From the NCBI RefSeq assembly GCF_000024005.1, contig NC_013132.1, forward strand, positions 8,860,001 to 8,924,000: a stretch of DNA of 64,000 bases. The letters run 5' to 3'. Below the pieces are notes generated by a model that was not told the DNA's origin, did no database searches, and was given only the letters and a program-made list of their open reading frames with translations. Shown piece after piece: positions 1-64,000 of this stretch. This DNA comes from Chitinophaga pinensis DSM 2588. GTDB taxonomy: Bacteria > Bacteroidota > Bacteroidia > Chitinophagales > Chitinophagaceae. How positions within the stretch are numbered: the first letter of the stretch is position 1; the number at the start of each line of letters is the position of its first letter. Both the position numbers and the translations under genes were made by a program.

Positions 1-360
1 GAACTGAACCAGTTCTTCAAGCATATGAACGGAAAATTCGGCCTCTGGCAGAAATTAAAGTTCGTCATCCTGAAACAGATGAAGATGAACAAGAAGTTCA
101 CCGGTATCGTATTCGGCATCGTACCGGAATTCCAGGGGAAAGGAGTAGATTCCTTTATGATCATTGAAGCGGCAAAAGTGATCCAGCGCAAACTTTCCTA
201 CAGGGAATACGAATTACAATGGATCGGCGATTTCAACCCGAAAATGCTCAATATCGCGGAAAGTCTGGGTACTTATGTCAGCCGCAAACTGACCACTTAC
301 CGCTACCTGTTTGACAGGGAACAACCTTTCGAACGTCACCCGATCCTGGGTGTTAAATAG
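1..360 (+). CDS. C-terminal part of a GNAT-like acyltransferase (5' end outside window)
   Basis: The reading frame is open from base 1 (ELNQFFKHM...) through a stop at 358-360, so the gene starts upstream of the window and only its last 119 residues are visible. The segment GIVPEFQGKGVDSFMI resembles the acetyl-CoA-binding turn of GNAT acetyltransferases (compare Q/R-x-x-G-x-G/A), followed by a helix and a conserved-looking end (YRYLFDREQPFERHPILG). Similar C-termini occur in roughly 380-residue Bacteroidota proteins annotated as GNAT-like or hypothetical. The substrate is unknown. It converges on the histidine kinase gene, with a nested inverted repeat between them. The family assignment is inference from one motif. 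Confidence 0.6.
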   Translation, partial: ELNQFFKHMNGKFGLWQKLKFVILKQMKMNKKFTGIVFGIVPEFQGKGVDSFMIIEAAKVIQRKLSYREYELQWIGDFNPKMLNIAESLGTYVSRKLTTYRYLFDREQPFERHPILGVK

Positions 361-391
361 ATAATCAGGGTTGAAACCTTCGTTTAAACCC

Positions 392-465
392 TTACTACGC
401 CGTTATTACACCCAAACCGCTTCGTTCCCGAACGGACAAATAAGAGGTTAATAACGGCGTAATAA
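392..465. repeat. Nested inverted repeat between convergent genes
   Basis: Arms of 17 nt at 392-408 and 449-465 are complementary with one mismatch (core ACGCCGTTATTA / TAATAACGGCGT). A second short hairpin, CGTTC-CC-GAACG, sits at the apex (424-435). It lies between the end of the acyltransferase gene and the end of the minus-strand kinase gene and could stop transcription from both sides, but no clean T-tract follows on either strand. The rest of 361-516 shows nothing else. Confidence 0.6.
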
Positions 466-516
466 CGTTATAATACGAAGAAATAGCCCTCAGATAAGCC
501 ATGGATAAGCGTTCCC

Positions 517-1911
517 TTAATGTGCAATTTTCACGAGCGCATTCTCTGAACGGAGATGCCGGATGATCACATTATAAATTTCTCTTTCGCGAAAAGGCTT
601 TAGCAGGTAATCATCGAAACCTGCATCTATAAATTCCTGATTGCCAGGCATGGTTGTATCCGCTGTCAGGGCTAACACGGGAATATGTGCTTTCAGGGGT
701 TCTTTATCTTCCCTGATTCTTTTCACCACCTCCAGCCCGGTCATACGGGGCATTTGCAGGTCCAGCAGGACCATATCATAATTATTATTGACAAATAGCT
801 CATAAGCGACAGCACCATCTGCCGCTTTGTCGAAACGGCATTGCCAGCGGGTAAGGATCTTGTCCATCAGGGCCAGGTTCATTTCCTGGTCATCAGCCAC
901 CAACAGATAGCGGCCTTTCATAAACTGGCCGGTGAGTTGTTCGACTTCTTTCTGGGTAATGATCACCGTTTGCGGCACCGGCAGTACGCGATAGCTGATA
1001 TTACAGGTAAAAACGCTTCCTTTTCCCTGTGTACTTTCCACCTGTATTTCGCCGTGATGCAAATCAATAAGCGCTTTCACAAGTGCCAGTCCGATACCCG
1101 TTCCATGCACCGAACCTGCCTGTGATACGGTATTATGCAGATACTGTTCAAATATCATGGTTTGTCTTTCCGGTGCAATACCACGTCCGGTGTCACTGAC
1201 CCGGATTTGTACCTTTACTTCTCCTGCAAACTCCTGATCTATTTTCAGCTGACAACGAATGCTGCCGGCATCTGTATAACGGATGGCATTATCCAGCAGG
1301 ATCCATATCAGACGTCCCAGCCGTTCGCCGTCTCCGGCTACCTGCAACTGTTTATCACCGTCATAGACTGCTTCGAATATCAGTTGCCTGGCGCTTGTTT
1401 GCACGAGCGCTTTTTCCGTAATACTGCTGAAAATTTTATAAAGTGAAAACGGATAAGTATCCAGTTGTAATTCACCCCTTTGTGACCAAGCGAGTTCCTG
1501 AAAATGCTGTTGCATCCGGCTGAGCGTACCGGCCGCATTTTCTATTGAAAACAGCATTTCCCGTTGTGTGCCATCCAGTGTGGTATAATGTAGTTGTTCA
1601 CTGAAGCCGATAATGGCATTCAGCGGTGTGCGCACTTCCTGACTGATATTGTTAATCATGTTAACACGCGCGTCCGCCAGCGCTTTCCCGGTACGATTTA
1701 TGTACATTATCTGCTTGCGGAGATACCAGATATAATACAGTGCGACAAACAGTACAAATACTGATAACACAGGTATAAAAAAGGAAGGATCAGAAACAGT
1801 AATAACTGCCGGAATTGAAAAGTGGTTCACTGGTATTACATCCACAATCACGAATACGGGGAGTGTAAACGGGGTATGTTCAAAAGCAACCGACCGATAC
1901 ATCGTATGCAT
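517..1911 (-). CDS. Hybrid sensor histidine kinase/response regulator with substituted H-box His
   Basis: This 464-residue membrane protein has one clear transmembrane segment (about 44-64) and a short N-terminus with no recognisable sensor domain. A HisKA-like dimerisation helix (about 80-145), an HATPase domain (about 155-310) and a C-terminal receiver (about 334-455) follow. The ATP site looks intact: N208 in LLDNAIRYT, D240/G242/G244 in SDTGRGI, and GTGIGL at 270-275. The receiver keeps D340/D341, the phospho-acceptor D384, T416 and K438. The H-box reads ISQEVRTPLNAI, so the usual phospho-accepting His is Gln91. Autophosphorylation at the normal place should therefore be impossible. It may be a pseudokinase, a partner of another kinase, or a receiver fed from elsewhere. 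The start could also be Met4. It diverges from the M48 protease gene. Confidence 0.9.
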   Translation of the reverse strand: MHTMYRSVAFEHTPFTLPVFVIVDVIPVNHFSIPAVITVSDPSFFIPVLSVFVLFVALYYIWYLRKQIMYINRTGKALADARVNMINNISQEVRTPLNAIIGFSEQLHYTTLDGTQREMLFSIENAAGTLSRMQQHFQELAWSQRGELQLDTYPFSLYKIFSSITEKALVQTSARQLIFEAVYDGDKQLQVAGDGERLGRLIWILLDNAIRYTDAGSIRCQLKIDQEFAGEVKVQIRVSDTGRGIAPERQTMIFEQYLHNTVSQAGSVHGTGIGLALVKALIDLHHGEIQVESTQGKGSVFTCNISYRVLPVPQTVIITQKEVEQLTGQFMKGRYLLVADDQEMNLALMDKILTRWQCRFDKAADGAVAYELFVNNNYDMVLLDLQMPRMTGLEVVKRIREDKEPLKAHIPVLALTADTTMPGNQEFIDAGFDDYLLKPFREREIYNVIIRHLRSENALVKIAH

Positions 1912-2126
1912 TTAAAGGTTGGAAAAAACGTTGGCGTTAAACACACAATTTGAGAGAGTTCCAGGCGGTTCTAAACCCGTTCTACTATCAGACGCTACGA
2001 TGTACCGAATTTAACTAAAAGCGCTGAGACCTGAAAATTATTTCCCTTTCGTGTTATGTTCCGGCACAGAAAATAGAATTATATTTATCAAGCGTTGACA
2101 GCACTATTCCACAACCTGTTAACACT

Positions 2127-4268
2127 ATGTCCAACAACCAATGCAGAGACTCCAGAACTGCTGTGAATATGAGTAATATGGCGCCAGGTATGTACTTCAG
2201 ACAAGAGGTGCTGAGAATGACCGGAGGGATCCTGTTGTTTTACATCACCTATATGATTTTATTGCTATGCTCCCTGCTGCTGATGGCAGCGTGCACCTGG
2301 AGCGGAAGCTCCATTATATTGTATGCTTCCTACCAGGGCTTATCGGGCACGTTGCTATCAATACTCGGTGCAGTAATTATACTGCTGGGTATTATGCAGA
2401 CCGTGTTCATCCTTCTTTTCCTTTTCCACCGGCATAAGACCAGTATTCCTTACCGTACCGTCGTGACGGAAAAGGAACAGCCTGTTTTATTTGATTTTAT
2501 TCGCAAACTGGTCAAACAGACAAAGACGCCTTTACCGGAGAAAGTCTACCTCGTACCGGATGTGAATGCCGTGGTGTTCCATTCCCCGAAAGGAATAGGT
2601 CTGTTTGCTGATACGGACAAAAATCTGGTTATCGGACTGGGGATGGTCAACAGTCTGAACATCTCGGAGTTCAAGATGGTGCTGGCCCATGAATTCGGAC
2701 ATTTTTCCCAGCGAAGTATGCGGCTTGTATTACACGTCTATACGATTAATAAAATCATCTATAATATCCTTTATGAGAATAAAGGATGGCGTAATGCGAT
2801 TATCTGGCTGTCCAACAAAGGTTTGATAGCGGCGATGCTGTCGCGGTTGTTTTTACTGATGGCCGCCGGCTTACATTTTCTTTTCCGCAACATGCATGAA
2901 CTGATCAACCGGCAGTATATGCGTCTGAGCCGTGAAATGGAGTTTAATGCGGACGAAGTGGCTGTTTCTATCTGCGGAACGGAAACAGCTATCTCAGCCA
3001 TGCGGAGAGCAGAGATGAGTAACGCCTGTTTTCAGCAATTACTGCAGAAAGTAAGCGCCTGGTCGCATCAGCATCGTTTTGTACGTAATATCTACGAAGC
3101 GCATAGTATGCTGATAAAATACCATGCAAAACAACACAGCGCCCCACTCGATCACCAGCAGTTACCGCAATATAACGATGCTCAGTTCAGTACTACGGTG
3201 AAGAGCCAGGTACAGTTCCGCGATCAGTGGGCGTCGCATCCTACACAGGAAGAAAGAGAGGAACGTTATCTGGCCGCCAATATTCCCGGCGTGAAGATTC
3301 CGCAAAGTGCATGGACACTTTTCCATAATGCGGATGTATTACAGGAACAGATGTCCCAGCAGATCTATCAGTTGCTGGCGCCTGAAGCAACACCGGAACA
3401 ATGGGTATCGCCCGATGACGTGATCCGGGAGATTGAAGATGTGCATGAACAATATGCTTTTCCAGGTCAGTACAATAACTATTTTGATAACCGGCCTTTT
3501 TCTGACATTCCTGCCGGCAGACTGGAACCTTTTTCAGAAGAAGAGCAGACTTTATACACATTAAATACGCTGTACACAAAAGATAACCGGCAACGTATCC
3601 GGCATTATTTCAGAGATGTGCAGGATGCCGCTACCTTACAGGCTATTATCAGCGGCGCCATCCAGGTGACACATTTCACGTATCAGCACGTACAGCACCG
3701 CAGCCAGGAAGCGGGCAGAATCCTGGAAAAGCTGCAACACCAGATTGTACGCGATGAAGAGTGGCTACGTAAACATGACCTGCTGGCCATCCGTTACCAC
3801 TATACGTTTGCGCTGCAACAGGCAATGGAAGCGGCCACCAGCTTACAGGACCAGTACCGGTCTATCCTGGCGCACCAGTCCAGGGCCGTGCTGCTGAATG
3901 AGATAGCCGGAATGATCGTTGAATATATTCCGGCATTTGCCGACAGTGACACGGCTTCTCCGCAAACGGAGGCAGCCCTGCGGATGTTACGGCAACACGC
4001 GGACCAATTACAACAGTTGTTACATGATCTGTTGTACCAGCATCATATCAGCGATCTGTGGGAGCCGGAATTACAGCAGCGGGTGACGCATTTCATACAT
4101 TACCAGTATCCTTATCTGCAGGAGAATACACCTTTACCGGAGGAACTGGAGATCATGCATGAGATCAGTGCAACTGTGTCAGACCATTATAATAACAGTA
4201 TCACACTGATAAAGAAGGATTTTCTATATCGCTGTCTGGATCACAGTGAATTATCCATCCCTCATTAA
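2127..4268 (+). CDS. M48 family membrane metallopeptidase with long C-terminal extension
   Basis: The 713-residue product has hydrophobic segments at about 33-56 and 72-101, then an M48 catalytic domain. The zinc motif HEFGH (188-192) is followed by a further hydrophobic stretch (about 222-255) and the third-ligand motif SREMEFNADEVA with E272. This is the HtpX/Ste24 layout: catalytic domain embedded in the inner membrane and active on membrane or misfolded proteins. About 400 residues follow the catalytic core, rich in Gln and His and predicted helical, with no domain I recognise; ordinary HtpX is about 290 residues. In-frame ATGs at 2169 and 2187 are alternative starts. The 215-nt gap to the divergent kinase gene presumably holds both promoters, but I see no convincing TAnnTTTG box in it. 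Confidence 0.88.
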   Translation: MSNNQCRDSRTAVNMSNMAPGMYFRQEVLRMTGGILLFYITYMILLLCSLLLMAACTWSGSSIILYASYQGLSGTLLSILGAVIILLGIMQTVFILLFLFHRHKTSIPYRTVVTEKEQPVLFDFIRKLVKQTKTPLPEKVYLVPDVNAVVFHSPKGIGLFADTDKNLVIGLGMVNSLNISEFKMVLAHEFGHFSQRSMRLVLHVYTINKIIYNILYENKGWRNAIIWLSNKGLIAAMLSRLFLLMAAGLHFLFRNMHELINRQYMRLSREMEFNADEVAVSICGTETAISAMRRAEMSNACFQQLLQKVSAWSHQHRFVRNIYEAHSMLIKYHAKQHSAPLDHQQLPQYNDAQFSTTVKSQVQFRDQWASHPTQEEREERYLAANIPGVKIPQSAWTLFHNADVLQEQMSQQIYQLLAPEATPEQWVSPDDVIREIEDVHEQYAFPGQYNNYFDNRPFSDIPAGRLEPFSEEEQTLYTLNTLYTKDNRQRIRHYFRDVQDAATLQAIISGAIQVTHFTYQHVQHRSQEAGRILEKLQHQIVRDEEWLRKHDLLAIRYHYTFALQQAMEAATSLQDQYRSILAHQSRAVLLNEIAGMIVEYIPAFADSDTASPQTEAALRMLRQHADQLQQLLHDLLYQHHISDLWEPELQQRVTHFIHYQYPYLQENTPLPEELEIMHEISATVSDHYNNSITLIKKDFLYRCLDHSELSIPH

Positions 4269-4390
4269 CACTGTCTTTTCTTAATATGTAAATAATTACA
4301 TCTCCGGGAAGTACCTGGAAGTGTAGCGCAGAGTCTAGGGACTGTCGACAATTTTCTGTACTTTCGACCTTCGCGAATGCGTTTGCATAT

Positions 4391-6295
4391 ATGGAGAATT
4401 TTATCGTTTCAGCCCGTAAATACCGTCCACAGAATTTTTCAACCGTAGTCGGACAATCACATATTACGACCACACTAAAAAATGCGATCCGCAACAGTCA
4501 GCTGGCTCATGCCTTCCTGTTCTGCGGTCCGAGAGGTGTCGGTAAAACCACCTGTGCCCGTATTCTGGCCAAAACAATCAACTGTGAGAACCTCCAGCCT
4601 GATGGCGAAGCCTGTAACCAATGTCATTCCTGTACTTCTTTCAATGAGGGAAGTTCTTTTAATATTCACGAGCTGGATGCTGCGTCCAACAACTCCGTAG
4701 ATGACATCAGGACCCTGGTGGAGCAGGTACGTTTTGCGCCGCAGGCCGGAAAGTACAAGATCTATATCATAGATGAGGTACACATGCTCAGTTCTTCCGC
4801 ATTCAATGCGTTTCTGAAAACGCTGGAAGAACCCCCTTCTTATGCCATATTCATTCTGGCGACCACAGAAAAGCACAAGATCCTTCCGACGATCCTGAGC
4901 CGTTGTCAGATATTCGATTTCAAACGCATCACCATCCAGGATACGGTTGATCACCTCCAGGAGATCTGTTCAAAAGAGCATATCCAGGCGGAAACGGATG
5001 CCCTGCACCTGGTCGCGCAGAAAACCGACGGATGTATGCGTGACTCCCTGAGTACACTGGATAAGATTGTCAGCTTTACCGGCGGGCATCTGACTTACCA
5101 GAATACCCTGGAGCACCTGAACATTCTTGATTACGATTATTTCTTCCGGGTAATGGATACGGTACTGCAACAGGATGTAGCCACTGCCCTTCTGATATTT
5201 GACGAGATCCTGCAAAAGGGTTTCGAGGGGGATAACTTCCTGAACGGCTGGGCGGAATTTCTCCGTAACCTGCTGATGAGCAAGGAAGAAAAAGTATTAC
5301 ACCTGGTGGAAGTATCCGGTAATCTGAAAGACCGGTACAAACAGATGGCGGGCAAGGTTAGTCCGTCGTACCTGATCACTGCCCTGCACCTGCTCAATGA
5401 AACTGAGATCAATTACCGCATGGCGCGTAATAAACGGCTGCATGTGGAAATGGCGCTGATCAAGCTCTGTTTCTTACAACAGGCGGTGACGCTGGTAAGT
5501 GACGATCAGACCGGAGAGGTCGTAAAAAAAAAACTGGTAGCTGATGGTGCTCAACCACAGAAACTAAGATCTTCCTTTGCCCAGGCGGCTCCGGAGGCAA
5601 AACCGGCAGCAGGGCAGGCAGCTACGACGACGTCTATCGCTGCCAATGAAGCCAGACTGACGATAGAAACTCCGGTAAATAACACAGGCGTTCCGCCACA
5701 GACGGTTACACAGCCGGCGCAACCGGTACAGCAACAGCCGCCGGTATCTCAGGCACCAGCCAATACTCAGCACACCTCTTCTTATAATACAACAACTACA
5801 GCTACCGCTCCGAAACCAGCGCAGGCGCCCACCAATGCACCTAAACTGACGGGACTGGCAGCGATGAAGGAGGCATTGGCTTCCAAACAGCAGACGCAGC
5901 CAGCTAAAGCCGTCATTCCGATGACGGCAGGCGCACTGTCTGTATACTGGGATGAATTCATCGACCGCTTCCGGCAGGCTAACAAAATGACAGTCGTAAG
6001 TAATCTTCAGCTGGCGACAATTAAGTTGCAGAGTGCTGAGGAAATCTGTATTGTGAGCAGAAATATTGTGCAATTCCGGTTCATGGAAGAAGAAAAGCTG
6101 GCAATTTCAGCTTTCTTCAAAGATAAATTTCAGAATCCCGGAATTGTGCTGACCTTACAGCTGGATGAGTCACAGCAAACACAGGATATTGGCCCCGCGC
6201 CACTTTCCAGCCGTGAGCAGTTCCTGAAAATGACGGAAAAATATCCGTTGGTGAAGGAACTGAAAGAGAAGTTGAATATGGAACTGGATTTTTAA
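4391..6295 (+). CDS. dnaX: DNA polymerase III subunit gamma/tau
   Basis: This is the clamp-loader ATPase of the replicative polymerase (634 residues). The AAA+ domain has a Walker A GPRGVGKT at 46-53, four zinc-binding cysteines (C65, C75, C78, C81), Walker B IIDEVH at 126-131 and the sensor/SRC region ATTEKHKILPTILSRC. Domain III ends near residue 370. A Pro/Gln/Ala/Thr-rich linker (about 385-505) then leads to a C-terminal tau domain (about 520-634). An A10 run at codons 378-381, exactly at the end of domain III, could generate a short gamma form (separate entry). A TGCGTTTG sequence just before the ATG is a weak -7 candidate. Replisome function is certain by family; gamma production is inference. 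Confidence 0.97.
   Translation: MENFIVSARKYRPQNFSTVVGQSHITTTLKNAIRNSQLAHAFLFCGPRGVGKTTCARILAKTINCENLQPDGEACNQCHSCTSFNEGSSFNIHELDAASNNSVDDIRTLVEQVRFAPQAGKYKIYIIDEVHMLSSSAFNAFLKTLEEPPSYAIFILATTEKHKILPTILSRCQIFDFKRITIQDTVDHLQEICSKEHIQAETDALHLVAQKTDGCMRDSLSTLDKIVSFTGGHLTYQNTLEHLNILDYDYFFRVMDTVLQQDVATALLIFDEILQKGFEGDNFLNGWAEFLRNLLMSKEEKVLHLVEVSGNLKDRYKQMAGKVSPSYLITALHLLNETEINYRMARNKRLHVEMALIKLCFLQQAVTLVSDDQTGEVVKKKLVADGAQPQKLRSSFAQAAPEAKPAAGQAATTTSIAANEARLTIETPVNNTGVPPQTVTQPAQPVQQQPPVSQAPANTQHTSSYNTTTTATAPKPAQAPTNAPKLTGLAAMKEALASKQQTQPAKAVIPMTAGALSVYWDEFIDRFRQANKMTVVSNLQLATIKLQSAEEICIVSRNIVQFRFMEEEKLAISAFFKDKFQNPGIVLTLQLDESQQTQDIGPAPLSSREQFLKMTEKYPLVKELKEKLNMELDF
5513..5544 (+). promoter_or_regulatory. 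Candidate slippage/frameshift site producing the gamma form of DnaX
   Basis: Ten consecutive A residues (5524-5533) are read as GTA AAA AAA AAA CTG, i.e. V378-K-K-K-L. Both alternative frames close almost at once. One extra A, or a -1 shift, gives ...KKKTGS and TGA (about 384 residues). One A fewer, or a +1 shift, gives ...KKNW and TAG (about 382 residues). Either product would be domains I-III only, the size of a gamma subunit. An SD-like GGAGAGG lies just upstream (5513-5519). Thermus thermophilus dnaX makes gamma by transcriptional slippage on a long A run, and E. coli by ribosomal frameshifting on A AAA AAG. Confidence 0.65.
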
Positions 6296-6351
6296 AGGCG
6301 TTTACGGAAATATCTTCCGTAATCTAACTTTCACAATTCGCATTTCTTTTG

Positions 6352-6359
6352 TAGGTTTG
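6352..6359 (+). promoter_or_regulatory. Bacteroidota -7 promoter box TAGGTTTG for pdhC
   Basis: TAGGTTTG matches TAnnTTTG and ends 21 nt before the ATG at 6381. It decides the start codon: the TTG at 6357 lies inside the box and could not be on the transcript. A clear -33 TTTG is not evident. Confidence 0.55.
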
Positions 6360-6380
6360 GGCAAAATTTGGATAAATACT

Positions 6381-8021
6381 ATGGCAGAAGTTATCAGAAT
6401 GCCCCTTTTGAGTGACACTATGACTGAAGGGGTGATCGCGGAATGGCATAAAAAGGTAGGTGATACCGTAAAAGCAGACGACGTAATTGCTGAGGTGGAA
6501 ACAGATAAAGCCACCATGGAAGTAATGGGTTATGTGGAAGGTACTCTATTATATATTGGTGTCGAGAAAGGTAAGGCTGCTAAAGTAAATGAGATTATAG
6601 CTATTGTAGGGAAACCAGGTGAAGACTACAAGTCTTTGCTGGGTGGAGGAAATAATAATGGCCAGGCCGCACCTGAGGCTAAGCCAGCAGCTCAGGAAGC
6701 TTCCGCTCCGGCTCCTGCCGCAAGCACCGCAGACAGCGCAGCTGTTGCTGAAGCACTGAAAAACGCCACTGTTATCCGTATGCCGCTGTTAAGCGATACC
6801 ATGACAGAAGGTAAAATCGTAGCCTGGAACAAGAAAGTGGGCGACACCGTAAAAAGCGATGACGTATTAGCAGAAGTGGAAACTGATAAAGCGACCATGG
6901 AAGTAATCGGTTATGCGGATGGTGAACTCCTTTATGTAGGCGTAAAAGAAGGTGATGCTGCTAAAGTAAACGGCATCATTGCAATAGTAGGTAAAAAAGG
7001 TACCAATGTTGACGTTATCCTGGCTGCAGAAGGCACAGGTGGCGCTAAACCGGCCGCTCAGGCAGCACCAGCAGCTACTCCGGCTGCATCTGCAGCTCCT
7101 GCAGCTACTCCTGAAGTTTCTGAAAATAAAGATGGTGGTCGTGTAAAAGCATCTCCGCTGGCTAAGAAACTGGCTGAAGAAAAAGGTATCGATATCAATA
7201 AAGTAACTGGTTCCGGCGACGGTGGCAGGATCGTGAAGAAAGACGTAGATAGCTTTGTTCCATCTGCTGCTCCGGCTGCAGCCGCGAAACCAGGTGCTGC
7301 TCCTGCTGCGAAAGCTGCGGCATTTGCACCAGCAGGTCAGGAAGGTCATACAGACATCCAGCTGAGCCAGATGCGTAAAGTGATCGCTAAGCGTCTGAGC
7401 GAAAGCAAATTCTCCGCTCCTCACTTCTACCTGAAAGTAGATATTAACATGGATAAAGCGATTGAAGCGCGTAAAGCTATCAACGAAGTATCTCCTGTTA
7501 AGATCTCCTTCAACGATATGGTGATCAAGGCTTCTGCCCTGGCATTGCGTCAGCATCCTGATGTAAACAGCAGCTGGATGGGTGATTTCATCCGCCAGAA
7601 CCACCACGTACACATCGGTTCTGCTGTGGCTATCGAAGATGGTCTGATCGTTCCTGTAATTCGTTTTGCTGATCAGAAATCGCTGAGCCAGATCGCGGCT
7701 GATGCGAAAGAGCTGTACGACAAAGCGAAAAACAAAAAACTGCAACCACAGGATTTCTCTGGTAATACCTTCACTATCTCCAATCTGGGTATGATGGGTA
7801 TCGACGAGTTCACTGCTATCATCAACCCTCCGGATTCCGCAATCCTGGCTGTAGGTGGTATCAAAGAAACCGTTGTTTCTGAGAAAGGACAGTTCAAAGC
7901 TGTAAACATCATGAAACTAACCCTGAGCTGTGACCACCGTAGTGTGGACGGAGCAGTAGGCGCACGTTTCCTGGCTACGCTGAAGAGCTACCTGGAAAAT
8001 CCGGTTACAATGCTGGTATAG
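6381..8021 (+). CDS. pdhC: Pyruvate dehydrogenase E2, dihydrolipoyl acetyltransferase
   Basis: E2 core of the pyruvate dehydrogenase complex: it transfers acetyl groups from lipoyl-lysine to CoA in the cytosol. The 546-residue protein has two lipoyl domains with modified lysines K43 and K170 in TDKATMEV contexts. Ala/Pro-rich linkers, a peripheral subunit-binding domain (about 256-291, ending GSGDGGRIVKKDVDSF) and a catalytic domain follow; the active-site motif DHRSVDG has H519 and D523. The two lipoyl domains are near-identical, suggesting recent duplication or conversion. The ATG at 6381 is chosen because the upstream TTG overlaps the promoter box. The gene stands alone with its own terminator; an E3 gene (lpdA) is 45 kb away in this window and E1 is not present. 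Confidence 0.96.
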   Translation: MAEVIRMPLLSDTMTEGVIAEWHKKVGDTVKADDVIAEVETDKATMEVMGYVEGTLLYIGVEKGKAAKVNEIIAIVGKPGEDYKSLLGGGNNNGQAAPEAKPAAQEASAPAPAASTADSAAVAEALKNATVIRMPLLSDTMTEGKIVAWNKKVGDTVKSDDVLAEVETDKATMEVIGYADGELLYVGVKEGDAAKVNGIIAIVGKKGTNVDVILAAEGTGGAKPAAQAAPAATPAASAAPAATPEVSENKDGGRVKASPLAKKLAEEKGIDINKVTGSGDGGRIVKKDVDSFVPSAAPAAAAKPGAAPAAKAAAFAPAGQEGHTDIQLSQMRKVIAKRLSESKFSAPHFYLKVDINMDKAIEARKAINEVSPVKISFNDMVIKASALALRQHPDVNSSWMGDFIRQNHHVHIGSAVAIEDGLIVPVIRFADQKSLSQIAADAKELYDKAKNKKLQPQDFSGNTFTISNLGMMGIDEFTAIINPPDSAILAVGGIKETVVSEKGQFKAVNIMKLTLSCDHRSVDGAVGARFLATLKSYLENPVTMLV

Positions 8022-8044
8022 TTTATATCAAGAACTAACTATAA

Positions 8045-8083
8045 AACAGGCGTCCCGTCACCCGGGGCGCCTGTTCGTTTTTA
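8045..8083 (+). terminator. Rho-independent terminator of pdhC
   Basis: The GC-rich stem AACAGGCG...CGCCTGTT encloses a further CCC/GGG pairing and is followed by CGTTTTTA. It sits 24 nt after the pdhC stop. Confidence 0.85.
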
Positions 8084-8145
8084 TACCGTACCGATCAACT
8101 TAACATGCTGTTATTCAGTACCAGAATTTGGGAGTTGATATAGAA

Positions 8146-8574
8146 ATGTTTAAATTTAAGGAAGCCCCCACAACTAAAATATCAATGGAGATTCCTAAGA
8201 ATGCGGTAAGCTGGTTCGAAATCCCTGTACACGATTTTGACAGGGCCCGGAAGTTCTACAGCTACATATTCAACTATGAAATGCCTGAGGAACAACTTGG
8301 CTTTAAAAGAAAGGCTTTTTTTCAATTTGACAGACAACAGAACGGCGTAGGAGGAGCCATCGTACAAGGTTCCGAATACTTTCCCAGTCAGCGGGGCACA
8401 CTTGTATATCTACATGCGGGCGATGACCTGAGCGATGTACTCGACCGTGTAGAAGCAGCAGGTGGTAAAATAGAGCTGGATAAGCGCCCGGTATCCGAAA
8501 TACAGGATATGGGATATTTTGCCATCATATTTGACCCGGATGGTAACAGGGTCGCCCTATATTCCAGCTATTAA
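8146..8574 (+). CDS. VOC (glyoxalase/bleomycin resistance) family protein
   Basis: This 142-residue soluble protein has the single-domain VOC fold. VSWFEIPVHDFDRARKFYSYIF is the typical opening beta-strand and helix. The closing strand contains GYFAIIFDPDGNRVALY, where the Asp-Pro-Asp-Gly-Asn turn is characteristic of the superfamily. Two beta-alpha-beta-beta-beta modules are expected, forming a metal-binding cup. The substrate cannot be deduced; many such proteins act on glyoxal, antibiotics or remain uncharacterised. The ATG at 8146 is preferred to an upstream TTG at 8128; the ATG at 8185 is also possible. It follows the pdhC terminator and is probably transcribed alone. Confidence 0.85.
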   Translation: MFKFKEAPTTKISMEIPKNAVSWFEIPVHDFDRARKFYSYIFNYEMPEEQLGFKRKAFFQFDRQQNGVGGAIVQGSEYFPSQRGTLVYLHAGDDLSDVLDRVEAAGGKIELDKRPVSEIQDMGYFAIIFDPDGNRVALYSSY

Positions 8575-8906
8575 CGATCCGTATTACTCGGGAAAACCTG
8601 ATAGTTGTCCACTAATTCCACCAGTTAATTTTCAGTGCACCTGATCCTGTTATCCACACCGAACTGAGATTTTTCTTTTCATTTCCCTCAATCAGCCTCT
8701 TTTTTTAGTGTAATGCTTTGTGTTATCCACCTGTTTTGGGGATAGTCGGTTGTTTCATATCCGTTACTATTGTGATTGTCGGGGCGCTGGGTAGTCCGGA
8801 GGCTGTTTCGTGCGCCGTAATTGAGCGGGTGGCTATTGTTAGCCCCATCCAGTGAGGCTTCCCTAAAATAAAATACCTGCCGCAAGCCTCTTCTTTTCAC
8901 TTTTTT
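8575..8906. other. Intergenic stretch without a recognised gene
   Basis: About 330 nt between the VOC gene and the GbsR-type regulator. Short open frames are present but have no recognisable protein pattern. Only the right-hand end has a readable signal, the promoter/operator described next. Confidence 0.5.
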
Positions 8907-8937
8907 TTGAAAGTTCAATAACATAGCATTACATTTG
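8906..8937 (+). promoter_or_regulatory. Promoter with overlapping TTGAA-AG-TTCAA dyad, GbsR-type regulator gene
   Basis: A -33-like TTTG (8906-8909) and a -7 box TACATTTG (8930-8937) are 20 nt apart, a very good match to the Bacteroidota promoter. The inverted repeat TTGAA-AG-TTCAA (8907-8918) overlaps the -33 box. Almost the same sequence recurs upstream of the next gene (9499-9510). A repressor binding the dyad would block sigma access. The dyad being the operator of the adjacent regulator is inference. Confidence 0.65.
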
Positions 8938-8961
8938 ATGTAAGAAAACGGAGGATTTTAC

Positions 8962-9468
8962 ATGAAATTGGCTGAAGCAAAAGCACAGTTTATACAAAGC
9001 TGGGGATCACTGGGCGCGCAGTGGGGCATTAACCGCACTATGGCACAGATCCATGCCTTGCTCATGATCATGCCTGATCCGCTGAGTGCTGATGAGATCA
9101 TGGCAGAACTGAACATTTCCAGGGGTAATACCAATATGAATGTGCGGGAACTGATCAACTGGGGCCTGGTGGATCGTGTATTGATTCCAGGTGAACGTAA
9201 AGAGTATTTTAGTGCAGAGAAAGACATCTGGAAGGTGGCAACGGAGATCGCCCGTGAAAGAAAACGCCGTGAGCTGGAACCGATCATCAAAACACTGAAT
9301 CAGTTACAGGAAGTGGAAGGAGATGCGAAAGATAAACATGTAAAGGCTTTCAAGGATTCAATCCAAAACCTCAACAAGTTTGCGCACCAGACTGACAGGG
9401 CGATCAACTCCTTTGTAAAGGCAGAAGAAAGCTGGTTCTACGGTACATTGATGAAACTTTTTAAGTAA
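8962..9468 (+). CDS. GbsR/MarR-type winged-helix transcriptional regulator
   Basis: This 168-residue DNA-binding protein has an N-terminal winged helix: MIMPDPLSADEIMAELNISRGNTNMNVRELINWGLV is the helix-turn-helix with recognition helix and start of the wing (about 33-70). A C-terminal helical, probably dimerising, region follows (about 85-160, rich in Arg/Lys/Glu). This is the layout of the GbsR subgroup of MarR-like regulators. An unusually strong Shine-Dalgarno-like GGAGG precedes the ATG by about 7-8 nt, rare in this phylum. Its promoter overlaps a dyad that is repeated before the downstream gene, so autoregulation and joint control of that gene are likely. The effector is unknown. Confidence 0.88.
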   Translation: MKLAEAKAQFIQSWGSLGAQWGINRTMAQIHALLMIMPDPLSADEIMAELNISRGNTNMNVRELINWGLVDRVLIPGERKEYFSAEKDIWKVATEIARERKRRELEPIIKTLNQLQEVEGDAKDKHVKAFKDSIQNLNKFAHQTDRAINSFVKAEESWFYGTLMKLFK

Positions 9469-9498
9469 TATTTTTTTACTTACATGTTTCAATTTTTA

Positions 9499-9526
9499 TT
9501 GAAAGTTCGAAAATAACATTAACCTG
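9499..9526 (+). promoter_or_regulatory. Second copy of the TTGAA-AG-TTCRA promoter dyad
   Basis: TTGAAAGTTCGA (9499-9510) followed by ATAACAT repeats the sequence at 8907-8924. A weak -7 candidate, TAACCTG, lies about 9 nt further on. It ends a few bases before the ATG at 9533. The match suggests that this gene and the regulator upstream of it are controlled together. Confidence 0.55.
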
Positions 9527-9532
9527 ATTACC

Positions 9533-10477
9533 ATGAAAAATAAAAAAATCGTCATTGCAGCAGGGACTGGCTTTATCGGGACTGGTCTGATTGATTACTT
9601 TGGCAATGATAACGACATTGTGATATTGACCCGTCACCCGAAACACGACACGCAGCGGCTTACTTATGTACAGTGGGATGGTAAAACACTGGATACCTGG
9701 TCCGGTTACCTGGAGCACGCGGATCTGCTGATTAATCTGGCAGGGAAAAGTGTTAACTGCCGTTATACGGAAGAGAACAAGAAAGAAATATTTGATAGCA
9801 GGATCAATGCCACTGAGGTACTGGGAGCGGCTATCAGCACTTTACAGCACCCGCCTGCCTTGTGGATCAATGCGGGATCTGCCACAATTTACCGGCACGC
9901 AGAAGACAGACCCATGGATGAATTCACCGGTGAGATAGCAGATGATTTTTCTGTACAGGTCTGTAAACGTTGGGAGGCGGCTTTTAATGAAACAAAAACA
10001 CCGCATACCCGGAAGGCCATACTGCGTATAGCCATCACGATCGGTCAACAGGGAGGCGTCATGGTACCTTTTATGAACCTCATGAAATTCGGACTGGGTG
10101 GCTATCAGGGTTCCGGTCACCAGAAATTCAGCTGGGTGCATATCGATGATATCTGCGGCATGATGGAATGGCTGTATGAGCATCCGGAGCTGGATGGGAC
10201 ATTCAACTGTAGTGCCCCCCATCCTGTTACCAACAGGGAGTTTATGCGCGCATTGCGGAAGGCAGCCGGTCATTTTTTCGGTTTGCCGACCTATGCCTGG
10301 ATGCTGAAAATAGGCGCCAAAGTCATTGGTACAGAAGCGGAATTACTGTTAAAAAGCCGCTGGGTATTGCCTACACGGGCATTACAGGCAGGTTTTGTGT
10401 TCAGGTATCCTGAACTTCAGCCTGCCATGAAACAGATTATCGGGAAACTGCCAAGGCGGCGGTATCACCTGGTATAA
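9533..10477 (+). CDS. TIGR01777 family (DUF1731) SDR-type epimerase-like protein
   Basis: This 314-residue cytosolic protein opens with an extended SDR Rossmann motif, AAGTGFIGTGLI (about 9-20), for NAD(P) binding. The middle contains GQQGGVMVPFMNLMKFGLGG and FSWVHIDDICGMMEWLYEHPELDGTFNCSAP, and a C-terminal DUF1731-like segment (ALLKSRWVLPTRALQAGFVFRYPEL) closes it. These are the hallmarks of the TIGR01777 family, often called YfcH or cell-division inhibitor SulA-like, whose substrate is not known. It sits behind the GbsR-type regulator with the same promoter dyad. A weak hairpin follows at 10513-10545. Confidence 0.9.
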   Translation: MKNKKIVIAAGTGFIGTGLIDYFGNDNDIVILTRHPKHDTQRLTYVQWDGKTLDTWSGYLEHADLLINLAGKSVNCRYTEENKKEIFDSRINATEVLGAAISTLQHPPALWINAGSATIYRHAEDRPMDEFTGEIADDFSVQVCKRWEAAFNETKTPHTRKAILRIAITIGQQGGVMVPFMNLMKFGLGGYQGSGHQKFSWVHIDDICGMMEWLYEHPELDGTFNCSAPHPVTNREFMRALRKAAGHFFGLPTYAWMLKIGAKVIGTEAELLLKSRWVLPTRALQAGFVFRYPELQPAMKQIIGKLPRRRYHLV

Positions 10478-10512
10478 ATGAGGATGGTTTAATGTTTGCT
10501 CTTACATAGGAA

Positions 10513-10545
10513 GCACCTGCCGGGTGTTTATACGCTGGTAGGTGC
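10513..10545 (+). terminator. Weak hairpin after the TIGR01777 gene
   Basis: GCACCTGCC and GGTAGGTGC pair over 9 bp with one G-U pair and a 15-nt loop. No T-tract follows, so termination here is uncertain. Confidence 0.35.
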
Positions 10546-10562
10546 ATTTAAATCTTACTACT

Positions 10563-10931
10563 ATGAGCGACAAGAAACTTACGGTTGTATTAGGGGCGTC
10601 TCCGAATCCGGAAAGATATAGTTATCTGGCAGTATCCAGACTGACAGCAAAGGGGCACCCGGTGCTGGCGATCGGCAACAGGGATGCCTTAATAGGTGCG
10701 ACGCCTGTTACAAAAGAGCACCCGGTAGTGCCGGATGTGGATACCGTTACCTTATATATGAATCCTGTGTTGCAGCGGGAATACTATGATTACATCCTAC
10801 AGCTGCATCCTAAACGTATTATTTTCAACCCGGGCACAGAGAATGACGAACTGGCTACATTAGCTACCAGCAAAGGTATAGAACCAGTTGAAGCGTGTAC
10901 GCTCGTGTTACTGACTACCGGCCAATATTAA
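10563..10931 (+). CDS. CoA-binding domain protein (YccU-like)
   Basis: This single-domain protein of 122 residues has a Rossmann-like CoA-binding fold. VVLGASPNPERYSYLAVSRL is the nucleotide-binding turn and helix, DTVTLYMNP the middle strand, and PKRIIFNPGTENDELATLA the conserved NPG-containing segment. Homologues such as YccU are about 120-140 residues and their role is not established. The ATG at 10563 is preferred over a GTG at 10542, which lies inside the preceding hairpin. A terminator follows. Confidence 0.9.
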   Translation: MSDKKLTVVLGASPNPERYSYLAVSRLTAKGHPVLAIGNRDALIGATPVTKEHPVVPDVDTVTLYMNPVLQREYYDYILQLHPKRIIFNPGTENDELATLATSKGIEPVEACTLVLLTTGQY

Positions 10932-10950
10932 TTCAAGGTAAACTTATAAC

Positions 10951-10989
10951 AGTTGAAGGCTGTCATAGACGGTCTTCAACTCCTCTTTT
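10951..10989 (+). terminator. Terminator after the CoA-binding gene
   Basis: AGTTGAAG...CTTCAACT form a stem (arms near 10951-10958 and 10974-10981), followed by CCTCTTTTC. The remaining bases to 11207 show no gene that I can support. Confidence 0.6.
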
Positions 10990-11207
10990 CAGTCCCTCCC
11001 CTGCTCTCCAACGGCGGTTTTCCCCTGCGTTTCCCCTTTCTCCACCGCCAACGCTCATTAATTCCCCCTGACTGTTACCTGAATCATGAGTTATTTTTTG
11101 TAAATTACTTATACAATAAGTTCTCCGCCAGCAAGGATTTAATACGACAGACCAGCTATTGTATTGTTTAACGACCACGCCTATTCACTCTAATCATATA
11201 TATTATC

Positions 11208-11681
11208 ATGAAATGGAGAAGATTCAACGGCGAACCGATTCAACTGCCTATTAAGGAAGAAGTGCGCCAGGCAATTATCCGGGAAACCGGCAAGGGCTTT
11301 CACCTAAAAGTATGCATAGGTACCGATTCACAGGTAAAAGGTCTGGAAACAGAATTTGCCACTGTGATCGTTTTTCTGCGTGAAGGGCATGGAGGTTTCA
11401 TGTTTATCCACAATGAAAAAACACGCGATGCTTACTCTATCAAAGAGCGTATGCTCATTGAAGTGGCGAAGAGCATTGAAATTGCCTACGAGCTGTGTGA
11501 CATGTTTACTGACTTTGATGTAGACATGGAGGTGCATGCTGACATCAACACAAATCCTCAGTTCAAGAGTAACCTGGCACTGCGTGAAGCAATGGGTTAT
11601 ATACTGGGAATGGGATTTGCCTTCAAGGCTAAACCAGATGCTTTTGCGAGCAGCTGTTGCGCTGATAAGGTGGTGAATTAA
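11208..11681 (+). CDS. YkuK family ribonuclease H-like protein
   Basis: The 157-residue protein matches the YkuK/DUF458 family, which has an RNase H-like fold. It contains VCIGTDSQV near residue 40 (the first acidic strand), VDMEVHADINTNP near 108 and GMGFAFKAKPDAFASSCCADK at the end; the Asp residues in these strands correspond to likely metal ligands. The biochemical role is unproven; Bacillus YkuK is linked to sporulation-era expression, but this organism makes no spores. It appears to be a single-gene unit. Confidence 0.9.
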   Translation: MKWRRFNGEPIQLPIKEEVRQAIIRETGKGFHLKVCIGTDSQVKGLETEFATVIVFLREGHGGFMFIHNEKTRDAYSIKERMLIEVAKSIEIAYELCDMFTDFDVDMEVHADINTNPQFKSNLALREAMGYILGMGFAFKAKPDAFASSCCADKVVN

Positions 11682-11819
11682 GCTATTGGCAGTTATCATT
11701 TATTCCACGCTTGCTGGATGCGCCCGCCGCCTCCAACAGGGAATTTTCCCCCTAATTTTCTGATTTCTCGATTTTTTTCCCTAATTTATAGTCAGTATAT
11801 TATTGAATACCTGTCCAAC

Positions 11820-12230
11820 ATGCGTACCTACACAACTGTCATACTACTGCTAGTATTAGTGCTTGCCAATTCCGCGTGCAAAAAAGAAACTATTTCAGAG
11901 AATTCCTCCCAGAAACTACAGGGCAGCTGGAGACTGCTTTATTCAAAAGCAGCCAGCGGAACGGATCAGATCAGGGAAGACAGCAGCAATCTTACCATCC
12001 TCAAATTTGATGGCAACAACATGTTGCGTTATAAACGCGACAGTCTGATTTCCCGGGAGACGTTTCTGATGGCGCTGAAAAGCGATCACCAGCCTTACCT
12101 GGTGGCAGACAGCGATCCCTGGAATCCAAAGATCTTCAGTTGCACCATTACAGGCAATGATACATTATCACTGTTATCTGTACATTCCAACGTACATGTC
12201 GGTCAGATATATGTAAGAGTAAGACCCTGA
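11820..12230 (+). CDS. Small lipoprotein, lipocalin-like
   Basis: This 136-residue protein has a lipoprotein-type signal peptide (MRTYTTVILLLVLVLANSAC): a hydrophobic core and a Cys at residue 20, though Asn at -3 makes the lipobox atypical. The mature part contains KLQGSWRLLYSK and LTILKFDGNNMLRYKRDSL, the opening strands of Bacteroidota lipocalin-like proteins that often begin LxGxW. The function is unknown. The ATG at 11820 is chosen because it places the signal peptide at the N-terminus. It converges on engB with only 16 nt between the stop codons. Confidence 0.75.
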   Translation: MRTYTTVILLLVLVLANSACKKETISENSSQKLQGSWRLLYSKAASGTDQIREDSSNLTILKFDGNNMLRYKRDSLISRETFLMALKSDHQPYLVADSDPWNPKIFSCTITGNDTLSLLSVHSNVHVGQIYVRVRP

Positions 12231-12246
12231 GCGGAGACGACTCAGA

Positions 12247-12855
12247 TTATACAATCGTCTTGTACTGCACATTATTTTCGTCAATAAATGACAGGATGGC
12301 GTCCCTGCCCATCTTCTTCACCGTGCTGGTCACAAAGTGAGCCGGCAGGAATTCCCATGTTTCCCGCAGTTTATTCAGAAATGCCTTGATATTACGGCTG
12401 GTTTCTGCCTGGGTGCTCTTATCCGCCTTGGTAAAGACCAGGGCAAAAGGGATCTGCCATTCGCCCAGCTGATTAATAAATTCGATATCCAGCTTCTGCG
12501 GCGTATGACGGCTATCTATCAATACAAATATATTTACCAGGTTTTCACGCTTACGGAGGTAGTTTTCGATCATCTGTTCCCATGATCTGCGCTGAGACTG
12601 ACTCACTTTTGCAAAACCATAGCCCGGCAAATCGACCAGGTACCAGGATCCGTTGATCAGAAAATGGTTGATCAGCTGAGTTTTACCAGGTGTGCCGGAG
12701 GTTTTTGCCAGCTTTTCATTGTTTGCCAGCATATTGATCAGGGAAGACTTGCCCACGTTGGATCGGCCTATAAAGGCATATTCCGGAAGGTTCGGAGTGG
12801 GACATTTCTGCCAGTCAACATTACTGATAAGATATTCTGCGCTTTTGATGATCAT
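12247..12855 (-). CDS. engB: Ribosome biogenesis GTP-binding protein EngB/YsxC
   Basis: This GTPase is needed for assembly of the large ribosomal subunit (202 residues, family-typical length). G1 is GRSNVGKS (30-37), the switch region SGTPGKTQLINHF follows, G3 is DLPGYGFA (75-82) and G4 is TKAD. The family signature PGYGFAKV is intact. It lies head-to-head with ubiE, with about 120 nt between the starts, so both promoters must be in that gap. Confidence 0.97.
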   Translation of the reverse strand: MIIKSAEYLISNVDWQKCPTPNLPEYAFIGRSNVGKSSLINMLANNEKLAKTSGTPGKTQLINHFLINGSWYLVDLPGYGFAKVSQSQRRSWEQMIENYLRKRENLVNIFVLIDSRHTPQKLDIEFINQLGEWQIPFALVFTKADKSTQAETSRNIKAFLNKLRETWEFLPAHFVTSTVKKMGRDAILSFIDENNVQYKTIV

Positions 12856-12961
12856 AATAGTTCAATCGATATTCAATGACCGTCAGATCATTGAGGTTTA
12901 GCGCAAAGTTCATGAAAATTTAGTTATTGCCCGCATTTCTCTGTTTCTACCTATTTTCTCC

Positions 12962-12969
12962 TAACTTTG
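12962..12969 (+). promoter_or_regulatory. -7 box TAACTTTG directly before ubiE
   Basis: TAACTTTG is a full TAnnTTTG match ending only 6 nt before the ATG at 12976, which implies a leaderless or nearly leaderless transcript. It also rules out the TTG at 12967 as a start. Confidence 0.55.
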
Positions 12970-12975
12970 CGCCCT

Positions 12976-13710
12976 ATGTCAGATAAGAAGATTGTACCAT
13001 TTGCCACATCAGCACTCAGCAAGAAGGAACAGGTAGCGACCATGTTCAACGACATCGCACACCGCTATGACTTTCTTAACCATTTTATGTCTTTAGGCAT
13101 TGATATTCAATGGCGTAAAAAGGCTTTAAAACAGCTGAAAACGTTACAGCCCAAAAAAATGCTGGATGTGGCGACAGGTACAGGGGACTTTGCCATCATG
13201 GCCAATAAAATGCTGCGTCCCGATTCTATCATTGGTATTGATATTTCTGAGGGAATGCTCTCCCACGGCCGTGAGAAGATCAATAAACTGGGTCTGAACG
13301 ATAAAATAACCCTTCAGCTGGGAGACAGTGAGACAATAAGTTTTCCTGATCAGGCGTTTGATGCAATAACGGTAGCATACGGTGTGCGCAACTTTGAGCA
13401 TCTGGAAAAGGGACTGTCAGAAATGTTGCGTGTACTTAAACCGGGTGGAAAACTGGTGATACTGGAATTTTCTAATCCAACAGTTTTCCCTATTAAACAA
13501 TTATATAATTTATATTTTCGTTATATTACACCTTTGATCGGAAAATGGATCGCTAAGAGTCAGGCAGCATATACATATCTGCCGGAATCCGTGAAAGCGT
13601 TTCCACAAGGTCAGGAAATGTGTAATATTTTAACTAATACCGGTTTCCAGGCAGTAACATGCAAAAAACTCACATTCGGCATCAGCTCTATTTATTGCGC
13701 GTCCCGCTAG
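12976..13710 (+). CDS. ubiE: Demethylmenaquinone methyltransferase
   Basis: This SAM-dependent C-methyltransferase (244 residues) carries out the last step of menaquinone synthesis. FNDIAHRYDFLNHFMSLGIDIQWR is the UbiE/MenG N-terminal signature. The SAM motif LDVATGTGDFA spans 63-73, and AVAYGVRNFEHLEKGL with LRVLKPGGKLVILEFS complete the fold. Menaquinone as the quinone is expected for Bacteroidota. Its 3' end overlaps porT by 52 nt in another frame, so the two are co-transcribed. Confidence 0.95.
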   Translation: MSDKKIVPFATSALSKKEQVATMFNDIAHRYDFLNHFMSLGIDIQWRKKALKQLKTLQPKKMLDVATGTGDFAIMANKMLRPDSIIGIDISEGMLSHGREKINKLGLNDKITLQLGDSETISFPDQAFDAITVAYGVRNFEHLEKGLSEMLRVLKPGGKLVILEFSNPTVFPIKQLYNLYFRYITPLIGKWIAKSQAAYTYLPESVKAFPQGQEMCNILTNTGFQAVTCKKLTFGISSIYCASR

Positions 13711-14384
13711 TACTTCTGATTATCCTATGGAATATGGCCGGCGTGAAAGCGCAGACCGTCATGAACATGGAAGAACATGATGCCAAGCCCTATTACTTCG
13801 GTATCACACTGGCCGGCAATAACTCTAACTTCAAATTGCTCCAGGACGAGATCTTCCTCAAACAGGATTCCATCATGGTAGCTGAACCACTGAAGACCTT
13901 TGGATTCAATCTGGGTCTGCTGGGCAACCTGCGTCTGAGTGAGAACTTTGATCTTCGCTTGAATCCGCAGTTATTATTCGCCTCCAAGAACCTCTACTAT
14001 AAGGAAAACTACCCGCAAAGGGAAACGACCAAAAACATTGAATCTATCCTGCTTAGCTTCCCGCTACAGGTAAAATTCAAATCTGACCGTATCGGCAACA
14101 TGCGCGTGTATACGATCGGTGGTCTGAAGTATGACTATGACCTGGCCTCTAATGCCCGCGCCCGTCGTGCAGAAGACCTGGTAAAGATCAGAAAAAGCGA
14201 TTTCGGGTATGAATTCGGAGCAGGATTTGAGTTTTATTTTCCCAGCTTTATCTTCTCTCCGGAGTTTAAAATCAGCAATGGTATAGGCAATGTACATGTA
14301 AAAGATGAACACCTGCGCTACTCCAATGTGATCGATAAACTGCAGTCCCATATGATCGTATTCTCCATTCACCTGGAAGGTTGA
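13659..14384 (+). CDS. porT: PorT family protein of the type IX secretion system
   Basis: The 241-residue protein has a signal peptide (hydrophobic LRVPLVLLIILW, cleavage near VKA-Q at about 32) and alternating beta-strand character through to a C-terminal strand ending in an aromatic/aliphatic pattern (MIVFSIHLEG), as expected for an outer-membrane barrel. The length and pattern (FGFNLGLLGNLRLSENFDLRLNPQLLF; FGYEFGAGFEFYFPSFIFSPEFKISNGIG) match PorT/SprT, about 245 residues in Porphyromonas. PorT is required for export of C-terminal-tagged proteins across the outer membrane. The start inside ubiE is chosen because a later ATG (13734) would remove the signal peptide. The DUF1501 protein at 35.9 kb is a likely client. 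Confidence 0.85.
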   Translation: MQKTHIRHQLYLLRVPLVLLIILWNMAGVKAQTVMNMEEHDAKPYYFGITLAGNNSNFKLLQDEIFLKQDSIMVAEPLKTFGFNLGLLGNLRLSENFDLRLNPQLLFASKNLYYKENYPQRETTKNIESILLSFPLQVKFKSDRIGNMRVYTIGGLKYDYDLASNARARRAEDLVKIRKSDFGYEFGAGFEFYFPSFIFSPEFKISNGIGNVHVKDEHLRYSNVIDKLQSHMIVFSIHLEG

Positions 14385-14391
14385 TTTCTCC

Positions 14392-14399
14392 TATCTTTG
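14392..14399 (+). promoter_or_regulatory. -7 box TATCTTTG directly before pyrC
   Basis: TATCTTTG ends 4 nt before the ATG at 14404 and begins 7 nt after the porT stop, implying an independent, probably leaderless pyrC transcript. Confidence 0.55.
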
Positions 14400-14403
14400 C
14401 GGG

Positions 14404-15750
14404 ATGCAAAACTACTTAATCCGCAATATATCAGTGGTCAACGAAGGGACCACCACTGTTCAGGACGTATATATACAGGATGGCCGTATCGCTAAGATAG
14501 CTCCGCAGATCACCGTCAGCGGTCAGTATACCGAGATCAACGGCGAAGGTAAACACCTCCTGCCCGGTGTGATCGATGACCAGGTACATTTCCGCGAACC
14601 AGGTCTCACGCATAAAGCGACCATCTACACGGAAGCACGCGCGGCTGTTGCCGGTGGTACCACCACTTTTATGGAAATGCCGAATACTAACCCGGCTGCA
14701 CTTACACAGGATTTACTGGAAGACAAATACAAAATAGCCGCACAGCATTCCCTGGCGAACTACTCTTTCTTCATGGGCGTTGCCAATGACAACGTAGATG
14801 AAGTATTGAGAACCAATGAGCGGAAGAATGATATATGCGGTGTTAAAATATTCATGGGTTCCTCTACCGGCAATATGCTCGTAGACAACTACATTACCCT
14901 GGAACGCATCTTCTCCGGCAGTGAACTGCTGATCGCTACTCACTGTGAAGACGAGAAGATCGTGAAAGCCAACATGGAGAAATACAAACAGGAAATAGGT
15001 GCTGATAATCTCACCGCAGCATATCACCCGATCATCCGTAATGAAGAAGCCTGCTTTGAATCTTCCCTGACAGCGATCCAGTTTGCAAAGAAATTCAATT
15101 CAAGACTGCATATCCTGCATATCACCACCGAGCGTGAATTACAGCTGTTCAGCAATATGCTGCCGCTGGCTGAGAAACGCATCACATCGGAAGTCTGCGT
15201 ACATCACCTGCACTTCTCTGCCGATGATTATGCCAAATACGGCAACCTGATCAAATGTAATCCTGCTATCAAGGCTGTACATAATAAACAGGCGCTCTGG
15301 AAAGGACTGCTGGACGACAGACTGGATATCATCGCTACCGACCACGCACCTCATACCTGGGAAGAGAAACACCAGCCTTATCTGCAGGCGCCATCAGGCG
15401 TACCATTGGTACAACATAGCTTACTGCTGATGCTGGAACATGTATCCCTGGGCAATATCACCCTGGAAAAAGTAGTGGAAAAGATGTGTCACGCACCCGC
15501 TATCTGTTTCCAGATCAAGGAAAGAGGCTACCTGCGTGAAGGTTACCACGCTGACTGTGTGATCGTAGATCTGCAACAGGCAACGATGGTAGATAAAAAG
15601 AACGTCTACTACAAATGTGGCTGGTCTCCGTTTGAAGAGCATACCTTCCCTGCAGCTGTGACTCATACATTTGTAAGTGGTCACCTGGCATATGAGAACG
15701 GTCAGTTCAACGAATCAGTAACAGGACAAAGATTGCAGTTCACCCGCTAG
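14404..15750 (+). CDS. pyrC: Dihydroorotase
   Basis: This amidohydrolase cyclises carbamoyl-aspartate to dihydroorotate in pyrimidine synthesis (448 residues). The metal-site strand reads DDQVHFREPG (58-67): the second His of the usual H-x-H is present (H62), but the first is Gln60. I recall the same DDQVH form in Bacteroides enzymes, so this looks like a lineage trait. Also seen are FMEMPNTNP, the GVKIFMGSSTG strand carrying the likely bridging lysine, LHILHITT, and IATDHAPHTWEEK with the catalytic Asp. It has its own promoter and a strong terminator. Confidence 0.93.
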   Translation: MQNYLIRNISVVNEGTTTVQDVYIQDGRIAKIAPQITVSGQYTEINGEGKHLLPGVIDDQVHFREPGLTHKATIYTEARAAVAGGTTTFMEMPNTNPAALTQDLLEDKYKIAAQHSLANYSFFMGVANDNVDEVLRTNERKNDICGVKIFMGSSTGNMLVDNYITLERIFSGSELLIATHCEDEKIVKANMEKYKQEIGADNLTAAYHPIIRNEEACFESSLTAIQFAKKFNSRLHILHITTERELQLFSNMLPLAEKRITSEVCVHHLHFSADDYAKYGNLIKCNPAIKAVHNKQALWKGLLDDRLDIIATDHAPHTWEEKHQPYLQAPSGVPLVQHSLLLMLEHVSLGNITLEKVVEKMCHAPAICFQIKERGYLREGYHADCVIVDLQQATMVDKKNVYYKCGWSPFEEHTFPAAVTHTFVSGHLAYENGQFNESVTGQRLQFTR

Positions 15751-15770
15751 TGCTGCACAACATACAAAAA

Positions 15771-15812
15771 GAAAATGCTCTTATCTGTTGACAGATAGGA
15801 GCATTTTCTTTT
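15771..15812 (+). terminator. Strong terminator after pyrC
   Basis: Arms of 18 nt (15771-15788 and 15791-15808, GAAAATGCTC.../...GAGCATTTTC) pair with one mismatch and run into TTTT. Confidence 0.85.
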
Positions 15813-15930
15813 ATCGCCTTACATTTATGGAAATACACCTGTTCTGCATCTCTCATATGAATCGGAACGGTACGCGTATGATACCAACGTTTCTTTCGAT
15901 TATACGTATATTCACTAAAAATACCTGTGC

Positions 15931-17262
15931 ATGGAACTGGACAAAACCACCTACTATGATCTCTCTATCTTTAACCGCGACGAAGAGTATTCGTTGTTTC
16001 ATAAACTGGACTTTACCACAACCACAGGTGGAAGGGAATATTTACGGCATTTGTATAGTACGCCACTGAAAGATATCGCATCCATAGAAGACAGGCAGCA
16101 TACCTTACAATTCATCCTTAAACAGGAAGACAGCTGGCCGGCCGATATCATCAGTAATGGTACAATCGTGGTGATGGAGAACTACCTGGAAGCACAGATC
16201 GAACCGATCTCCAATCCTTCAGGTGTAGGCCTGCTGGTGAGTTCCCTGCTGACAAAGACCATCTTTTCTCCGGATTATAGCTTTATAAAATTCTCCTTTA
16301 CCCAGCTGCTTAATCTGCTGAAAGGCTTCCGTCAGCTGGAAAAGAATTTCAATACCGAAGAGACGCCTAAAATACTGAAACTGCTGCTGGACAGGGCGCA
16401 CACCTTACTCTATCAACCTGAATTCAATGACATCGTTGCTGCCAGCGAAGCTGGTCCGGTTTCCTTTGTGAACATCTTACGACATGATCACTACATCCGT
16501 AAGAAACAACGTAAGCACATCTCAGAACTGCTGGACATCTACCGCAAACTGGACGCTTATTATGCAATGGCAAAAGCAGTACGACATTTCAATTTACAGT
16601 TCCCCACTTTTGAAGATACACCACATCCTTTTGTACAACTGGACGGCCTGTATCATATCATTCTGCCCAAGCCGGTAGCTTATGATATCACCATGAAGCC
16701 ACAGTCACATTTCCTGTTCCTCACCGGTGCAAACATGGCAGGAAAAACGACGTTTATCAAAGCAGTAGGCGTAGCCGTGTTCCTGTCACACATTGGTATG
16801 GGTGTGCCGGCAAAAAGTATGAAACTGAGCTTCTTTAACGGCATCTTCAGTAACATCCAGGTACAGGATAATATCTTCAAAGGAGAAAGCTATTTCTTCA
16901 ACGAAGTACAGCGTATCAAGAATACGATCATCAAGATCAACGATAGTAAAAAATGGCTGGTGCTGATCGACGAAATGTTCAAAGGAACGAATGTGGAAGA
17001 TGCGAAGAATTGTTCACTGGCAGTGGTAAATGGATTACTGAAGAGTACGAATTGCCTGTTTATCTTATCTACGCATTTGTATGAGATCGCAGACGAATTA
17101 CAAACAGCAGCGAATATACGGTTTAAGTATTTTGAGTCACAGGTAATAGATGATAACCTGTACTTCACTTATCAATTGAAAGATGGGGTGGCAAAGGAGA
17201 AGATCGGGTATCTGATATTGAAGAGGGAGAAGGTGTTGGATTTGTTGAGTCAGATAAAGTAA
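15931..17262 (+). CDS. MutS-family ATPase lacking the mismatch-recognition domain
   Basis: The 443-residue protein keeps only the core/lever helices (about 1-245) and the ABC-type ATPase of MutS. Walker A is GANMAGKTT (266-274), with FLSHIGMGVPA after it, a signature-like FFNEVQRI, Walker B LVLIDE (D347, E348) followed by MFKGTN, and the H-loop LSTHLYE. Full MutS is about 860 residues with mismatch-binding and connector domains at the N-terminus, both absent here, and there is no Smr domain as in MutS2. Such short MutS homologues are known in Bacteroidota; their role is unclear and need not be mismatch repair. Confidence 0.88.
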   Translation: MELDKTTYYDLSIFNRDEEYSLFHKLDFTTTTGGREYLRHLYSTPLKDIASIEDRQHTLQFILKQEDSWPADIISNGTIVVMENYLEAQIEPISNPSGVGLLVSSLLTKTIFSPDYSFIKFSFTQLLNLLKGFRQLEKNFNTEETPKILKLLLDRAHTLLYQPEFNDIVAASEAGPVSFVNILRHDHYIRKKQRKHISELLDIYRKLDAYYAMAKAVRHFNLQFPTFEDTPHPFVQLDGLYHIILPKPVAYDITMKPQSHFLFLTGANMAGKTTFIKAVGVAVFLSHIGMGVPAKSMKLSFFNGIFSNIQVQDNIFKGESYFFNEVQRIKNTIIKINDSKKWLVLIDEMFKGTNVEDAKNCSLAVVNGLLKSTNCLFILSTHLYEIADELQTAANIRFKYFESQVIDDNLYFTYQLKDGVAKEKIGYLILKREKVLDLLSQIK

Positions 17263-17297
17263 TCGATGTAATCTATCATTAAAGACACTATACATAT

Positions 17298-17337
17298 TAA
17301 AAGAGCTGCCAGAAAATCACTTTTCGGCAGCTCTTTA
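17298..17337. terminator. Bidirectional terminator between the mutS-like gene and the RHS operon
   Basis: AAAGAGCTGCC...GGCAGCTCTTT enclose GAAAA/TTTTC with a 4-nt loop. Two convergent transcription units meet here. Confidence 0.8.
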
Positions 17338-17375
17338 CATTCTACATCAATAATTTTTTTTCCATAAAAATCTAT

Positions 17376-17834
17376 TTAGTCCAGTATCCCAAGTCCGCTA
17401 TTCGTACTAAAAAGTTTTCCACGTTTGCTTTTAAGAATTACAAATCCATGCCCATGAGTCATCTTATAATAGAAATATATATAGTACTCATCTTTTTTCT
17501 CCCTTTGTACACCTGTAATCTGGTAGTCTGACACTCCCATATTTTTCAGCAATGAAGAGTCATGAACGATTTGCACCGGGCGTCCATTAACTTTGAGATC
17601 ACATGCGTCCCAAAATTTTTTAGTATCGATCACTCTGATAGGATCATTTAAATTTTCATGAAATCGAAAATGTTTAGTGATAGATGTGTCTGTCAATATT
17701 TTATACAACACCTCACATCTATCTTTACAGGGATTACATCTTGCAACCTTATGCTGGCTTGATGAAGTTAATGACATCCCTATTAAACAAATAATAAATA
17801 TTATAGCTGACTTTGAAATAGTATCAATACTCAT
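17376..17834 (-). CDS. Candidate immunity protein of the RHS toxin
   Basis: This 152-residue protein has a hydrophobic N-terminus (about 8-24, SAIIFIICLIGMSL) that looks like a signal peptide or anchor, a Cys-x-x-Cys-x3-Cys cluster (CNPCKDRC) and a mixed alpha/beta body. I recognise no family. The case for immunity is positional: its ATG overlaps the stop of the RHS toxin gene by 4 nt (ATGA), it is the last gene of the operon, and it is very AT-rich like the toxin tail. A periplasmic location would fit protection against a secreted toxin. It might instead be an unrelated export accessory. Confidence 0.55.
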   Translation of the reverse strand: MSIDTISKSAIIFIICLIGMSLTSSSQHKVARCNPCKDRCEVLYKILTDTSITKHFRFHENLNDPIRVIDTKKFWDACDLKVNGRPVQIVHDSSLLKNMGVSDYQITGVQREKKDEYYIYFYYKMTHGHGFVILKSKRGKLFSTNSGLGILD

Positions 17835-20800
17835 GGTAAAGTTGTTTTAACCTCCAGTTTTATGTTAGGGTTTCGGTCCATATAACTTTTAATGGTCTCT
17901 GCAGTTTGAGCATCTAATATATTAGGTAACATTTTCTTACCCTCTTCTGTCTGCTTCTTATCAGCTATCACATCATTGGCATATTTTATCATTTTCTCCC
18001 TTGGATTAGTATCTCCAAAACCCGGAGTTACAGGATCTGGCGCGCGGTACCCATCCTTTATAGGAGCCCATACCCAATCATCAAAATCAATACCTGGCTC
18101 TCCGCCATTAGTTCCATTTTTCAAATTTCCCCGATGTACTTCCTCATGAAGCAGTGTTCTGATAACCCAGTAGAATAATGCCTCTTGCTCTTCGGGTGGT
18201 GCTTTTTCAAACATAGCTACTAATTCTTCCCTGATCTCAATTGTCTCTCCTCTATCATCATCATGCGTGTATCCTCTTGCATAACGACTCGCCTCATCTT
18301 CATATGTACCTCCAGGATAAGGAACTATCTTTATAGTTGCACCCTTTCCCCAGGTAAAATCATTCTGTAGATCGGCCAGAGAAAGATAGCCAAATTTTGC
18401 ATATGCATCTACTAATTCCTGACTCTTCAACAAATTCGATATACCTGTTTTCAAATACTGAGTAAATTTAGGATACGTGCGCTCGTAGTCATGTGTTTTC
18501 TGCCCCGCTTTAGGTTTGGGAAATTTAAATCCACCTGCCACATCAATATTCAAAACAGGGTTATTGCCCCCGTAAACAAATGGCGACTCATTTGCGAATC
18601 TATCTACCAAAGGATCTGGGACAAACCATCTTCCTAATTGTACATCGTACATTCTTGCACCATAGTCCTCCCATTCCAGGCCACTTCCATCCGAAAACTC
18701 ATTATTGTGTATTTCTTTTCCATTGTATTTAATACGATTCTCCTGATAATTAGCTCCTTTCAAGGCATTGGAACTGATTCCGGCCATAACCATTCCATAT
18801 GGATAGTAATGCGTCTCTTCTAATAATGGGCCACTATTCAACGCTACAACAATATTATCAAAGAATACATCTTGTTGACTTTCATTACTTGTATATACAT
18901 ATAAAAAGCCACTTTTTTCTATCGCCATTCTATCTACACTTATATTCTGTAGTTCATCAGGATTTTCCTTTACCTGCCTTACACCACTATTTTTCTCAAC
19001 CATTTTAAAATCGTCATCAAACAATACAAAGTTTAAATAAGACTTAGGACGATAAAAAGACTGGATATTATTCTCTTTTTCCTTTAGACGTTGGTAATGA
19101 TTATTATAAAAATCACTGTTAAACGGAGTAGCGTTCGTGGCCACTGAAGAGAGGTGTGTGGAGCCCTCATCTGAGATGCTACCAAATACTTGTACAAGAC
19201 TTGCTAACATGTCCTCTAACGGTACATTTCGATTATTGTCTTGCGGCTCTTGAGACTTATAAAAGGCTTTCGCCCCAATCTTTACAGTATCTCCTGCCAT
19301 TACTCTTAATACCAGAGAAGGGCCTATTTTCCGTCCACCGTTTTTCGCATTAAGCTTTGCAACATATTTATTCTGAACAGCCGCATCATCTTGAGGGTAG
19401 CCTGATGGTTTTTCTGCCCGTGTCTCCTCTATATTGCCAAACAATGCTGTTTCTGTAGTAGCTGCAACGGTTTCCATTGTTGCTGCATACATCGTGAAAT
19501 CAGTCTGATCTGTTAATACGGTCCTTACGTTTCCCAAGTGGTCCTTTTCAAAATAGTCATACACATACGCAATAGGAGCTGCCGTTTTGTATACCGGCCG
19601 AATACGTCCTTCTTCATGACTGATCAGTTCAAGGCTATCCTTTTGGTAAATAAAGATACCAGCATAGTCAGTTACAACTGTTTTGGTACTACTGCCTGTA
19701 TTATCAACTACTGTTTTAGAAAGTTTATTACCGACCGCATCATATTGATATGTAATAGTACCTTTTCCTGTAATAGTAACTGATACTGGCAAATTCAAAT
19801 GATTATATGTAATAGAAGAGATCCGTTTATTTAAATCTGCGATCATGTTTCCATTAGCGTCATAAAAATAGTCTTTTGTAGTTGTATTACCATCTATGAA
19901 ATCTCCCAATCTAGCTGGTCGGGTAATAGACGAATCAATGTCCGTAACAGACAATAGTCTGTTACTATTGGAAGGATACGCATAAACAAGACTATCTATA
20001 GTCCTGCTAGTCGTACCTATCATACCTTTCTGCAACATTGTTTTGATATTACCATTCGCATCGTAACTCAAATTGGAAACAGAAAAATCTTTAGTACCCA
20101 GAACCCAGCTATTACCATTTCTCTGAGAAAAATCTGCTGCTATCAACTGATTATTTTTATCATAACTATAACCATAAGTCCACGCACTATCTGATCGGGT
20201 TTTCCATTTGACGCCAGCGATATTTCCATTATATTGATTAACCTTAAATCCATAATCATAGCTCAGTTCCAGCCCAAACCAATTGGAGGCAACATTTCCA
20301 CTATTGAGAAAGTTCTTGTTGATTCCTTGCAACCATCCCCGACTATTATATGTATAGTTTAGAGAATCAAGCATGCTTCCGGATGAAGTAACAGCAAGCC
20401 GTTTCAACCTAAGTTGTCCAATTTCATCATAACTATTTGACAGAATTATTCTCTCCTGACTTACGTCATCATTCAAACGTTTTCTTATTGTCAATAGACG
20501 GCCCATTGGATCATATGTCAAAGTCGTTAATACGGTCGTCTGAGCGGTGGGACTTTTGGGGTTCTGATGTCTTATATAAGTAGCTAATACAGATCCTTTA
20601 AAACTATACAAACTGGATGTAACATCTTTTCCTCCCAAATTATTCTCACTGACAACCTGTATTATCCGGCCTTTATCATTGTAATAAGTAGTTGTGGTCA
20701 GCCATTTCTCTGTACCCAACACCCTTATCTTAGTTCCCGTAAGCAGGCCGTTCACATTATCAGCTATTGGCCTTCTTTCCGGATAAAGTGTATCCGCAGC

Positions 20801-22273
20801 CTGTAATTTATTTGTATCAGGACCAACAAAAGCTAATTTATCTTTATAATTATAATTATCATAAAAATTATATGTCAAAGGTGTCAGTGCCGACGCAGGA
20901 ATATTAGGCAGAGGGTTATTAGCCACTACAGTTATTGTATCTCCCGCAAGCGCAGTACTAATCTCAGCGACAAATTCACCACCGGTACCAGAGTCAAACC
21001 CATCCAGCAAAGACACACTATTGGTTGCCGTATACAATGGGCTGCTATCATATTCATATACTGCAAGGTCTGCGTTGGCTGGAGCTATATAAGATATGGA
21101 TTGGGAAACAGATGCCGCATTCATACTTTTCTGCAAAGAATCAGCAGAGATCGTCTTTCTATAAAGACCTGTCATCACCGGACGATTCAATTCATCGTAG
21201 AAAGTCACCATCCATTCAGCCGGAGATTTAGCGCGTTGTATCGAATCTTGCGTAAATACCAACCGGTCACGTTTATCGTATACCATAAGTGTACGGCCCG
21301 ATCCAGGAGTTCTTTTCATGATTACGCGCTGACGAGTATCATATTGATACTGGAAACATAAACCAGTATCGACTGCAGCTGTTAATATCCAGTTGCTTTT
21401 GATTGCTTCTACACCCAAAGGTGGTATCACATAACGAAGATTTCCCAGATCATCGTAGACATTATACGTACAAAGCCACCCATAATATCCTGTAGCTGGA
21501 GCATTTCCGATTTGTACTTTCTTCAATATAACTTTATCGTCCTTGTCAGTATATACAATGGACTGATTGGCATTTTCATCAATAACTATATGCTTAGCCA
21601 ATTGTCCTGCGCCATAAATCGCCGTACTGACAGGCAACCCGCCTCCGATAGTCCAGATCCTTACAGAATCTTTCGCATCGTTTACCTGATATAGATTTTC
21701 AACTGGATGCGTACTCCAACTATTTCCGGGCGCATACTTCTTAATTGTCCTGTTCAGTGGAGAGGATTCAAATTCCGTTTTACTATAAAATATACTCTCC
21801 CCTACCATACCAGGATTAAATATGGCATTCTGGTAGAAAGTACTTTGTGCACTAAATGGATCAACCTTAAACTTACCATCTGATGATGCCTGATGCACAT
21901 AGGGAAGATAAGTATATTCCTCTCGACCGTAGGGATCGAACACATTCATTGAAACCATATCCCGACCATTTGGAGTGCTAGCCTTAGATACAATCTGCAC
22001 CGGCCGGCCAAGTCCATCTGAATATTGCGTCGTTTGTTTGACTTCTCTTAATATTCTAGTAGAGGATGCTACCGCTACGGTATCTTTTAAAGGAGCAGAT
22101 GGCTCCCAGGTACGGACATAATTCAATTTCGGATTAGTATATGCAGCTGGTTGGATGACTGGTGTAGCTGTTCCAAGTGTCCCCTGCGGTTTATTTTGCG
22201 CAGACACTGTGCTACTCCCCAATATGGACAGCACAGTCAGACTGGCTATAAAAAAATATGCTGACGACTTCAT
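17831..22273 (-). CDS. RHS-repeat polymorphic toxin with C-terminal zincin-like domain
   Basis: This 1480-residue secreted protein has a Sec signal peptide with cleavage near VSA-Q at 26. An N-terminal DUF6443-like segment begins QYSDGLGRPVQIVSK (about 80-95). YD/RHS repeats follow (YDPMGRL, YDANGNI, YDAVGNK and others), and the RHS core end reads EDYGARMYDVQLGRWFVPDPL (about 1202-1222). After the core, the unrelated tail (about 1250-1480) contains HEEVH at 1376-1380, a zinc-metallopeptidase motif preceded by a helix (YWVIRTLL). A swappable catalytic tail behind an RHS shell is the pattern of polymorphic toxins; protease activity is inference. The DNA is AT-rich with codon use unlike the flanks, which suggests transfer or fast evolution. 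Confidence 0.85.
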   Translation of the reverse strand: MKSSAYFFIASLTVLSILGSSTVSAQNKPQGTLGTATPVIQPAAYTNPKLNYVRTWEPSAPLKDTVAVASSTRILREVKQTTQYSDGLGRPVQIVSKASTPNGRDMVSMNVFDPYGREEYTYLPYVHQASSDGKFKVDPFSAQSTFYQNAIFNPGMVGESIFYSKTEFESSPLNRTIKKYAPGNSWSTHPVENLYQVNDAKDSVRIWTIGGGLPVSTAIYGAGQLAKHIVIDENANQSIVYTDKDDKVILKKVQIGNAPATGYYGWLCTYNVYDDLGNLRYVIPPLGVEAIKSNWILTAAVDTGLCFQYQYDTRQRVIMKRTPGSGRTLMVYDKRDRLVFTQDSIQRAKSPAEWMVTFYDELNRPVMTGLYRKTISADSLQKSMNAASVSQSISYIAPANADLAVYEYDSSPLYTATNSVSLLDGFDSGTGGEFVAEISTALAGDTITVVANNPLPNIPASALTPLTYNFYDNYNYKDKLAFVGPDTNKLQAADTLYPERRPIADNVNGLLTGTKIRVLGTEKWLTTTTYYNDKGRIIQVVSENNLGGKDVTSSLYSFKGSVLATYIRHQNPKSPTAQTTVLTTLTYDPMGRLLTIRKRLNDDVSQERIILSNSYDEIGQLRLKRLAVTSSGSMLDSLNYTYNSRGWLQGINKNFLNSGNVASNWFGLELSYDYGFKVNQYNGNIAGVKWKTRSDSAWTYGYSYDKNNQLIAADFSQRNGNSWVLGTKDFSVSNLSYDANGNIKTMLQKGMIGTTSRTIDSLVYAYPSNSNRLLSVTDIDSSITRPARLGDFIDGNTTTKDYFYDANGNMIADLNKRISSITYNHLNLPVSVTITGKGTITYQYDAVGNKLSKTVVDNTGSSTKTVVTDYAGIFIYQKDSLELISHEEGRIRPVYKTAAPIAYVYDYFEKDHLGNVRTVLTDQTDFTMYAATMETVAATTETALFGNIEETRAEKPSGYPQDDAAVQNKYVAKLNAKNGGRKIGPSLVLRVMAGDTVKIGAKAFYKSQEPQDNNRNVPLEDMLASLVQVFGSISDEGSTHLSSVATNATPFNSDFYNNHYQRLKEKENNIQSFYRPKSYLNFVLFDDDFKMVEKNSGVRQVKENPDELQNISVDRMAIEKSGFLYVYTSNESQQDVFFDNIVVALNSGPLLEETHYYPYGMVMAGISSNALKGANYQENRIKYNGKEIHNNEFSDGSGLEWEDYGARMYDVQLGRWFVPDPLVDRFANESPFVYGGNNPVLNIDVAGGFKFPKPKAGQKTHDYERTYPKFTQYLKTGISNLLKSQELVDAYAKFGYLSLADLQNDFTWGKGATIKIVPYPGGTYEDEASRYARGYTHDDDRGETIEIREELVAMFEKAPPEEQEALFYWVIRTLLHEEVHRGNLKNGTNGGEPGIDFDDWVWAPIKDGYRAPDPVTPGFGDTNPREKMIKYANDVIADKKQTEEGKKMLPNILDAQTAETIKSYMDRNPNIKLEVKTTLP

Positions 22274-22281
22274 AGGTTAAT

Positions 22282-25200
22282 TTATTTTGTAATAGGAACC
22301 TGATATTGATATTCCATTTGCTTAAGTATATTTCCATCCTGATCGCGGACTACAATCAAACGTCCTAAGACATCATATTCGTAATATATCGTTTTGCCAT
22401 TGGCATCCGTTTCACTAGTCATACCTACCATTGGCTTATAGGTATAAGTACATACCTTAGCTACAGTACCAGCTAATCCCGTTCTGATTTTATTAAGCTC
22501 CTCTCTAACACGAACATCCGTATAGCTCTGAGCGCTATCCAATAAAGACAGACTTACAAATGTCTTTACAATATCATAGGTGCTACCAGTCACTTTAGCT
22601 ACAGGATATTGTGATTTATATCCCCAGAGATACACATCCTTTACGTCATCGGCTTTACGCTGCTCAAGTATATTGCCATCATTGTCATATAAACTAAATT
22701 CAACCCTCTTTTCCAGGGGATTTCTTCTTGTCGACGTATACACAGCTGATGGAAATATTTTTGAATTTGGATATTGCACATAGCTCTGCTGAATAGTTCG
22801 CAGCAATATAGTATCACTATATTCCTTAGTAGCTATAGGTTTTCTCAGTACATTCGATGAGGTCAGTGCATTCAGGATAGGCAGCTGACCAACGATCAGA
22901 TCAGAAATCTGACCCGCTTGATGAGGATAAAAATACTCTGTTCGCTTTTGTATATTTCTGCTATCATTTTTCACTTCTCTATTCCTATATAAATAGATAG
23001 GATCATATGAAATTGCAGTCTGACTCGCCATATATCTGGTTGAATCCTCAGCATCAAACGTAGTATCGTTAATCTCTGTCAACTTATGTGAACCACAGTA
23101 TATATTATAGCTAATATGGGAGAACTTAGCTCCTACCTGTGGAGGATTACCGGCAATCACATCAAGTCCGCCACTAGCTGCATTATTATAATAATTTAAG
23201 AATGTCTGCGCAGCAGGTATAGTATCTGTATAATAGTCCATATACTTATTCTGCGTTCTGCTAAGTATATTATAACGACCATTCCTATAACGATAATTCG
23301 TAACCGATACTAACGATATAATCTTCCAATCGTCTTTCGGATCTGAATGCAAAGGGGTCATATTTACCCACATATCATTTTTTGAGTCTATGACATACTC
23401 ATACACGGTTTTTCCCAGTGTTTGGTTATTGACAGGATTCACTGTGTATTCCGTTACATAAGGATATAATACTGCTGCTCCGGAAGAGAAAGACATATCC
23501 AGGAATGGTTTTGAATTAACAGTTGCTATTCTCTGCAGATAATTATCAGATTGTCCTGACATCGTGGAATTCACATATTGAACAGATATAAAATTCGCTG
23601 TATAATTTTTATACTTTGTCTTTCCAATACCATTTTCATCAAGGCCATATCTATATACCTTAGTAATAGAATCTCTTCTATCACCTGTCGTATACTTTAT
23701 TTGTTTCACACGATATCCGCCCCCATAAATAGTTTTCGTATAATCTATAGAAGAAGCATACTGATTACTTTCAAAATCAAACTCAGCATAGCCACCTGTT
23801 GGATAGTAGAGGCGTTTTATGATACCCGGCACCATACGCGTCGGAGAAGTTTGTTCCTGCTGACTTCCAACTTCCACCCATCCACCTGCATTCTTCGGGG
23901 AACCATATAAGTTGGCAGGATCGGGGTTCTCAAGCAATGTGTTCCAAACAAAGTTGGCTACATAGTACATCAAATGCGGTATAACATATGCGCGTTTATT
24001 GTTTACAAACCCCCAAAAATCAGTATTATAATTACCATATACGCCAACACACTCTTCATCATTCTGTTTACTATATTCCATTCTATAAACAACAGGACTA
24101 GTCATATCGGATCCATACACTTTCACGGAATCCAGTCCATATCTCGTATTCAGGTTATCATAATAAGAAAAGGGCTGTTCATAACTGGCATGTTGTAGCG
24201 CGTGTTGAAACAGGCTTGCTCTTTTTACAAGTTGGGAACCTGCATATAAAAAAATGTTTGTCAACTGATTGTTCTCTGTATAGTAAAAGGAAACCCTTCC
24301 GCCTTTAAACCGGATCTCACTGAGTGGTAATTCCTGTGTTTGAACATCCGACATTACATTCGCAACGTGATCTGATCCATAATCCAGTCCAGCCCACGCA
24401 GCCTGCTCCCTTTGAGTACCAACATGAGAGCCACTAAGGCGAATCTTATATTCTGACTCACCAATTGCAAATTGTGGAAGAAGATCGAGCGGTTCATTAA
24501 CATAATAATTACCAGTCGTTACTCCGGAAGGTCTTAATACTGATGCACCGGTAGGAATTCCATCGGCAACGTTATATACGTTCTGATAAATATTCACAGG
24601 CTTACCAACACCACCAGGAATACTATTTGCTCCAACATACTCTATAAACTGCCACTGTATATTATAGTAGGGCATTGTGTAAGTAGTACGGGGATTGTAG
24701 TTAAATCGGATGGTATCCGATTTGTCATATGGAATGATCTCAGTAATCTTCCACGCAGACAAAGTAGTTGGTGACCCACCGCCTGAAAACTCTGTTACAA
24801 CACTTGTACCGGATGAATATTTTCCAAACTTATAAATGGTCCCGTCATCATCCGTAATCTGAAAAGTATTATCATCCGGGTGTGATATCTTCACTGCATC
24901 AAAAGAAACAGGTCTAAATGCGCCGGAACGATTATAAACAAACTGCCCACTTTTTGACAACAAAGAATAGTAAAAATCATCTGGCTGCTCATCATATGAG
25001 TACAGCGATGCTCCTAGTAAATAAGCCTCAGTATTCTGCCCGAATTGCGAATTAGCAGGGTATCCTGCATTGACGCCATCCATAATACCTTTGACTGACC
25101 GGGTAATTCCGAGATTGGGCGTCAATGTCCAGCCCCATCCCGGTCCTCCAGGTTGCTCGTTAGGTTTTAATTTCCCAATGTGATAACTCAATTGGAATGG

Positions 25201-25428
25201 CAGTGTTCCTGCCCTTGTCGGTACATCAAATAATGGAATAGTGATGTCCGGAGCTCCTGAAACATAGTCAACAGGATAATTCTGATACAACGCTATTGAG
25301 GCAGCCTCCGGGGAAGCAGAAACAATTTTACCCAACGTTGTACTTGGAGGTGTGACAGTCTGCGCAAACAGATCAGCACAAGAAACTTCAAACAGCATAA
25401 ATGCTGCAGTAAAAAATAAACTTCTCAT
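22282..25428 (-). CDS. Large secreted RHS-family shaft protein, partner of the toxin
   Basis: The 1048-residue protein has a signal peptide (MRSLFFTAAFMLFEVSC..., cleavage near LFA-Q at about 23). It opens with PDITIPLFDVPTRAGTLPFQLSYH and PGWGWTLTPNLGITR, a pattern shared by the N-termini of many Bacteroidota RHS/SpvB-like proteins. The body is rich in Tyr and beta-strands, and a YD-repeat signature sits at the C-terminus (YEYDVLGRLIVVRDQDGNIL). It has no toxin tail of its own and ends 8 nt before the toxin gene starts, so the two are co-transcribed and perhaps form one encapsulating shell, as TcB/TcC do. The ATG at 25428 is preferred over a GTG at 25479 because it puts the signal peptide first. 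Confidence 0.75.
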   Translation of the reverse strand: MRSLFFTAAFMLFEVSCADLFAQTVTPPSTTLGKIVSASPEAASIALYQNYPVDYVSGAPDITIPLFDVPTRAGTLPFQLSYHIGKLKPNEQPGGPGWGWTLTPNLGITRSVKGIMDGVNAGYPANSQFGQNTEAYLLGASLYSYDEQPDDFYYSLLSKSGQFVYNRSGAFRPVSFDAVKISHPDDNTFQITDDDGTIYKFGKYSSGTSVVTEFSGGGSPTTLSAWKITEIIPYDKSDTIRFNYNPRTTYTMPYYNIQWQFIEYVGANSIPGGVGKPVNIYQNVYNVADGIPTGASVLRPSGVTTGNYYVNEPLDLLPQFAIGESEYKIRLSGSHVGTQREQAAWAGLDYGSDHVANVMSDVQTQELPLSEIRFKGGRVSFYYTENNQLTNIFLYAGSQLVKRASLFQHALQHASYEQPFSYYDNLNTRYGLDSVKVYGSDMTSPVVYRMEYSKQNDEECVGVYGNYNTDFWGFVNNKRAYVIPHLMYYVANFVWNTLLENPDPANLYGSPKNAGGWVEVGSQQEQTSPTRMVPGIIKRLYYPTGGYAEFDFESNQYASSIDYTKTIYGGGYRVKQIKYTTGDRRDSITKVYRYGLDENGIGKTKYKNYTANFISVQYVNSTMSGQSDNYLQRIATVNSKPFLDMSFSSGAAVLYPYVTEYTVNPVNNQTLGKTVYEYVIDSKNDMWVNMTPLHSDPKDDWKIISLVSVTNYRYRNGRYNILSRTQNKYMDYYTDTIPAAQTFLNYYNNAASGGLDVIAGNPPQVGAKFSHISYNIYCGSHKLTEINDTTFDAEDSTRYMASQTAISYDPIYLYRNREVKNDSRNIQKRTEYFYPHQAGQISDLIVGQLPILNALTSSNVLRKPIATKEYSDTILLRTIQQSYVQYPNSKIFPSAVYTSTRRNPLEKRVEFSLYDNDGNILEQRKADDVKDVYLWGYKSQYPVAKVTGSTYDIVKTFVSLSLLDSAQSYTDVRVREELNKIRTGLAGTVAKVCTYTYKPMVGMTSETDANGKTIYYEYDVLGRLIVVRDQDGNILKQMEYQYQVPITK

Positions 25429-25899
25429 GTGGTTGATAAGAAAAGGTACAAGGAAACTAACCGTCAGTAAGCTTGACACTCACTATAATCATTTAATTAT
25501 ACTGTAGAACCATCGGTCCTTTAATATTTTTTGTTTTATCATGATAAAGTCTCAGATCATTTTCACGTCTGAAACATTCTTTTTCTCGTAGGGTTCAAAG
25601 ACACTCCTTTCTCAAACACGATTAAGGGGCAGTCAACAAACACCATTTACCATAGATAGTCATCCTTTTAATGAAAATTAAAGCCACTATGCAAGTACGA
25701 CATTTACTACGCATTGTATATGGCAAGATTGATTTTTTCACCTGACCATTTTCTACATACAAGTTTTCCTCCTCTACTCATAGCTCATAGCATTCAAAAA
25801 ATACTGAACAAACGTAAACAAAAAGAACAGAATGAACAGACAAAAAACAATCCTCCCCCCTTAAATTCGCTTTGTTATTCACCATATCATTCTTCATCC
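25429..25899. other. AT-rich intergenic region between the RHS operon and comM
   Basis: About 470 nt separate two divergent genes. It is AT-rich with short A runs. The open frame upstream of comM is continuous but low-complexity (Lys/Gln/Asn-rich) and is not counted as coding. No clear TAnnTTTG box for either gene could be fixed, although CGCTTTG (25868-25874) is a weak candidate for comM. Confidence 0.45.
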
Positions 25900-27444
25900 A
25901 TGATTGTTAAAACCATCGGCAGCGCCGTACAGGGCGTAGAAGCCATTTCCATTGTTATTGAAGTGGACGTATCACCCAAAGGCACACAATTCCACATTGT
26001 CGGCTTACCCGACAGCGCCGTCAAAGAAAGCGAACAACGGATAGAATCCGCTATCACAAATATTGGCTTCCGTTTTCCACGCTTCCGGACCGTCGTCAAC
26101 ATGGCACCTGCCAATATCCGTAAAGCAGGTTCCGCCTACGATCTGCCTATCGCGTTAGGACTACTCGCTGCTTCTGAACAGATAGACAGTACCGCCTTAT
26201 CACAATTCACCATCATGGGAGAACTATCCCTGGACGGCACTGTACAACCCATCCGCGGCGCTTTGCCTATTGCCATTCAGGCGCGTAAGGAAGGTTTCAG
26301 GGGACTGATCGTACCGGCATCCAATGCCAGAGAAGCTGCTATGGTGAATAACCTGGAAGTATATGGTGTCACTCATCTGCGGGAAGTGATCGACTTCTTA
26401 CTGGCACCGTCTACGCTGCAACCTGTTTATGTGGATACCAGGACAGAATTCGCCAATGCACATCATCAGTTTGATGTTGATTTCAACGACGTAAAGGGAC
26501 AATATACGATCAAACGTGCACTGGAAGTAGCAGCAGCCGGTGGACATAATGCATTGCTCATAGGACCTCCCGGCGCGGGAAAAACAATGCTGGCAAGACG
26601 TCTTTCGACTATCCTGCCGCCACTCAGTCTGCATGAAGCACTTGAAACCACTAAAATACATTCCGTTGCAGGAAAATTACCAGCCGATACTTCGCTTGTT
26701 ACGCAAAGACCTTTCCGCGCACCACATCATACCATCAGCCATACCGCGCTGATTGGCGGCGGTAGTATCCCGCAGCCGGGAGAAATATCACTGGCACATA
26801 ACGGTATCTTATTCCTGGATGAATTGCCTGAGTTCAGCAGACAAGCACTGGAAGTCATGCGTCAGCCACTGGAAGAAAGAAGGGTCTCTATTGCACGCGC
26901 AAAATTATCCGTGGACTTTCCCGCCAGCTTTACTTTGCTCGCATCTATGAATCCCTGCCCTTGTGGATTCTTTAATCATCCGGTAAAAGCCTGTACCTGT
27001 CTGCCAGGATCCGTACAACGCTATCTGAACAGGGTATCCGGTCCTTTAATGGATAGAATAGATCTGCACATAGAAGTCACACCCGTTCCGGTTGAATCCC
27101 TGCTGGACCACACCTATGGAGAGTCCAGTAAGGATATCAGGGAACGTGTAATTACGGCAAGAGAAATACAGACAGCCCGGTTCAACGGCTATAAGGGTAT
27201 TTACTGCAATGCACAGATGAATAGTCAACTGCTGAGAAAAGTATGCCGTTTAAACAGCGAAGGAGAAGACCTGTTGAAAAATGCAATGCAGAAACTCAAG
27301 TTATCAGCACGGGCATATGATCGCATTCTTAAAGTAAGCCGTACAGCAGCAGACCTGGAAGGCAGCGAGCATATTAAAACTGAACACCTGGCAGAGGCGA
27401 TCCATTGCAGGAGCCTTGACAGACAAGATTGGTGGGATAAATAG
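25900..27444 (+). CDS. comM: YifB/ComM family Mg-chelatase-like AAA+ ATPase
   Basis: The 514-residue protein has an N-terminal Lon-protease-like ChlI domain (1-170: GLPDSAVKESEQRI, NMAPANIRKAGSAYDLPIA). The AAA+ domain has a Walker A GPPGAGKT at 222-229, Walker B FLDELPEF, and a Cys-rich loop NPCPCGFFNHPVKACTC that probably binds a metal. A C-terminal Mg_chelatase_C region (LKLSARAYDRILKVSRTAADLEG) ends it. ComM homologues act as helicases that extend heteroduplexes during natural transformation in Vibrio and Haemophilus; whether this organism is competent is not shown here. The ATG at 25900 gives the family's normal N-terminus. Confidence 0.93.
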   Translation: MIVKTIGSAVQGVEAISIVIEVDVSPKGTQFHIVGLPDSAVKESEQRIESAITNIGFRFPRFRTVVNMAPANIRKAGSAYDLPIALGLLAASEQIDSTALSQFTIMGELSLDGTVQPIRGALPIAIQARKEGFRGLIVPASNAREAAMVNNLEVYGVTHLREVIDFLLAPSTLQPVYVDTRTEFANAHHQFDVDFNDVKGQYTIKRALEVAAAGGHNALLIGPPGAGKTMLARRLSTILPPLSLHEALETTKIHSVAGKLPADTSLVTQRPFRAPHHTISHTALIGGGSIPQPGEISLAHNGILFLDELPEFSRQALEVMRQPLEERRVSIARAKLSVDFPASFTLLASMNPCPCGFFNHPVKACTCLPGSVQRYLNRVSGPLMDRIDLHIEVTPVPVESLLDHTYGESSKDIRERVITAREIQTARFNGYKGIYCNAQMNSQLLRKVCRLNSEGEDLLKNAMQKLKLSARAYDRILKVSRTAADLEGSEHIKTEHLAEAIHCRSLDRQDWWDK

Positions 27445-27509
27445 TGCAGCGGTAGTACTCAGATGCAGAAATTTGATTAAAGGCCGATGAATGAAATAAT
27501 AAGGCATCA

Positions 27510-29642
27510 CTAAGCAACCAGCTCCGCGCCTTTATACTCTTCGGACAACTTCTTCTGCAATTCCGGTGGCACTGGTGCGTATTCCGCAAAGACCGCTTTG
27601 ATCTTCGCTTTCCCTTGTGTCACATTCCGCAATGCAGCATACAGTTTATCCAGTTCTGCCTGTGGCGTACGTGCCTTGATCACCTGGTAACCATTCTGGG
27701 AATCCATACCCGTAATGATACTTCTGCGGCTTTGTAACTCACTCATTACATCGCCCGCCATCGTATCCGCAGCAGTAATATCAATATCAAATACCGGTTC
27801 CAGTAACTGCGGCGCTGCCTGATGGAAAGCATCGCGGAAAGCCATCATGCCAGCAATTTTGAAGGAAATATCATTACTGTCTACAGGATGCATTTTACCA
27901 TCATATACACTTACCCGGATATCGCGTACATAGGAACCCGTCAGCGGACCTTCCTGCATTTTCTCCATCACACCTTTCAGGATGGAAGGCAGGAAACGGG
28001 CTTCTATCGCACCGCCTACGATACAATTGTTGAACACCAGTTTACCGCCCCAGTTCAAGGCAATTTCTTCGGTCTCTCTCACCGGATGTTCCCTATAGGG
28101 AGGCATCCCGTCGTAATAGGGCTCAATGGTGATAAATACCTCTCCAAACTGACCGGCGCCGCCAGACTGCTTCTTATGACGGTAAGTAGCCGCAGCATGT
28201 TTACGGATCGTTTCCCGGTAAGGGATCTTCGCCGGCAGGAATTCCACATGCATTTTGTAGATATTCAGCAAACGCCATTTGGTCAATGCAAGATGCAGAT
28301 CGCCCTGACCATGCAGGATCACCTGTTTCAGTTCACGGTTGTATTCTATTTCCAGTGTGGGATCTTCCATATGCAACTCCGCCAGGACTTCACTCAGTTT
28401 CTCGTCATCCGCTTTATTCGTCGCTTCAATAGCTACCCTGACTTTAGGGGTCGGGAACCCGATCGGTTTCACTTGTTTACCGGATTGTTTATCTGCTAAC
28501 AGTGTATGGTTGGTGAGGGTATTTTTCAGTTTCAGCGTACAGCCGATATCTCCGGCACGTAATACCTCCGCCGGATGACGGTTACGGCCATCTGTAATAA
28601 ACAGCTGATTGAGTCGTTCGACGGTATTGCCCTTTTCGCTGTATAATTCGACACCTGCTTTAATTTCGCCTGCCAGTACCTTAAAAAACGAAAGGCGCCC
28701 TATATGGGGCTCCTGGAGGGTTTTAAACACAAACAATACGGGGGATGCTGAAGGATCACATGGAATAGGGCTACCGTCTTCCGCCTGCTCTGCAGGCATG
28801 TCTATGGCAGCCGGAGCGACATTATCGATGAATCCCATCAGGCGTCCGCTGCCCATATTATGTAAGGCGGACAAACAGAATACCGGGAACACATGGTGTT
28901 TCAGCATACCGATCTTCAATCCCTGCCGCATTTCATCTTCATCCAGACTGCCCTTTTCAAAATACTGCTCCATCAGCGTATCATCATTTTCTGCTGCTTT
29001 CTCTACCAGCTCATTGTGCAGCCGCTCCGCCTGTTCTTTCTCACTGTCAGGGATAGGCAGTTTCTCCGGCTTACCACCGTTTTCCGGGAACCGGTACATC
29101 GTCATTTTTAAGAGGTCGATGACACTGTTAAACCCTGGTCCCTGGTCGACAGGATACTGCATCACCGTCACTGCCGATCCGAATACACGACGGGCTTCTT
29201 CTACTGTACGGGAGAAGTTGGCCTGCTCCGTATCCAGCTGATTGACCGCCAGAATAGTCGGCTTCTGGTATTTATCCACATAATCCCAGATCTGCTCAGT
29301 CCCCACTTCCACTCCATGCTGCGCATTCAGGAGCAGTAAAGCCGTGTCACAGACCCTGATGGAAGAAATGATCTCACCGATGAAATCTTCCAGTCCGGGT
29401 GTGTCGATAATATTAATCTTATAATCACGCCATTCCGTGTGAAGGCAGGTAGCATAGACAGAACTTCCCCTTTCATGCTCTACATCATGATAGTCGGAAA
29501 CAGTGTTTCCTTCTTCTACTGTACCGCGTCGGGAAATAATACCAGCTTCAAACAGCATGGTTTCACAAAGGGTCGTCTTTCCGCTCTTGGCGGCGCCCAA
29601 TAATACAATGTTCCTGATGTGCTTCTCATCATAGGTCTTCAT
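27510..29642 (-). CDS. Elongation factor G-like translational GTPase paralogue
   Basis: The 710-residue protein has all EF-G domains: G domain (1-270), domain II, then III-V with KQSGGAGQFGEVFITIEP and a YVRDIRVSVYDGKMHPVDSN segment. The nucleotide motifs depart from canonical EF-G. G1 is GAAKSGKTT (16-24), G2 ERGSSV instead of ERGITI, G3 DTPGLEDF with Leu84 where the catalytic His sits, and G4 NQLD (134-137) instead of NKxD. It therefore binds nucleotide probably but may hydrolyse GTP poorly. Bacteroides thetaiotaomicron has an EF-G2 used in carbon starvation that works without GTP hydrolysis; orthology is possible but not tested. It converges on comM with a 65-nt gap. Confidence 0.88.
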   Translation of the reverse strand: MKTYDEKHIRNIVLLGAAKSGKTTLCETMLFEAGIISRRGTVEEGNTVSDYHDVEHERGSSVYATCLHTEWRDYKINIIDTPGLEDFIGEIISSIRVCDTALLLLNAQHGVEVGTEQIWDYVDKYQKPTILAVNQLDTEQANFSRTVEEARRVFGSAVTVMQYPVDQGPGFNSVIDLLKMTMYRFPENGGKPEKLPIPDSEKEQAERLHNELVEKAAENDDTLMEQYFEKGSLDEDEMRQGLKIGMLKHHVFPVFCLSALHNMGSGRLMGFIDNVAPAAIDMPAEQAEDGSPIPCDPSASPVLFVFKTLQEPHIGRLSFFKVLAGEIKAGVELYSEKGNTVERLNQLFITDGRNRHPAEVLRAGDIGCTLKLKNTLTNHTLLADKQSGKQVKPIGFPTPKVRVAIEATNKADDEKLSEVLAELHMEDPTLEIEYNRELKQVILHGQGDLHLALTKWRLLNIYKMHVEFLPAKIPYRETIRKHAAATYRHKKQSGGAGQFGEVFITIEPYYDGMPPYREHPVRETEEIALNWGGKLVFNNCIVGGAIEARFLPSILKGVMEKMQEGPLTGSYVRDIRVSVYDGKMHPVDSNDISFKIAGMMAFRDAFHQAAPQLLEPVFDIDITAADTMAGDVMSELQSRRSIITGMDSQNGYQVIKARTPQAELDKLYAALRNVTQGKAKIKAVFAEYAPVPPELQKKLSEEYKGAELVA

Positions 29643-29807
29643 AAACGTAAGAATTAAGTATTGTCAGCCGGAGCGGGCTGATCGTAAACAATAAGATAAG
29701 TAAACGTGGGAATGCCGTTTTGGTGATTTTAGCCGTAGCTAGATAAGCTATAACCGATTCTGAGTATTAAGTTACTCTATTTTTTCCTACCAGCACCGCT
29801 CAAATGT

Positions 29808-29836
29808 GTTGCAACATCAATATTAATGTACCTTTG
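29808..29836 (+). promoter_or_regulatory. Promoter of the ABC exporter gene
   Basis: A -33-like GTTG (29808-29811) and a -7 box TACCTTTG (29829-29836) are 17 nt apart, 24 nt upstream of the ATG. The rest of the 218-nt divergent gap shows nothing further. Confidence 0.6.
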
Positions 29837-29860
29837 CACTCATAGATTGTCTTTAGTATC

Positions 29861-31618
29861 ATGAAACTGTTCTTATATTATTTAAAAAGTTACAAATGGT
29901 TGATAGCACTGGCTTTGTTATTAGCAACCATTAACCAGGTATTCTCCCTGCTGGATCCGTATATTTTTGGCCGGATCGTGGACCTTTTTGCGAAAAATCC
30001 GCATACCAATGCAGGCGGGGTAGCACGTACGCAGTCCGACTATGTGACCGGCGTTATTTTCTGGCTCCTGGCATCCGTCGGAGTTGCCATGGTGTCCCGT
30101 ATAGCCAAAGCATTCCAGGACTATTTTACGAACGTCATTATCCAGAAATTCGGCGCCCGTATTTACACGGACGGATTACGTCACTCCTTAAGACTTCCTT
30201 ATCAGCAGTTTGAAGATCAGCGTAGCGGTGAAACACTGGCTGTTTTACAAAAAGTACGTACTGATAGTGAGAAGTTCATTACTTCCTTTGTCAACGTATT
30301 GTTCGTCGCATTGATCGGCGTTGTTTTCGTGATGATATATGCGTTCACCGTTCACTGGAGCCTGGTATTCGTATATTTTGGTGGTAGTCTGATACTCGGC
30401 TGGTTAATCAATGTACTGAGCAGAAAGATCAAAACCATCCAGAAAACGATCGTGAAGGAAACTACCATGCTGGCAGGCGCCACTACGGAATCCCTCCGCA
30501 ATATCGAACTGGTAAAAAGCCTTGGTCTGACGCATCAGGAGATCCGCAGACTCAACTCTACCACTATCCGTATCCTGATGCTGGAACTGAAAAAAGTGCG
30601 CAGCATCCGCAGTATCAGTTTCGTACAGGGTACCTTCGTCAACTTCCTGCGTCAGAGCATTCTGTTCATGCTGCTGTTCCTCATCTATAAGGACACCGTT
30701 ACCGTAGGACAGATGTTCACACTGCAATTGTACTCCTTCTTTATTTTCGGTCCTTTACAGGAGTTGGGTAATATCATCATGTCCTACAGGGAAGCCCAGG
30801 TATCCCTGCTGAACTTCGAAAGTATTATGCAGACGCCTGTGGAAGATACCCCTTCAGATCCGGTGAAGATCAACCGTATCGATACGCTGACCTTCAACCA
30901 TGTAGGATTCAAACACCTGACAGCTGAAAATAAAGCACTGGATGATATCAATTTCAGCGTAAATGTAGGTGAGACGATCGCGTTTGTCGGTCCGTCAGGT
31001 TCCGGTAAAACAACACTGGTAAAACTGCTGGTCGGACTGTATTCACCTCAGGAAGGCGCGATTGGTTACAACGGTGTGGATAGCAGGGAAATAGATATCG
31101 AGGAACTGCGTTACCAGATCGGTTTCGTAACCCAGGATACACAGTTATTCTCCGGTACTATTAAAGAAAACCTGTTATTTGTCAATCCACAGGCTACTGA
31201 TGAAGAGCTACTCAAAGTAATGAAAGACGCCAGCTGTACAACCTTACTGGAACGTGCAGACAATGGTCTGAATTCAGTGATCGGTGAAGGCGGTATGAAG
31301 ATCTCAGGTGGTGAAAAGCAACGTTTATCCATCGCACGTGCTTTGTTACGTCATCCGCGACTGCTGGTATTTGACGAAGCCACATCTGCCCTGGATTCCC
31401 TCACAGAAGAATCCATCACCAATACCGTGCGTGATATCACTTCTACCCGTGAACATATCACCGTCATGATCGCTCACAGGTTATCCACTATTATGCACGC
31501 TGACAGGATCTACGTACTGGAAAAAGGCCGTATCGTAGAAACGGGTACGCATAGTGCACTGGTAGAAGAAAAAGGCTTGTATTATGCGATGTGGAGACAA
31601 CAGATTGGAGAGAGATAG
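29861..31618 (+). CDS. ABC exporter half-transporter (permease fused to ATPase)
   Basis: The 585-residue inner-membrane protein has six transmembrane helices (within about 12-300, ABC_membrane type) followed by a nucleotide-binding domain. Walker A is GPSGSGKT (377-384), the Q-loop is in VTQDTQLFSG, the signature ISGGEKQR starts at 481, Walker B is LLVFDE (D505, E506) and the H-loop lies in MIAHRLST. It should work as a homodimer, since no partner gene is adjacent. The substrate could be lipid, peptide or drug; the sequence does not decide. The DUF983 gene starts 14 nt downstream. Confidence 0.93.
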   Translation: MKLFLYYLKSYKWLIALALLLATINQVFSLLDPYIFGRIVDLFAKNPHTNAGGVARTQSDYVTGVIFWLLASVGVAMVSRIAKAFQDYFTNVIIQKFGARIYTDGLRHSLRLPYQQFEDQRSGETLAVLQKVRTDSEKFITSFVNVLFVALIGVVFVMIYAFTVHWSLVFVYFGGSLILGWLINVLSRKIKTIQKTIVKETTMLAGATTESLRNIELVKSLGLTHQEIRRLNSTTIRILMLELKKVRSIRSISFVQGTFVNFLRQSILFMLLFLIYKDTVTVGQMFTLQLYSFFIFGPLQELGNIIMSYREAQVSLLNFESIMQTPVEDTPSDPVKINRIDTLTFNHVGFKHLTAENKALDDINFSVNVGETIAFVGPSGSGKTTLVKLLVGLYSPQEGAIGYNGVDSREIDIEELRYQIGFVTQDTQLFSGTIKENLLFVNPQATDEELLKVMKDASCTTLLERADNGLNSVIGEGGMKISGGEKQRLSIARALLRHPRLLVFDEATSALDSLTEESITNTVRDITSTREHITVMIAHRLSTIMHADRIYVLEKGRIVETGTHSALVEEKGLYYAMWRQQIGER

Positions 31619-31619
31619 T

Positions 31620-31627
31620 TATCTTTG
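31620..31627 (+). promoter_or_regulatory. -7 box TATCTTTG directly before the DUF983 gene
   Basis: TATCTTTG starts one base after the ABC gene stop and ends 5 nt before the ATG at 31633, so the DUF983 gene may have its own leaderless transcript. No -33 element is obvious. Confidence 0.45.
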
Positions 31628-31632
31628 CGCCC

Positions 31633-32046
31633 ATGAGCAATAAGCGACCTAGTTATCTCCTGAGCATGCTTACTATGAAATGCCCGCACTGCCGCAGAGG
31701 AGATATGTTTAAGACGAAAAATGCATATACTAACCTCCGGAAGACGTTTGATATGCATGAACATTGTCCTGTCTGCGGACAAAAATACGAACTGGAAACA
31801 GGGTTCTGGTTTGGTACAGGATATGTAAGTTATGCTTTGGCGGTAGCATTCTCGGTCGCTACCCTGATTGCCTACTGGGTCTTCTTCGGTATGTCCTGGG
31901 AAGATAATAGTGTCTTCATCTGGTTGGGTATCAACGGGGTATTGCTGGTATTACTGCAACCCTGGCTGATGCGTATCAGCAGAGTCATCTATCTCTACTT
32001 CTTCGTTTACTATGATGAAAGCACGGCAGAATTGCCGGACAAATAA
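31633..32046 (+). CDS. DUF983 family membrane protein
   Basis: The 137-residue protein has two C-x-x-C pairs at its N-terminus (MKCPHCRRG and HCPVCGQ), forming a probable zinc ribbon. The conserved ELETGFWFGTGYVSYAL segment and two transmembrane helices (about 57-82 and 90-113) follow. This is the DUF983 pattern. The function is unknown; it lies directly behind the ABC exporter. The ATG at 31633 is preferred over one at 31591, which lies within the ABC coding sequence. Confidence 0.9.
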   Translation: MSNKRPSYLLSMLTMKCPHCRRGDMFKTKNAYTNLRKTFDMHEHCPVCGQKYELETGFWFGTGYVSYALAVAFSVATLIAYWVFFGMSWEDNSVFIWLGINGVLLVLLQPWLMRISRVIYLYFFVYYDESTAELPDK

Positions 32047-32049
32047 AAT

Positions 32050-32086
32050 AAAGGCTGTCTGCCATCACGGCGACAGCCTTTATTGT
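32050..32086 (+). terminator. Terminator after the DUF983 gene
   Basis: AAGGCTGTC...GACAGCCTT with an 11-nt loop, followed by TATTGTT. Confidence 0.8.
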
Positions 32087-32140
32087 TAATTCCCCTCCCA
32101 TTTGCACGACTTTTGTTATATCTCCGGCAAAAGACAGCTC

Positions 32141-32626
32141 ATGCAAACCAATCACATACTGTACATCTGTAGCATTGTATTACTTTCTTCCTGCGCTACC
32201 GCTACCCAGGAGACAGAGCAACAGGCTGATACCTCAACTGTTATAGCAGCTCAGACAGACACACCGGCAAAACCACAATCTGTGGATACCACTCGTAGCG
32301 CCCCTCGTTCTGAAGTACTGAAACCGCAGTCCGGCCCCTACACTCCCGAATGTTATAAAGCCATCACAGACATCATCCAGAGCTCAGATTTCAAATCAGA
32401 GCTGACAAAGAAAGAGAATATCAGGGTACGGATAGACCGCCAGGAAAACAGCAAATTGGTCCTGCAGCTGTTTGGTAACGAGAAAGATCATGAATCGACC
32501 ATCGCCTGGTTACGGCTGGATAAAGCCAATGAAAAACTGGAAGATATAACCGTGGATCCGGATAAACCTGTAGAACTGCATTACGATCGCGCATTGATCA
32601 GTGCACTGAGGCAGAGTTGCCCTTGA
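32141..32626 (+). CDS. Lipoprotein of unknown function
   Basis: The 161-residue protein has a typical lipoprotein signal (HILYICSIVLLSSC; lipobox LSSC with Cys18). A Thr/Gln/Pro-rich linker (about 20-65) follows, then a compact acidic domain containing CYKAITDIIQSSDFKSEL and LRLDKANEKLEDITVDPDKPVELHYDRALISAL. I recognise no family. The ATG at 32141 is chosen because the upstream TTG (32102) would bury the signal peptide. It has its own terminator and converges on the TonB receptor gene. Confidence 0.7.
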   Translation: MQTNHILYICSIVLLSSCATATQETEQQADTSTVIAAQTDTPAKPQSVDTTRSAPRSEVLKPQSGPYTPECYKAITDIIQSSDFKSELTKKENIRVRIDRQENSKLVLQLFGNEKDHESTIAWLRLDKANEKLEDITVDPDKPVELHYDRALISALRQSCP

Positions 32627-32647
32627 GTATAGGTATGTTGCAACAGC

Positions 32648-32685
32648 AAAAGGCATCCGCCAGATAGCAGATGCCTTTCATTTTT
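32648..32685 (+). terminator. Terminator after the lipoprotein gene
   Basis: AAAGGCATC...GATGCCTTT followed by CATTTTT. Confidence 0.8.
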
Positions 32686-32736
32686 ACGCTAAAGTTTACT
32701 TGTCGTCTATTGGTAAAATCCTATCTTATATTCGTT

Positions 32737-32805
32737 CTGACTATACTTACTCTACGTTAGCGCTACGTTCAGAACATAGCACTAACGTAGAGTAAGTATA
32801 GTCAG
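32737..32805. repeat. 69-nt near-perfect palindrome with 24-bp perfect arms
   Basis: Bases 32737-32760 and 32782-32805 are perfect reverse complements (outer ends CTGACTATAC and GTATAGTCAG). The 21-nt loop is itself palindromic: GCTA-c-GTTC-a-GAAC-a-TAGC. It lies 5 nt after the TonB receptor stop and behind the lipoprotein terminator, between convergent genes. There is no T-tract on either side, so it is not a classical terminator; transcript-end protection or a mobile hairpin element are alternatives. Confidence 0.85.
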
Positions 32806-32810
32806 CAGCT

Positions 32811-35267
32811 TTATTTAAAATCAATCGGTACCACTACCTTCACACTGAAGTTCCTCCCCATATTATACACACCGCTTCTGCCTGTCACTTCATTTACAGC
32901 AGCATATTTCAGGCGGCTGAGGTGATTCTGATAAGCTACATCTGTCAGGTTGTTAGCTGCCAGGTGCAGAGAGAATAACACTTTATTACTCTTCCTGTTA
33001 ATGAAGTCAGTACCTATACCTGCATTTAATAAAGTATAACCCGATGTAGCTGTTTCTGTCTGGTAAGCATAGAAAATATCATTCTGTGCAAATGTTCTAT
33101 CCATCTGTACACCTACATATGCATTCTGCATCACACCACCTACTTTCTTGAAATTGCCCTTCAGCTCAGATAACCAGCGGGCTGCAGGAATATTAGGCAG
33201 ATATTTCGTTGAATCTGTACCACCTGAAATAGCAGTGCGTACATAAGAAACAGTATTCTCAAAATGCAGCCAGTCAATCGGATGGGGATGGATATCCAGC
33301 ATGAATTCACCACCATACAGATTAGCCGTATGCTGCTGATATTTGAATGCAGCATAACCATCTTCATTGTCATCTACCGGAATAGAATCCGTACCGGCAA
33401 CACTCACCAGTTTACGGGCAAAAATGAAGTTATTGATATGGTTGTAGAATACGCTTGCTGTCAGTGATATGTGTTGTGAATTGAACTCAACACCCAGGTC
33501 GCCCTGTGTACTCACTTCCGGCTTCAGATCACTGTTGCCATATTCATATTTGATGGTACCTTCATGAACGCCATTTGCCGCCAGTTCTGATACGTTAGGC
33601 GCACGGAAACCACGGGCGGCATTCAGCTTCAGCGTTACCTGCTCACTGGCAGCATAGCTGATACCAGCACTTCCGGATACATTAGAGAAATTACGATCGA
33701 AAGTAGAAAACTTCGTTTCACCGCCATTGTCAACAGGTACGCCTTCATCATTCAACTGCAGACCTTTGATGTTCATATGACGGTTGTCAAAACGGAGACC
33801 ACCGCTCAGTGTCAGTTTATCAAAGGTTTTGCTGGTTACTGCGAATACGCCTGCATCAAACAGGTCATAAGCAGGAATCAGGTATTCTTCTCCTCCGATA
33901 TTATTTTTCTGCTGCATACCATTTACGCCGATAGTTGTCTGCCAGCCATTCATTTCCGGTAAATAGTATTTCAGACCGTAGTTAAAGGTGTTCAATTTCA
34001 GGAACAATTCCGGTTCATCCGGCTCCAGCACATTCCCTAATTCCTTACGACGGTTCCACTGATAACCCAGTGTCAGTCCCAGACGGCCCCCATTGTGCAG
34101 ATAGAGATTATTATCCCATACCAGTTTGTTGTGGGTGATTTTCTGCTTAGGTACGCCGATGCTGTAAGATTTGAAATCATCATTCGTAGCAACGGCTTCA
34201 TCTTCCTGACCATTGTTATTAATCGGCTTGATGAATTGACCATTTTCATTCCGGTCACCTTCTACCAGTCCAAGTTCCTGGTTAAAGGAAGTGAAACGCA
34301 GGATGGAAGAACCCCATTGTTTATTCAAACCGAGACTTCCACCATAGTTGATATTTTTAAACTTGGAGTTAAATACGTAGCCATCGTATTTATTCTTGTA
34401 GTCATGTGCAAATTTCTGGGTACCAAAAGCGCTCCAGCTGAAGCCTCCTTTTGAAGTACCTGCGATGTCTGCGTGATAGGAAATCTGACCGTTATTGCTC
34501 AGATAATTCGCAGCCACATTGCCTTTTACCTGTCCGGCAGCAACGGCGCCCGGAGGTACGATATTCACTACACCCGCCAGCGCATCAGAACCATATACCA
34601 GTGAAGAAGGTCCTTTCAGTACTTCTACCCTGCTTACGTTATAATCGTCAATTTCAATACCATGTTCATCACCCCACTGTTGTCCTTCCTGGCGTACACC
34701 ATCACCTACAACTACTACGCGGTTGTAACCCAGACCACGGATGAATGGTTTGGAAATGGCGGGTCCGGTAGTCAGCTGACTCACACCTGGCAGCTTAGCA
34801 ATTGCGTCCACGATATTGGTGGAGATATTAGCGTCGAGGTATTCCTTTCTGACAACACTTACAGGCGTAGGTGTCTTTTTCAGGGTTGTCGCCAGGTTAA
34901 CACCTGTGATCACCACTTCATTTTTTTCCAGCAGTGTTTCAGATAATGAGAAGTCCTTGTGTGTGCTGCCATCGATCTGAATCACTTCAGTAAAAGCGGC
35001 GTAACCGATATAGTGCACCTCCACGAGGTATTTACCTTTTGGCAGGTTTTTGAGTTCGTATTGTCCCTGTGTGTTGGCAGAAGCGCCTATATGCAGATCG
35101 GGCAGATAAACGGTAGCCCCTGGTAAAGGGCCGTTAGAAGCTTTATCAGTCACTGTTCCGCTGAGTGAATTATTGGCATCGTCACCGTTGTATAAATTAG
35201 CAAATCCGGATGAATAGCTAAGTAAGCTGATAAAGACAGCTGTATAGAGAACACGTAAATAGTGCAT
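32811..35267 (-). CDS. TonB-dependent outer-membrane receptor
   Basis: The 818-residue receptor has a signal peptide (about 1-23), a carboxypeptidase-like/CNA-B domain (about 33-110: SGTVTDKASNGPLPGATV, LPKGKYLVEVHYIGY), a plug domain (about 125-235: IVDAIAKLPGV, GLGYNRVVVVGDG, RVEVLKGPSSLVYGSDALAGVVNI) and a barrel ending FSVKVVVPIDF. It is not a SusC (too short, no SusD neighbour). The plug segment QQWGDEHGIEID is seen in receptors for metals or metal chelates. With the His-rich small protein encoded just upstream on the same strand, zinc or copper uptake is plausible but unproven. Confidence 0.9.
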   Translation of the reverse strand: MHYLRVLYTAVFISLLSYSSGFANLYNGDDANNSLSGTVTDKASNGPLPGATVYLPDLHIGASANTQGQYELKNLPKGKYLVEVHYIGYAAFTEVIQIDGSTHKDFSLSETLLEKNEVVITGVNLATTLKKTPTPVSVVRKEYLDANISTNIVDAIAKLPGVSQLTTGPAISKPFIRGLGYNRVVVVGDGVRQEGQQWGDEHGIEIDDYNVSRVEVLKGPSSLVYGSDALAGVVNIVPPGAVAAGQVKGNVAANYLSNNGQISYHADIAGTSKGGFSWSAFGTQKFAHDYKNKYDGYVFNSKFKNINYGGSLGLNKQWGSSILRFTSFNQELGLVEGDRNENGQFIKPINNNGQEDEAVATNDDFKSYSIGVPKQKITHNKLVWDNNLYLHNGGRLGLTLGYQWNRRKELGNVLEPDEPELFLKLNTFNYGLKYYLPEMNGWQTTIGVNGMQQKNNIGGEEYLIPAYDLFDAGVFAVTSKTFDKLTLSGGLRFDNRHMNIKGLQLNDEGVPVDNGGETKFSTFDRNFSNVSGSAGISYAASEQVTLKLNAARGFRAPNVSELAANGVHEGTIKYEYGNSDLKPEVSTQGDLGVEFNSQHISLTASVFYNHINNFIFARKLVSVAGTDSIPVDDNEDGYAAFKYQQHTANLYGGEFMLDIHPHPIDWLHFENTVSYVRTAISGGTDSTKYLPNIPAARWLSELKGNFKKVGGVMQNAYVGVQMDRTFAQNDIFYAYQTETATSGYTLLNAGIGTDFINRKSNKVLFSLHLAANNLTDVAYQNHLSRLKYAAVNEVTGRSGVYNMGRNFSVKVVVPIDFK

Positions 35268-35371
35268 AGAAAGATTTGTTTATAGAGGAATACCTGCACG
35301 GCAACTGAATAGTCACAGTGACAGACATAATACGGGCCATCAGGCCCATCAAGAGCGTTCAAAACAATAAA

Positions 35372-35677
35372 CTAAACAAAACTTGCTACCGGAGGTGCAC
35401 GGGGAGATAATGTCCTGTAGGGGATGTGTTTGATCACCGGGATAACCGGTGCGGGGAAATGCCAGGTCACTTCTTTTACCAGCACATAGTAGAACATGCT
35501 GGTGTGCTCGTAAGGCTCCGGATCTATCTGTAAAAATCCACAGTGTACGTGTTTTACCGATAGCGTGGTGCCATGTTTTACGATGCCTGGCGCATCATCA
35601 TCAGTATCGTGATGCTCAAAGAACTGGTGAATAAAGGCCCTTGGGGTGGTATTAAATGCAAATACCCCCAACAGCAT
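35372..35677 (-). CDS. Small His-rich exported or membrane protein upstream of the TonB receptor
   Basis: About 101 residues: a short hydrophobic start (MLLGVFAFN), then TPRAFIHQFFEHHDTDDDAPGIVKHG and further His residues (KHVHCGF, YEHTSMF), with a Pro-rich end. Small Bacteroidota proteins with a T-P-x-x-x-I-H...HH-D-T motif are often found before TonB receptors; they have no known function. The frame stays open far upstream, but a TATCTTTG -7 box on this strand (35741-35734) puts the transcript start below 35730, so the ATG at 35677 is the first usable one; a TTG nine bases upstream would lengthen the hydrophobic part. Metal handling together with the receptor is inference. Confidence 0.6.
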   Translation of the reverse strand: MLLGVFAFNTTPRAFIHQFFEHHDTDDDAPGIVKHGTTLSVKHVHCGFLQIDPEPYEHTSMFYYVLVKEVTWHFPAPVIPVIKHIPYRTLSPRAPPVASFV

Positions 35678-35733
35678 GATGGCCAATATCCTATATAGAA
35701 CTTTCTGCTTCAGATCATGAGTTTGACGGGAAC

Positions 35734-35741
35734 AAAGATAG
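35734..35741 (-). promoter_or_regulatory. -7 box TATCTTTG for the small His-rich protein/TonB receptor unit
   Basis: TATCTTTG read on the minus strand, with a possible TTTG -33 box at 35769-35766. The 24-nt spacing is longer than usual. It sits between the DUF1501 terminator and the small His-rich gene. Confidence 0.5.
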
Positions 35742-35838
35742 ACAATAAATGCAACACCGTTGCTCAAATATGGGAAAACAACATTAATATCCATAAATGA
35801 TCCATATGGCTGATGGCTGGCCGGGGTGTATATAAAAC

Positions 35839-35870
35839 AAAGTCCCATGGCGTCATTGCCATGGGACTTT
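35839..35870 (-). terminator. Terminator of the DUF1800-DUF1501 operon
   Basis: AAAGTCCCATGGC and GCCATGGGACTTT pair perfectly over 13 bp with a 6-nt loop. On the minus strand it runs into GTTTTATA, 20 nt after the DUF1501 stop. Confidence 0.85.
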
Positions 35871-35890
35871 CGCATATAGTGCAATAACTA

Positions 35891-37465
35891 TTAATATTTC
35901 ACCTTCAGCATAGATCTTACGTTCTGATACACACCGTTTTGTATACGGGCGTAGAAAATACCTGCCGCCAGTTTACCGCTATCAAAAGTGATGCTGTACT
36001 CACCGGCTGCCTGTACCTTATTCACCGGTGTGGATACCAGTCGACCCATGGTATCAAAGATCTGGACGATTGTTTGTCCGCCCCTGGTTTTATACTTCAG
36101 GGTAGTAGTGGTAACGAACGGATTCGGATAGTTGGTAATCAGGTTGTTACTACCGTTATTCACATCGTCGATCGTCGTCAGCGTACCACAGGCGATACCA
36201 CTTACAATCGGCAGACGCTGGTAGTCTTTGAACAGGACTGTCTGCAGAGTCATATTATCCACACAGAACCATTGTTCCAGCAGGGATGCATATACAGAGC
36301 GGAAATCGTACTGCATAGGCATATTATCACTTACGTTGGTTTGTGTAGGAATATCAGGAGAAGAACCCAGTACACCCTGTAATACATAGTCACCAAAGAT
36401 AATCATCGGAGCAGCGGCGCCGTGGTCAGTACCCATACTACCATTTGATTTGATACGGCGTCCAAACTCAGAGAAAGTCATCCCCACTACACGACGGGAA
36501 GCTTTCAGTTTAGTCAGGTCATCCATAAATGCCTTAATGGAATCAGACAGCTGACCTAACAGTCTTGCGTGTTCACCTTTGCCGGTATCACCAGCCTGTA
36601 CCTGGTTGGCATGCGTATCGAAGAAGGCATGCGTTACCATATACACACGGGTTTTCAGACCACCTGCCACCAGTCGGGCAACTATTTTAAGCTGTTCTGC
36701 CAGCCTGTTATCAGGGTAAGGACTCTGGGAAGTGACATTCGCAGCAGCCTTCTTGATAGAATCAGCAAATTTGTTGGATTGTTTAGCGATCAGCCGTACA
36801 TATTCCAGTTCCACGCCCGCATGGGTGTCAGGAACAGGGTCATAAACATCTTCAATCAGGCTATAGAATTCAGAAGAACTGGAGATGGCAACCGCCATGT
36901 TCGCATCAGCGCCCTGGAATACCGGGGAAGTCAGCGAACCGATCTGGATCGCAAGCGGATCTGAACCTTCATAAGAATCAGGGAAGCCCGGGTATTGTGT
37001 TTCCAGGTAACGGCCGGCCCATCCTGTTTCGATGATCTGATTCTGATCTGAACCACTCAGCCAGATGTCCATTGCGCGGAAGTGGGAATAATCCGGAGAA
37101 GGATAACCAACGCTCTGTACCACACACACTTTACCATTCTCATACAGTTCCTGCAGACCGGTCATTGCAGGGTGAAAACCGGTTTTTATATTGTTTGCCA
37201 GCGGCAATACTTCACCTTCTTTGATAGCGATGTTGGTACGTGCTGCCTGATAGTCTGCATAAACATCCAGCGGCACGATCATATTCAGACCATCATTACC
37301 ACCGATCATCTGGATCATCACTAACACGTGGTCATTATCTTCGGCGGACTTCTGCAAAGCGTTCAGCAGCGAAGAGCCGGCAAACGCCTTTACGGCAAAG
37401 CCATTTATAAAGGTCGGCAGGATCGTTGCCGGAGCGGTATATTTAAGAAAGTCTCTGCGTTTCAT
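35891..37465 (-). CDS. DUF1501 protein with Tat-like signal and type IX secretion C-terminal domain
   Basis: The 524-residue protein starts with a Tat-type signal (KRRDFLK, then a mildly hydrophobic stretch to about 30). The DUF1501 sulfatase-like body contains IQMIGGNDGLNMIVPL, YPSPDYSHFRAMDIWLSG, GMTFSEFGRRIKSNGS and TDHGAAAPMIIFG; Asp/His residues here are candidate metal ligands. The last about 85 residues (NLITNYPNPFVTTTTLKY...VRSMLKVKY) are a type A T9SS sorting domain, so the protein should be exported to the cell surface by the Por system, of which PorT is encoded at 13.7 kb. It is encoded 21 nt after the DUF1800 gene in one operon. The substrate is unknown. Confidence 0.9.
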   Translation of the reverse strand: MKRRDFLKYTAPATILPTFINGFAVKAFAGSSLLNALQKSAEDNDHVLVMIQMIGGNDGLNMIVPLDVYADYQAARTNIAIKEGEVLPLANNIKTGFHPAMTGLQELYENGKVCVVQSVGYPSPDYSHFRAMDIWLSGSDQNQIIETGWAGRYLETQYPGFPDSYEGSDPLAIQIGSLTSPVFQGADANMAVAISSSSEFYSLIEDVYDPVPDTHAGVELEYVRLIAKQSNKFADSIKKAAANVTSQSPYPDNRLAEQLKIVARLVAGGLKTRVYMVTHAFFDTHANQVQAGDTGKGEHARLLGQLSDSIKAFMDDLTKLKASRRVVGMTFSEFGRRIKSNGSMGTDHGAAAPMIIFGDYVLQGVLGSSPDIPTQTNVSDNMPMQYDFRSVYASLLEQWFCVDNMTLQTVLFKDYQRLPIVSGIACGTLTTIDDVNNGSNNLITNYPNPFVTTTTLKYKTRGGQTIVQIFDTMGRLVSTPVNKVQAAGEYSITFDSGKLAAGIFYARIQNGVYQNVRSMLKVKY

Positions 37466-37486
37466 AGTTTATAGGTCTTTCTAAGA

Positions 37487-39133
37487 TCAGGCTAATTGAT
37501 ATTCTGACAAATTCATCAGGTACTTGTACAGTGTTTGCAGGCGGTTTTCCACAATGCTGCGATTAGCGGGTGTAGGACTGGAAATCCAGGCGTTCCAGGC
37601 GTCTGTCCAGTAGTAATCACTGTCAGGACTCTGGCCGCTCAGCAGAATGAAGTTCTTCAGTCTTGCCTTTGATGTGTCAGATAATTCGATACGGTATAAG
37701 ATATCCAGTGCGTCCTGGATCAACGTAACAGGGTTGGAAGGATCAGAGAGCTTTTGAGTGAAAGCCAGGGGATCGATTTTCACATTACCAAAACCACCGG
37801 TACTGATCATGGAATCACTCATCAAATTACGCTTCGGCAACGTATCTGTATTGATCCAGATCTCATGATACTGAGGCGCCTGATGATAGGCTTCCCAACC
37901 GGCTACCTGTGGAGGATCTCCCAGGTCCTGCAGCATATTTGCGCAGTGGTTACGGATGGTATCCAGGGATTCATGTGCGGCCATGTATTCGGTCGGGAAT
38001 TCAATATCGAATTCGCGCACCATTCCTACGGCAAACTCCACCGGACTTTTGATCAATGCTGACATATTCAGCGGATCAAAGAAGTGCTCACTTTTAAACA
38101 GGGCTTTCAGCGCTGGTTTGAGTTCGTAGTTATTATCACGCAGGATCTGCGCCATTGGCGTGATCACATTCTGCTCTACCGCATCATCTATCAGGTAGTA
38201 TACAAAGAAACGGTACAGTTTACGGCTGATGAATTTAGATACTTCCTGCTGATCAAAAATGATATCCAGCAGGTCATCCAGTTCGGTAGCACCAGCTGCA
38301 CCTGTCTTACCAGTGATCTTACGGGTATTATAGAAACTTGAAAACTCTTTATTGGTAATAACGTGCTGGGTAGACTCAAAATAAGACTCCATGGTAACAG
38401 GATTAATCCTGTACCCTGTCAGCACCTGTGCGGTTGCACGTACGTCCTCTTCCGTATAAGCGGAGTCAGGTCCTTTACCTACGGTGAACAGCTCATGCAG
38501 TTCGCGGCCATAGTTTTCATCAGGACTTTCCTTTCCGTTCAGATAACCGTTCAGATATCTGAGCATTGCCGGATCGAGGGTAACAGCTTTGGTCAGCACT
38601 TTAAAATTGCCGGTGGCATTCGCCCTCAGCATAGTATTATACTTATAGATATAACGGGAGTCATTCACCATATCCATTTCGGTTACGAAATGGTTATGCC
38701 AGAAGAGTACCATTTTCTCCTGTATGCTGCGTGATTGGTCGATCATCACTTTCAGCCACCAGGCTTTATAAGATGACCAGCGCATTCTGTCCAGGTCTCC
38801 TTCTTCAGGAGGAGGAGCGGAATTCACCCAGGTAGCGCCAGGTGCGATGCCGGTTTCATCTTCACCATATGTATTGAGCGGCTGTGTGGTTACAGTGTTC
38901 ACTGTATCGATGAGGGCATCTACTGCTGCGTCCATGCCCAGTCCTTTGGCCCAGGCGATATCTTCAGGTGTGGAACCGAACATCGCGCGTTTCAGCAGGT
39001 GTACTGCCTGTGCAGTACCAAATTCTCCCGTGTATGCTGTAAGACCAGATTCAGTACGAAAGGCGGTTTTCTCCGCTTTGACTGCTGCTTGCTGGCGATT
39101 TGCAGGAAGCGTAAGGAATTGTCTGCGATCCAT
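37487..39133 (-). CDS. DUF1800 domain protein
   Basis: The 548-residue protein contains the DUF1800 pattern: HLLKRAMFGSTPEDIAWAKGLGMDAAVDALID near the start, EKMVLFWHNHFVT in the middle, GRELHELFTVGKG, and DPPQVAGWEAYHQAPQYHEIWINTDTLPKRN towards the end. The DUF1800-DUF1501 gene pair is widespread in Bacteroidota and Planctomycetes and has no settled function. The N-terminus has a twin-Arg RRQFLTL but no hydrophobic segment after it, so export is doubtful unless it travels with its partner. It is the first gene of the operon. Confidence 0.9.
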   Translation of the reverse strand: MDRRQFLTLPANRQQAAVKAEKTAFRTESGLTAYTGEFGTAQAVHLLKRAMFGSTPEDIAWAKGLGMDAAVDALIDTVNTVTTQPLNTYGEDETGIAPGATWVNSAPPPEEGDLDRMRWSSYKAWWLKVMIDQSRSIQEKMVLFWHNHFVTEMDMVNDSRYIYKYNTMLRANATGNFKVLTKAVTLDPAMLRYLNGYLNGKESPDENYGRELHELFTVGKGPDSAYTEEDVRATAQVLTGYRINPVTMESYFESTQHVITNKEFSSFYNTRKITGKTGAAGATELDDLLDIIFDQQEVSKFISRKLYRFFVYYLIDDAVEQNVITPMAQILRDNNYELKPALKALFKSEHFFDPLNMSALIKSPVEFAVGMVREFDIEFPTEYMAAHESLDTIRNHCANMLQDLGDPPQVAGWEAYHQAPQYHEIWINTDTLPKRNLMSDSMISTGGFGNVKIDPLAFTQKLSDPSNPVTLIQDALDILYRIELSDTSKARLKNFILLSGQSPDSDYYWTDAWNAWISSPTPANRSIVENRLQTLYKYLMNLSEYQLA

Positions 39134-39287
39134 AGATATTATGATATGGTTGTGTTGTGTGTATTCTTCTTATAGGGATACTAAAGTAAAGTAGGCTAAT
39201 TCACAGGTCCCATTTGCGGATCCAAATTAATAAAAACTTTAATTCAAGCCGATTATTTTATTTATAATACTGTACTCAAAAAAGAAA

Positions 39288-39320
39288 AGGGTTGACTACC
39301 ATCTGGTTAGTCAACCCTTA
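39288..39320 (-). terminator. Terminator after the thiolase gene
   Basis: GGGTTGACTA...TAGTCAACCC with an 8-nt loop. On the minus strand it is followed by TTTTCTTTTTT. The gap 39134-39287 upstream of the DUF1800 start holds no other clear feature. Confidence 0.85.
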
Positions 39321-39338
39321 CACTAATATTATCGTTGC

Positions 39339-40514
39339 TTACATTCTTTCAATTACGCCGGCAATTCCTTGTCCGCCGCCCACACAAGCCGTCACAATAC
39401 CATATTTCTTGTTCAGGCGTTTCAGATCGCTGAGAATCTGTACGGTGAGTTTAGCGCCGGTACAACCCAGCGGGTGACCCAATGCGATGGCGCCACCATT
39501 GATATTCACCAGTTCGGGATCGATACCCAGTTCACGGATGACCGCTACTGACTGGGATGCAAACGCTTCATTCAGTTCTACCAGGTCTATATCGTTCAGC
39601 GTCTTGCCGATCTGCTGCAATGCTTTAGGCACAGCGGCTACCGGTCCGATACCCATGATACGCGGATGCACGCCGGCGGAGGCACAGGCTACCAATCTGC
39701 CGATAGGTTGCAGTCCCAGTTCCTTCACCATCGTTTCACTCATGACCACCACAAATGCAGCGCCATCAGAAGTCTGAGACGAATTACCTGCGGTTACACT
39801 ACCACCGGCAGCAAACACGGGTTTTAGTTTAGCCAGTGCTTCCGGTGAAGTATCTGCACGCGGACCTTCATCCGTATCAACAGTGTAAGTCCGGTTCTGT
39901 TTGCGGCCTTTTTCATCCACATATACTTCGTTTACACTGATCGGTAAAATACCTTCTTTAAAATATCCGTTTTCGATCGCCTTCAGGGCCTTCTGGTGCG
40001 AATTATAGGCAAAAGTATCCTGGTCCTCACGTGATATATTGTACTCACGCGCAACCGCTTCTGCTGTCAATCCCATTCCCAGATAATATTCCGGTGTGGT
40101 GGAAGCGACTGTATAATTCGGCACTGTTTTCCAACCGGCTACAGGTACAAGGCTCATACTCTCTGTACCACCTGCGATGATACAGTGCGCCATTCCTGAC
40201 TGGATCTTCGCGGTTGCAATCGCAATTGTTTCCAATCCGGAAGCACAGTAACGGTTCACCGTCACACCTGGTACTTCTATCCCAAGCGCACGTACAGAGA
40301 TCATACGACCGATCTGCAAACCCTGTTCTGCTTCGGGAACAGCGTTACCTACTATCAGGTCATCTACTCTTTTAGGGTCGAGTTGTGGCACACTCGCTAA
40401 CAAACCTGTAATTACATCCACGGCCAGGTCATCAGGCCGGTAAAAGCGAAAGCCGCCCCGCTTGGACTTACCCACAGCGGTTCTGAATCCGGCTACGATA
40501 TATGCTGTTTCCAT
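39339..40514 (-). CDS. Acetyl-CoA C-acyltransferase (thiolase)
   Basis: This cytosolic thiolase (391 residues) cleaves 3-ketoacyl-CoA or condenses acetyl-CoA. The nucleophile Cys90 is in VNRYCASGLETI, the active-site His347 in GGAIALGHPLGCTGAK and the proton-shuttling Cys377 in TACVGGGQGIAGVIE. The length is typical. Similarity favours the degradative (FadA/acetyl-CoA acyltransferase) type, but no fadB or other beta-oxidation gene is next to it. It is transcribed away from the tRNA-Lys gene. Confidence 0.93.
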   Translation of the reverse strand: METAYIVAGFRTAVGKSKRGGFRFYRPDDLAVDVITGLLASVPQLDPKRVDDLIVGNAVPEAEQGLQIGRMISVRALGIEVPGVTVNRYCASGLETIAIATAKIQSGMAHCIIAGGTESMSLVPVAGWKTVPNYTVASTTPEYYLGMGLTAEAVAREYNISREDQDTFAYNSHQKALKAIENGYFKEGILPISVNEVYVDEKGRKQNRTYTVDTDEGPRADTSPEALAKLKPVFAAGGSVTAGNSSQTSDGAAFVVVMSETMVKELGLQPIGRLVACASAGVHPRIMGIGPVAAVPKALQQIGKTLNDIDLVELNEAFASQSVAVIRELGIDPELVNINGGAIALGHPLGCTGAKLTVQILSDLKRLNKKYGIVTACVGGGQGIAGVIERM

Positions 40515-40629
40515 TTCCTTAACTCCTTTTCCGGGTGTAACACCCGATTTTTTTCTTTTAAGTTAAAGAAGTTTTGTGAAATAGAAAACAAGGTGTTAGA
40601 TTTGCAGCCCGATTCGTCGGGAATGGAAA

Positions 40630-40703
40630 GACTCCTTAGCTCAGCTGGTTAGAGCTACTGACTCTTAATCAGTAGGTCCAGGGTTCGAGTCCCTGAGGGG
40701 TCA
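40630..40703 (+). tRNA. tRNA-Lys (anticodon CTT)
   Basis: 74-nt cloverleaf. The acceptor arms GACTCCT/AGGGGTC pair with one G-U, the D-arm is AGCTCAGCTGGTTAGAGCT, and the anticodon stem ACTGA/TCAGT has loop CTCTTAA and anticodon CTT. The T-arm CAGGGTTCGAGTCCCTG is intact. CCA is not encoded. Confidence 0.96.
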
Positions 40704-40706
40704 CAA

Positions 40707-40738
40707 GAAGCTTCAGGTAATACCTGAAGCTTTTTTTT
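40707..40738 (+). terminator. Terminator of the tRNA-Lys gene
   Basis: AAGCTTCAGGT-AAT-ACCTGAAGCTT followed by TTTTTT. Confidence 0.9.
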
Positions 40739-40865
40739 ATGTTTATTAGGTTGATTGACCATTTTACACGTAAAGGATTTGTATTATGTTTGACGCGTCC
40801 TTCAGCTGTAGTCAGTATAAGAACATGTTCGCTGGAGTTGCGTTGTCAATTTTTATAATAGCTAT

Positions 40866-42017
40866 ATGCAGGCATTACAAGGTAAAAGATTCGAAGCGTT
40901 AGATAGTTTCAGGGGCATTTGTGCATTACTGGTAGTATGTTATCACGCACGTATCCTTTTAAGTGTGGCAGAACTTCCGTTTTTCCGCCATGCAAATTAC
41001 TTTGTTGAATTCTTCTTTGTACTGAGTGGCTTTGTTATGTATCATACCTATGGCGCGAAGACGATGGACAGTAACCGCTTTAAAGATTACCTGACCAGCC
41101 GTTTTTTTCGCATATATCCGATGCATATCCTTGTATTGACAGTGGTAATAGGCCTTGAGTTTATGAAACTCCTGGGCCAGCAAAAAGGATTTTATTTCAA
41201 TAATGCCGCATTTACTGCTTCTGCCGATCCAAAATATATTCTCCCCAATATCTTACTGATACAAGCCTGGGTGTCAGAATCAGCCGCATTGTCTTTTAAT
41301 GTACCTTCCTGGAGTATCAGCATTGAGTTTTATCTGTACATCATATTTGGCGTCCTTATGTGGAAAGCCGGCAAAATGAAAAATATATTCTTTGTGGCCA
41401 TCGTATTGGTGGCAGGTACACTGATAATGATCAATCAACTGCCATTAACTGACCAGGCCATGCGCGGCTTACTTTGTTTTTTTGCGGGTTGTCTTTCTTA
41501 CATGGCTTACAAAAAGATAGCTTTCATCAATAGCAATAAACTCCTTTTTACCATACTGGAACTTGTACTGGCACTCCTGATCATTTATACCATAGTCGCA
41601 GATTTCAGTGGTGTATATAAAGGCATTGTTACCACACTGCTTTTTTGTGTTACGATTATCACCTTTGCAGTCGAAGGAGGAGCTATCTCAGCACTGTTAC
41701 GGAATAAGGTGTTTACTTATCTCGGAAAATTATCTTATTCGATCTATATTACTCATTACATCATCTATTTCCTCTTTTTAGCAACGGCTATAGTCTTATC
41801 AAAAGTGATTGGCCATGACTTAACGATCGTGGATAATTCAGGTGCTGTTGCCACCCGGTTTATTACAACCCATCATGTTATATACGATCAGCTGATACTG
41901 CTGGCCTTATTACTTGTTGTCATTGTTATTTCAGGTTTTACTTATAAATATGTGGAGCTTAAAGGCATTGAGCTGGGCAAAAGATTTAAGAAAAAGCGGG
42001 CTGCAGCAGTAGCATAA
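40866..42017 (+). CDS. Acyltransferase-3 family membrane O-acyltransferase
   Basis: The 383-residue integral membrane protein has about ten transmembrane helices. The family's opening motif is RFEALDSFRGICALLVVCYHA with the catalytic His27, then FFVLSGFVMYH, RFFRIYPMH and the SWSISIEFYLYI motif. A basic C-terminus (KRFKKKRAAAVA) lies in the cytosol. Such proteins acylate sugars in surface polysaccharides, peptidoglycan or small molecules; the acceptor is not evident. Adjacent genes give no clue and it appears to be a single-gene unit. The following 246 nt to the next gene are AT-rich with no clear element. Confidence 0.92.
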   Translation: MQALQGKRFEALDSFRGICALLVVCYHARILLSVAELPFFRHANYFVEFFFVLSGFVMYHTYGAKTMDSNRFKDYLTSRFFRIYPMHILVLTVVIGLEFMKLLGQQKGFYFNNAAFTASADPKYILPNILLIQAWVSESAALSFNVPSWSISIEFYLYIIFGVLMWKAGKMKNIFFVAIVLVAGTLIMINQLPLTDQAMRGLLCFFAGCLSYMAYKKIAFINSNKLLFTILELVLALLIIYTIVADFSGVYKGIVTTLLFCVTIITFAVEGGAISALLRNKVFTYLGKLSYSIYITHYIIYFLFLATAIVLSKVIGHDLTIVDNSGAVATRFITTHHVIYDQLILLALLLVVIVISGFTYKYVELKGIELGKRFKKKRAAAVA

Positions 42018-42263
42018 AACAAGGGGCAATAAAAATAACTACATAGCAACCAACGACATAATACTAAAATATACAAAAAAATCATATATTAGCGTCCGTT
42101 TTTAATATACCTATGCCCGCGCAATATACCTTTAGTGATCTGTAAGCAGAAGTAGCGATAATACACTGGGACAATTCATCCAGAATTTATGCCATTGCTG
42201 AGGCATTATTTGTGCAATAAAAGCAGCTGTATACTAAACCCTGATTAAATATCCCATATACAT

Positions 42264-43838
42264 ATGAAACAGTTCGTACTGGTTAGTGTGCTTGTGCTAC
42301 TATTTATAAATAAGCAATATGCGCAAACCAAAGTTTTTAAAGAAGTCGGTAATAGTATTTCTTCAAGCATTAAAGCCATCATACAGGACGACAACCTGGT
42401 AGGCTACCTTTCTTTCACAGAATTAGAACGTGCAAACGCCGATTCCTTCCATTACAGGTTGACTATCATGGATGAAAACCTCAATGATATCGGCGAGTTG
42501 AATTTCACAGAACTCAAATTAGATCTGCAGGCAGTCGCTTTTGAGCAGGATGTAATGTGCCTGGCCTACCTTAAAAGCAACTTTGTTGGTTATGGCGGCA
42601 AAAAAAGAAAAGAGCGTAAAGAACAATTGAGTAACGCTTCCTTATCTGTATATACGCAATTCGTAAGTCTGGATGGTAAGATTATCAATTCCAACACCGT
42701 TAAAGCAAATGTGAAGATCATGTCTGCCTACAATACAGGCTACGATCGTAACAAGATTGATGACGGCGTGCTGAAACATCGCGTACAGCTGAAAAACATG
42801 AAAGGAAAAGGTTTTGCATGTTTTTACGGTGACGACAACAAATGTTATGTATCTGTATTCAATACAGAAGGAAAGAGTGTATGGAATAACGACTTCATGC
42901 AAGGCGCTGACAATTTCGTCATGCTGACCTCACAGCACGATATTTATCTGCTCTACAAAAAGAAGGAGAAATTACTGGAAGGTGGTTATTGGCTGATGGG
43001 CTATAACGTAGACAATAATGCAGCCTTCGCAAAATATGACCTCAGTGATAAAAACGGCCATTCCTTCAGCGTGCGCGCTTTCGCCAATGACCCTATCACC
43101 GGAAGACCTTATCTCGCCGGTATGATACTGCACAACCGCAAGGGAAATTCTACCATGACCGTTAAACAGCTGGCGCATGGTCCTTATATCGGCGCGTTCA
43201 CCGCACAAATCAAAAATTCCGGCACCAGTGATATTGAAACTGTGATCTCCGACTGGTCAAGCCATTCACAGTCTGAATTTTCTTCTAAAGGCCGTTATCA
43301 GCCCACTAAATCATTTATGCTGTTCCAACCTGCATTTAAAGATTACGATGGCAATGCTTACTTTGCGGGTACTTCCTTTAAAAGAAAGCCAAAATGGGGT
43401 GCAATCGGCGCTACTGTAGCTACCTCTCCCCTGATCATACCGCCTTTATGGATTCTCATGTTTGCCGGTACGCAGAAAATACAGACAAGAGACGCTTTGC
43501 TGTTTAAGCAGGATAAGAAGGGAAATCTCTCATACGTGACTGCAATTCCTTCTGCACATAGCCGCTATATAACAGGTAAGGTGTCATTACTGCAAAATAT
43601 GGCCATCCCGGAATATGACATGGTGGTGAATAGCGATACAAAATCCAACTACCTTGTTGTGAGCGACAAGAAAAATGTCAACATTTATAGCGTTAATCAG
43701 AAAAAAGTAATCCGTACCATTCCCCGTAAAGAAGGATCGGTAACGACCACTATCTACCCTGCGAAAGAAGGGCATATTATGGTATCTGAATACAACAAAC
43801 AGGAGAAAACCAGGAAGTTCTCCATTGAGTCCCTGTAA
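42264..43838 (+). CDS. Secreted protein of unknown function
   Basis: The 524-residue protein has a clean Sec signal peptide (MKQFVLVSVLVLLFINKQYA-Q). The mature part is basic and beta-rich, with repeated short units of the kind seen in propeller-like proteins (DNLVGYLSFTE, DIYLLYKKKEKLLEGGYWLMGYN, NAYFAGTSFKRKPK). One hydrophobic stretch in the middle (about 386-413, IGATVATSPLIIPPLWILMFAG) could be a membrane helix or hairpin. I recognise no family. It ends at a perfect bidirectional terminator. Confidence 0.75.
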   Translation: MKQFVLVSVLVLLFINKQYAQTKVFKEVGNSISSSIKAIIQDDNLVGYLSFTELERANADSFHYRLTIMDENLNDIGELNFTELKLDLQAVAFEQDVMCLAYLKSNFVGYGGKKRKERKEQLSNASLSVYTQFVSLDGKIINSNTVKANVKIMSAYNTGYDRNKIDDGVLKHRVQLKNMKGKGFACFYGDDNKCYVSVFNTEGKSVWNNDFMQGADNFVMLTSQHDIYLLYKKKEKLLEGGYWLMGYNVDNNAAFAKYDLSDKNGHSFSVRAFANDPITGRPYLAGMILHNRKGNSTMTVKQLAHGPYIGAFTAQIKNSGTSDIETVISDWSSHSQSEFSSKGRYQPTKSFMLFQPAFKDYDGNAYFAGTSFKRKPKWGAIGATVATSPLIIPPLWILMFAGTQKIQTRDALLFKQDKKGNLSYVTAIPSAHSRYITGKVSLLQNMAIPEYDMVVNSDTKSNYLVVSDKKNVNIYSVNQKKVIRTIPRKEGSVTTTIYPAKEGHIMVSEYNKQEKTRKFSIESL

Positions 43839-43883
43839 ACTGTATTGTTATAATAAATAGAGAAACCGTCACTTTATACGGAA

Positions 43884-43927
43884 AAAAGAGAACGCTTCAG
43901 GTCTGAAGACCTGAAGCGTTCTCTTTT
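43884..43927. terminator. Bidirectional terminator with 20-bp perfect arms
   Basis: Arms 43884-43903 and 43908-43927 (AAAAGAGAAC.../...GTTCTCTTTT) pair perfectly around a TGAA loop. The A/T ends give a U-tract on both strands. It separates the convergent secreted-protein and peroxiredoxin genes. Confidence 0.95.
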
Positions 43928-43998
43928 AAAAGCTGTTTAAATCAAAACGCCGGCCAAGTGAAAACTTACCGGCGCTACACAATGACAACAAATAACGA

Positions 43999-44568
43999 CT
44001 ACTTACCCGACAGGTAATTTAAAACCTGCTGAGCATGCTCATCGCCTTTCATGAAATCGCGGAAACTGTAAACGATCGTACCATCCAGGCCAATCACAAA
44101 GGTTTCACGACCGCTCACCTTTACATTGTTTCCAAAATCCTGTTCCTTCACACCGAACTTGTTCAACACAACATTGTCCGGATCGCTCAGCAATGTAAAT
44201 GGCAGACGATTCTTTTTTGCAAACGCCTTGTGACTTTCCACAGTACCATTGTTGATACCGATAACCATAGCATCGGCATCCTTATACTTCTCATAAGCAT
44301 CTCTGAAAGCACATGCTTCCTTGGTACAAACAGGACTTTCATCTTTTGGATAAAAGAAAATTACAAGTTTCTTCTTCCCCAGCACATCTGCCAGGTTAAA
44401 AGTCTTCCCGTCCTGATCCTTCAGTGAAAATTCGGGTACATTCTCTCCCTTAGCCAGCGTATGTTGTTCCTGCATTGTCTGTGCTTTTGCAGCCGGAGCA
44501 GCAATAAAAAGGCTGCACCCGATAGCCAGCATGGCAACGATCGATACTTTCTTAATGTTCATTCTCAT
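43999..44568 (-). CDS. Secreted PrxQ/Bcp-type peroxiredoxin
   Basis: This thiol peroxidase (189 residues) has a signal peptide (about 1-29, ending AKA-Q), so it acts in the periplasm. The peroxidatic Cys81 and resolving Cys86 are in SPVCTKEACAFRD, the five-residue spacing of atypical two-Cys PrxQ. FFYPKDE precedes them, and RETFVIGLDGTIVYSFRDF lies near the end. It needs a thiol donor; the divergent operon encodes DsbD and an exported thioredoxin, which fit. Its promoter carries the shared redox dyad (44633-44652), so it should be induced together with that operon. Confidence 0.93.
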   Translation of the reverse strand: MRMNIKKVSIVAMLAIGCSLFIAAPAAKAQTMQEQHTLAKGENVPEFSLKDQDGKTFNLADVLGKKKLVIFFYPKDESPVCTKEACAFRDAYEKYKDADAMVIGINNGTVESHKAFAKKNRLPFTLLSDPDNVVLNKFGVKEQDFGNNVKVSGRETFVIGLDGTIVYSFRDFMKGDEHAQQVLNYLSGK

Positions 44569-44605
44569 GACCTGAATTATTAAATAAATGCTATCTGATT
44601 TTTTT

Positions 44606-44652
44606 CAAATCTCCGGTGAATTATGCGGATGAATTTTCACTTTGGTTAAAAT
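44606..44652 (-). promoter_or_regulatory. Redox-regulon promoter element, copy 1 (peroxiredoxin)
   Basis: Read on the minus strand: ATTTTAACC-AA-AGTGAAAAT (44652-44633), then 23 nt, then TTTG of a -7 box GAGATTTG (44613-44606). The ATG follows 37 nt later. The first base of the -7 box is G rather than T. Confidence 0.75.
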
Positions 44653-44730
44653 CGGCTGATTTTTTTCTGATACACAAAAATTGCCCCCAAGCTCCTTCAT
44701 AAAATTGTCATGCGTTCATTTATCTCCTTG

Positions 44731-44777
44731 ATTTTAACTAAAGTGAAAATCGGTGGACAGGATTTTAGTCACTTTTG
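44731..44777 (+). promoter_or_regulatory. Redox-regulon promoter element, copy 2 (dsbD-trx-msrAB operon)
   Basis: ATTTTAACT-AA-AGTGAAAAT (44731-44750), then 23 nt, then TTTG of CACTTTTG (44770-44777), 42 nt before the dsbD ATG. Orientation and spacing are identical to the other four copies. Confidence 0.78.
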
Positions 44778-44819
44778 TTACATCACTAAGGTGCAGACTA
44801 CACCGCAATAAAATAAAAC

Positions 44820-46796
44820 ATGAAAAAGCTATTAATAATTATTGGTTGTCTGATGCATTTTGCCGCGTTCGCCCAGATTGACAACCCGGTCCACTGGACC
44901 TTTACAGCAGCCCCTGCGGGTGATAACAAGGTAGAGATCAGCGCTACCGCCCAGATCGATGAAGGCTGGCATTTATACTCACAGTTCCTGAAAGAAGGCG
45001 GACCCGTTCCCACCTCCTTTCAGTTTGACAACGCAGAAAGTTACCATCTGGTAGACGGTGTTACCGAAAGTCCTGCGGCTACAAGCGGGTACGATTCGAC
45101 TTTCGAAATGACCATCCTTTACCATGAGAAAAGTGTCACCTTTAAACAACTGATCACCTATACAGACCCTGCTGCACAAATTAAAGGACAGGTGCATTAT
45201 ATGGTGTGCAGTGGCCAGAAATGCCTCCCCCCTACGGATGTAGACTTTGAAGTAGCCGTCGATGCGACCGTAAGTCATGCAGCGAATACAGCGCAGGTAC
45301 AAAAAGACAATGCTCCTGCTGATAAACAAAGTCCGGTGAATGATAGTGGTAGTTCCATTTTATCCATCTTCCTCGCAGGATTTTTAGGTGGCCTTGCTGC
45401 ATTCTTCCTGCCATGCATTTATCCGATGGTACCCTTAACCGTATCATTCTTCACCAAACAGTCCAAAACACGCAGACAGGGCATCCGCGCAGCCATCATC
45501 TATGGTTGTTCAATCATTGTGATCTATGTAGGATTGGGCTTACTCATTACGGCTGTTTTTGGCGCCTCTGCATTGAATGAAGCCTCCAGCAGCGCAGTAT
45601 TCAACCTGTTGTTCTTCACCATCCTGGTAGTATTCGCCTTATCATTCCTTGGTGCATTTGAGATCACGCTTCCATCTGTGTTTGTCAACAGCATTGATCA
45701 GAAGTCAGGTAAAGGTGGCTGGATCGGATTATTCTTTATGGCCTTTGCATTGGCACTGGTATCATTCTCCTGCACTGGTCCGCTGATAGGTACACTACTC
45801 GTTGAAGCAGTAAGCAAGGGTAGCTATCTGGGGCCGGCCACTGGTATGTTTGGTTTCTCGCTGGCCCTCGCTTTACCATTTACTTTATTTGCCATCTTTC
45901 CTTCATGGCTGAAAAGTTTACCGAAATCAGGTGGCTGGTTAAATTCCGTAAAAGTTACACTCGGATTACTTGAACTGGCTCTCGCCTTTAAATATCTTAC
46001 CAATGTGGATCTGGCTTACCATTGGGGGCTGCTGAGCCGCGATCTGTTCCTCGTCATCTGGATCATCATTTTTGGTGTACTGGCTTTCTATCTGTTAGGG
46101 AAAATCAGATTAAGCCATGATTCCGAAGTAAAGACGCTCTCCATCCCCAGACTATTACTTTCTATGCTGGCACTGGCCTTTACCGTTTACCTCATTCCCG
46201 GCCTCTTTGGGGCTCCACTGAAAGGGATCAGCGGATGGCTGCCACCACAACAAACGCAGCAATTCACCCTGGGTGCCGCTAATGCAGATAAACCGGCTGG
46301 AAGTTCCACCCATAAATATGCAGGTTTATTCCACGCCCCCGAGAATATCGATGCTTTTTACGATTACGATGAAGGCATGGCATACGCAAAGAAAATGCAT
46401 AAACCTGTCCTCCTCGATTTCACTGGCTGGAGTTGTACCAACTGCAGAAAAATGGAGGCGGCCGTTTGGTCTGACCCGGAGGTATTGAAACGTTTAAAAG
46501 AAGACTATGTGCTGATCTCCCTGTATGTGGACGACCGCACCTCTCTTAGCAACACAGAAAAGTATGTTTCTAAAGTTTCATCAAAATCCATCAATACAAT
46601 CGGACAGAAATGGAGCGATCTGCAACAGGAACGTTTCAACACAAACGCTCAGCCGTTTTATGTGATCCTGGACCCGGACGGTCAGCCAACAGCTGAACCG
46701 AGAGCCTTCAATTTAGACATTAAAGCATACGTCGATTTTCTTGACATGGGTATTTCCTCAGTAAGAAAAAAATTAACTGTTCAACTATCTAACTAA
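44820..46796 (+). CDS. dsbD: Thiol:disulfide interchange protein DsbD
   Basis: This inner-membrane protein (658 residues) carries electrons from cytosolic thioredoxin to periplasmic thiol proteins. A signal peptide (about 1-19) leads into a DsbD-alpha-like domain with C130 and C135 (MVCSGQKC). The transmembrane domain starts near 178 with AAFFLPCIYPMVPLT and carries a second Cys in FSCTGPLIGTLL. The C-terminal thioredoxin-like domain has Cys539-Thr-Asn-Cys542 in GWSCTNCRKME. All three cysteine pairs needed for the relay are there. It leads an operon with thioredoxin (8-nt gap), msrA (4-nt gap) and msrB (overlap), which are the likely electron acceptors. Confidence 0.95.
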   Translation: MKKLLIIIGCLMHFAAFAQIDNPVHWTFTAAPAGDNKVEISATAQIDEGWHLYSQFLKEGGPVPTSFQFDNAESYHLVDGVTESPAATSGYDSTFEMTILYHEKSVTFKQLITYTDPAAQIKGQVHYMVCSGQKCLPPTDVDFEVAVDATVSHAANTAQVQKDNAPADKQSPVNDSGSSILSIFLAGFLGGLAAFFLPCIYPMVPLTVSFFTKQSKTRRQGIRAAIIYGCSIIVIYVGLGLLITAVFGASALNEASSSAVFNLLFFTILVVFALSFLGAFEITLPSVFVNSIDQKSGKGGWIGLFFMAFALALVSFSCTGPLIGTLLVEAVSKGSYLGPATGMFGFSLALALPFTLFAIFPSWLKSLPKSGGWLNSVKVTLGLLELALAFKYLTNVDLAYHWGLLSRDLFLVIWIIIFGVLAFYLLGKIRLSHDSEVKTLSIPRLLLSMLALAFTVYLIPGLFGAPLKGISGWLPPQQTQQFTLGAANADKPAGSSTHKYAGLFHAPENIDAFYDYDEGMAYAKKMHKPVLLDFTGWSCTNCRKMEAAVWSDPEVLKRLKEDYVLISLYVDDRTSLSNTEKYVSKVSSKSINTIGQKWSDLQQERFNTNAQPFYVILDPDGQPTAEPRAFNLDIKAYVDFLDMGISSVRKKLTVQLSN

Positions 46797-46804
46797 TCAG
46801 CATC

Positions 46805-47290
46805 ATGAGAATTAAATTATTCAGATCAGCTATGCTGGCAGGCTGCCTCGCACTGATCGCATCCGCTTATTCTTCCAGGGTCCTTGCACAGCAAAAAGCC
46901 CCGCAGGAAATCAAATTCAGTTCCAAAGCCTATAAAGAGGTATTGGCAACCGCTAAAGCCGCTCACAAAAAAGTCTTTATAGACGCCTACGCTACCTGGT
47001 GTGCGCCCTGTAAAGAACTCCGTAAACATACTTTTAACGATCCTAAAGCCGCGGCCTATTTCAATAAAAACTTTGTCAATTTCACGATTGATGTTGAAAA
47101 AGGAGAAGGTATAGCATTGGCAAAAACCTGGCAGGTAGACGGACTGCCCACCTTACTGATTGTTGATGAAAAAGGTCAGGTACTGGCAAACCACGTTGGA
47201 TTTGTGGATGGAGATGGTCTGATCCAGTTTGCAAAAGAGGCAACAGAAAATATACAGTCAAAAGGCAGCAAACCCGCTTCTAAACGCTAA
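46805..47290 (+). CDS. Exported thioredoxin-like protein
   Basis: The 161-residue protein has a signal peptide ending about VLA-Q at 28. The thioredoxin fold has the active site YATWCAPCKEL (C66, C69) and the cis-Pro loop WQVDGLPTLLIVDEKG. The Cys-Ala-Pro-Cys dipeptide and the DAYATWC strand resemble the DsbD gamma domain. It is the probable soluble carrier between DsbD and the two methionine sulfoxide reductases encoded next, and possibly the divergent peroxiredoxin. Confidence 0.92.
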   Translation: MRIKLFRSAMLAGCLALIASAYSSRVLAQQKAPQEIKFSSKAYKEVLATAKAAHKKVFIDAYATWCAPCKELRKHTFNDPKAAAYFNKNFVNFTIDVEKGEGIALAKTWQVDGLPTLLIVDEKGQVLANHVGFVDGDGLIQFAKEATENIQSKGSKPASKR

Positions 47291-47294
47291 AGGA

Positions 47295-47909
47295 ATGAAA
47301 ATAAAACAACTATTCAACGTCTTGCTGGCGGTAGCGCTTTTTGCAGCTTTGGGTGTACATGCGAAAAGTGCACCCAACAATGATACGGCCACCTTCGCGA
47401 CAGGTTGCTTCTGGTGCGGTGAAGCGAAGTTTTCACAATTGAAAGGTGTGATCAAAGTAACTTCCGGTTATACAGGCGGACGTATTGCAGATCCACGCTA
47501 CTCACTGGTGAGTACCGGCACGACCGGTCACGCGGAAGCTTTCAATGTGATTTATGACAGTACCGTCATCACTTACGATGAACTGCTGGAAGCCTTCTTT
47601 CTTTCCCATGACCCGACAGAATTAAACAGGCAGGGAAATGACGTCGGCACACAGTATCGTTCCGCCATATTTTATCATAACGACGCACAAAAAGAACGGG
47701 CTGCCTACTATCTGAATAAATTCACCGAACAGCATATCTATCCCAAACCCATCGTTACGGAACTGACACGCTTCACGGTGTTTTATGAGGCAGAAACATA
47801 TCACCAGCAATACTATAAAAAACATCCGACGCAAGATTATTGCCGCTACGTTATCCAGCCAGAACTGGAAAAATTCAAACTCATCTTCAAAGACAAATTA
47901 AAGCAATGA
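47295..47909 (+). CDS. msrA: Exported peptide methionine sulfoxide reductase A
   Basis: The enzyme reduces Met-S-sulfoxide in proteins (204 residues). The catalytic Cys38 is in TGCFWCGEAKF, with GVIKVTSGYTGG, STGTTGHAEAFNV and FLSHDPTELNRQGNDVGTQYRSAIF as family motifs. The N-terminal signal peptide (about 1-23) places it outside the cytosol, whereas most MsrA proteins are cytosolic. The ATG at 47295 is chosen, 4 nt after the thioredoxin stop; an earlier in-frame ATG lies inside that gene. It overlaps msrB by 4 nt (ATGA). Confidence 0.95.
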   Translation: MKIKQLFNVLLAVALFAALGVHAKSAPNNDTATFATGCFWCGEAKFSQLKGVIKVTSGYTGGRIADPRYSLVSTGTTGHAEAFNVIYDSTVITYDELLEAFFLSHDPTELNRQGNDVGTQYRSAIFYHNDAQKERAAYYLNKFTEQHIYPKPIVTELTRFTVFYEAETYHQQYYKKHPTQDYCRYVIQPELEKFKLIFKDKLKQ

Positions 47910-48421
47910 AAAAGATCCTGATTTATAGCGCCCTGCTGATGTTGATTAGTATCAGCAGCTTCGCCCAGAATGAAAAATCTACCCGGGGACACGAAAACAA
48001 TCCCTGGTATTCCAACACAGACACATCCAGGCTGACGGTAAGTAACGTAGAATGGAAAAAGGTGCTTCCGGGCGCCCTTTATGCCGTCGCAAGGGAAAAA
48101 GATACAGAAAGACCATTTACCGGTAAATACTGGAAAAGCACAACCCGTGGCACCTATTATTGTGCTGTTTGCGGCAACCTGCTGTTCCGCTCGGACGCAA
48201 AATTTGCCAGCAGCTGCGGATGGCCCAGTTTCTACGAACCAAAGCGCGCAAGTGCCGTACGTTACCAGGAAGATTACTCTGTCGGTATGCACCGGACGGA
48301 AGTATTGTGCGGGCGTTGTGATTCCCATCTCGGACACATCTTCGACGATGGTCCTGCACCTACTTACAAGCGCTTTTGCATGAACTCGGTATCTCTTGAT
48401 TTTGAACCGGATAAAAAATAA
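47906..48421 (+). CDS. msrB: Exported peptide methionine sulfoxide reductase B
   Basis: The enzyme reduces Met-R-sulfoxide (171 residues). It has a signal peptide ending SFA-Q (about 20), zinc-binding pairs C86/C89 (CAVCG) and C135/C138 (CGRC), the signature ASSCGWPSFYEP, DSHLGHIFDDGP, and the catalytic Cys158 in KRFCMNSVSL. It is the last gene of the dsbD operon. Together the four genes form a complete chain for repair of oxidised methionines in exported proteins. Confidence 0.95.
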   Translation: MKKILIYSALLMLISISSFAQNEKSTRGHENNPWYSNTDTSRLTVSNVEWKKVLPGALYAVAREKDTERPFTGKYWKSTTRGTYYCAVCGNLLFRSDAKFASSCGWPSFYEPKRASAVRYQEDYSVGMHRTEVLCGRCDSHLGHIFDDGPAPTYKRFCMNSVSLDFEPDKK

Positions 48422-48449
48422 AATCGGAAAAGTGGCTCATTTCCCTTTG

Positions 48450-48496
48450 TATTTAACTTAAGTGAAAATCGCGCGGAGGATTTTGAGTGAACTTTG
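48450..48496 (+). promoter_or_regulatory. Redox-regulon promoter element, copy 3 (membrane protein gene)
   Basis: TATTTAACT-TA-AGTGAAAAT (48450-48469), then 23 nt, then TTTG of GAACTTTG (48489-48496), 29 nt before the ATG at 48526. The downstream spacer also resembles copy 2 (GGAGGATTTT against ACAGGATTTT). Confidence 0.78.
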
Positions 48497-48525
48497 ATGT
48501 AACACGACGACAAAAATACGACATC

Positions 48526-49116
48526 ATGAAATTAACAAATCAATCCAACACCCCCCTTTCGCATGAGGTGATTGAAACAGCAAAATCACTCCGCACGCTT
48601 TACTTCACACGTGCTGCATTCTCTATCATCTGGGTACTGCTGGTAGCTACCGTAGCTAAAACCGATGCTATTGCAGCGACCATCCTGTTCATCATATACC
48701 CGGCCTGGGATGCATTGGCCACTTTTTTTGATATCAAGGCCAATCCTGGCGCTACCAACAAAACGCCACAATATGTTAATATGGCCATCAGCATTATTAC
48801 GACTATCGTAGTCATCTTTGTCATTCAGAAAGGTATTCCTGAAGCACTGATCACATTTGGTGTATGGGCATTGCTGACAGGGCTGATCCAACTTATTCTT
48901 GGTCTTCGCCGCCGCAAACAAATGGGGGGTCAGTGGCCGATGATCCTCAGCGGCGGCCAATCTATGCTGGCTGGTGGTTCCTTTATCTATATGGCGCATG
49001 CGCCCAATCAAGGGATCACCACATTAGCAGGCTACGCTGCTTTTGGCGCCTTCTACTTCCTGCTTTCTGCCTTCCGCTTAGGCAAAACGATCAAAAACAA
49101 TGCTGTTACGGCGTAA
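48526..49116 (+). CDS. DUF308/HdeD-like six-helix membrane protein under the redox promoter
   Basis: The 196-residue integral membrane protein has about six hydrophobic helices in three pairs (within roughly 27-65, 78-120 and 137-180). A basic turn LGLRRRKQMGGQWPM lies between pairs two and three. The layout resembles the HdeD/DUF308 family. There is no Cys in the protein, so a direct thiol role is excluded. What links it to oxidative stress is the promoter element it shares with the peroxiredoxin and Msr genes. The ATG at 48526 is chosen because an upstream in-frame codon at 48487 lies ahead of the -7 box. Confidence 0.75.
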   Translation: MKLTNQSNTPLSHEVIETAKSLRTLYFTRAAFSIIWVLLVATVAKTDAIAATILFIIYPAWDALATFFDIKANPGATNKTPQYVNMAISIITTIVVIFVIQKGIPEALITFGVWALLTGLIQLILGLRRRKQMGGQWPMILSGGQSMLAGGSFIYMAHAPNQGITTLAGYAAFGAFYFLLSAFRLGKTIKNNAVTA

Positions 49117-49145
49117 TATTTTATACGCTGGTCACTAGCTGCCAG

Positions 49146-49212
49146 ATAGCCAGCCATGTGTCGTCAATTCAAGAGCGTGCTATATCTTGTTTTGACACTA
49201 TTGGCTGGCTAT
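49146..49212. repeat. Inverted repeat behind the membrane protein gene
   Basis: ATAGCCAGCCA (49146-49156) and TGGCTGGCTAT (49202-49212) pair perfectly over 11 bp. A further GTGTC/GACAC pairing lies inside, around a loop of about 30 nt. It lies in the 245-nt gap before the outer-membrane protein gene; no T-tract follows, and nothing else was seen there. Confidence 0.5.
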
Positions 49213-49361
49213 TTATTCCCTGATAATACTTCCACTGCCGCATATGCCCCTCACCGGATAAGCGATTGCTTTCCGGACGGGAATTACATACTGTTTATAT
49301 TTCATCACATCCGGACGATCGCCGCCGCGTATCGTCCGTTAAGCATCAATTACAACAATTA

Positions 49362-50360
49362 ATGAAAATCAACTTCCTGGTGACCGGTATGCTCTTATGT
49401 ACCACCGGCACATACGCCCAAAACATGTTCAGTATGGCCAGCCAACACCCGGCCGATACTACTAAAAGCGAAGCCATGGAACAAGCCATCCGCTTCTCCT
49501 CCCTTCGCCAGGCATCTATCACGGCAGATTTCTTTGGCTCAGGTCATTTCGATTCAAAACTGAACGAAAAAGATTTCGCCAATGGCAAAAGCCGCAATGC
49601 AAGGATCAGCTCTTACGTAACTGTTCCCATCAGCAGCTGGAACGGAAATACGATCGGCGCGTCTGTCTATCATACAGAAACATTTTTTAATGTCCGGGAG
49701 GTTGAAAACAAACTGGAGAGTCCAACAGTCAACGTAGGCGATATGTCCAAAAGCACACTTGGTCTGTCCATCAACTACTCAAGAATAGATGCACTCTTCC
49801 ACACGCCGGTTGTTTATTCTGCTGTTGTTACAGGTATCTCCGATAACCTGAAAACCATCAGAAGATTCAACTTCAATGGTAGTATCGCCTTTCCATTAAA
49901 GCGGAATGAAAACACCTACCTATCCGTAGGTGCTATCTTGCTGATTGACCCTTCCGCACCGCTGCCGGTATTGCCTGTAGTCAATTACTTCCATAAACTC
50001 AATCATCATGGCTTAGAACTGATTGTAGATCTTCCTCAGGGTGCCATGATCAAACAATCATTATTCCGTAATGCCTGGGTGTATGTTGGCGCTAGTTACA
50101 ATACCTATGCAACATTCTATAAATCAGATAACCCTGCGTTACCTGAACATTTCAGCTATAACACAGTGGAAGTCAAGAGTGGCCCTGGTTTTGAATACCT
50201 GCTCGGAAAACATGTCATTCTCGGTGTAAAAGGCGGTGTTAACAATGTGCTCACCGCGAGAGCCTTCGGGAAGAACAACAGCTATAATGATTCATTCATC
50301 ATGACCACCAATAAATCCACCTTTGCGGGTGAGTTCCGGATATCTTTACTGCCCTTCTAA
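49362..50360 (+). CDS. Outer-membrane beta-barrel protein, DUF6268-like
   Basis: The 332-residue protein has a signal peptide ending TYA-Q at about 20, and alternating beta-strand character throughout (SSYVTVPISSWNGNTIGASVYHTETFF, NAWVYVGASYNTYATFY). The final strand FAGEFRISLLPF ends in Phe, typical of outer-membrane barrels. It resembles DUF6268 proteins, whose role is unknown. The ATG at 49362 is taken because it starts the signal peptide. A strong terminator follows. Confidence 0.75.
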   Translation: MKINFLVTGMLLCTTGTYAQNMFSMASQHPADTTKSEAMEQAIRFSSLRQASITADFFGSGHFDSKLNEKDFANGKSRNARISSYVTVPISSWNGNTIGASVYHTETFFNVREVENKLESPTVNVGDMSKSTLGLSINYSRIDALFHTPVVYSAVVTGISDNLKTIRRFNFNGSIAFPLKRNENTYLSVGAILLIDPSAPLPVLPVVNYFHKLNHHGLELIVDLPQGAMIKQSLFRNAWVYVGASYNTYATFYKSDNPALPEHFSYNTVEVKSGPGFEYLLGKHVILGVKGGVNNVLTARAFGKNNSYNDSFIMTTNKSTFAGEFRISLLPF

Positions 50361-50390
50361 TAATAGAGCAGCTATATATCCATAAAACCG

Positions 50391-50426
50391 AAAGGCCGTA
50401 TCCTACTAATGATACGGCCTTTTTTA
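50391..50426 (+). terminator. Terminator after the outer-membrane protein gene
   Basis: AAAGGCCGTATC...GATACGGCCTTT with an 8-nt loop and a TTTT tail. Confidence 0.9.
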
Positions 50427-50529
50427 ACTGATTGATTAGCTCTCTAAAACCTCGCAGACAGTTAAGAAGTTGTATTCCTGTCGCTTTAACAGACAGTAAA
50501 TAATAACAGGAGCAAACAAACAGTGTGTG

Positions 50530-50571
50530 AAAGAAAAAATTGCGGAGCTTAGTCGTCCGTCTAAACTCCGC
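50530..50571 (-). terminator. Terminator of the osmC-trxB operon
   Basis: Read on the minus strand: GCGGAGTTTAG...CTAAGCTCCGC followed by AATTTTTTC, 27 nt after the trxB stop. Confidence 0.8.
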
Positions 50572-50597
50572 TTTAGTATAGCTATTGTATGAACCAC

Positions 50598-51581
50598 TTA
50601 ACTTGCCTGCTGAAGATCTCCTATTACAAATGAAAGCGCCGCTTCACGCTCATTCAGAAAACGTTCTGCATCTAAAGCTGCCATACAACCCGTTCCGGCG
50701 GCAGTGATCGCCTGACGATACACAGGATCCTGCGCATCGCCACAGCAAAACACACCAGGAATATTGGTCGCTGTTGATCTTGGATTAGTTTTGATATAAC
50801 CCGCTTCATCCATGTCTATTGCGCCACTGAATATCGCGGTGTTGGGTGTATGACCAATGGCGACAAAAAATCCGGTTACCGGAATAGCCGATTCCTGCTT
50901 CAGTTGATTGTTGTATACTTTTATACCTGTCACACTCCGGCCATCTCCCAGCACCTCAAGGGTCTCGGTATTGTACAACACCTCGATATTGGGAGTATTA
51001 AGTACACGCTGTACCATCAGTTTAGAAGCACGGAACTCATCACGGCGAACCAGCATATATACCTTATTGGCCAGCTTAGACAGATAAACAGCTTCCTCTG
51101 CAGCAGTATCTCCTGCGCCAACAAGCGCCACATCTTTTCCACGGAAAAAATAACCGTCACATACCGCACAGGCAGAAACACCGGAACCATTGTATTTCGC
51201 TTCTGATTCCAGCCCTAACCACTTCGCAGAAGCACCAGTGGAAATAATGATGCTGTCGGCCATGATCTTCTTTCGCTCGTCTACCGTTACCTCATATGGA
51301 TAAGTACTGAAATCTACACCACTGACATAATCATAACGGATATCTGTACCAAAGCGAAGTGCCTGCATACGAAAATCTTCCATCATAACAGGACCGGTAA
51401 TACCAGTGGGATAACCCGGAAAGTTTTCTACTTCTGTAGTCTTTGTCAGTTGTCCGCCTGGTTCAATGCCGGTATACATTACCGGCTGCAGACCAGCACG
51501 TGCAGCGTAAATAGCGGCGGTATATCCTGCAGGACCGGATCCGATGATCAGACACTTTATATGTTCAGTTTCAGCTAACAT
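50598..51581 (-). CDS. trxB: Thioredoxin-disulfide reductase
   Basis: This FAD/NADPH enzyme (327 residues) reduces thioredoxin in the cytosol. The FAD motif is GSGPAGYTAAIYAARAG (14-30), the redox pair C138/C141 is in SACAVCDGYFF, the NADPH motif GAGDTAAEEA follows, and the FAD-closing strand is GVFCCGDAQDPVYRQAITAAGTG. The ATG at 51581 overlaps the end of osmC by 11 nt, so the pair is one operon under redox element copy 4. TrxB supplies the electrons that thioredoxin passes to DsbD, so the cytosolic and periplasmic arms of the pathway share a promoter type. Confidence 0.96.
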   Translation of the reverse strand: MLAETEHIKCLIIGSGPAGYTAAIYAARAGLQPVMYTGIEPGGQLTKTTEVENFPGYPTGITGPVMMEDFRMQALRFGTDIRYDYVSGVDFSTYPYEVTVDERKKIMADSIIISTGASAKWLGLESEAKYNGSGVSACAVCDGYFFRGKDVALVGAGDTAAEEAVYLSKLANKVYMLVRRDEFRASKLMVQRVLNTPNIEVLYNTETLEVLGDGRSVTGIKVYNNQLKQESAIPVTGFFVAIGHTPNTAIFSGAIDMDEAGYIKTNPRSTATNIPGVFCCGDAQDPVYRQAITAAGTGCMAALDAERFLNEREAALSFVIGDLQQAS

Positions 51582-52044
51582 GGTCAACGGGTTTAGCGTT
51601 TCCGTCAATGTGTTGGTGTAAACCCTTATAATTAACATTCAGGCTGATCACAACACCGGTTAATGCTTTAGACAACAGACAGTTCTGTTTAGCGCCGATG
51701 GCATATTCCAGAAATGCTTCTTCAGATAAGCCCTCAATCGGCGAAGCATCTAACGTCAGTTCAATATCACTGATGCTGCCTTTTGACGGAGCGATGGTAA
51801 CAACAGCAGTCGTATCAAGATCTGCTACTTTCAGCCCTGCCTGTGATAAAGCATAGGTCAATGCCATTGTAAAACAACCGGCATGTGCAGCCGCCAGTAA
51901 CTCTTCAGGATTAGTACCGATACCATCGGCAAAGCGGGTATTGAAAGAGTAACGGGTTTTGTTTAATACAAGGCTATCTGTAGTTAATTCACCATGACCT
52001 GTGCTCAGGTCACCATTCCAGTGAGCTTTTGATGATCTTCTCAT
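51571..52044 (-). CDS. OsmC-family peroxiredoxin
   Basis: This cytosolic hydroperoxide reductase (157 residues) is of the OsmC subgroup. The first redox Cys is in [18 protein letters not shown] and the second in [12 protein letters not shown], the two conserved cysteines of the family. [20 protein letters not shown] is the family signature. The ATG at 52044 is chosen because the -7 box at 52073-52066 lies downstream of an earlier in-frame ATG (52086). It probably removes organic hydroperoxides using lipoyl or thioredoxin-linked thiols. Confidence 0.93.
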
Positions 52045-52065
52045 TGTCGTAATATTTTGTTGATG

Positions 52066-52112
52066 CAAAGTTGCACTGAAACACATTCTTGTTTTTTCAC
52101 TTTAGTTAAATC
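52066..52112 (-). promoter_or_regulatory. Redox-regulon promoter element, copy 4 (osmC-trxB operon)
   Basis: Minus strand: GATTTAACT-AA-AGTGAAAAA (52112-52093), then 23 nt, then TTTG of CAACTTTG (52073-52066), 21 nt before the osmC ATG. Confidence 0.75.
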
Positions 52113-52139
52113 AGACAGAAAAGTTTTACTACTCGGCTG

Positions 52140-52186
52140 TTTTTAACTTTAGTGAAAAATAAGCAGCTGTAAAAGGAGGACTTTTG
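52140..52186 (+). promoter_or_regulatory. Redox-regulon promoter element, copy 5 (peroxiredoxin-like gene)
   Basis: TTTTTAACT-TT-AGTGAAAAA (52140-52159), then 23 nt, then TTTG of GACTTTTG (52179-52186), 20 nt before the ATG at 52207. Copies 4 and 5 are back to back, driving divergent genes. Confidence 0.78.
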
Positions 52187-52206
52187 TACTATTATTATTG
52201 CCTGCT

Positions 52207-52785
52207 ATGAATTTAAAAATCAACCAGCCCGCGCCAGATTTCATTACCCGGGACATTTGGGGGAATACGGTGCAGCTCAGCCAGCTGCGGGAACAAAAGG
52301 TACTACTGACATTCTACCGGCATGTTGCCTGCCCGGTTAATCACTTGCGCTTTCAGGAACTGAGAACGTATGAAAAGGAGTTCTGTAAAAAGAAGCTGGC
52401 CGTACTGGCAGTGTATGAGAGCAGCAAAGACAACCTGCTGCGTTATAGTGAAGATGAAAATTATTACGCCAGGTTAATAGCTAACCCGGAGTTTGATCTC
52501 TACGAAAAGTATGATATAGAGCTGAACACGCTCAAGCTATTATTCTCTATGTACAATGGAGGTCCGGCAAAAGCCGCAGAAGGGTTAAAACTGATGAAAC
52601 ATCGTTTCAAGGCAGAGGGACATAACAATCTGATGGGAGGGGACTTTCTCATTGGCGAAGACGGCCTCCTGAAACAGGTGTATTACAACCAGTTCCTGGG
52701 AGACCATCTGCCAACGAAAGAAATACTGGCATTCATTAATGATCCTGATTATAAAGTCATCGGTTCATCCACTTGTTGCGATTAA
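52207..52785 (+). CDS. Peroxiredoxin-like (AhpC/TSA) protein
   Basis: The 192-residue cytosolic protein has a thioredoxin-like fold. APDFITRDIWGNTVQLSQL is the AhpC/TSA opening strand, and LLTFYRHVACPVNHLRFQEL holds the likely peroxidatic Cys, with Pro next to it but without the usual Thr three residues before. GGDFLIGEDGLLKQVYY is the closing strand. A Cys-Cys pair sits at the extreme C-terminus (SSTCCD) and might resolve the disulfide. The ATG at 52207 is preferred over a TTG at 52198. Its promoter carries redox element copy 5. Confidence 0.85.
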   Translation: MNLKINQPAPDFITRDIWGNTVQLSQLREQKVLLTFYRHVACPVNHLRFQELRTYEKEFCKKKLAVLAVYESSKDNLLRYSEDENYYARLIANPEFDLYEKYDIELNTLKLLFSMYNGGPAKAAEGLKLMKHRFKAEGHNNLMGGDFLIGEDGLLKQVYYNQFLGDHLPTKEILAFINDPDYKVIGSSTCCD

Positions 52786-52832
52786 TACACTGCCTTATCG
52801 TTTCACAGTTCTTTACTATCGGTTTTTACTTG

Positions 52833-54236
52833 CTAAATATTCACAGAAGCTTGTCCCGAAGCAAGGATATACGCTTCTTTCAATACTTCCGCATATGTCG
52901 GATGCGCGTATGATATTTTTCCCATTTCATTGACTGTTATCTCAAACTCCATGGCGGTAACAGCCTGCGCAATCAGATCAGCAGCCCTTGCACCCACAAT
53001 ATGCACACCCAGTATTTCACCATATTTCGGATCTGCCAGCACTTTCACAAAACCTTCTGTATCCATTCCCGCCCTGGCTCTTGCATTAGCAGAGAAGGGG
53101 AACTTACCGACGTTATACGCTACCTGTTTCTTTTTCAGTTCCTCTTCAGAGGCGCCTACTGAAGCAACTTCCGGCCAGGAATAAACGACGGATGGAATAC
53201 GGTCGTAATGAATATGCGGGTTTCCACCATGGATACGCTCAACTACAAAAGTGGCTTCTTCCTCTGCTTTATGTGCTAACATGGCGCCGCCGATCACATC
53301 CCCGATAGCATAGATATTGGGAACTGCCGTCTGTAATACCTCATTCACAACGATCATTCCCCTTGGGTTCAGCTGCACCTGTGTATTTTCAAGACCTAAG
53401 TTATCCGTATAAGCTTTTCTTCCTACTGCTACCAGGACATAATCCGCCGTCAGTGATTGTTCCTGACCCGCTACGTCTTTATACCAGACCTTCGCAGCAT
53501 CGACCGTATTTTCTGTTTTAAATACAGACTGTTGCAGCAGGATCTCAATTCCTTCTTTTGTCAGCAATTTCTGCAGTGTAATACCCGATTCACTATCCAT
53601 AGTCGGAATCAGGCGGTCTGCATATTCCAGGATGGTCACCTTTGTACCAATTCTGCTGAATATAGAAGCCATTTCTACGCCTATCACACCACCACCGATA
53701 ATCACCATTGTTTTAGGCCGTTCTTCCAATGCTAATGCCTCTGTTGAGGTAATAATCCTCTTCTTATCCAATACCACTCCTGGTATAGTCGCCGGTTTAG
53801 ATCCCGTAGCGATGATGTACTTACCTGCCTGAATGGTACGGCTTACCCCATCCTGACCCCTTACCTGTAATGTCGAGTTATCCTTGAAAGAAGCCAGTCC
53901 CTGAATCACACTTATCTTATTCTTCTTCATCAGGTAATTCAGCCCCTGTGTATTCTTCGTTACGACCTCACTTTTCCTTTTGTACAACTGCTTAAAATCC
54001 AGCTGAATACCCTGAAGATTAATCCCCTGTACAGCAAACTTATGCAAGGCATCATGATAATGATGGGTGCTGTCCAGCAATGCTTTCGTAGGGATACATC
54101 CGACATTGGTACAGGTACCTCCCAGCGTACTGTATTTCTCAATAATCGCTGTTTTATACCCTAGCTGCGCAGCACGTATCGCTGCCACATATCCGCCCGG
54201 TCCTGAACCTATCACTACTATATCAAACTGTTCCAT
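52833..54236 (-). CDS. lpdA: Dihydrolipoyl dehydrogenase (E3)
   Basis: This FAD enzyme (467 residues) re-oxidises lipoyl groups of the pyruvate and 2-oxoglutarate dehydrogenase complexes. The FAD motif is GSGPGGYVAAIRAAQLG (10-26), the redox disulfide C42/C47 is in GGTCTNVGCIPTKALL, the NAD motif is GGGVIGVEMASIF, YAIGDVIGG follows, and the His-Glu dyad is in SYAHPTYAEVLKEA. It stands alone and diverges from the threonine-aldolase-like gene across a region with two palindromic operators. Confidence 0.96.
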   Translation of the reverse strand: MEQFDIVVIGSGPGGYVAAIRAAQLGYKTAIIEKYSTLGGTCTNVGCIPTKALLDSTHHYHDALHKFAVQGINLQGIQLDFKQLYKRKSEVVTKNTQGLNYLMKKNKISVIQGLASFKDNSTLQVRGQDGVSRTIQAGKYIIATGSKPATIPGVVLDKKRIITSTEALALEERPKTMVIIGGGVIGVEMASIFSRIGTKVTILEYADRLIPTMDSESGITLQKLLTKEGIEILLQQSVFKTENTVDAAKVWYKDVAGQEQSLTADYVLVAVGRKAYTDNLGLENTQVQLNPRGMIVVNEVLQTAVPNIYAIGDVIGGAMLAHKAEEEATFVVERIHGGNPHIHYDRIPSVVYSWPEVASVGASEEELKKKQVAYNVGKFPFSANARARAGMDTEGFVKVLADPKYGEILGVHIVGARAADLIAQAVTAMEFEITVNEMGKISYAHPTYAEVLKEAYILASGQASVNI

Positions 54237-54283
54237 AGTGTTATTAATATGATTGTTATTATTAATCGTAGCTGATCAGAAAA

Positions 54284-54297
54284 ATACCTATCGGTAT
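54284..54297. promoter_or_regulatory. Palindromic operator candidate, copy 1 (lpdA side)
   Basis: ATACC-TATC-GGTAT, a 14-nt dyad 48 nt upstream of the lpdA ATG. It shares the ATACC-N4-GGTAT frame with the copy at 54357. Confidence 0.6.
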
Positions 54298-54356
54298 ATT
54301 TATAGTGATAAAAAAAGGCTTGTTCATCGAACTTACCACTGTAAAGGTAGTTAAAA

Positions 54357-54372
54357 TATACCAATTGGTATA
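54357..54372. promoter_or_regulatory. Palindromic operator candidate, copy 2 (aldolase side)
   Basis: TATACCAATTGGTATA is a perfect 16-nt palindrome, 74 nt from copy 1 centre to centre (about seven helical turns). It is followed by a weak -7 box CATCTTTG (54395-54402) and the ATG at 54419. The spacing on one face of the helix would allow cooperative binding or looping. Confidence 0.65.
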
Positions 54373-54418
54373 TTCATATATCAGAAAGCTTCCACATCTT
54401 TGCAAAAAAGAAGAACCG

Positions 54419-55438
54419 ATGTACAGCTTTAAAAACGACTATGCCGAGGGAGCACATCCCAATATCCTGCAAAGACTCATAGAAAGTAATCTTGAACAAC
54501 ATCCGGGATATGGCGAAGATGCATATAGTGTAAAGGCAAAACAGCTGATCCGACAGCAGCTAGCAAAGGAAAACACCGGCATCTATTTCGTCACCGGCGG
54601 TACACAGGCCAATCGTTTAGTGATGACGGCCTTTCTCCGGCCACATGAAGCGGTCATCAGTGCCAGAACAGGGCACATCTTCGTACATGAAGCGGGCGCT
54701 ATTGAAGCAAGCGGACATAAAGTGATCACGATTGACAGTCCTGACGGCAAACTGACACCGGAAGCAGTAGAAGACATATTACAACAGCATTCGCTCGCGC
54801 CTCACATGGTAAAACCGAAACTGGTGTATATCTCCAACTCTACTGAAATAGGCACGATTTATACCAAACAGGACCTGACGGCATTATCCGAATGCTGCCG
54901 GAAGAACCAGTTATACTTATTCATGGACGGCGCACGCTTAGGCAGTGCACTGGCAGCACCAACAGGTGACCTCACGCTCGCCGACGTGGCCAGGCTGACA
55001 GACGCCTTTTATATAGGCGCTACCAAAAACGGCGGATTACTGGGAGAAGCCATTGTTATCAATAATCCACAGCTGGATGTTGATTTCCCCTATATCCTGA
55101 AACAGAACGGTGCTTTGCTGGCAAAAGGACGTCTGTTAGGCATCCAGTTCTACGAACTCTTTCGGAACGATCTTTATTTAAACCTTGCCAGACATGCCAA
55201 TGCTGCCGCTGCCAGGATATCTGATCATGTGCGTAGCAAAGGATATAAACTCCTGATCGCATCTCCTACCAACCAGATATTCCCGATCTTCCCGAATACG
55301 CTGATTGAAGATTTAGGCAGACAATTCCAGTTCTATCCCTGGAAGAAAATAAACGACCAGCATACGGCACTGAGGTTGATCACCTCCTGGACGACAGCCG
55401 AAAGTATGGTAGACGCTTTCATAGCAGCTATACATTAA
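54419..55438 (+). CDS. Threonine aldolase-like PLP-dependent lyase
   Basis: The 339-residue fold-type I PLP enzyme matches the beta-eliminating lyase family: YSFKNDYAEGAHPNILQRL at the start, FVTGGTQANRLVMTAFL around the phosphate-binding loop, VYISNSTEIGTIYT, LFMDGARLGSAL with the Asp that holds the pyridine nitrogen, and Lys203 in YIGATKNGGLLGEAIV as the Schiff-base lysine. The low-specificity L-threonine aldolase reaction (threonine to glycine plus acetaldehyde) is the likeliest. An open stretch upstream of 54419 crosses the operator and -7 box and is not taken as coding. Confidence 0.9.
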   Translation: MYSFKNDYAEGAHPNILQRLIESNLEQHPGYGEDAYSVKAKQLIRQQLAKENTGIYFVTGGTQANRLVMTAFLRPHEAVISARTGHIFVHEAGAIEASGHKVITIDSPDGKLTPEAVEDILQQHSLAPHMVKPKLVYISNSTEIGTIYTKQDLTALSECCRKNQLYLFMDGARLGSALAAPTGDLTLADVARLTDAFYIGATKNGGLLGEAIVINNPQLDVDFPYILKQNGALLAKGRLLGIQFYELFRNDLYLNLARHANAAAARISDHVRSKGYKLLIASPTNQIFPIFPNTLIEDLGRQFQFYPWKKINDQHTALRLITSWTTAESMVDAFIAAIH

Positions 55439-55501
55439 AAATCAATCTCTTTCAGATAGTAATTTATTACCTTTACCTGCCTAAAAATGTCCCGACCATA
55501 A

Positions 55502-56368
55502 ATGTTATACATACTACTAAGCGTCATTTGCAGCGTAACGGTATCCGTGTTGCTGAAACTGGCTAAACGCTACGAGATCAATATCCTCCAGGCCATCACC
55601 ACCAATTATATTGTTGCTGCCGGCTTCAGTTTTCTGCTCTATCAGCCTGACCTGGCACAAGTCACTGCCAGCTCTCCCTGGTGGGCATTCATCAGCTTAG
55701 CACTATTGCTGCCATCCGTATTTCTGATCTTAGGCGCTTCTGTTAAGCAGGCTGGTATCGTTAAAACCGATATTGCACAACGCCTGTCTTTGTTCATATC
55801 AATTGTTGCCGCCTGGTTGCTGTTTAAAGAGACCTTTAACAACTATAAAATAATTGGTCTGATACTGGGTTTTGTAGCTATCTTCTTTGTGCTTCGCAAA
55901 CCACAGCAGCAAGCCAGTGAACGTAATCAGTCATTAGCCCCGCTATTCGTATTCCTTGGCTTTGGTATCATCGATATCTTATTCAAGCAGGTAGCTTTGG
56001 CAAAAGAAGTGCCTTACACCACCTCCCTGTCCCTTATTTTTATATTATCATTCATCGTTGCTGTTGTCATCTCAGCGGTACGGATTATTGTAAAAAAAGA
56101 GCAGGTACGTGTAAAGAATATTCTCTGCGGAGTCATCCTCGGGATCTTCAATTTCGGGAACATCCTGTTTTATATGAAGGCGCATAAATTACTGCATAAC
56201 AATCCTTCTACTGTTTTCGCAGCGATGAACCTGGGAGTGATCGTCGTTGGTAGTCTGACGGGTATTATCATTTTTAAAGAAAAGCTCAACCGCTATAATT
56301 ACGCAGGTATTATCCTTGCTATCATCGCAGTGATCTGTATTACCTTATCGCAGATTTACGCGTCTTAA
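55502..56368 (+). CDS. EamA/DMT family transporter
   Basis: The 288-residue protein has ten predicted transmembrane helices arranged as two EamA repeats. YILLSVICSVTVSVLLKLAKRYEI opens the first, and APLFVFLGFGIIDILFKQVALAKEV the second. The phase I of the substrate path (ITTNYIVAAGF) and the closing LNRYNYAGIILAIIAVICITLSQIYAS helix are family-like. The substrate is unknown; export of an amino acid or metabolite is usual. It lies 63 nt after the aldolase gene and may be co-transcribed. Confidence 0.9.
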   Translation: MLYILLSVICSVTVSVLLKLAKRYEINILQAITTNYIVAAGFSFLLYQPDLAQVTASSPWWAFISLALLLPSVFLILGASVKQAGIVKTDIAQRLSLFISIVAAWLLFKETFNNYKIIGLILGFVAIFFVLRKPQQQASERNQSLAPLFVFLGFGIIDILFKQVALAKEVPYTTSLSLIFILSFIVAVVISAVRIIVKKEQVRVKNILCGVILGIFNFGNILFYMKAHKLLHNNPSTVFAAMNLGVIVVGSLTGIIIFKEKLNRYNYAGIILAIIAVICITLSQIYAS

Positions 56369-56389
56369 TCACGAAAGAAATAGCTGTAC

Positions 56390-56430
56390 TTTTTCCCAAC
56401 ATCTATTGATATGCGAAAAAATACAGCTAT
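56390..56430 (+). terminator. Stem-loop after the EamA gene
   Basis: ATAGCTGTA-C-TTTTTC pairs with GAAAAA-A-TACAGCTAT. The loop is short and there is no T-tract, so the strength is uncertain. The rest of the gap to 56588 shows no other element. Confidence 0.5.
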
Positions 56431-56588
56431 ATTCACTACGTGCTTTTCGGAACGACACAACAGAATCCCTGGCTTAACCCTAACCCATCATTATATGTAC
56501 ATCCAGCGATTATACCTATTACGTTTCGAGCGAGCGCCATTCCAGTTTACCCAATGTTCATAGTTAACCAATTAAATAATCCCCTCAA

Positions 56589-57800
56589 ATGAAAACAACT
56601 ATTGTCTACCGTTATGCCCTTATTCTGTCGGTATTATCAGGTATTTTATTTTCCTGTAGCAAAAACAACGTCGAGACTAAGCCTACAGAAAGTGATCCCG
56701 TCCTGCGTTACATCAAAGAACTTGGCTATAAAGACAGCCAGATCAAAGACATTGGAGAAGAATATCTCGTTGATGAAGATATCTTATTCAGCAAAACAAG
56801 CAAACCTGATCAGTCCATACTGGACAAGCCAAAGACCGAACAATACGGCACGGCCAACTATGTAGGCTACAACATACAACCCAATATCCTGGTGTATGTT
56901 GATCCTTCTATGAACAGTTATCTGAGCGAAATCAACAGTGCTATCGGCATATGGAACAGTGTCGCTAACTGCAGGGTGAAGTTTACTATCACAACAACTG
57001 CAGCATCTGCACATATCCGCATTATCAACAACAACCTGGGAGCAGGTGTTTGTGGTGCGGCTTATTTCCCGATGAATGGTCTTCCGGGTGCACTGGTAAG
57101 GATTAACATCAACCAGATCGCCGGTAACTCATTCGCACAAAGAACCCGTACCATTGCACACGAACTGGGACATTGTATCGGCTTCAGACATACCAACTGG
57201 CAGTCTGGTGAACCACAGTCAGGTGTATTGAGTGATAACGGCGCTTATTTCGACGCTTATCATATCCTGGGTACGCCGACAGGCGGAGATGCGAATTCCC
57301 TGATGAATGCAGGCCAATGCGGCATCGGCGCTACTACACTGTCCAGCTACGATATACTGACAGTGCAGTTCCTCTATCCAACACAGGTACCGGTAGCGGG
57401 CACCGTTCCGGTATTCCGCTACTACTCCAGAGCTACCTCTCAGGATTATTTCTATACGACCAGTCTGGAGGAATTGGGTAATGGTACCAACGGCGATTAT
57501 ATCTTTGAAGGTGTAGGCTTCTATGCATTCCCTAATCAGCCGGCTAATACCGTTCCTGTTTACCGCTGGTTACGTCCGACATGGGATCACTTCTGGACAA
57601 TCAGTCCGACTGAAATTCCTACCGCCAGCACATTGGAAGGCACTGCTTTTTATGTATACGGATCTCCTATCAATAATGCGGTACCGGTGTACAGATACTT
57701 TAACAGTTCATTCGGCGACCATTTTTATACTAAAAACCTGGACGAAGGCACTCTCCGTGCAGGATATGTACTCGAAGGCATAGCCTGGTATGCTTATTAA
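56589..57800 (+). CDS. Lipoprotein zinc metallopeptidase with three C-terminal DUF5648-like repeats
   Basis: The 403-residue protein has a lipoprotein signal (LSGILFSC, Cys23). A propeptide-like region (about 25-95) leads to a zincin domain with TIAHELGHCIGFRH: H191, E192, H195 and H201. This matches the dual-action HEIGH (M57-like) peptidases. The C-terminus (about 272-403) consists of three related units beginning VPVFRYYS, VPVYRWLR and VPVYRYFN, each with a D-Y/H-F-Y/W-T core, resembling DUF5648 modules that may bind carbohydrate. It is probably anchored at the cell surface or periplasm and digests protein or peptidoglycan-linked substrates. Confidence 0.87.
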   Translation: MKTTIVYRYALILSVLSGILFSCSKNNVETKPTESDPVLRYIKELGYKDSQIKDIGEEYLVDEDILFSKTSKPDQSILDKPKTEQYGTANYVGYNIQPNILVYVDPSMNSYLSEINSAIGIWNSVANCRVKFTITTTAASAHIRIINNNLGAGVCGAAYFPMNGLPGALVRININQIAGNSFAQRTRTIAHELGHCIGFRHTNWQSGEPQSGVLSDNGAYFDAYHILGTPTGGDANSLMNAGQCGIGATTLSSYDILTVQFLYPTQVPVAGTVPVFRYYSRATSQDYFYTTSLEELGNGTNGDYIFEGVGFYAFPNQPANTVPVYRWLRPTWDHFWTISPTEIPTASTLEGTAFYVYGSPINNAVPVYRYFNSSFGDHFYTKNLDEGTLRAGYVLEGIAWYAY

Positions 57801-57813
57801 TATACTCTTTTTA

Positions 57814-57850
57814 CAACAAGCCTGGCATCCAGGACATGCCAGGCTTGTTG
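57814..57850 (+). terminator. Hairpin between the metalloprotease and TlpA-type genes
   Basis: CAACAAGCCTGGCAT and ATGCCAGGCTTGTTG pair perfectly over 15 bp with a 7-nt loop. No T-tract follows and the next ATG is only 13 nt away, so it may act as an mRNA 3' barrier or sit in the leader of the next gene. Confidence 0.55.
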
Positions 57851-57863
57851 ATAACACCTCAAT

Positions 57864-58973
57864 ATGCGACTATACCTGTTTTTTATCATTGTACTTTTCT
57901 TCTCTTGTAAACAGACAAACAATACCGCCAACACGGTAAAAATAAACGGGCATTTAAAAGACCTGCCTGATGGCATGTTGTATATTTTGAATGATAAACA
58001 ACAACAGATAGATTCCACCCATTCGGATAAGGGACAATTCTCATTCGATCTGCCAATCACCAATAACGACCAATACTACTATGTCACGTTAGAACACCTG
58101 GACGATACAAAGGTTAAAAGGCTGTTCCATTTTAAAACGAACAAAAAGTATAAAGGCAATGAGTTGTTCCTTCAATACTTCATCGCCGAAGATGGCCTAC
58201 AGATCAATGGTGCAATAGAAGACTTCACACCTAAAGACATGCGCCTGCCTGACAACATCCGTCTGGTACATCTGTCTGAATTTATAACAGGCGCACAGAA
58301 TACTGTGATGAATAACATCGATTACGATTTCAATCAACCGGTGAATGATAGCGCTTGGGATATATTGAAAACGCTTGTCCGTAAATACCCGTCCTCCTAT
58401 TATTTAATACATGAAATAAATAAGTACCGGAATAATTATTCAGGCAATCAACTCAAGGAACTACTGGCCTCTTTTGATGAAAATATCCGCCAATGCTTGG
58501 AAGCAAAGACAATCAGTAATGCTATCGCTATTAAACAAAGCAATACTAAGACAGCTAATAACACCAGACTCCAGGCCATCGATAAAACATTACAACCGGT
58601 TATAGACGCAACAGCCTCCGTTAATATGGTCATTCTCTGGGCCAGCTGGTGCGCGCCCTGCATCGCAGAAATTCCTGAATTGCAGAAAATATATACAAAG
58701 TATCAAGCCAATAGCAAGTTTCGTATGCTGTCTGTCAGCCTGGACGCAGAAGAAGACAAATGGAAAAATGCATTGGAGAAACATCCTATGCCATGGACGC
58801 AGCTTTGGTTGCAACAAGCACTGAAAGAATATCAACAGGAGATATTCCAGTTTGATAATAGTATTCCTACCATCATTTTCTTTAACAATAAAGGAGAAAT
58901 AATAAAAAAATATACCGGGGCGAATGCCAGCAATACCGAACAGTATATCCACCTGATTGATACTTCCCTGTAA
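57864..58973 (+). CDS. TlpA-family disulfide reductase lipoprotein
   Basis: The 369-residue protein has a lipoprotein signal (IVLFFSC, Cys14). A DUF4369-like beta-rich domain (about 25-120: KINGHLKDLPDGMLYILND) and a helical linker follow. The C-terminal thioredoxin domain has the active site WASWCAPCIAEIP (C263, C266) and the cis-Pro segment SIPTIIFFNNKGE. This is the common Bacteroidota layout for periplasmic thiol reductases of the TlpA/ResA type. Its promoter lacks the redox dyad seen at 44-52 kb, so it is regulated separately. Confidence 0.92.
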   Translation: MRLYLFFIIVLFFSCKQTNNTANTVKINGHLKDLPDGMLYILNDKQQQIDSTHSDKGQFSFDLPITNNDQYYYVTLEHLDDTKVKRLFHFKTNKKYKGNELFLQYFIAEDGLQINGAIEDFTPKDMRLPDNIRLVHLSEFITGAQNTVMNNIDYDFNQPVNDSAWDILKTLVRKYPSSYYLIHEINKYRNNYSGNQLKELLASFDENIRQCLEAKTISNAIAIKQSNTKTANNTRLQAIDKTLQPVIDATASVNMVILWASWCAPCIAEIPELQKIYTKYQANSKFRMLSVSLDAEEDKWKNALEKHPMPWTQLWLQQALKEYQQEIFQFDNSIPTIIFFNNKGEIIKKYTGANASNTEQYIHLIDTSL

Positions 58974-59006
58974 TTTCCGGCCACCCGACACGGAAATTCT
59001 ATTTTT
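58972..59006 (+). terminator. Terminator after the TlpA-type gene
   Basis: AATTTCCG...CGGAAATT followed by CTATTTTT; the stem includes the last two bases of the stop codon. Confidence 0.75.
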
Positions 59007-59047
59007 AATTGTATATTAAACGATTAAATCAACCTATCAGCCGTAGC

Positions 59048-59677
59048 ATGCACTATAAATTATTTATCCCGATTGGGATCATGCTGATCTGTGGCTGCCT
59101 GCACAACCGGCAACACACATCTCAGGATCCGTTATCCTCCATTCCAAAAGAACAACTTGACTCCATCATGGCACTCGCTCAGGCACAGGCAGCACAAGCT
59201 GATACGCTTGGTACACTGATTCTCTCTATTGACAACAGCGTAAAGGCTACCCCGGCAGACAAGTCCCCTGATAGTACCCTTCCATGGGTGAGTATCGCGG
59301 AAACAGACACCGAAATTAAAAGACTGATTAATCCGGATGAGATCGTCCTGCCCTTCACAAGGGCCAGACTGATCATTGACTATCCACTGAATAATCCTGC
59401 CATATTTGAATTATCCGCTTCAGGTAAAGGTTTCACAAGGAAAGAACTCATAAAATACATCGGCGACAAATATCATATGATATATGAAGAAGAAGAGCAA
59501 TCAGCCACTACCAAAACAGTTCCCCTGAATGAAAGAAAAGAGCTTATTAACAGAAATACGACCGATGGAAAATATGGCGTTTGGGGGCATGATCTGTCTG
59601 ACCTGTCTTTAAGCACTATTGAAGTATACAGAGATGATAAAGGACAGATTTCCCTGGTACTGGATATTAATTCCTGA
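59048..59677 (+). CDS. Lipoprotein of unknown function
   Basis: The 209-residue protein has a lipoprotein signal (FIPIGIMLICGC; Cys17). A Gln/Ala-rich helix (ALAQAQAAQADTL), a Thr/Ser/Pro linker and a folded part follow. The folded part contains LPFTRARLIIDYPLNNPAIFELSASGKGFTRKELIKYIGDKYHMIYEEEE and ends YGVWGHDLSDLSLSTIEVYRDDKGQISLVLDI. I recall similar small Bacteroidota proteins without assigned function. The ATG at 59048 places the signal at the N-terminus. Confidence 0.75.
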   Translation: MHYKLFIPIGIMLICGCLHNRQHTSQDPLSSIPKEQLDSIMALAQAQAAQADTLGTLILSIDNSVKATPADKSPDSTLPWVSIAETDTEIKRLINPDEIVLPFTRARLIIDYPLNNPAIFELSASGKGFTRKELIKYIGDKYHMIYEEEEQSATTKTVPLNERKELINRNTTDGKYGVWGHDLSDLSLSTIEVYRDDKGQISLVLDINS

Positions 59678-59796
59678 CGGGATAAGGTCATAAGCGGAAA
59701 TCGGGGTAGCTTTATGACATGGTACTGTTTTCTTCCGATTTATAAATCGTACAGGTAATGTTATAAAACCTACCCGTATCAAAACGTATGGCAATT

Positions 59797-59804
59797 TATC
59801 TTTG
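59797..59804 (+). promoter_or_regulatory. -7 box TATCTTTG before the amidohydrolase gene
   Basis: A full TAnnTTTG match ending 18 nt before the ATG at 59823. It overlaps a TTG-initiated extension, which is therefore not the start. Confidence 0.5.
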
Positions 59805-59822
59805 ATCCAAAGATTCACAACC

Positions 59823-61160
59823 ATGCGTTCTACTCATATTTCCAGGAAAGATTTTATCAGAAATTCTGCACTCGCCACATTAGGACTGGGTATCACACCT
59901 TCCCTGCTGTCGGATGTAAAAGCTGCAAACCCACACGAAACAAACACGATCGCTGGTAGTAAGAATCTGAAACTGAAGAATGTACGCCTGGAAACAGGAT
60001 TTGAATATGAAGGCGATGAAGTGATCGCTACCAAAACCGGACTATTCTGCGTTGAAATAGCCAATGGAAAAATCACCGCTATTCTGCCTAATGCCCCAAA
60101 GGCCAATGCAACAGATGCCAAAGGTCTCCTGATGCTGCCTGCTTTCAAAGACATGCACATCCACCTGGATAAAACCTTCTATGGTGGTCCATGGAAAGCT
60201 GCCAGAAGAAAACAGGGCGGTGTAAAAGGAATGATCGCACTGGAGCAGCAGATCCTTCCGGAAATGCTGAAAACCTCCACCGATCATGCAGAAAAATTAA
60301 TCGCATTATTGCAGTCCTGTGGCTCCAGCTTTGCCCGGAGCCACGTCAATATCGAACCTACCTCCAAACTGGACTCTCTTAAAAACCTACAGAAAGCGCT
60401 GGAAAATAAAAAAGACTCCTTTGGTGCAGAACTGGTCGCTTTTCCACAACACGGACTGTATTATGCAGATTCTACTTCCCTGATGAAAGAAGCGGCTAAG
60501 ATGGATATTGATTTTATCGGAGGAGTAGACCCTTATTCGCTGGACGGTGAGATTGCCAAACCGATGGACTTCATTGTTAAACTGGCACTGGATAATAACA
60601 AAGGGATTGACATCCACCTGCATGAATCAGGAGATTCCGGATTGAAAACGGTCGAATACCTGATAGACAGGGTCAATGAAAATCCCGTTCTGAAAGGAAA
60701 AACCTTCCTGAGTCATTGCTTCGTATTGGGTAAACTGGAAAAACAGAAACAGGAAGAAATTGCAGATAAACTGGCGCAGGCAGAAATCGGGATTATGTCT
60801 ACGATCCCTTTCGGCGGATTGATCATGCCGATTCCTACGTTGTACAAATACGGTGTAACGGTCGGTACGGGGAATGACAGTATTATTGATCACTGGAATA
60901 CCTGGGGCCTGGGTAGCGTGCTACAGAAAGCCAATCTGATGGCTCAGCTATATGGCAATTCCACAGAATTCCTCCTGTCACGTAGTCTCAGACTGGCTAC
61001 CTACAACATCCTGCCACTCGATGACAAAGGGCAGCAACAGTGGCCAAAGAAAGGCGATGCTGCCGATGTGGTACTGATTGATGCCAGTTGCTCGGCAGAA
61101 GCAGTATCCAGGATATCTCCTGTCAGGTCATTGATCCATCAGGGCAAGATTGTCTTCTGA
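59823..61160 (+). CDS. Exported cytosine deaminase-like amidohydrolase
   Basis: The 445-residue protein starts with a Tat-like signal (SRKDFIRNSALATLGLGITPSLL), suggesting export in folded form. The metal-dependent hydrolase domain has the H-x-H pair in KDMHIHLDKTFYGGPWK, SHVNIEP, FIGGVDPYSLDGE, the metal ligand region DIHLHESGD, TFLSHCFVLG and VGTGNDSIIDHW with the late Asp. This order of motifs is that of the cytosine deaminase/CodA branch, but an exported enzyme probably acts on a different cyclic amide or nucleobase-like compound. The AraC-type regulator follows 155 nt later in the same direction. Confidence 0.87.
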   Translation: MRSTHISRKDFIRNSALATLGLGITPSLLSDVKAANPHETNTIAGSKNLKLKNVRLETGFEYEGDEVIATKTGLFCVEIANGKITAILPNAPKANATDAKGLLMLPAFKDMHIHLDKTFYGGPWKAARRKQGGVKGMIALEQQILPEMLKTSTDHAEKLIALLQSCGSSFARSHVNIEPTSKLDSLKNLQKALENKKDSFGAELVAFPQHGLYYADSTSLMKEAAKMDIDFIGGVDPYSLDGEIAKPMDFIVKLALDNNKGIDIHLHESGDSGLKTVEYLIDRVNENPVLKGKTFLSHCFVLGKLEKQKQEEIADKLAQAEIGIMSTIPFGGLIMPIPTLYKYGVTVGTGNDSIIDHWNTWGLGSVLQKANLMAQLYGNSTEFLLSRSLRLATYNILPLDDKGQQQWPKKGDAADVVLIDASCSAEAVSRISPVRSLIHQGKIVF

Positions 61161-61315
61161 TGGTAGGAGCATCTCCTTTACAAACACAAAAGGCAGGGCA
61201 CAGAAAGATCGTAAAGATCCTGGAGTCCTGATAGTGTGGCAGTTATCGTTGACAGGGCTGGGTTATTTTTACTAATTTAGCCTGGTCGCTGTCGCAAACG
61301 ATACATACCAGCCAG

Positions 61316-62167
61316 ATGAATTATCAGAAAGATCATTTTCCGGTATTGAGCATTCAGGAGTTCAGTCAGGGTAAATCCGAAGACTGCAAAGTACTGTTTC
61401 ATGAACTGCATGGAGAACGATCTATTGATGAAGCCCATAAACATGACTTCTTCATCGCCATCCTCTTCGAAGCCGGACGCGGCACACATACCATCGATTT
61501 TGTCGAACATCCTATTACGGATTTACAGCTGCACATGGTCTTTCCCGGCCAGGTACATCAATGGAAAATAAAAAAGGAGACGGTAGGCTATCAGCTGATG
61601 ATAGAACGGGAAGCATTTGAATCCGTCCTGCCTAACCTGCGCTTTTCATCGGCATTATACCAACGTCATCCTGTGATGACGCTAAAAAAGGGCGCGTATG
61701 AGTCCCTTCTTTACGAATTCCGCTGTGTACAGAAAGAACTTGATAAAAACGAGCCCTTTGAAGCGCTGATCAAAGCCCGCTGCGGTGTTATTGGATTACT
61801 GATCAGCAAAACAGCTGAAAAACGTTTCAGTGATTTCGACATCTACAATTCCAATGCTATTCTGTCGCGCTTCATTAGTCTTATCGACAGATACTTTAAA
61901 GAACAACGCTCTGTTGCCTTCTATGCACATGAGATCAACATCTCCCCCAATTATCTCAATATGGTGTGCAGAAAACAGCTGAATGTCGCTGCTTCCTCCC
62001 TTATACAGGACAGGGTGCTGCTGGAAGCAAAACGACTGCTGAAAACGTCTTCCATGACAGTAAAAGAGATTATCTTTGACCTGGGCTTTTACGATCATGC
62101 CAACTTCTCCAAATTCTTCAAGTCCCATACAGGCATGACGCCATCAGCCTTTAAAGAACTGAAATAA
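61316..62167 (+). CDS. AraC-family transcriptional regulator
   Basis: The 283-residue protein has an N-terminal cupin-like effector domain (about 25-120: HDFFIAILFEAGRGTHTIDFVEHPI, MVFPGQVHQWKI) and a C-terminal double helix-turn-helix (about 195-283). The DNA-binding part contains SVAFYAHEINISPNYLNMVCRKQLNVAASSLI and the AraC signature VKEIIFDLGFYDHANFSKFFKSHTGMTPSAFK. The ligand is unknown. Regulation of the adjacent amidohydrolase is possible but not shown. Confidence 0.94.
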   Translation: MNYQKDHFPVLSIQEFSQGKSEDCKVLFHELHGERSIDEAHKHDFFIAILFEAGRGTHTIDFVEHPITDLQLHMVFPGQVHQWKIKKETVGYQLMIEREAFESVLPNLRFSSALYQRHPVMTLKKGAYESLLYEFRCVQKELDKNEPFEALIKARCGVIGLLISKTAEKRFSDFDIYNSNAILSRFISLIDRYFKEQRSVAFYAHEINISPNYLNMVCRKQLNVAASSLIQDRVLLEAKRLLKTSSMTVKEIIFDLGFYDHANFSKFFKSHTGMTPSAFKELK

Positions 62168-62211
62168 AGCTATAGGCAGATATCCGTTCTATGTTTTATT
62201 TGATAAGTATC

Positions 62212-62258
62212 ATCCTTCATTCATCCTTCGTTGCACGAACGAAAGATGAACGAAGGAT
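62212..62258. repeat. Inverted repeat with 21-bp imperfect arms
   Basis: Arms 62212-62232 and 62238-62258 pair with two mismatches around a GCACG loop. The left arm contains a direct repeat (CATCCTTC twice, 11 nt apart). The apex TTCGTT...AACGAA resembles the apices of the inverted repeats at 392-465 and 32737-32805. It follows the AraC gene. Confidence 0.65.
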
Positions 62259-62302
62259 AACAAATATCTAAAGGGGATTTATAAATAATGCAAGACCTTC
62301 AT

Positions 62303-62518
62303 TTATATCCAGGCCACCAGCTGAAAGGTTTTCATGTCATAAATCAGGATCTGGTTTTTGTCCGTTTTATCATATTTACCATTATCATTGATGTCATAAT
62401 GGCCTGCAACGGTGACAGTTCCCGTCTGCCCCCGGAAAGCCTTTTTCCATAACAGGAATGTTAAAAAAGCAAAAGGGCCGCATTGCTTCCCTTGAGCTGC
62501 TACCCCAATGACTAACAA
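62303..62518 (-). pseudogene. Possible remnant of a secreted protein C-terminus
   Basis: A 71-codon frame on the minus strand ends with TVTVAGHYDINDNGKYDKTD and then NQILIYDMKTFQLVAWI. The D-x-N-D-x-G-x-Y-D pattern is an EF-hand/dockerin-like calcium loop and looks like real protein. The upstream part has no signal peptide or recognisable start. It is more likely the tail of a decayed gene than an intact one. Confidence 0.35.
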
Positions 62519-62577
62519 ACAGTACCCTCAAAACTTTATGTGAAAAAATAAACTAATGCGTCACACCTTCGCCGAGA

Positions 62578-62651
62578 TTGGGGGTAGCTCAAGTGGAAGA
62601 GCATCTGCTCTGCAGGCAGCGGGTTACAGTTTCGATTCCTTGTCCCCTGAC
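62578..62651 (+). pseudogene. Degenerate tRNA, Ala(TGC)-like
   Basis: A cloverleaf can be drawn. Acceptor TTGGGGG pairs with CCCCTGA through G-U pairs, and the D-arm GCTC...GAGC is intact. The anticodon arm TCTGC-TCTGCAG-GCAGC reads TGC but has C at position 33 instead of the universal T and a mismatched closing pair. The T-arm (ACAGTTTCGATTCCTTGT) has an extra base and a broken pair. It is probably a non-functional relic. Confidence 0.55.
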
Positions 62652-62659
62652 CGCCGCTG

Positions 62660-62766
62660 ATGCTGGATGACGCCGCAGCCAGGATCTATGATCCCATTTA
62701 CAGGGGCATACAGGGTGAAAAGCTGGCTGGCAAACTTTTCAAGGACTATATTGAAGTAAACTGGTA
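62660..62766 (+). pseudogene. Remnant of a protein C-terminus next to the tRNA relic
   Basis: A 35-codon frame starting at an ATG and ending in TAA reads like true protein (RIYDPIYRGIQGEKLAGKLF, then KDYIEVNW). It is closed upstream by a stop within the tRNA relic. No family is recognised. Together with the two relics before it, it marks a decayed stretch from about 62.2 to 62.9 kb, which otherwise shows no gene. Confidence 0.35.
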
Positions 62767-62954
62767 AAATACCGGTATCTGAAAAATCAACTACCTTAGC
62801 AGCAATAAATCATTGCCTCTGCAATTCTTCTTCCCATACAGGCATCCCACATTGCCTGGATTTGTATACTAACGGGCGACTTATGACCCGTCTTTACATC
62901 GCAGTACCTGCGATGCTGTTATCATTATGTATATAAATCAAAATAAACACAGAC

Positions 62955-63479
62955 ATGTTTTTCTTAGAAACGGAACGGCTACAGCTGATTCCCCTGACCC
63001 ACGATTTGCTTACGCTTTGTCAACAGGATCGCGCCGCTATGGAGGCGAAACTCGGCCTCAATAAATCTGATATGCGCATCGATCCGCTTTACATGACTGA
63101 ACTGGAAGATGCACTGACCCATTTCTGGATACCCATGACCGCAGCCCATCCTGACAGGTACCTATGGTATACCAACTGGGAAATTGTGCTAAAAGAAGAA
63201 CGGCTGGCGATCGGCGGTATTGGCTTTATTGGCTATCCTGATGAAAATGGACAAACGGAAACCGGATTTATGCTGGATAAGAACTTTCATAGCAAAGGCT
63301 ATGCAAAAGAAGCACTAACCGGCATTACTAACTGGGCTTTTAGCCATGTGGAAGTAAGCACCATTATTGCAAAGACAACAACAGACAATCTTCCCAGCAG
63401 AACACTCCTGGAACGTGTTGGCTTCCTGCCTGCCGGACAGGAAGCAGACCTGTTAATCTATAACAAACAACGCGTCTGA
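62955..63479 (+). CDS. GNAT family N-acetyltransferase
   Basis: The 174-residue cytosolic protein is of the RimJ/RimL-like GNAT type. FLETERLQLIPLT is the family's opening strand, AIGGIGFIGYPDENGQTETGFML follows, and the acetyl-CoA loop is KNFHSKGYAKEALTGITNWAF. STIIAKTTTDNLPSRTLLERVGFLP closes the fold. The acceptor could be an amino acid, aminoglycoside-like compound or protein N-terminus. It ends at a strong bidirectional terminator. Confidence 0.93.
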   Translation: MFFLETERLQLIPLTHDLLTLCQQDRAAMEAKLGLNKSDMRIDPLYMTELEDALTHFWIPMTAAHPDRYLWYTNWEIVLKEERLAIGGIGFIGYPDENGQTETGFMLDKNFHSKGYAKEALTGITNWAFSHVEVSTIIAKTTTDNLPSRTLLERVGFLPAGQEADLLIYNKQRV

Positions 63480-63488
63480 TAATATCAA

Positions 63489-63514
63489 CAAAGACCCGGT
63501 AACCCGGGTCTTTG
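63489..63514. terminator. Bidirectional terminator after the GNAT gene
   Basis: CAAAGACCCGG-TAA-CCCGGGTCTTTG pair over 11 bp; GC-rich core and A/T-rich ends. Confidence 0.85.
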
Positions 63515-63542
63515 CATTTATTAAACAAGCAGAAAAAACAAC

Positions 63543-64000
63543 TTAGCAGAATTCCATCATCAGCACTTTCATATTATCTACGCGTTTTCCAAAACGCTTT
63601 CTGATATACCACCGGTTAAGATAATAACCACCCACACCCAACAATACAGCCAGCACTACTATCCAATATGTGTTCATTCCTGTATACATCAGGGCGCCAC
63701 CTAATGCGACAAAGCTGGTGATGGCAGATATCCACAGATAAAGTCGTAAGGTCTTTTGTGTTTGCTGATATAATGCCGTGACATAGTACCTGATATCTGT
63801 ATCCTTCTGTAAAAGTGATAACCGTATCAATCTTACAAACATGAACAGGCAGGTCAGCAGGTATACTATCCCTCCCAGGTAGATCATATTGAGCGCCATT
63901 GTTACATCAGGTTTATGACTATCCTTTTGAAAAATATTGAATGCTAAAAAGAGCACATTGAAAAATAAAGCCCCCAGTACTAACAACACTTCCCTGATAA
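63543..64000 (-). CDS. Partial membrane protein (5' end outside window)
   Basis: The frame is open to the window edge on the minus strand, so the N-terminus is missing. About 150 residues are visible. There are four hydrophobic helices in two pairs (GALFFNVLFLAFNIF, LNMIYLGGIVYLLTCLFMFV, LYLWISAITSFVALGGALMY, YWIVVLAVLLGVGGYYL). A cytosolic loop (RLSLLQKDTDIRYYVTALYQQTQKTLR) separates the pairs and the tail is basic (NRWYIRKRFGKRVDNMK). I recognise no family. Bacteroidota genes of this kind often follow a sigma factor or kinase, but that cannot be seen here. Confidence 0.65.
   Translation of the reverse strand, partial: IREVLLVLGALFFNVLFLAFNIFQKDSHKPDVTMALNMIYLGGIVYLLTCLFMFVRLIRLSLLQKDTDIRYYVTALYQQTQKTLRLYLWISAITSFVALGGALMYTGMNTYWIVVLAVLLGVGGYYLNRWYIRKRFGKRVDNMKVLMMEFC

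Follow-up and report, generated by a model that had tools for sequence, protein, structure and literature searches.

A predicted Crp/Fnr-type operator at redox gene promoters of Chitinophaga pinensis and its candidate class II activator in Bacteroidota

In Chitinophaga pinensis, five promoters within a 64-kb window (the whole stretch of DNA analysed) share a dyad that we propose, with a probability of about 0.8, to be the operator of one Crp/Fnr-fold class II activator centred at -41.5 and acting on its own promoter as well. The proposal builds on a computed site with a fixed spacing, a regulator gene that is linked to this site and co-occurs with it, a recurrent set of targets, and a sister regulator whose site has diverged. 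More specifically, we infer that the regulator binds the dyad, that its effect is activation and not repression, and that it responds to oxidants or electrophiles through two invariant cysteines, C51 and C98. A homodimer would bind TTTAAC-YWWR-GTKAAA at -41.5 and activate sigma-A promoters that carry an AnnTTTG -7 box and no recognisable -33 element, its own promoter among them.

Five copies of TTWACNNNNGTGAA are present in the window, and their positions are just those listed in an earlier note on this DNA; 100 dinucleotide shuffles of the window gave a mean of 0.38 copies and a maximum of 3. All five dyads fit TTTAAC-YWWA-GTGAAAA, as had been reported. The claimed distance of 23 nt to the TTTG of the -7 box was likewise exact, TTTG starting 23 nt past the 20-nt element (26 nt past the 14-mer) in 5/5 sites; when the five downstream stretches were shuffled 200,000 times, they never all had a tetramer in common at one offset. 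The flanks of the five dyads differ from site to site.

The identities given to the genes behind these promoters held up against Pfam (AhpC-TSA, DsbD, thioredoxin, PMSR, SelR, DUF308, OsmC and AhpC-TSA). Dyad 1 (20 nt, 44633..44652, minus strand) and its TTTG-ended -7 box (44606..44613, minus; TTTG at 44606-44609) form the predicted operator and promoter box of a 189-aa periplasmic AhpC-TSA peroxiredoxin (43999..44568, minus) whose signal peptide was recognised by eye. On the plus strand, dyad 2 (44731..44750; box 44770..44777, TTTG 44774-44777) is the predicted operator of dsbD-trx-msrA-msrB, which code for a 658-aa DsbD-type thiol:disulfide interchange protein (44820..46796, plus), a thioredoxin-fold protein (46805..47290, plus), the peptide methionine sulfoxide reductase MsrA (PMSR; 47295..47909, plus) and MsrB (SelR domain; 47906..48421, plus), the starts of the last two being picked by eye. 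Dyad 3 (48450..48469, plus; box 48489..48496, TTTG 48493-48496) is assigned in the same predicted role to the gene of a DUF308-like membrane protein (48526..49116, plus), which scored 25.2 bits against a Pfam cut-off of 25. Dyad 4 (52093..52112, minus; box 52066..52073, TTTG 52066-52069) would serve osmC-trxB, that is, an OsmC-type peroxiredoxin (51571..52044, minus; Pfam OsmC, TIGR03562 above cut-off) and a thioredoxin reductase-like flavoprotein (50598..51581, minus; Pyr_redox_2, start picked by eye), the 'trxB' of the earlier note being a pyridine nucleotide-disulphide oxidoreductase by Pfam. Lastly, dyad 5 (52140..52159, plus; box 52179..52186, TTTG 52183-52186) is the predicted operator of an AhpC/TSA-like redox protein (52207..52785, plus) that matched Pfam AhpC-TSA and fell below the cut-off of a SelL-related model.

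Across the 9,127,347-bp genome of C. pinensis, TTAACYWWAGTGAAAA-N24-TTTG has nine exact copies. With up to one mismatch the count was 9 against 0 for the reversed control, and with up to three mismatches 16 against 10. A spread over unrelated genes or coding regions, which had been named as evidence against a regulon, was not seen: at 9/9 exact sites TTTG begins 24-82 nt upstream of a start codon; the gene that follows is intact at eight of them, and at the ninth it is the decayed remnant of a DUF308 gene. One further dyad, mirrored, lies upstream of a Crp/Fnr-type gene, which is flanked by two genomic dyad copies. This gene (G000, C1:1653557-1654183, 208 aa, outside the window) is our candidate regulator, and in C. 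pinensis an AraC-like frame adjoins it.

A co-occurring gene for a Crp/Fnr-type regulator or a sigma factor had been suggested as the partner to look for, and a gene of the first kind was found. Orthologues of the candidate (70-99%) are present in 11/79 Chitinophaga genomes, and the strict dyad (41 true matches; 12 matches in 9 genomes for the reversed control) was found in 8/11 regulator-positive genomes versus 3/68 other Chitinophaga genomes (Fisher 9e-7). At all 11 Chitinophaga orthologue loci a dyad (up to two mismatches), with TTTG at exactly the expected distance, lies no more than 1 kb from the gene. Departures from this pattern were seen in regulator-positive G024 and G047, where two strict dyads had no TTTG at the expected spacing, at the DUF308 promoter of G076, whose -7 box is TTCG, in regulator-negative G034 and G040, with one 1-mismatch match each, and in five regulator-negative genomes of the class, with one exact match each. 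At 44 named orthologue loci from Pedobacter, Dyadobacter, Mucilaginibacter and others, the exact TTTG offset was present in 64/80 dyads gathered without any TTTG requirement. Genome scans covered 42 named genomes, two of them non-orthologues, taken from 46 loci after leaving out four (second loci of a genome, or genomes already in the G set); the exact site was not found in 12/42, 10 of these 12 having an orthologue, and the reversed control gave 0/42.

The position of the dyad relative to transcription starts was derived from the published promoter map of Flavobacterium psychrophilum (PMC9723704), in which TAnnTTTG occupies -12 to -5. With TAnnTTTG placed by this map, rather than by starts mapped here, the dyad axis comes to -41.5, in agreement with the centre near -41 estimated before. 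The downstream box AnnTTTG matches the sigma-A -7 box described there, and with 64/80 dyads at the exact offset the site has, on the same reference, the location and fixed core-promoter spacing of a class II activator site. The palindrome formed by the dyad spans 16 bp, has no imperfection in many sites, and lies 36.5 nt from the end of the box. No conserved -33 element (TTG) was seen in the promoter logo of the dyad sites, in which 19 regulator-own sites are shown apart and six sites are omitted (two before other Crp/Fnr genes, four without a convincing gene). The linked gene, the co-occurrence and the -41.5 axis support the original idea that a class II activator of the Crp/Fnr family is at work.

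Another protein, a sister regulator (40-50% identical) whose recognition helix is altered, co-occurs with TTTAACCYRGGTTAAA, which keeps the spacing of the dyad upstream of OsmC and other such targets; one comparison took, out of 295 genomes, 7 that carry the regulator or the sister and 43 others. The sister protein tracks a different operator core on homologous targets. Two specificity classes may be told apart: where residue 186 is mostly Asn the core would be YWWR, and where it is Gly the core would be CYRG.

These data bear on several other explanations. The same regulator could sit on the dyad as a repressor, blocking polymerase at -41.5 until an oxidant frees it; the operator and regulator evidence would be identical, and some Crp/Fnr proteins act as repressors. 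We nonetheless regard this as unlikely, since the exact -7 box spacing in most dyads is what a polymerase contact would require, whereas repressor operators usually vary in position, and no conserved -33 element was seen, such as would make these promoters strong on their own. Somewhat less probable still is that another protein, either a further Crp/Fnr paralogue or the product of the adjoining AraC-type gene, uses the dyad and that the linked gene is a mere target. Paralogues are many (48 candidate stretches in G000 at the first search with the regulator protein), the AraC-like frame does lie beside the gene in C. pinensis, and the gene is itself a target; yet the linked orthologue follows the dyad over 79 genomes, and the sister follows its own core. 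We rejected, as very improbable, a dyad forming part of an alternative (ECF-type) sigma factor promoter: the fixed spacing and missing -33 TTG would suit it, but AnnTTTG fits the sigma-A box, and the palindrome is too distant from the box for a -35 element. Chance or a dispersed repeat, which the short, AT-rich dyad and the single matches in regulator-negative genomes might recall, is practically dismissed by the window and spacing shuffles, the reversed control, the recurrent exact offset and the differing flanks.

The preferred activator has a cNMP-type sensor followed by a C-terminal helix-turn-helix. Its barrel matched PF00027 at 30 bits (cut-off 27.5; 35.1 bits for the Ohtaekwangia orthologue), and its predicted structure follows the CRP/FNR fold throughout, dimer helix and helix-turn-helix included. 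As translated, the C. pinensis protein has two cysteines, C51 and C98, both in the sensor barrel. Among 1,466 homologues, the 120 best all have both cysteines, as do 13/13 sisters, and C98 is missing from 8/8 other Crp/Fnr matches; the first-cysteine motif was not seen in one distant class-two copy (the second copy of G410). A conserved cysteine pair is a feature of thiol-switch transcription factors, and by its invariance the pair suggests a thiol switch. A cAMP-responsive CRP was rejected, as the CRP pocket residues Glu72, Arg82 and Ser83 correspond to Ser88, Cys98 and Trp99 in a weak 17% alignment. C98 is aligned with the CRP arginine that holds the cAMP phosphate, which makes a cyclic nucleotide an improbable ligand. 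An oxygen-sensing 4Fe-4S FNR was also rejected, since its cluster requires four cysteines, of which three are N-terminal, and the regulator has two.

The class II sites of E. coli CRP and FNR lie at -41.5. The candidate resembles these proteins in fold, with a cNMP-type sensor and C-terminal helix-turn-helix, in its palindromic operator and in that position. It differs in lacking the cAMP-contact residues and the iron-sulphur cysteines, in its operator TTTAAC-YWWR-GTKAAA, in a partner that is the Bacteroidota -7 box, and in Pro187, which takes the place of CRP Glu181 and FNR Glu209 (in a weak alignment). The site of PrfA, another Crp/Fnr-family protein, is TTAACANNTGTTAA; the TTAAC half-site is alike, but the centre differs by two bases and the regulators differ, so that the likeness is between the sites alone. 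CprK and FLP-type Crp/Fnr proteins carry redox cysteines able to form a disulfide, as the candidate's might, although its putative redox cysteines are at positions 51 and 98 of the sensor barrel. The regulons of OxyR, OhrR and RclR overlap in targets (OsmC/Ohr, peroxiredoxin, Msr, flavoprotein disulfide reductase), but these regulators are of the LysR, MarR and AraC types, respectively.

No description of the regulon was found in searches of the open-access PMC literature. To our knowledge, Bacteroidota have many Crp/Fnr paralogues, few with a known site, signal or regulon. For one orthologue group there are now a predicted operator, a layout of the promoter, targets both core and accessory, and a sister class of different specificity; the two classes would suit a comparison aimed at the protein-DNA recognition code. 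Oxidant sensing by a cyclic-nucleotide fold would possibly be new. Tentatively, environmental Bacteroidota might have in the two-cysteine family a major activator system for thiol oxidants that has escaped recognition, its two specificity classes sharing target families, interchangeable at osmC and spread horizontally; the sensor would work by a disulfide or another thiol change where the cyclic nucleotide no longer binds. We hold this wider view to be somewhat less probable than its converse.

Counting sites with up to two mismatches and exact TTTG, and identical 80-nt surroundings once, the targets that recur are the regulator's own gene (19/113 sites) and those of a DUF308 membrane protein, OsmC, peroxiredoxins, DsbD, MsrB, alpha/beta-hydrolases and an MFS pump, and the same families recur in several Bacteroidota orders. 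The description of the targets as redox genes applies to C. pinensis and to part of Pedobacter and Mucilaginibacter; it does not extend to the most widespread targets, which are the DUF308 protein and the regulator itself. DsbD carried a dyad at only 2/30 Chitinophaga loci (30 listed of 35 matches; 600-nt and 1,500-nt scans agreed), and in G010, G077, G002 and G004, which are regulator-positive and have a more distant DsbD, no dyad lay within 1,500 nt before the match. NCBIfam gave no name for the regulator, the DUF308 protein or a 4TM target protein, the last having all its Pfam matches below cut-off. In these bacteria the regulator is a candidate activator for osmC, the periplasmic peroxiredoxin and dsbD-msr. 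C. pinensis is a soil bacterium, and its five promoters serve oxidative-damage repair and peroxide defence.

The five dyads lying between 44.6 and 52.2 kb were all recovered when the window was scanned with TTWACNNNNGTGAA, exactly where the earlier note had placed them and with no further match (5 matches against a shuffle mean of 0.38 and a maximum of 3 in 100 shuffles). Each fits TTTAAC-YWWA-GTGAAAA and is followed at the identical downstream place by TTTG, the end of the -7 box. No tetramer common to all five downstream stretches at one offset arose in 200,000 shuffles; the fixed dyad-TTTG distance was thus confirmed, as were, by Pfam, the gene names proposed for this redox cluster. The gene 3' of DUF308 (49362-50360) encodes an exported protein of 332 aa that matched no Pfam model, and a relative also lies 3' of DUF308 in the congener G010. 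The cluster is adjoined by a gene for a DUF6770 protein (42264-43838), 5' of which no dyad was matched.

The scan of the full 9,127,347-bp genome suggested by the earlier note gave nine exact copies of TTAACYWWAGTGAAAA-N24-TTTG, five in the window and four outside. The latter lie 5' of an MFS pump (1566706; an EmrB/DHA2-type pump, a relative of which is MFS_1 by Pfam), a decayed DUF308 remnant (1654463), a second periplasmic peroxiredoxin (3750809) and an exported alpha/beta-hydrolase (3756109). Nine places were found at up to one mismatch versus none for the reversed control, and 16 versus 10 at up to three. The short DUF308 remnant is situated 3' of the exact site adjoining the regulator gene (locus L113, ~9506; G000:C1:1654463-1654506), away from the intact copy in the window cluster.

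A search for a co-occurring Crp/Fnr-type gene, also suggested earlier, revealed one directly linked to the dyad. This 208-aa protein with a PF00027 domain is encoded at 1653557-1654183, between dyads at 1653490 and 1654493, its own promoter carrying the mirrored dyad TTCACTTAAGTTAAAA with N24-TTTG kept. Orthologues (70-99% identity) were present in 11 of 79 Chitinophaga genomes, C. pinensis included. The strict dyad TTTAACYWARGTKAAA was likewise found in 11 of the 79, namely eight of the 11 orthologue-positive genomes plus G026, G018 and G056 (Fisher 9e-7; 41 matches on both strands, against 12 in 9 genomes for the reversed control). The single dyads of G018 and G056 lack TTTG at the spacing, as do two strict dyads of G024 and G047. 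The regulator gene of G026 is split in two (loci L054 and L131); the dyad 5' of its DUF308 gene is intact and exactly spaced despite this. G049, G004 and G078, absent from the strict matches, carry the form ATTAACTTAAGTGAAT, and at up to two mismatches a dyad with exactly spaced TTTG lies no more than 1 kb from the gene in all 11 orthologue loci.

Scanning named genomes yielded 46 loci, 44 of which hold orthologues (69-99% identity). The genera represented include Pedobacter, Mucilaginibacter, Dyadobacter, Larkinella, Niastella, Taibaiella and Ohtaekwangia. From these 44 loci, 80 distinct dyads were gathered with TT[AC]AC-YWWR-GT[GT]AA, TTTG not being required; TTTG nevertheless stood at exactly +26 in 64, three of its four letters in 15 (a loose class, as the better of two orientations was taken) and neither in one. 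For comparison, 0.5% of window positions carry TTTG. At least one exact-TTTG dyad was present in 39 of the 44 loci. The exact pattern occurred in 30 of 42 named genomes (reversed control 0/42), that is in 30 of the 40 orthologue-positive ones, and was absent from the other ten. Among 295 genomes of the class, the regulator (at least 66%) was found in three, all with the pattern; five more had single matches without it, and the reversed control hit two genomes. Phylogenetically, the C. pinensis regulator grouped with Pedobacter proteins (98/92), apart from most Chitinophaga orthologues, although bootstrap values were not fully settled. This grouping and the occurrence in 11 of the 79 Chitinophaga genomes suggest that the regulator has spread horizontally.

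Across 88 target sites the base 3 nt 5' of TTTG, a position not used in selection, was A in 99%. It corresponds to the A in TAnnTTTG, the -7 box of Bacteroidota, whose preceding T is mostly G here; nothing resembling a -33 TTG was conserved between dyad and box in these sites. A Flavobacterium psychrophilum study (PMC9723704) places TAnnTTTG at -12 to -5, and on that map the dyad axis would be at -41.5. The median distance from TTTG to the start codon was 32 nt (89 assigned sites). The linked gene, its co-occurrence, the fixed spacing and this axis support and extend the earlier proposal of a Crp/Fnr class II activator: the five window dyads probably belong to a genuine regulon of the Crp/Fnr type, arranged as at class II promoters, in which binding and activation are predicted. 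No description of it was found in searches of the open-access PMC literature.

Targets were assigned to 113 distinct sites via the downstream reading frame; since the sampled loci surrounded the regulator or pattern matches, the counts should not be read as unbiased estimates of regulon size. DUF308 membrane proteins accounted for 38 sites and the regulator itself for 19, which points to a core regulon of regulator plus small membrane protein. The remainder comprised a 4TM membrane protein (10), OsmC, peroxiredoxins and alpha/beta-hydrolases (7 each), DsbD (5), MsrB (4), AhpC/TSA and MFS pumps (3 each), a flavoprotein disulfide reductase, an Rce1-like protease and a SnoaL-like protein (1 each), other Crp/Fnr genes (2) and no assigned target (5). 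Redox genes would thus form an accessory layer. Sites precede OsmC in Dyadobacter, Pedobacter and Mucilaginibacter as well, DsbD in the latter two, peroxiredoxin in Pedobacter, and MsrB in Niastella and Parachryseolinea. Only two of 30 DsbD loci (G000, C. pinensis, and G076) had the dyad upstream, and none lay within 1,500 nt upstream of the more distant DsbD of regulator-positive G010, G077, G002 and G004. These loci, the ten genomes without an exact site and the TTTG-less dyads of G024 and G047 indicate that redox-gene membership is variable. The reductase, from Pedobacter hartonius (locus L222, 5717-7105), passed a single NCBIfam cut-off, that for dihydrolipoyl dehydrogenase; its matches to the models for RclA and for hypothiocyanous-acid reductase stayed below theirs. 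Two-mismatch dyads with exact TTTG spacing 5' of other Crp/Fnr paralogues (L117, ~9941; L179, ~3575) possibly reflect a regulatory cascade, or chance.

OsmC promoters provided an independent test. Of 19 OsmC loci, five lie in regulator-positive genomes; four of these had a dyad at the spacing (two TTTG, two TTTA), G049 having none. In 12 of the 14 loci from genomes without an orthologue, TTTAACC-[CT][AG]-GGTTAA[AT] stood at the same spacing before TTTG or TTTA, and all 12 lie in genomes that encode a sister regulator (40-50% identity, E-values up to 1e-40); OsmC of G065, with neither regulator at threshold, and a second copy in G013 had no site. TTTAACCYRGGTTAAA-N25-TTTR occurred in 15 of the 79 Chitinophaga genomes, each of them one of the 22 with a sister regulator (none for the control; Fisher 3e-11), and outside the genus, at up to one mismatch, in 5/6 sister-positive versus 0/44 other genomes tested. 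Its targets were OsmC, alpha/beta-hydrolases, BCP-type peroxiredoxin and the 4TM protein. First-class regulators have the recognition helix TNPSLSR, with Asn in 118 of the 120 orthologues listed and TTPSLSR in G004 and G078; in the second class it is QGPSLSR, with EGPS, AGPS, RGPS and KGPS variants. Regulator position 186 aligned with Arg180 of CRP and Val208 of FNR. As helix class tracks operator core, regulator and core change together. Fold and geometry are already known, the operator is new to the literature searched, the recognition helix and a cysteine pair are unusual, and a sister class exists.

C. pinensis has a sister gene (45%; G000:C1:8798874-8799452, locus L086, ~61 kb beyond the left edge of the window) and no exact copy of TTTAACCYRGGTTAAA-N25-TTTR. 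A hybrid site, TTTAACTTAGGTTAAA, lies at 5186270 of its genome, 5' of a BCP-type peroxiredoxin whose homologous promoter in G076 and G068 has the sister-type core CCTGG. In loci L295-L322, sister-type sites 5' of varied alpha/beta-hydrolases recur on the flanks of sister regulator genes, which may hint at the signal.
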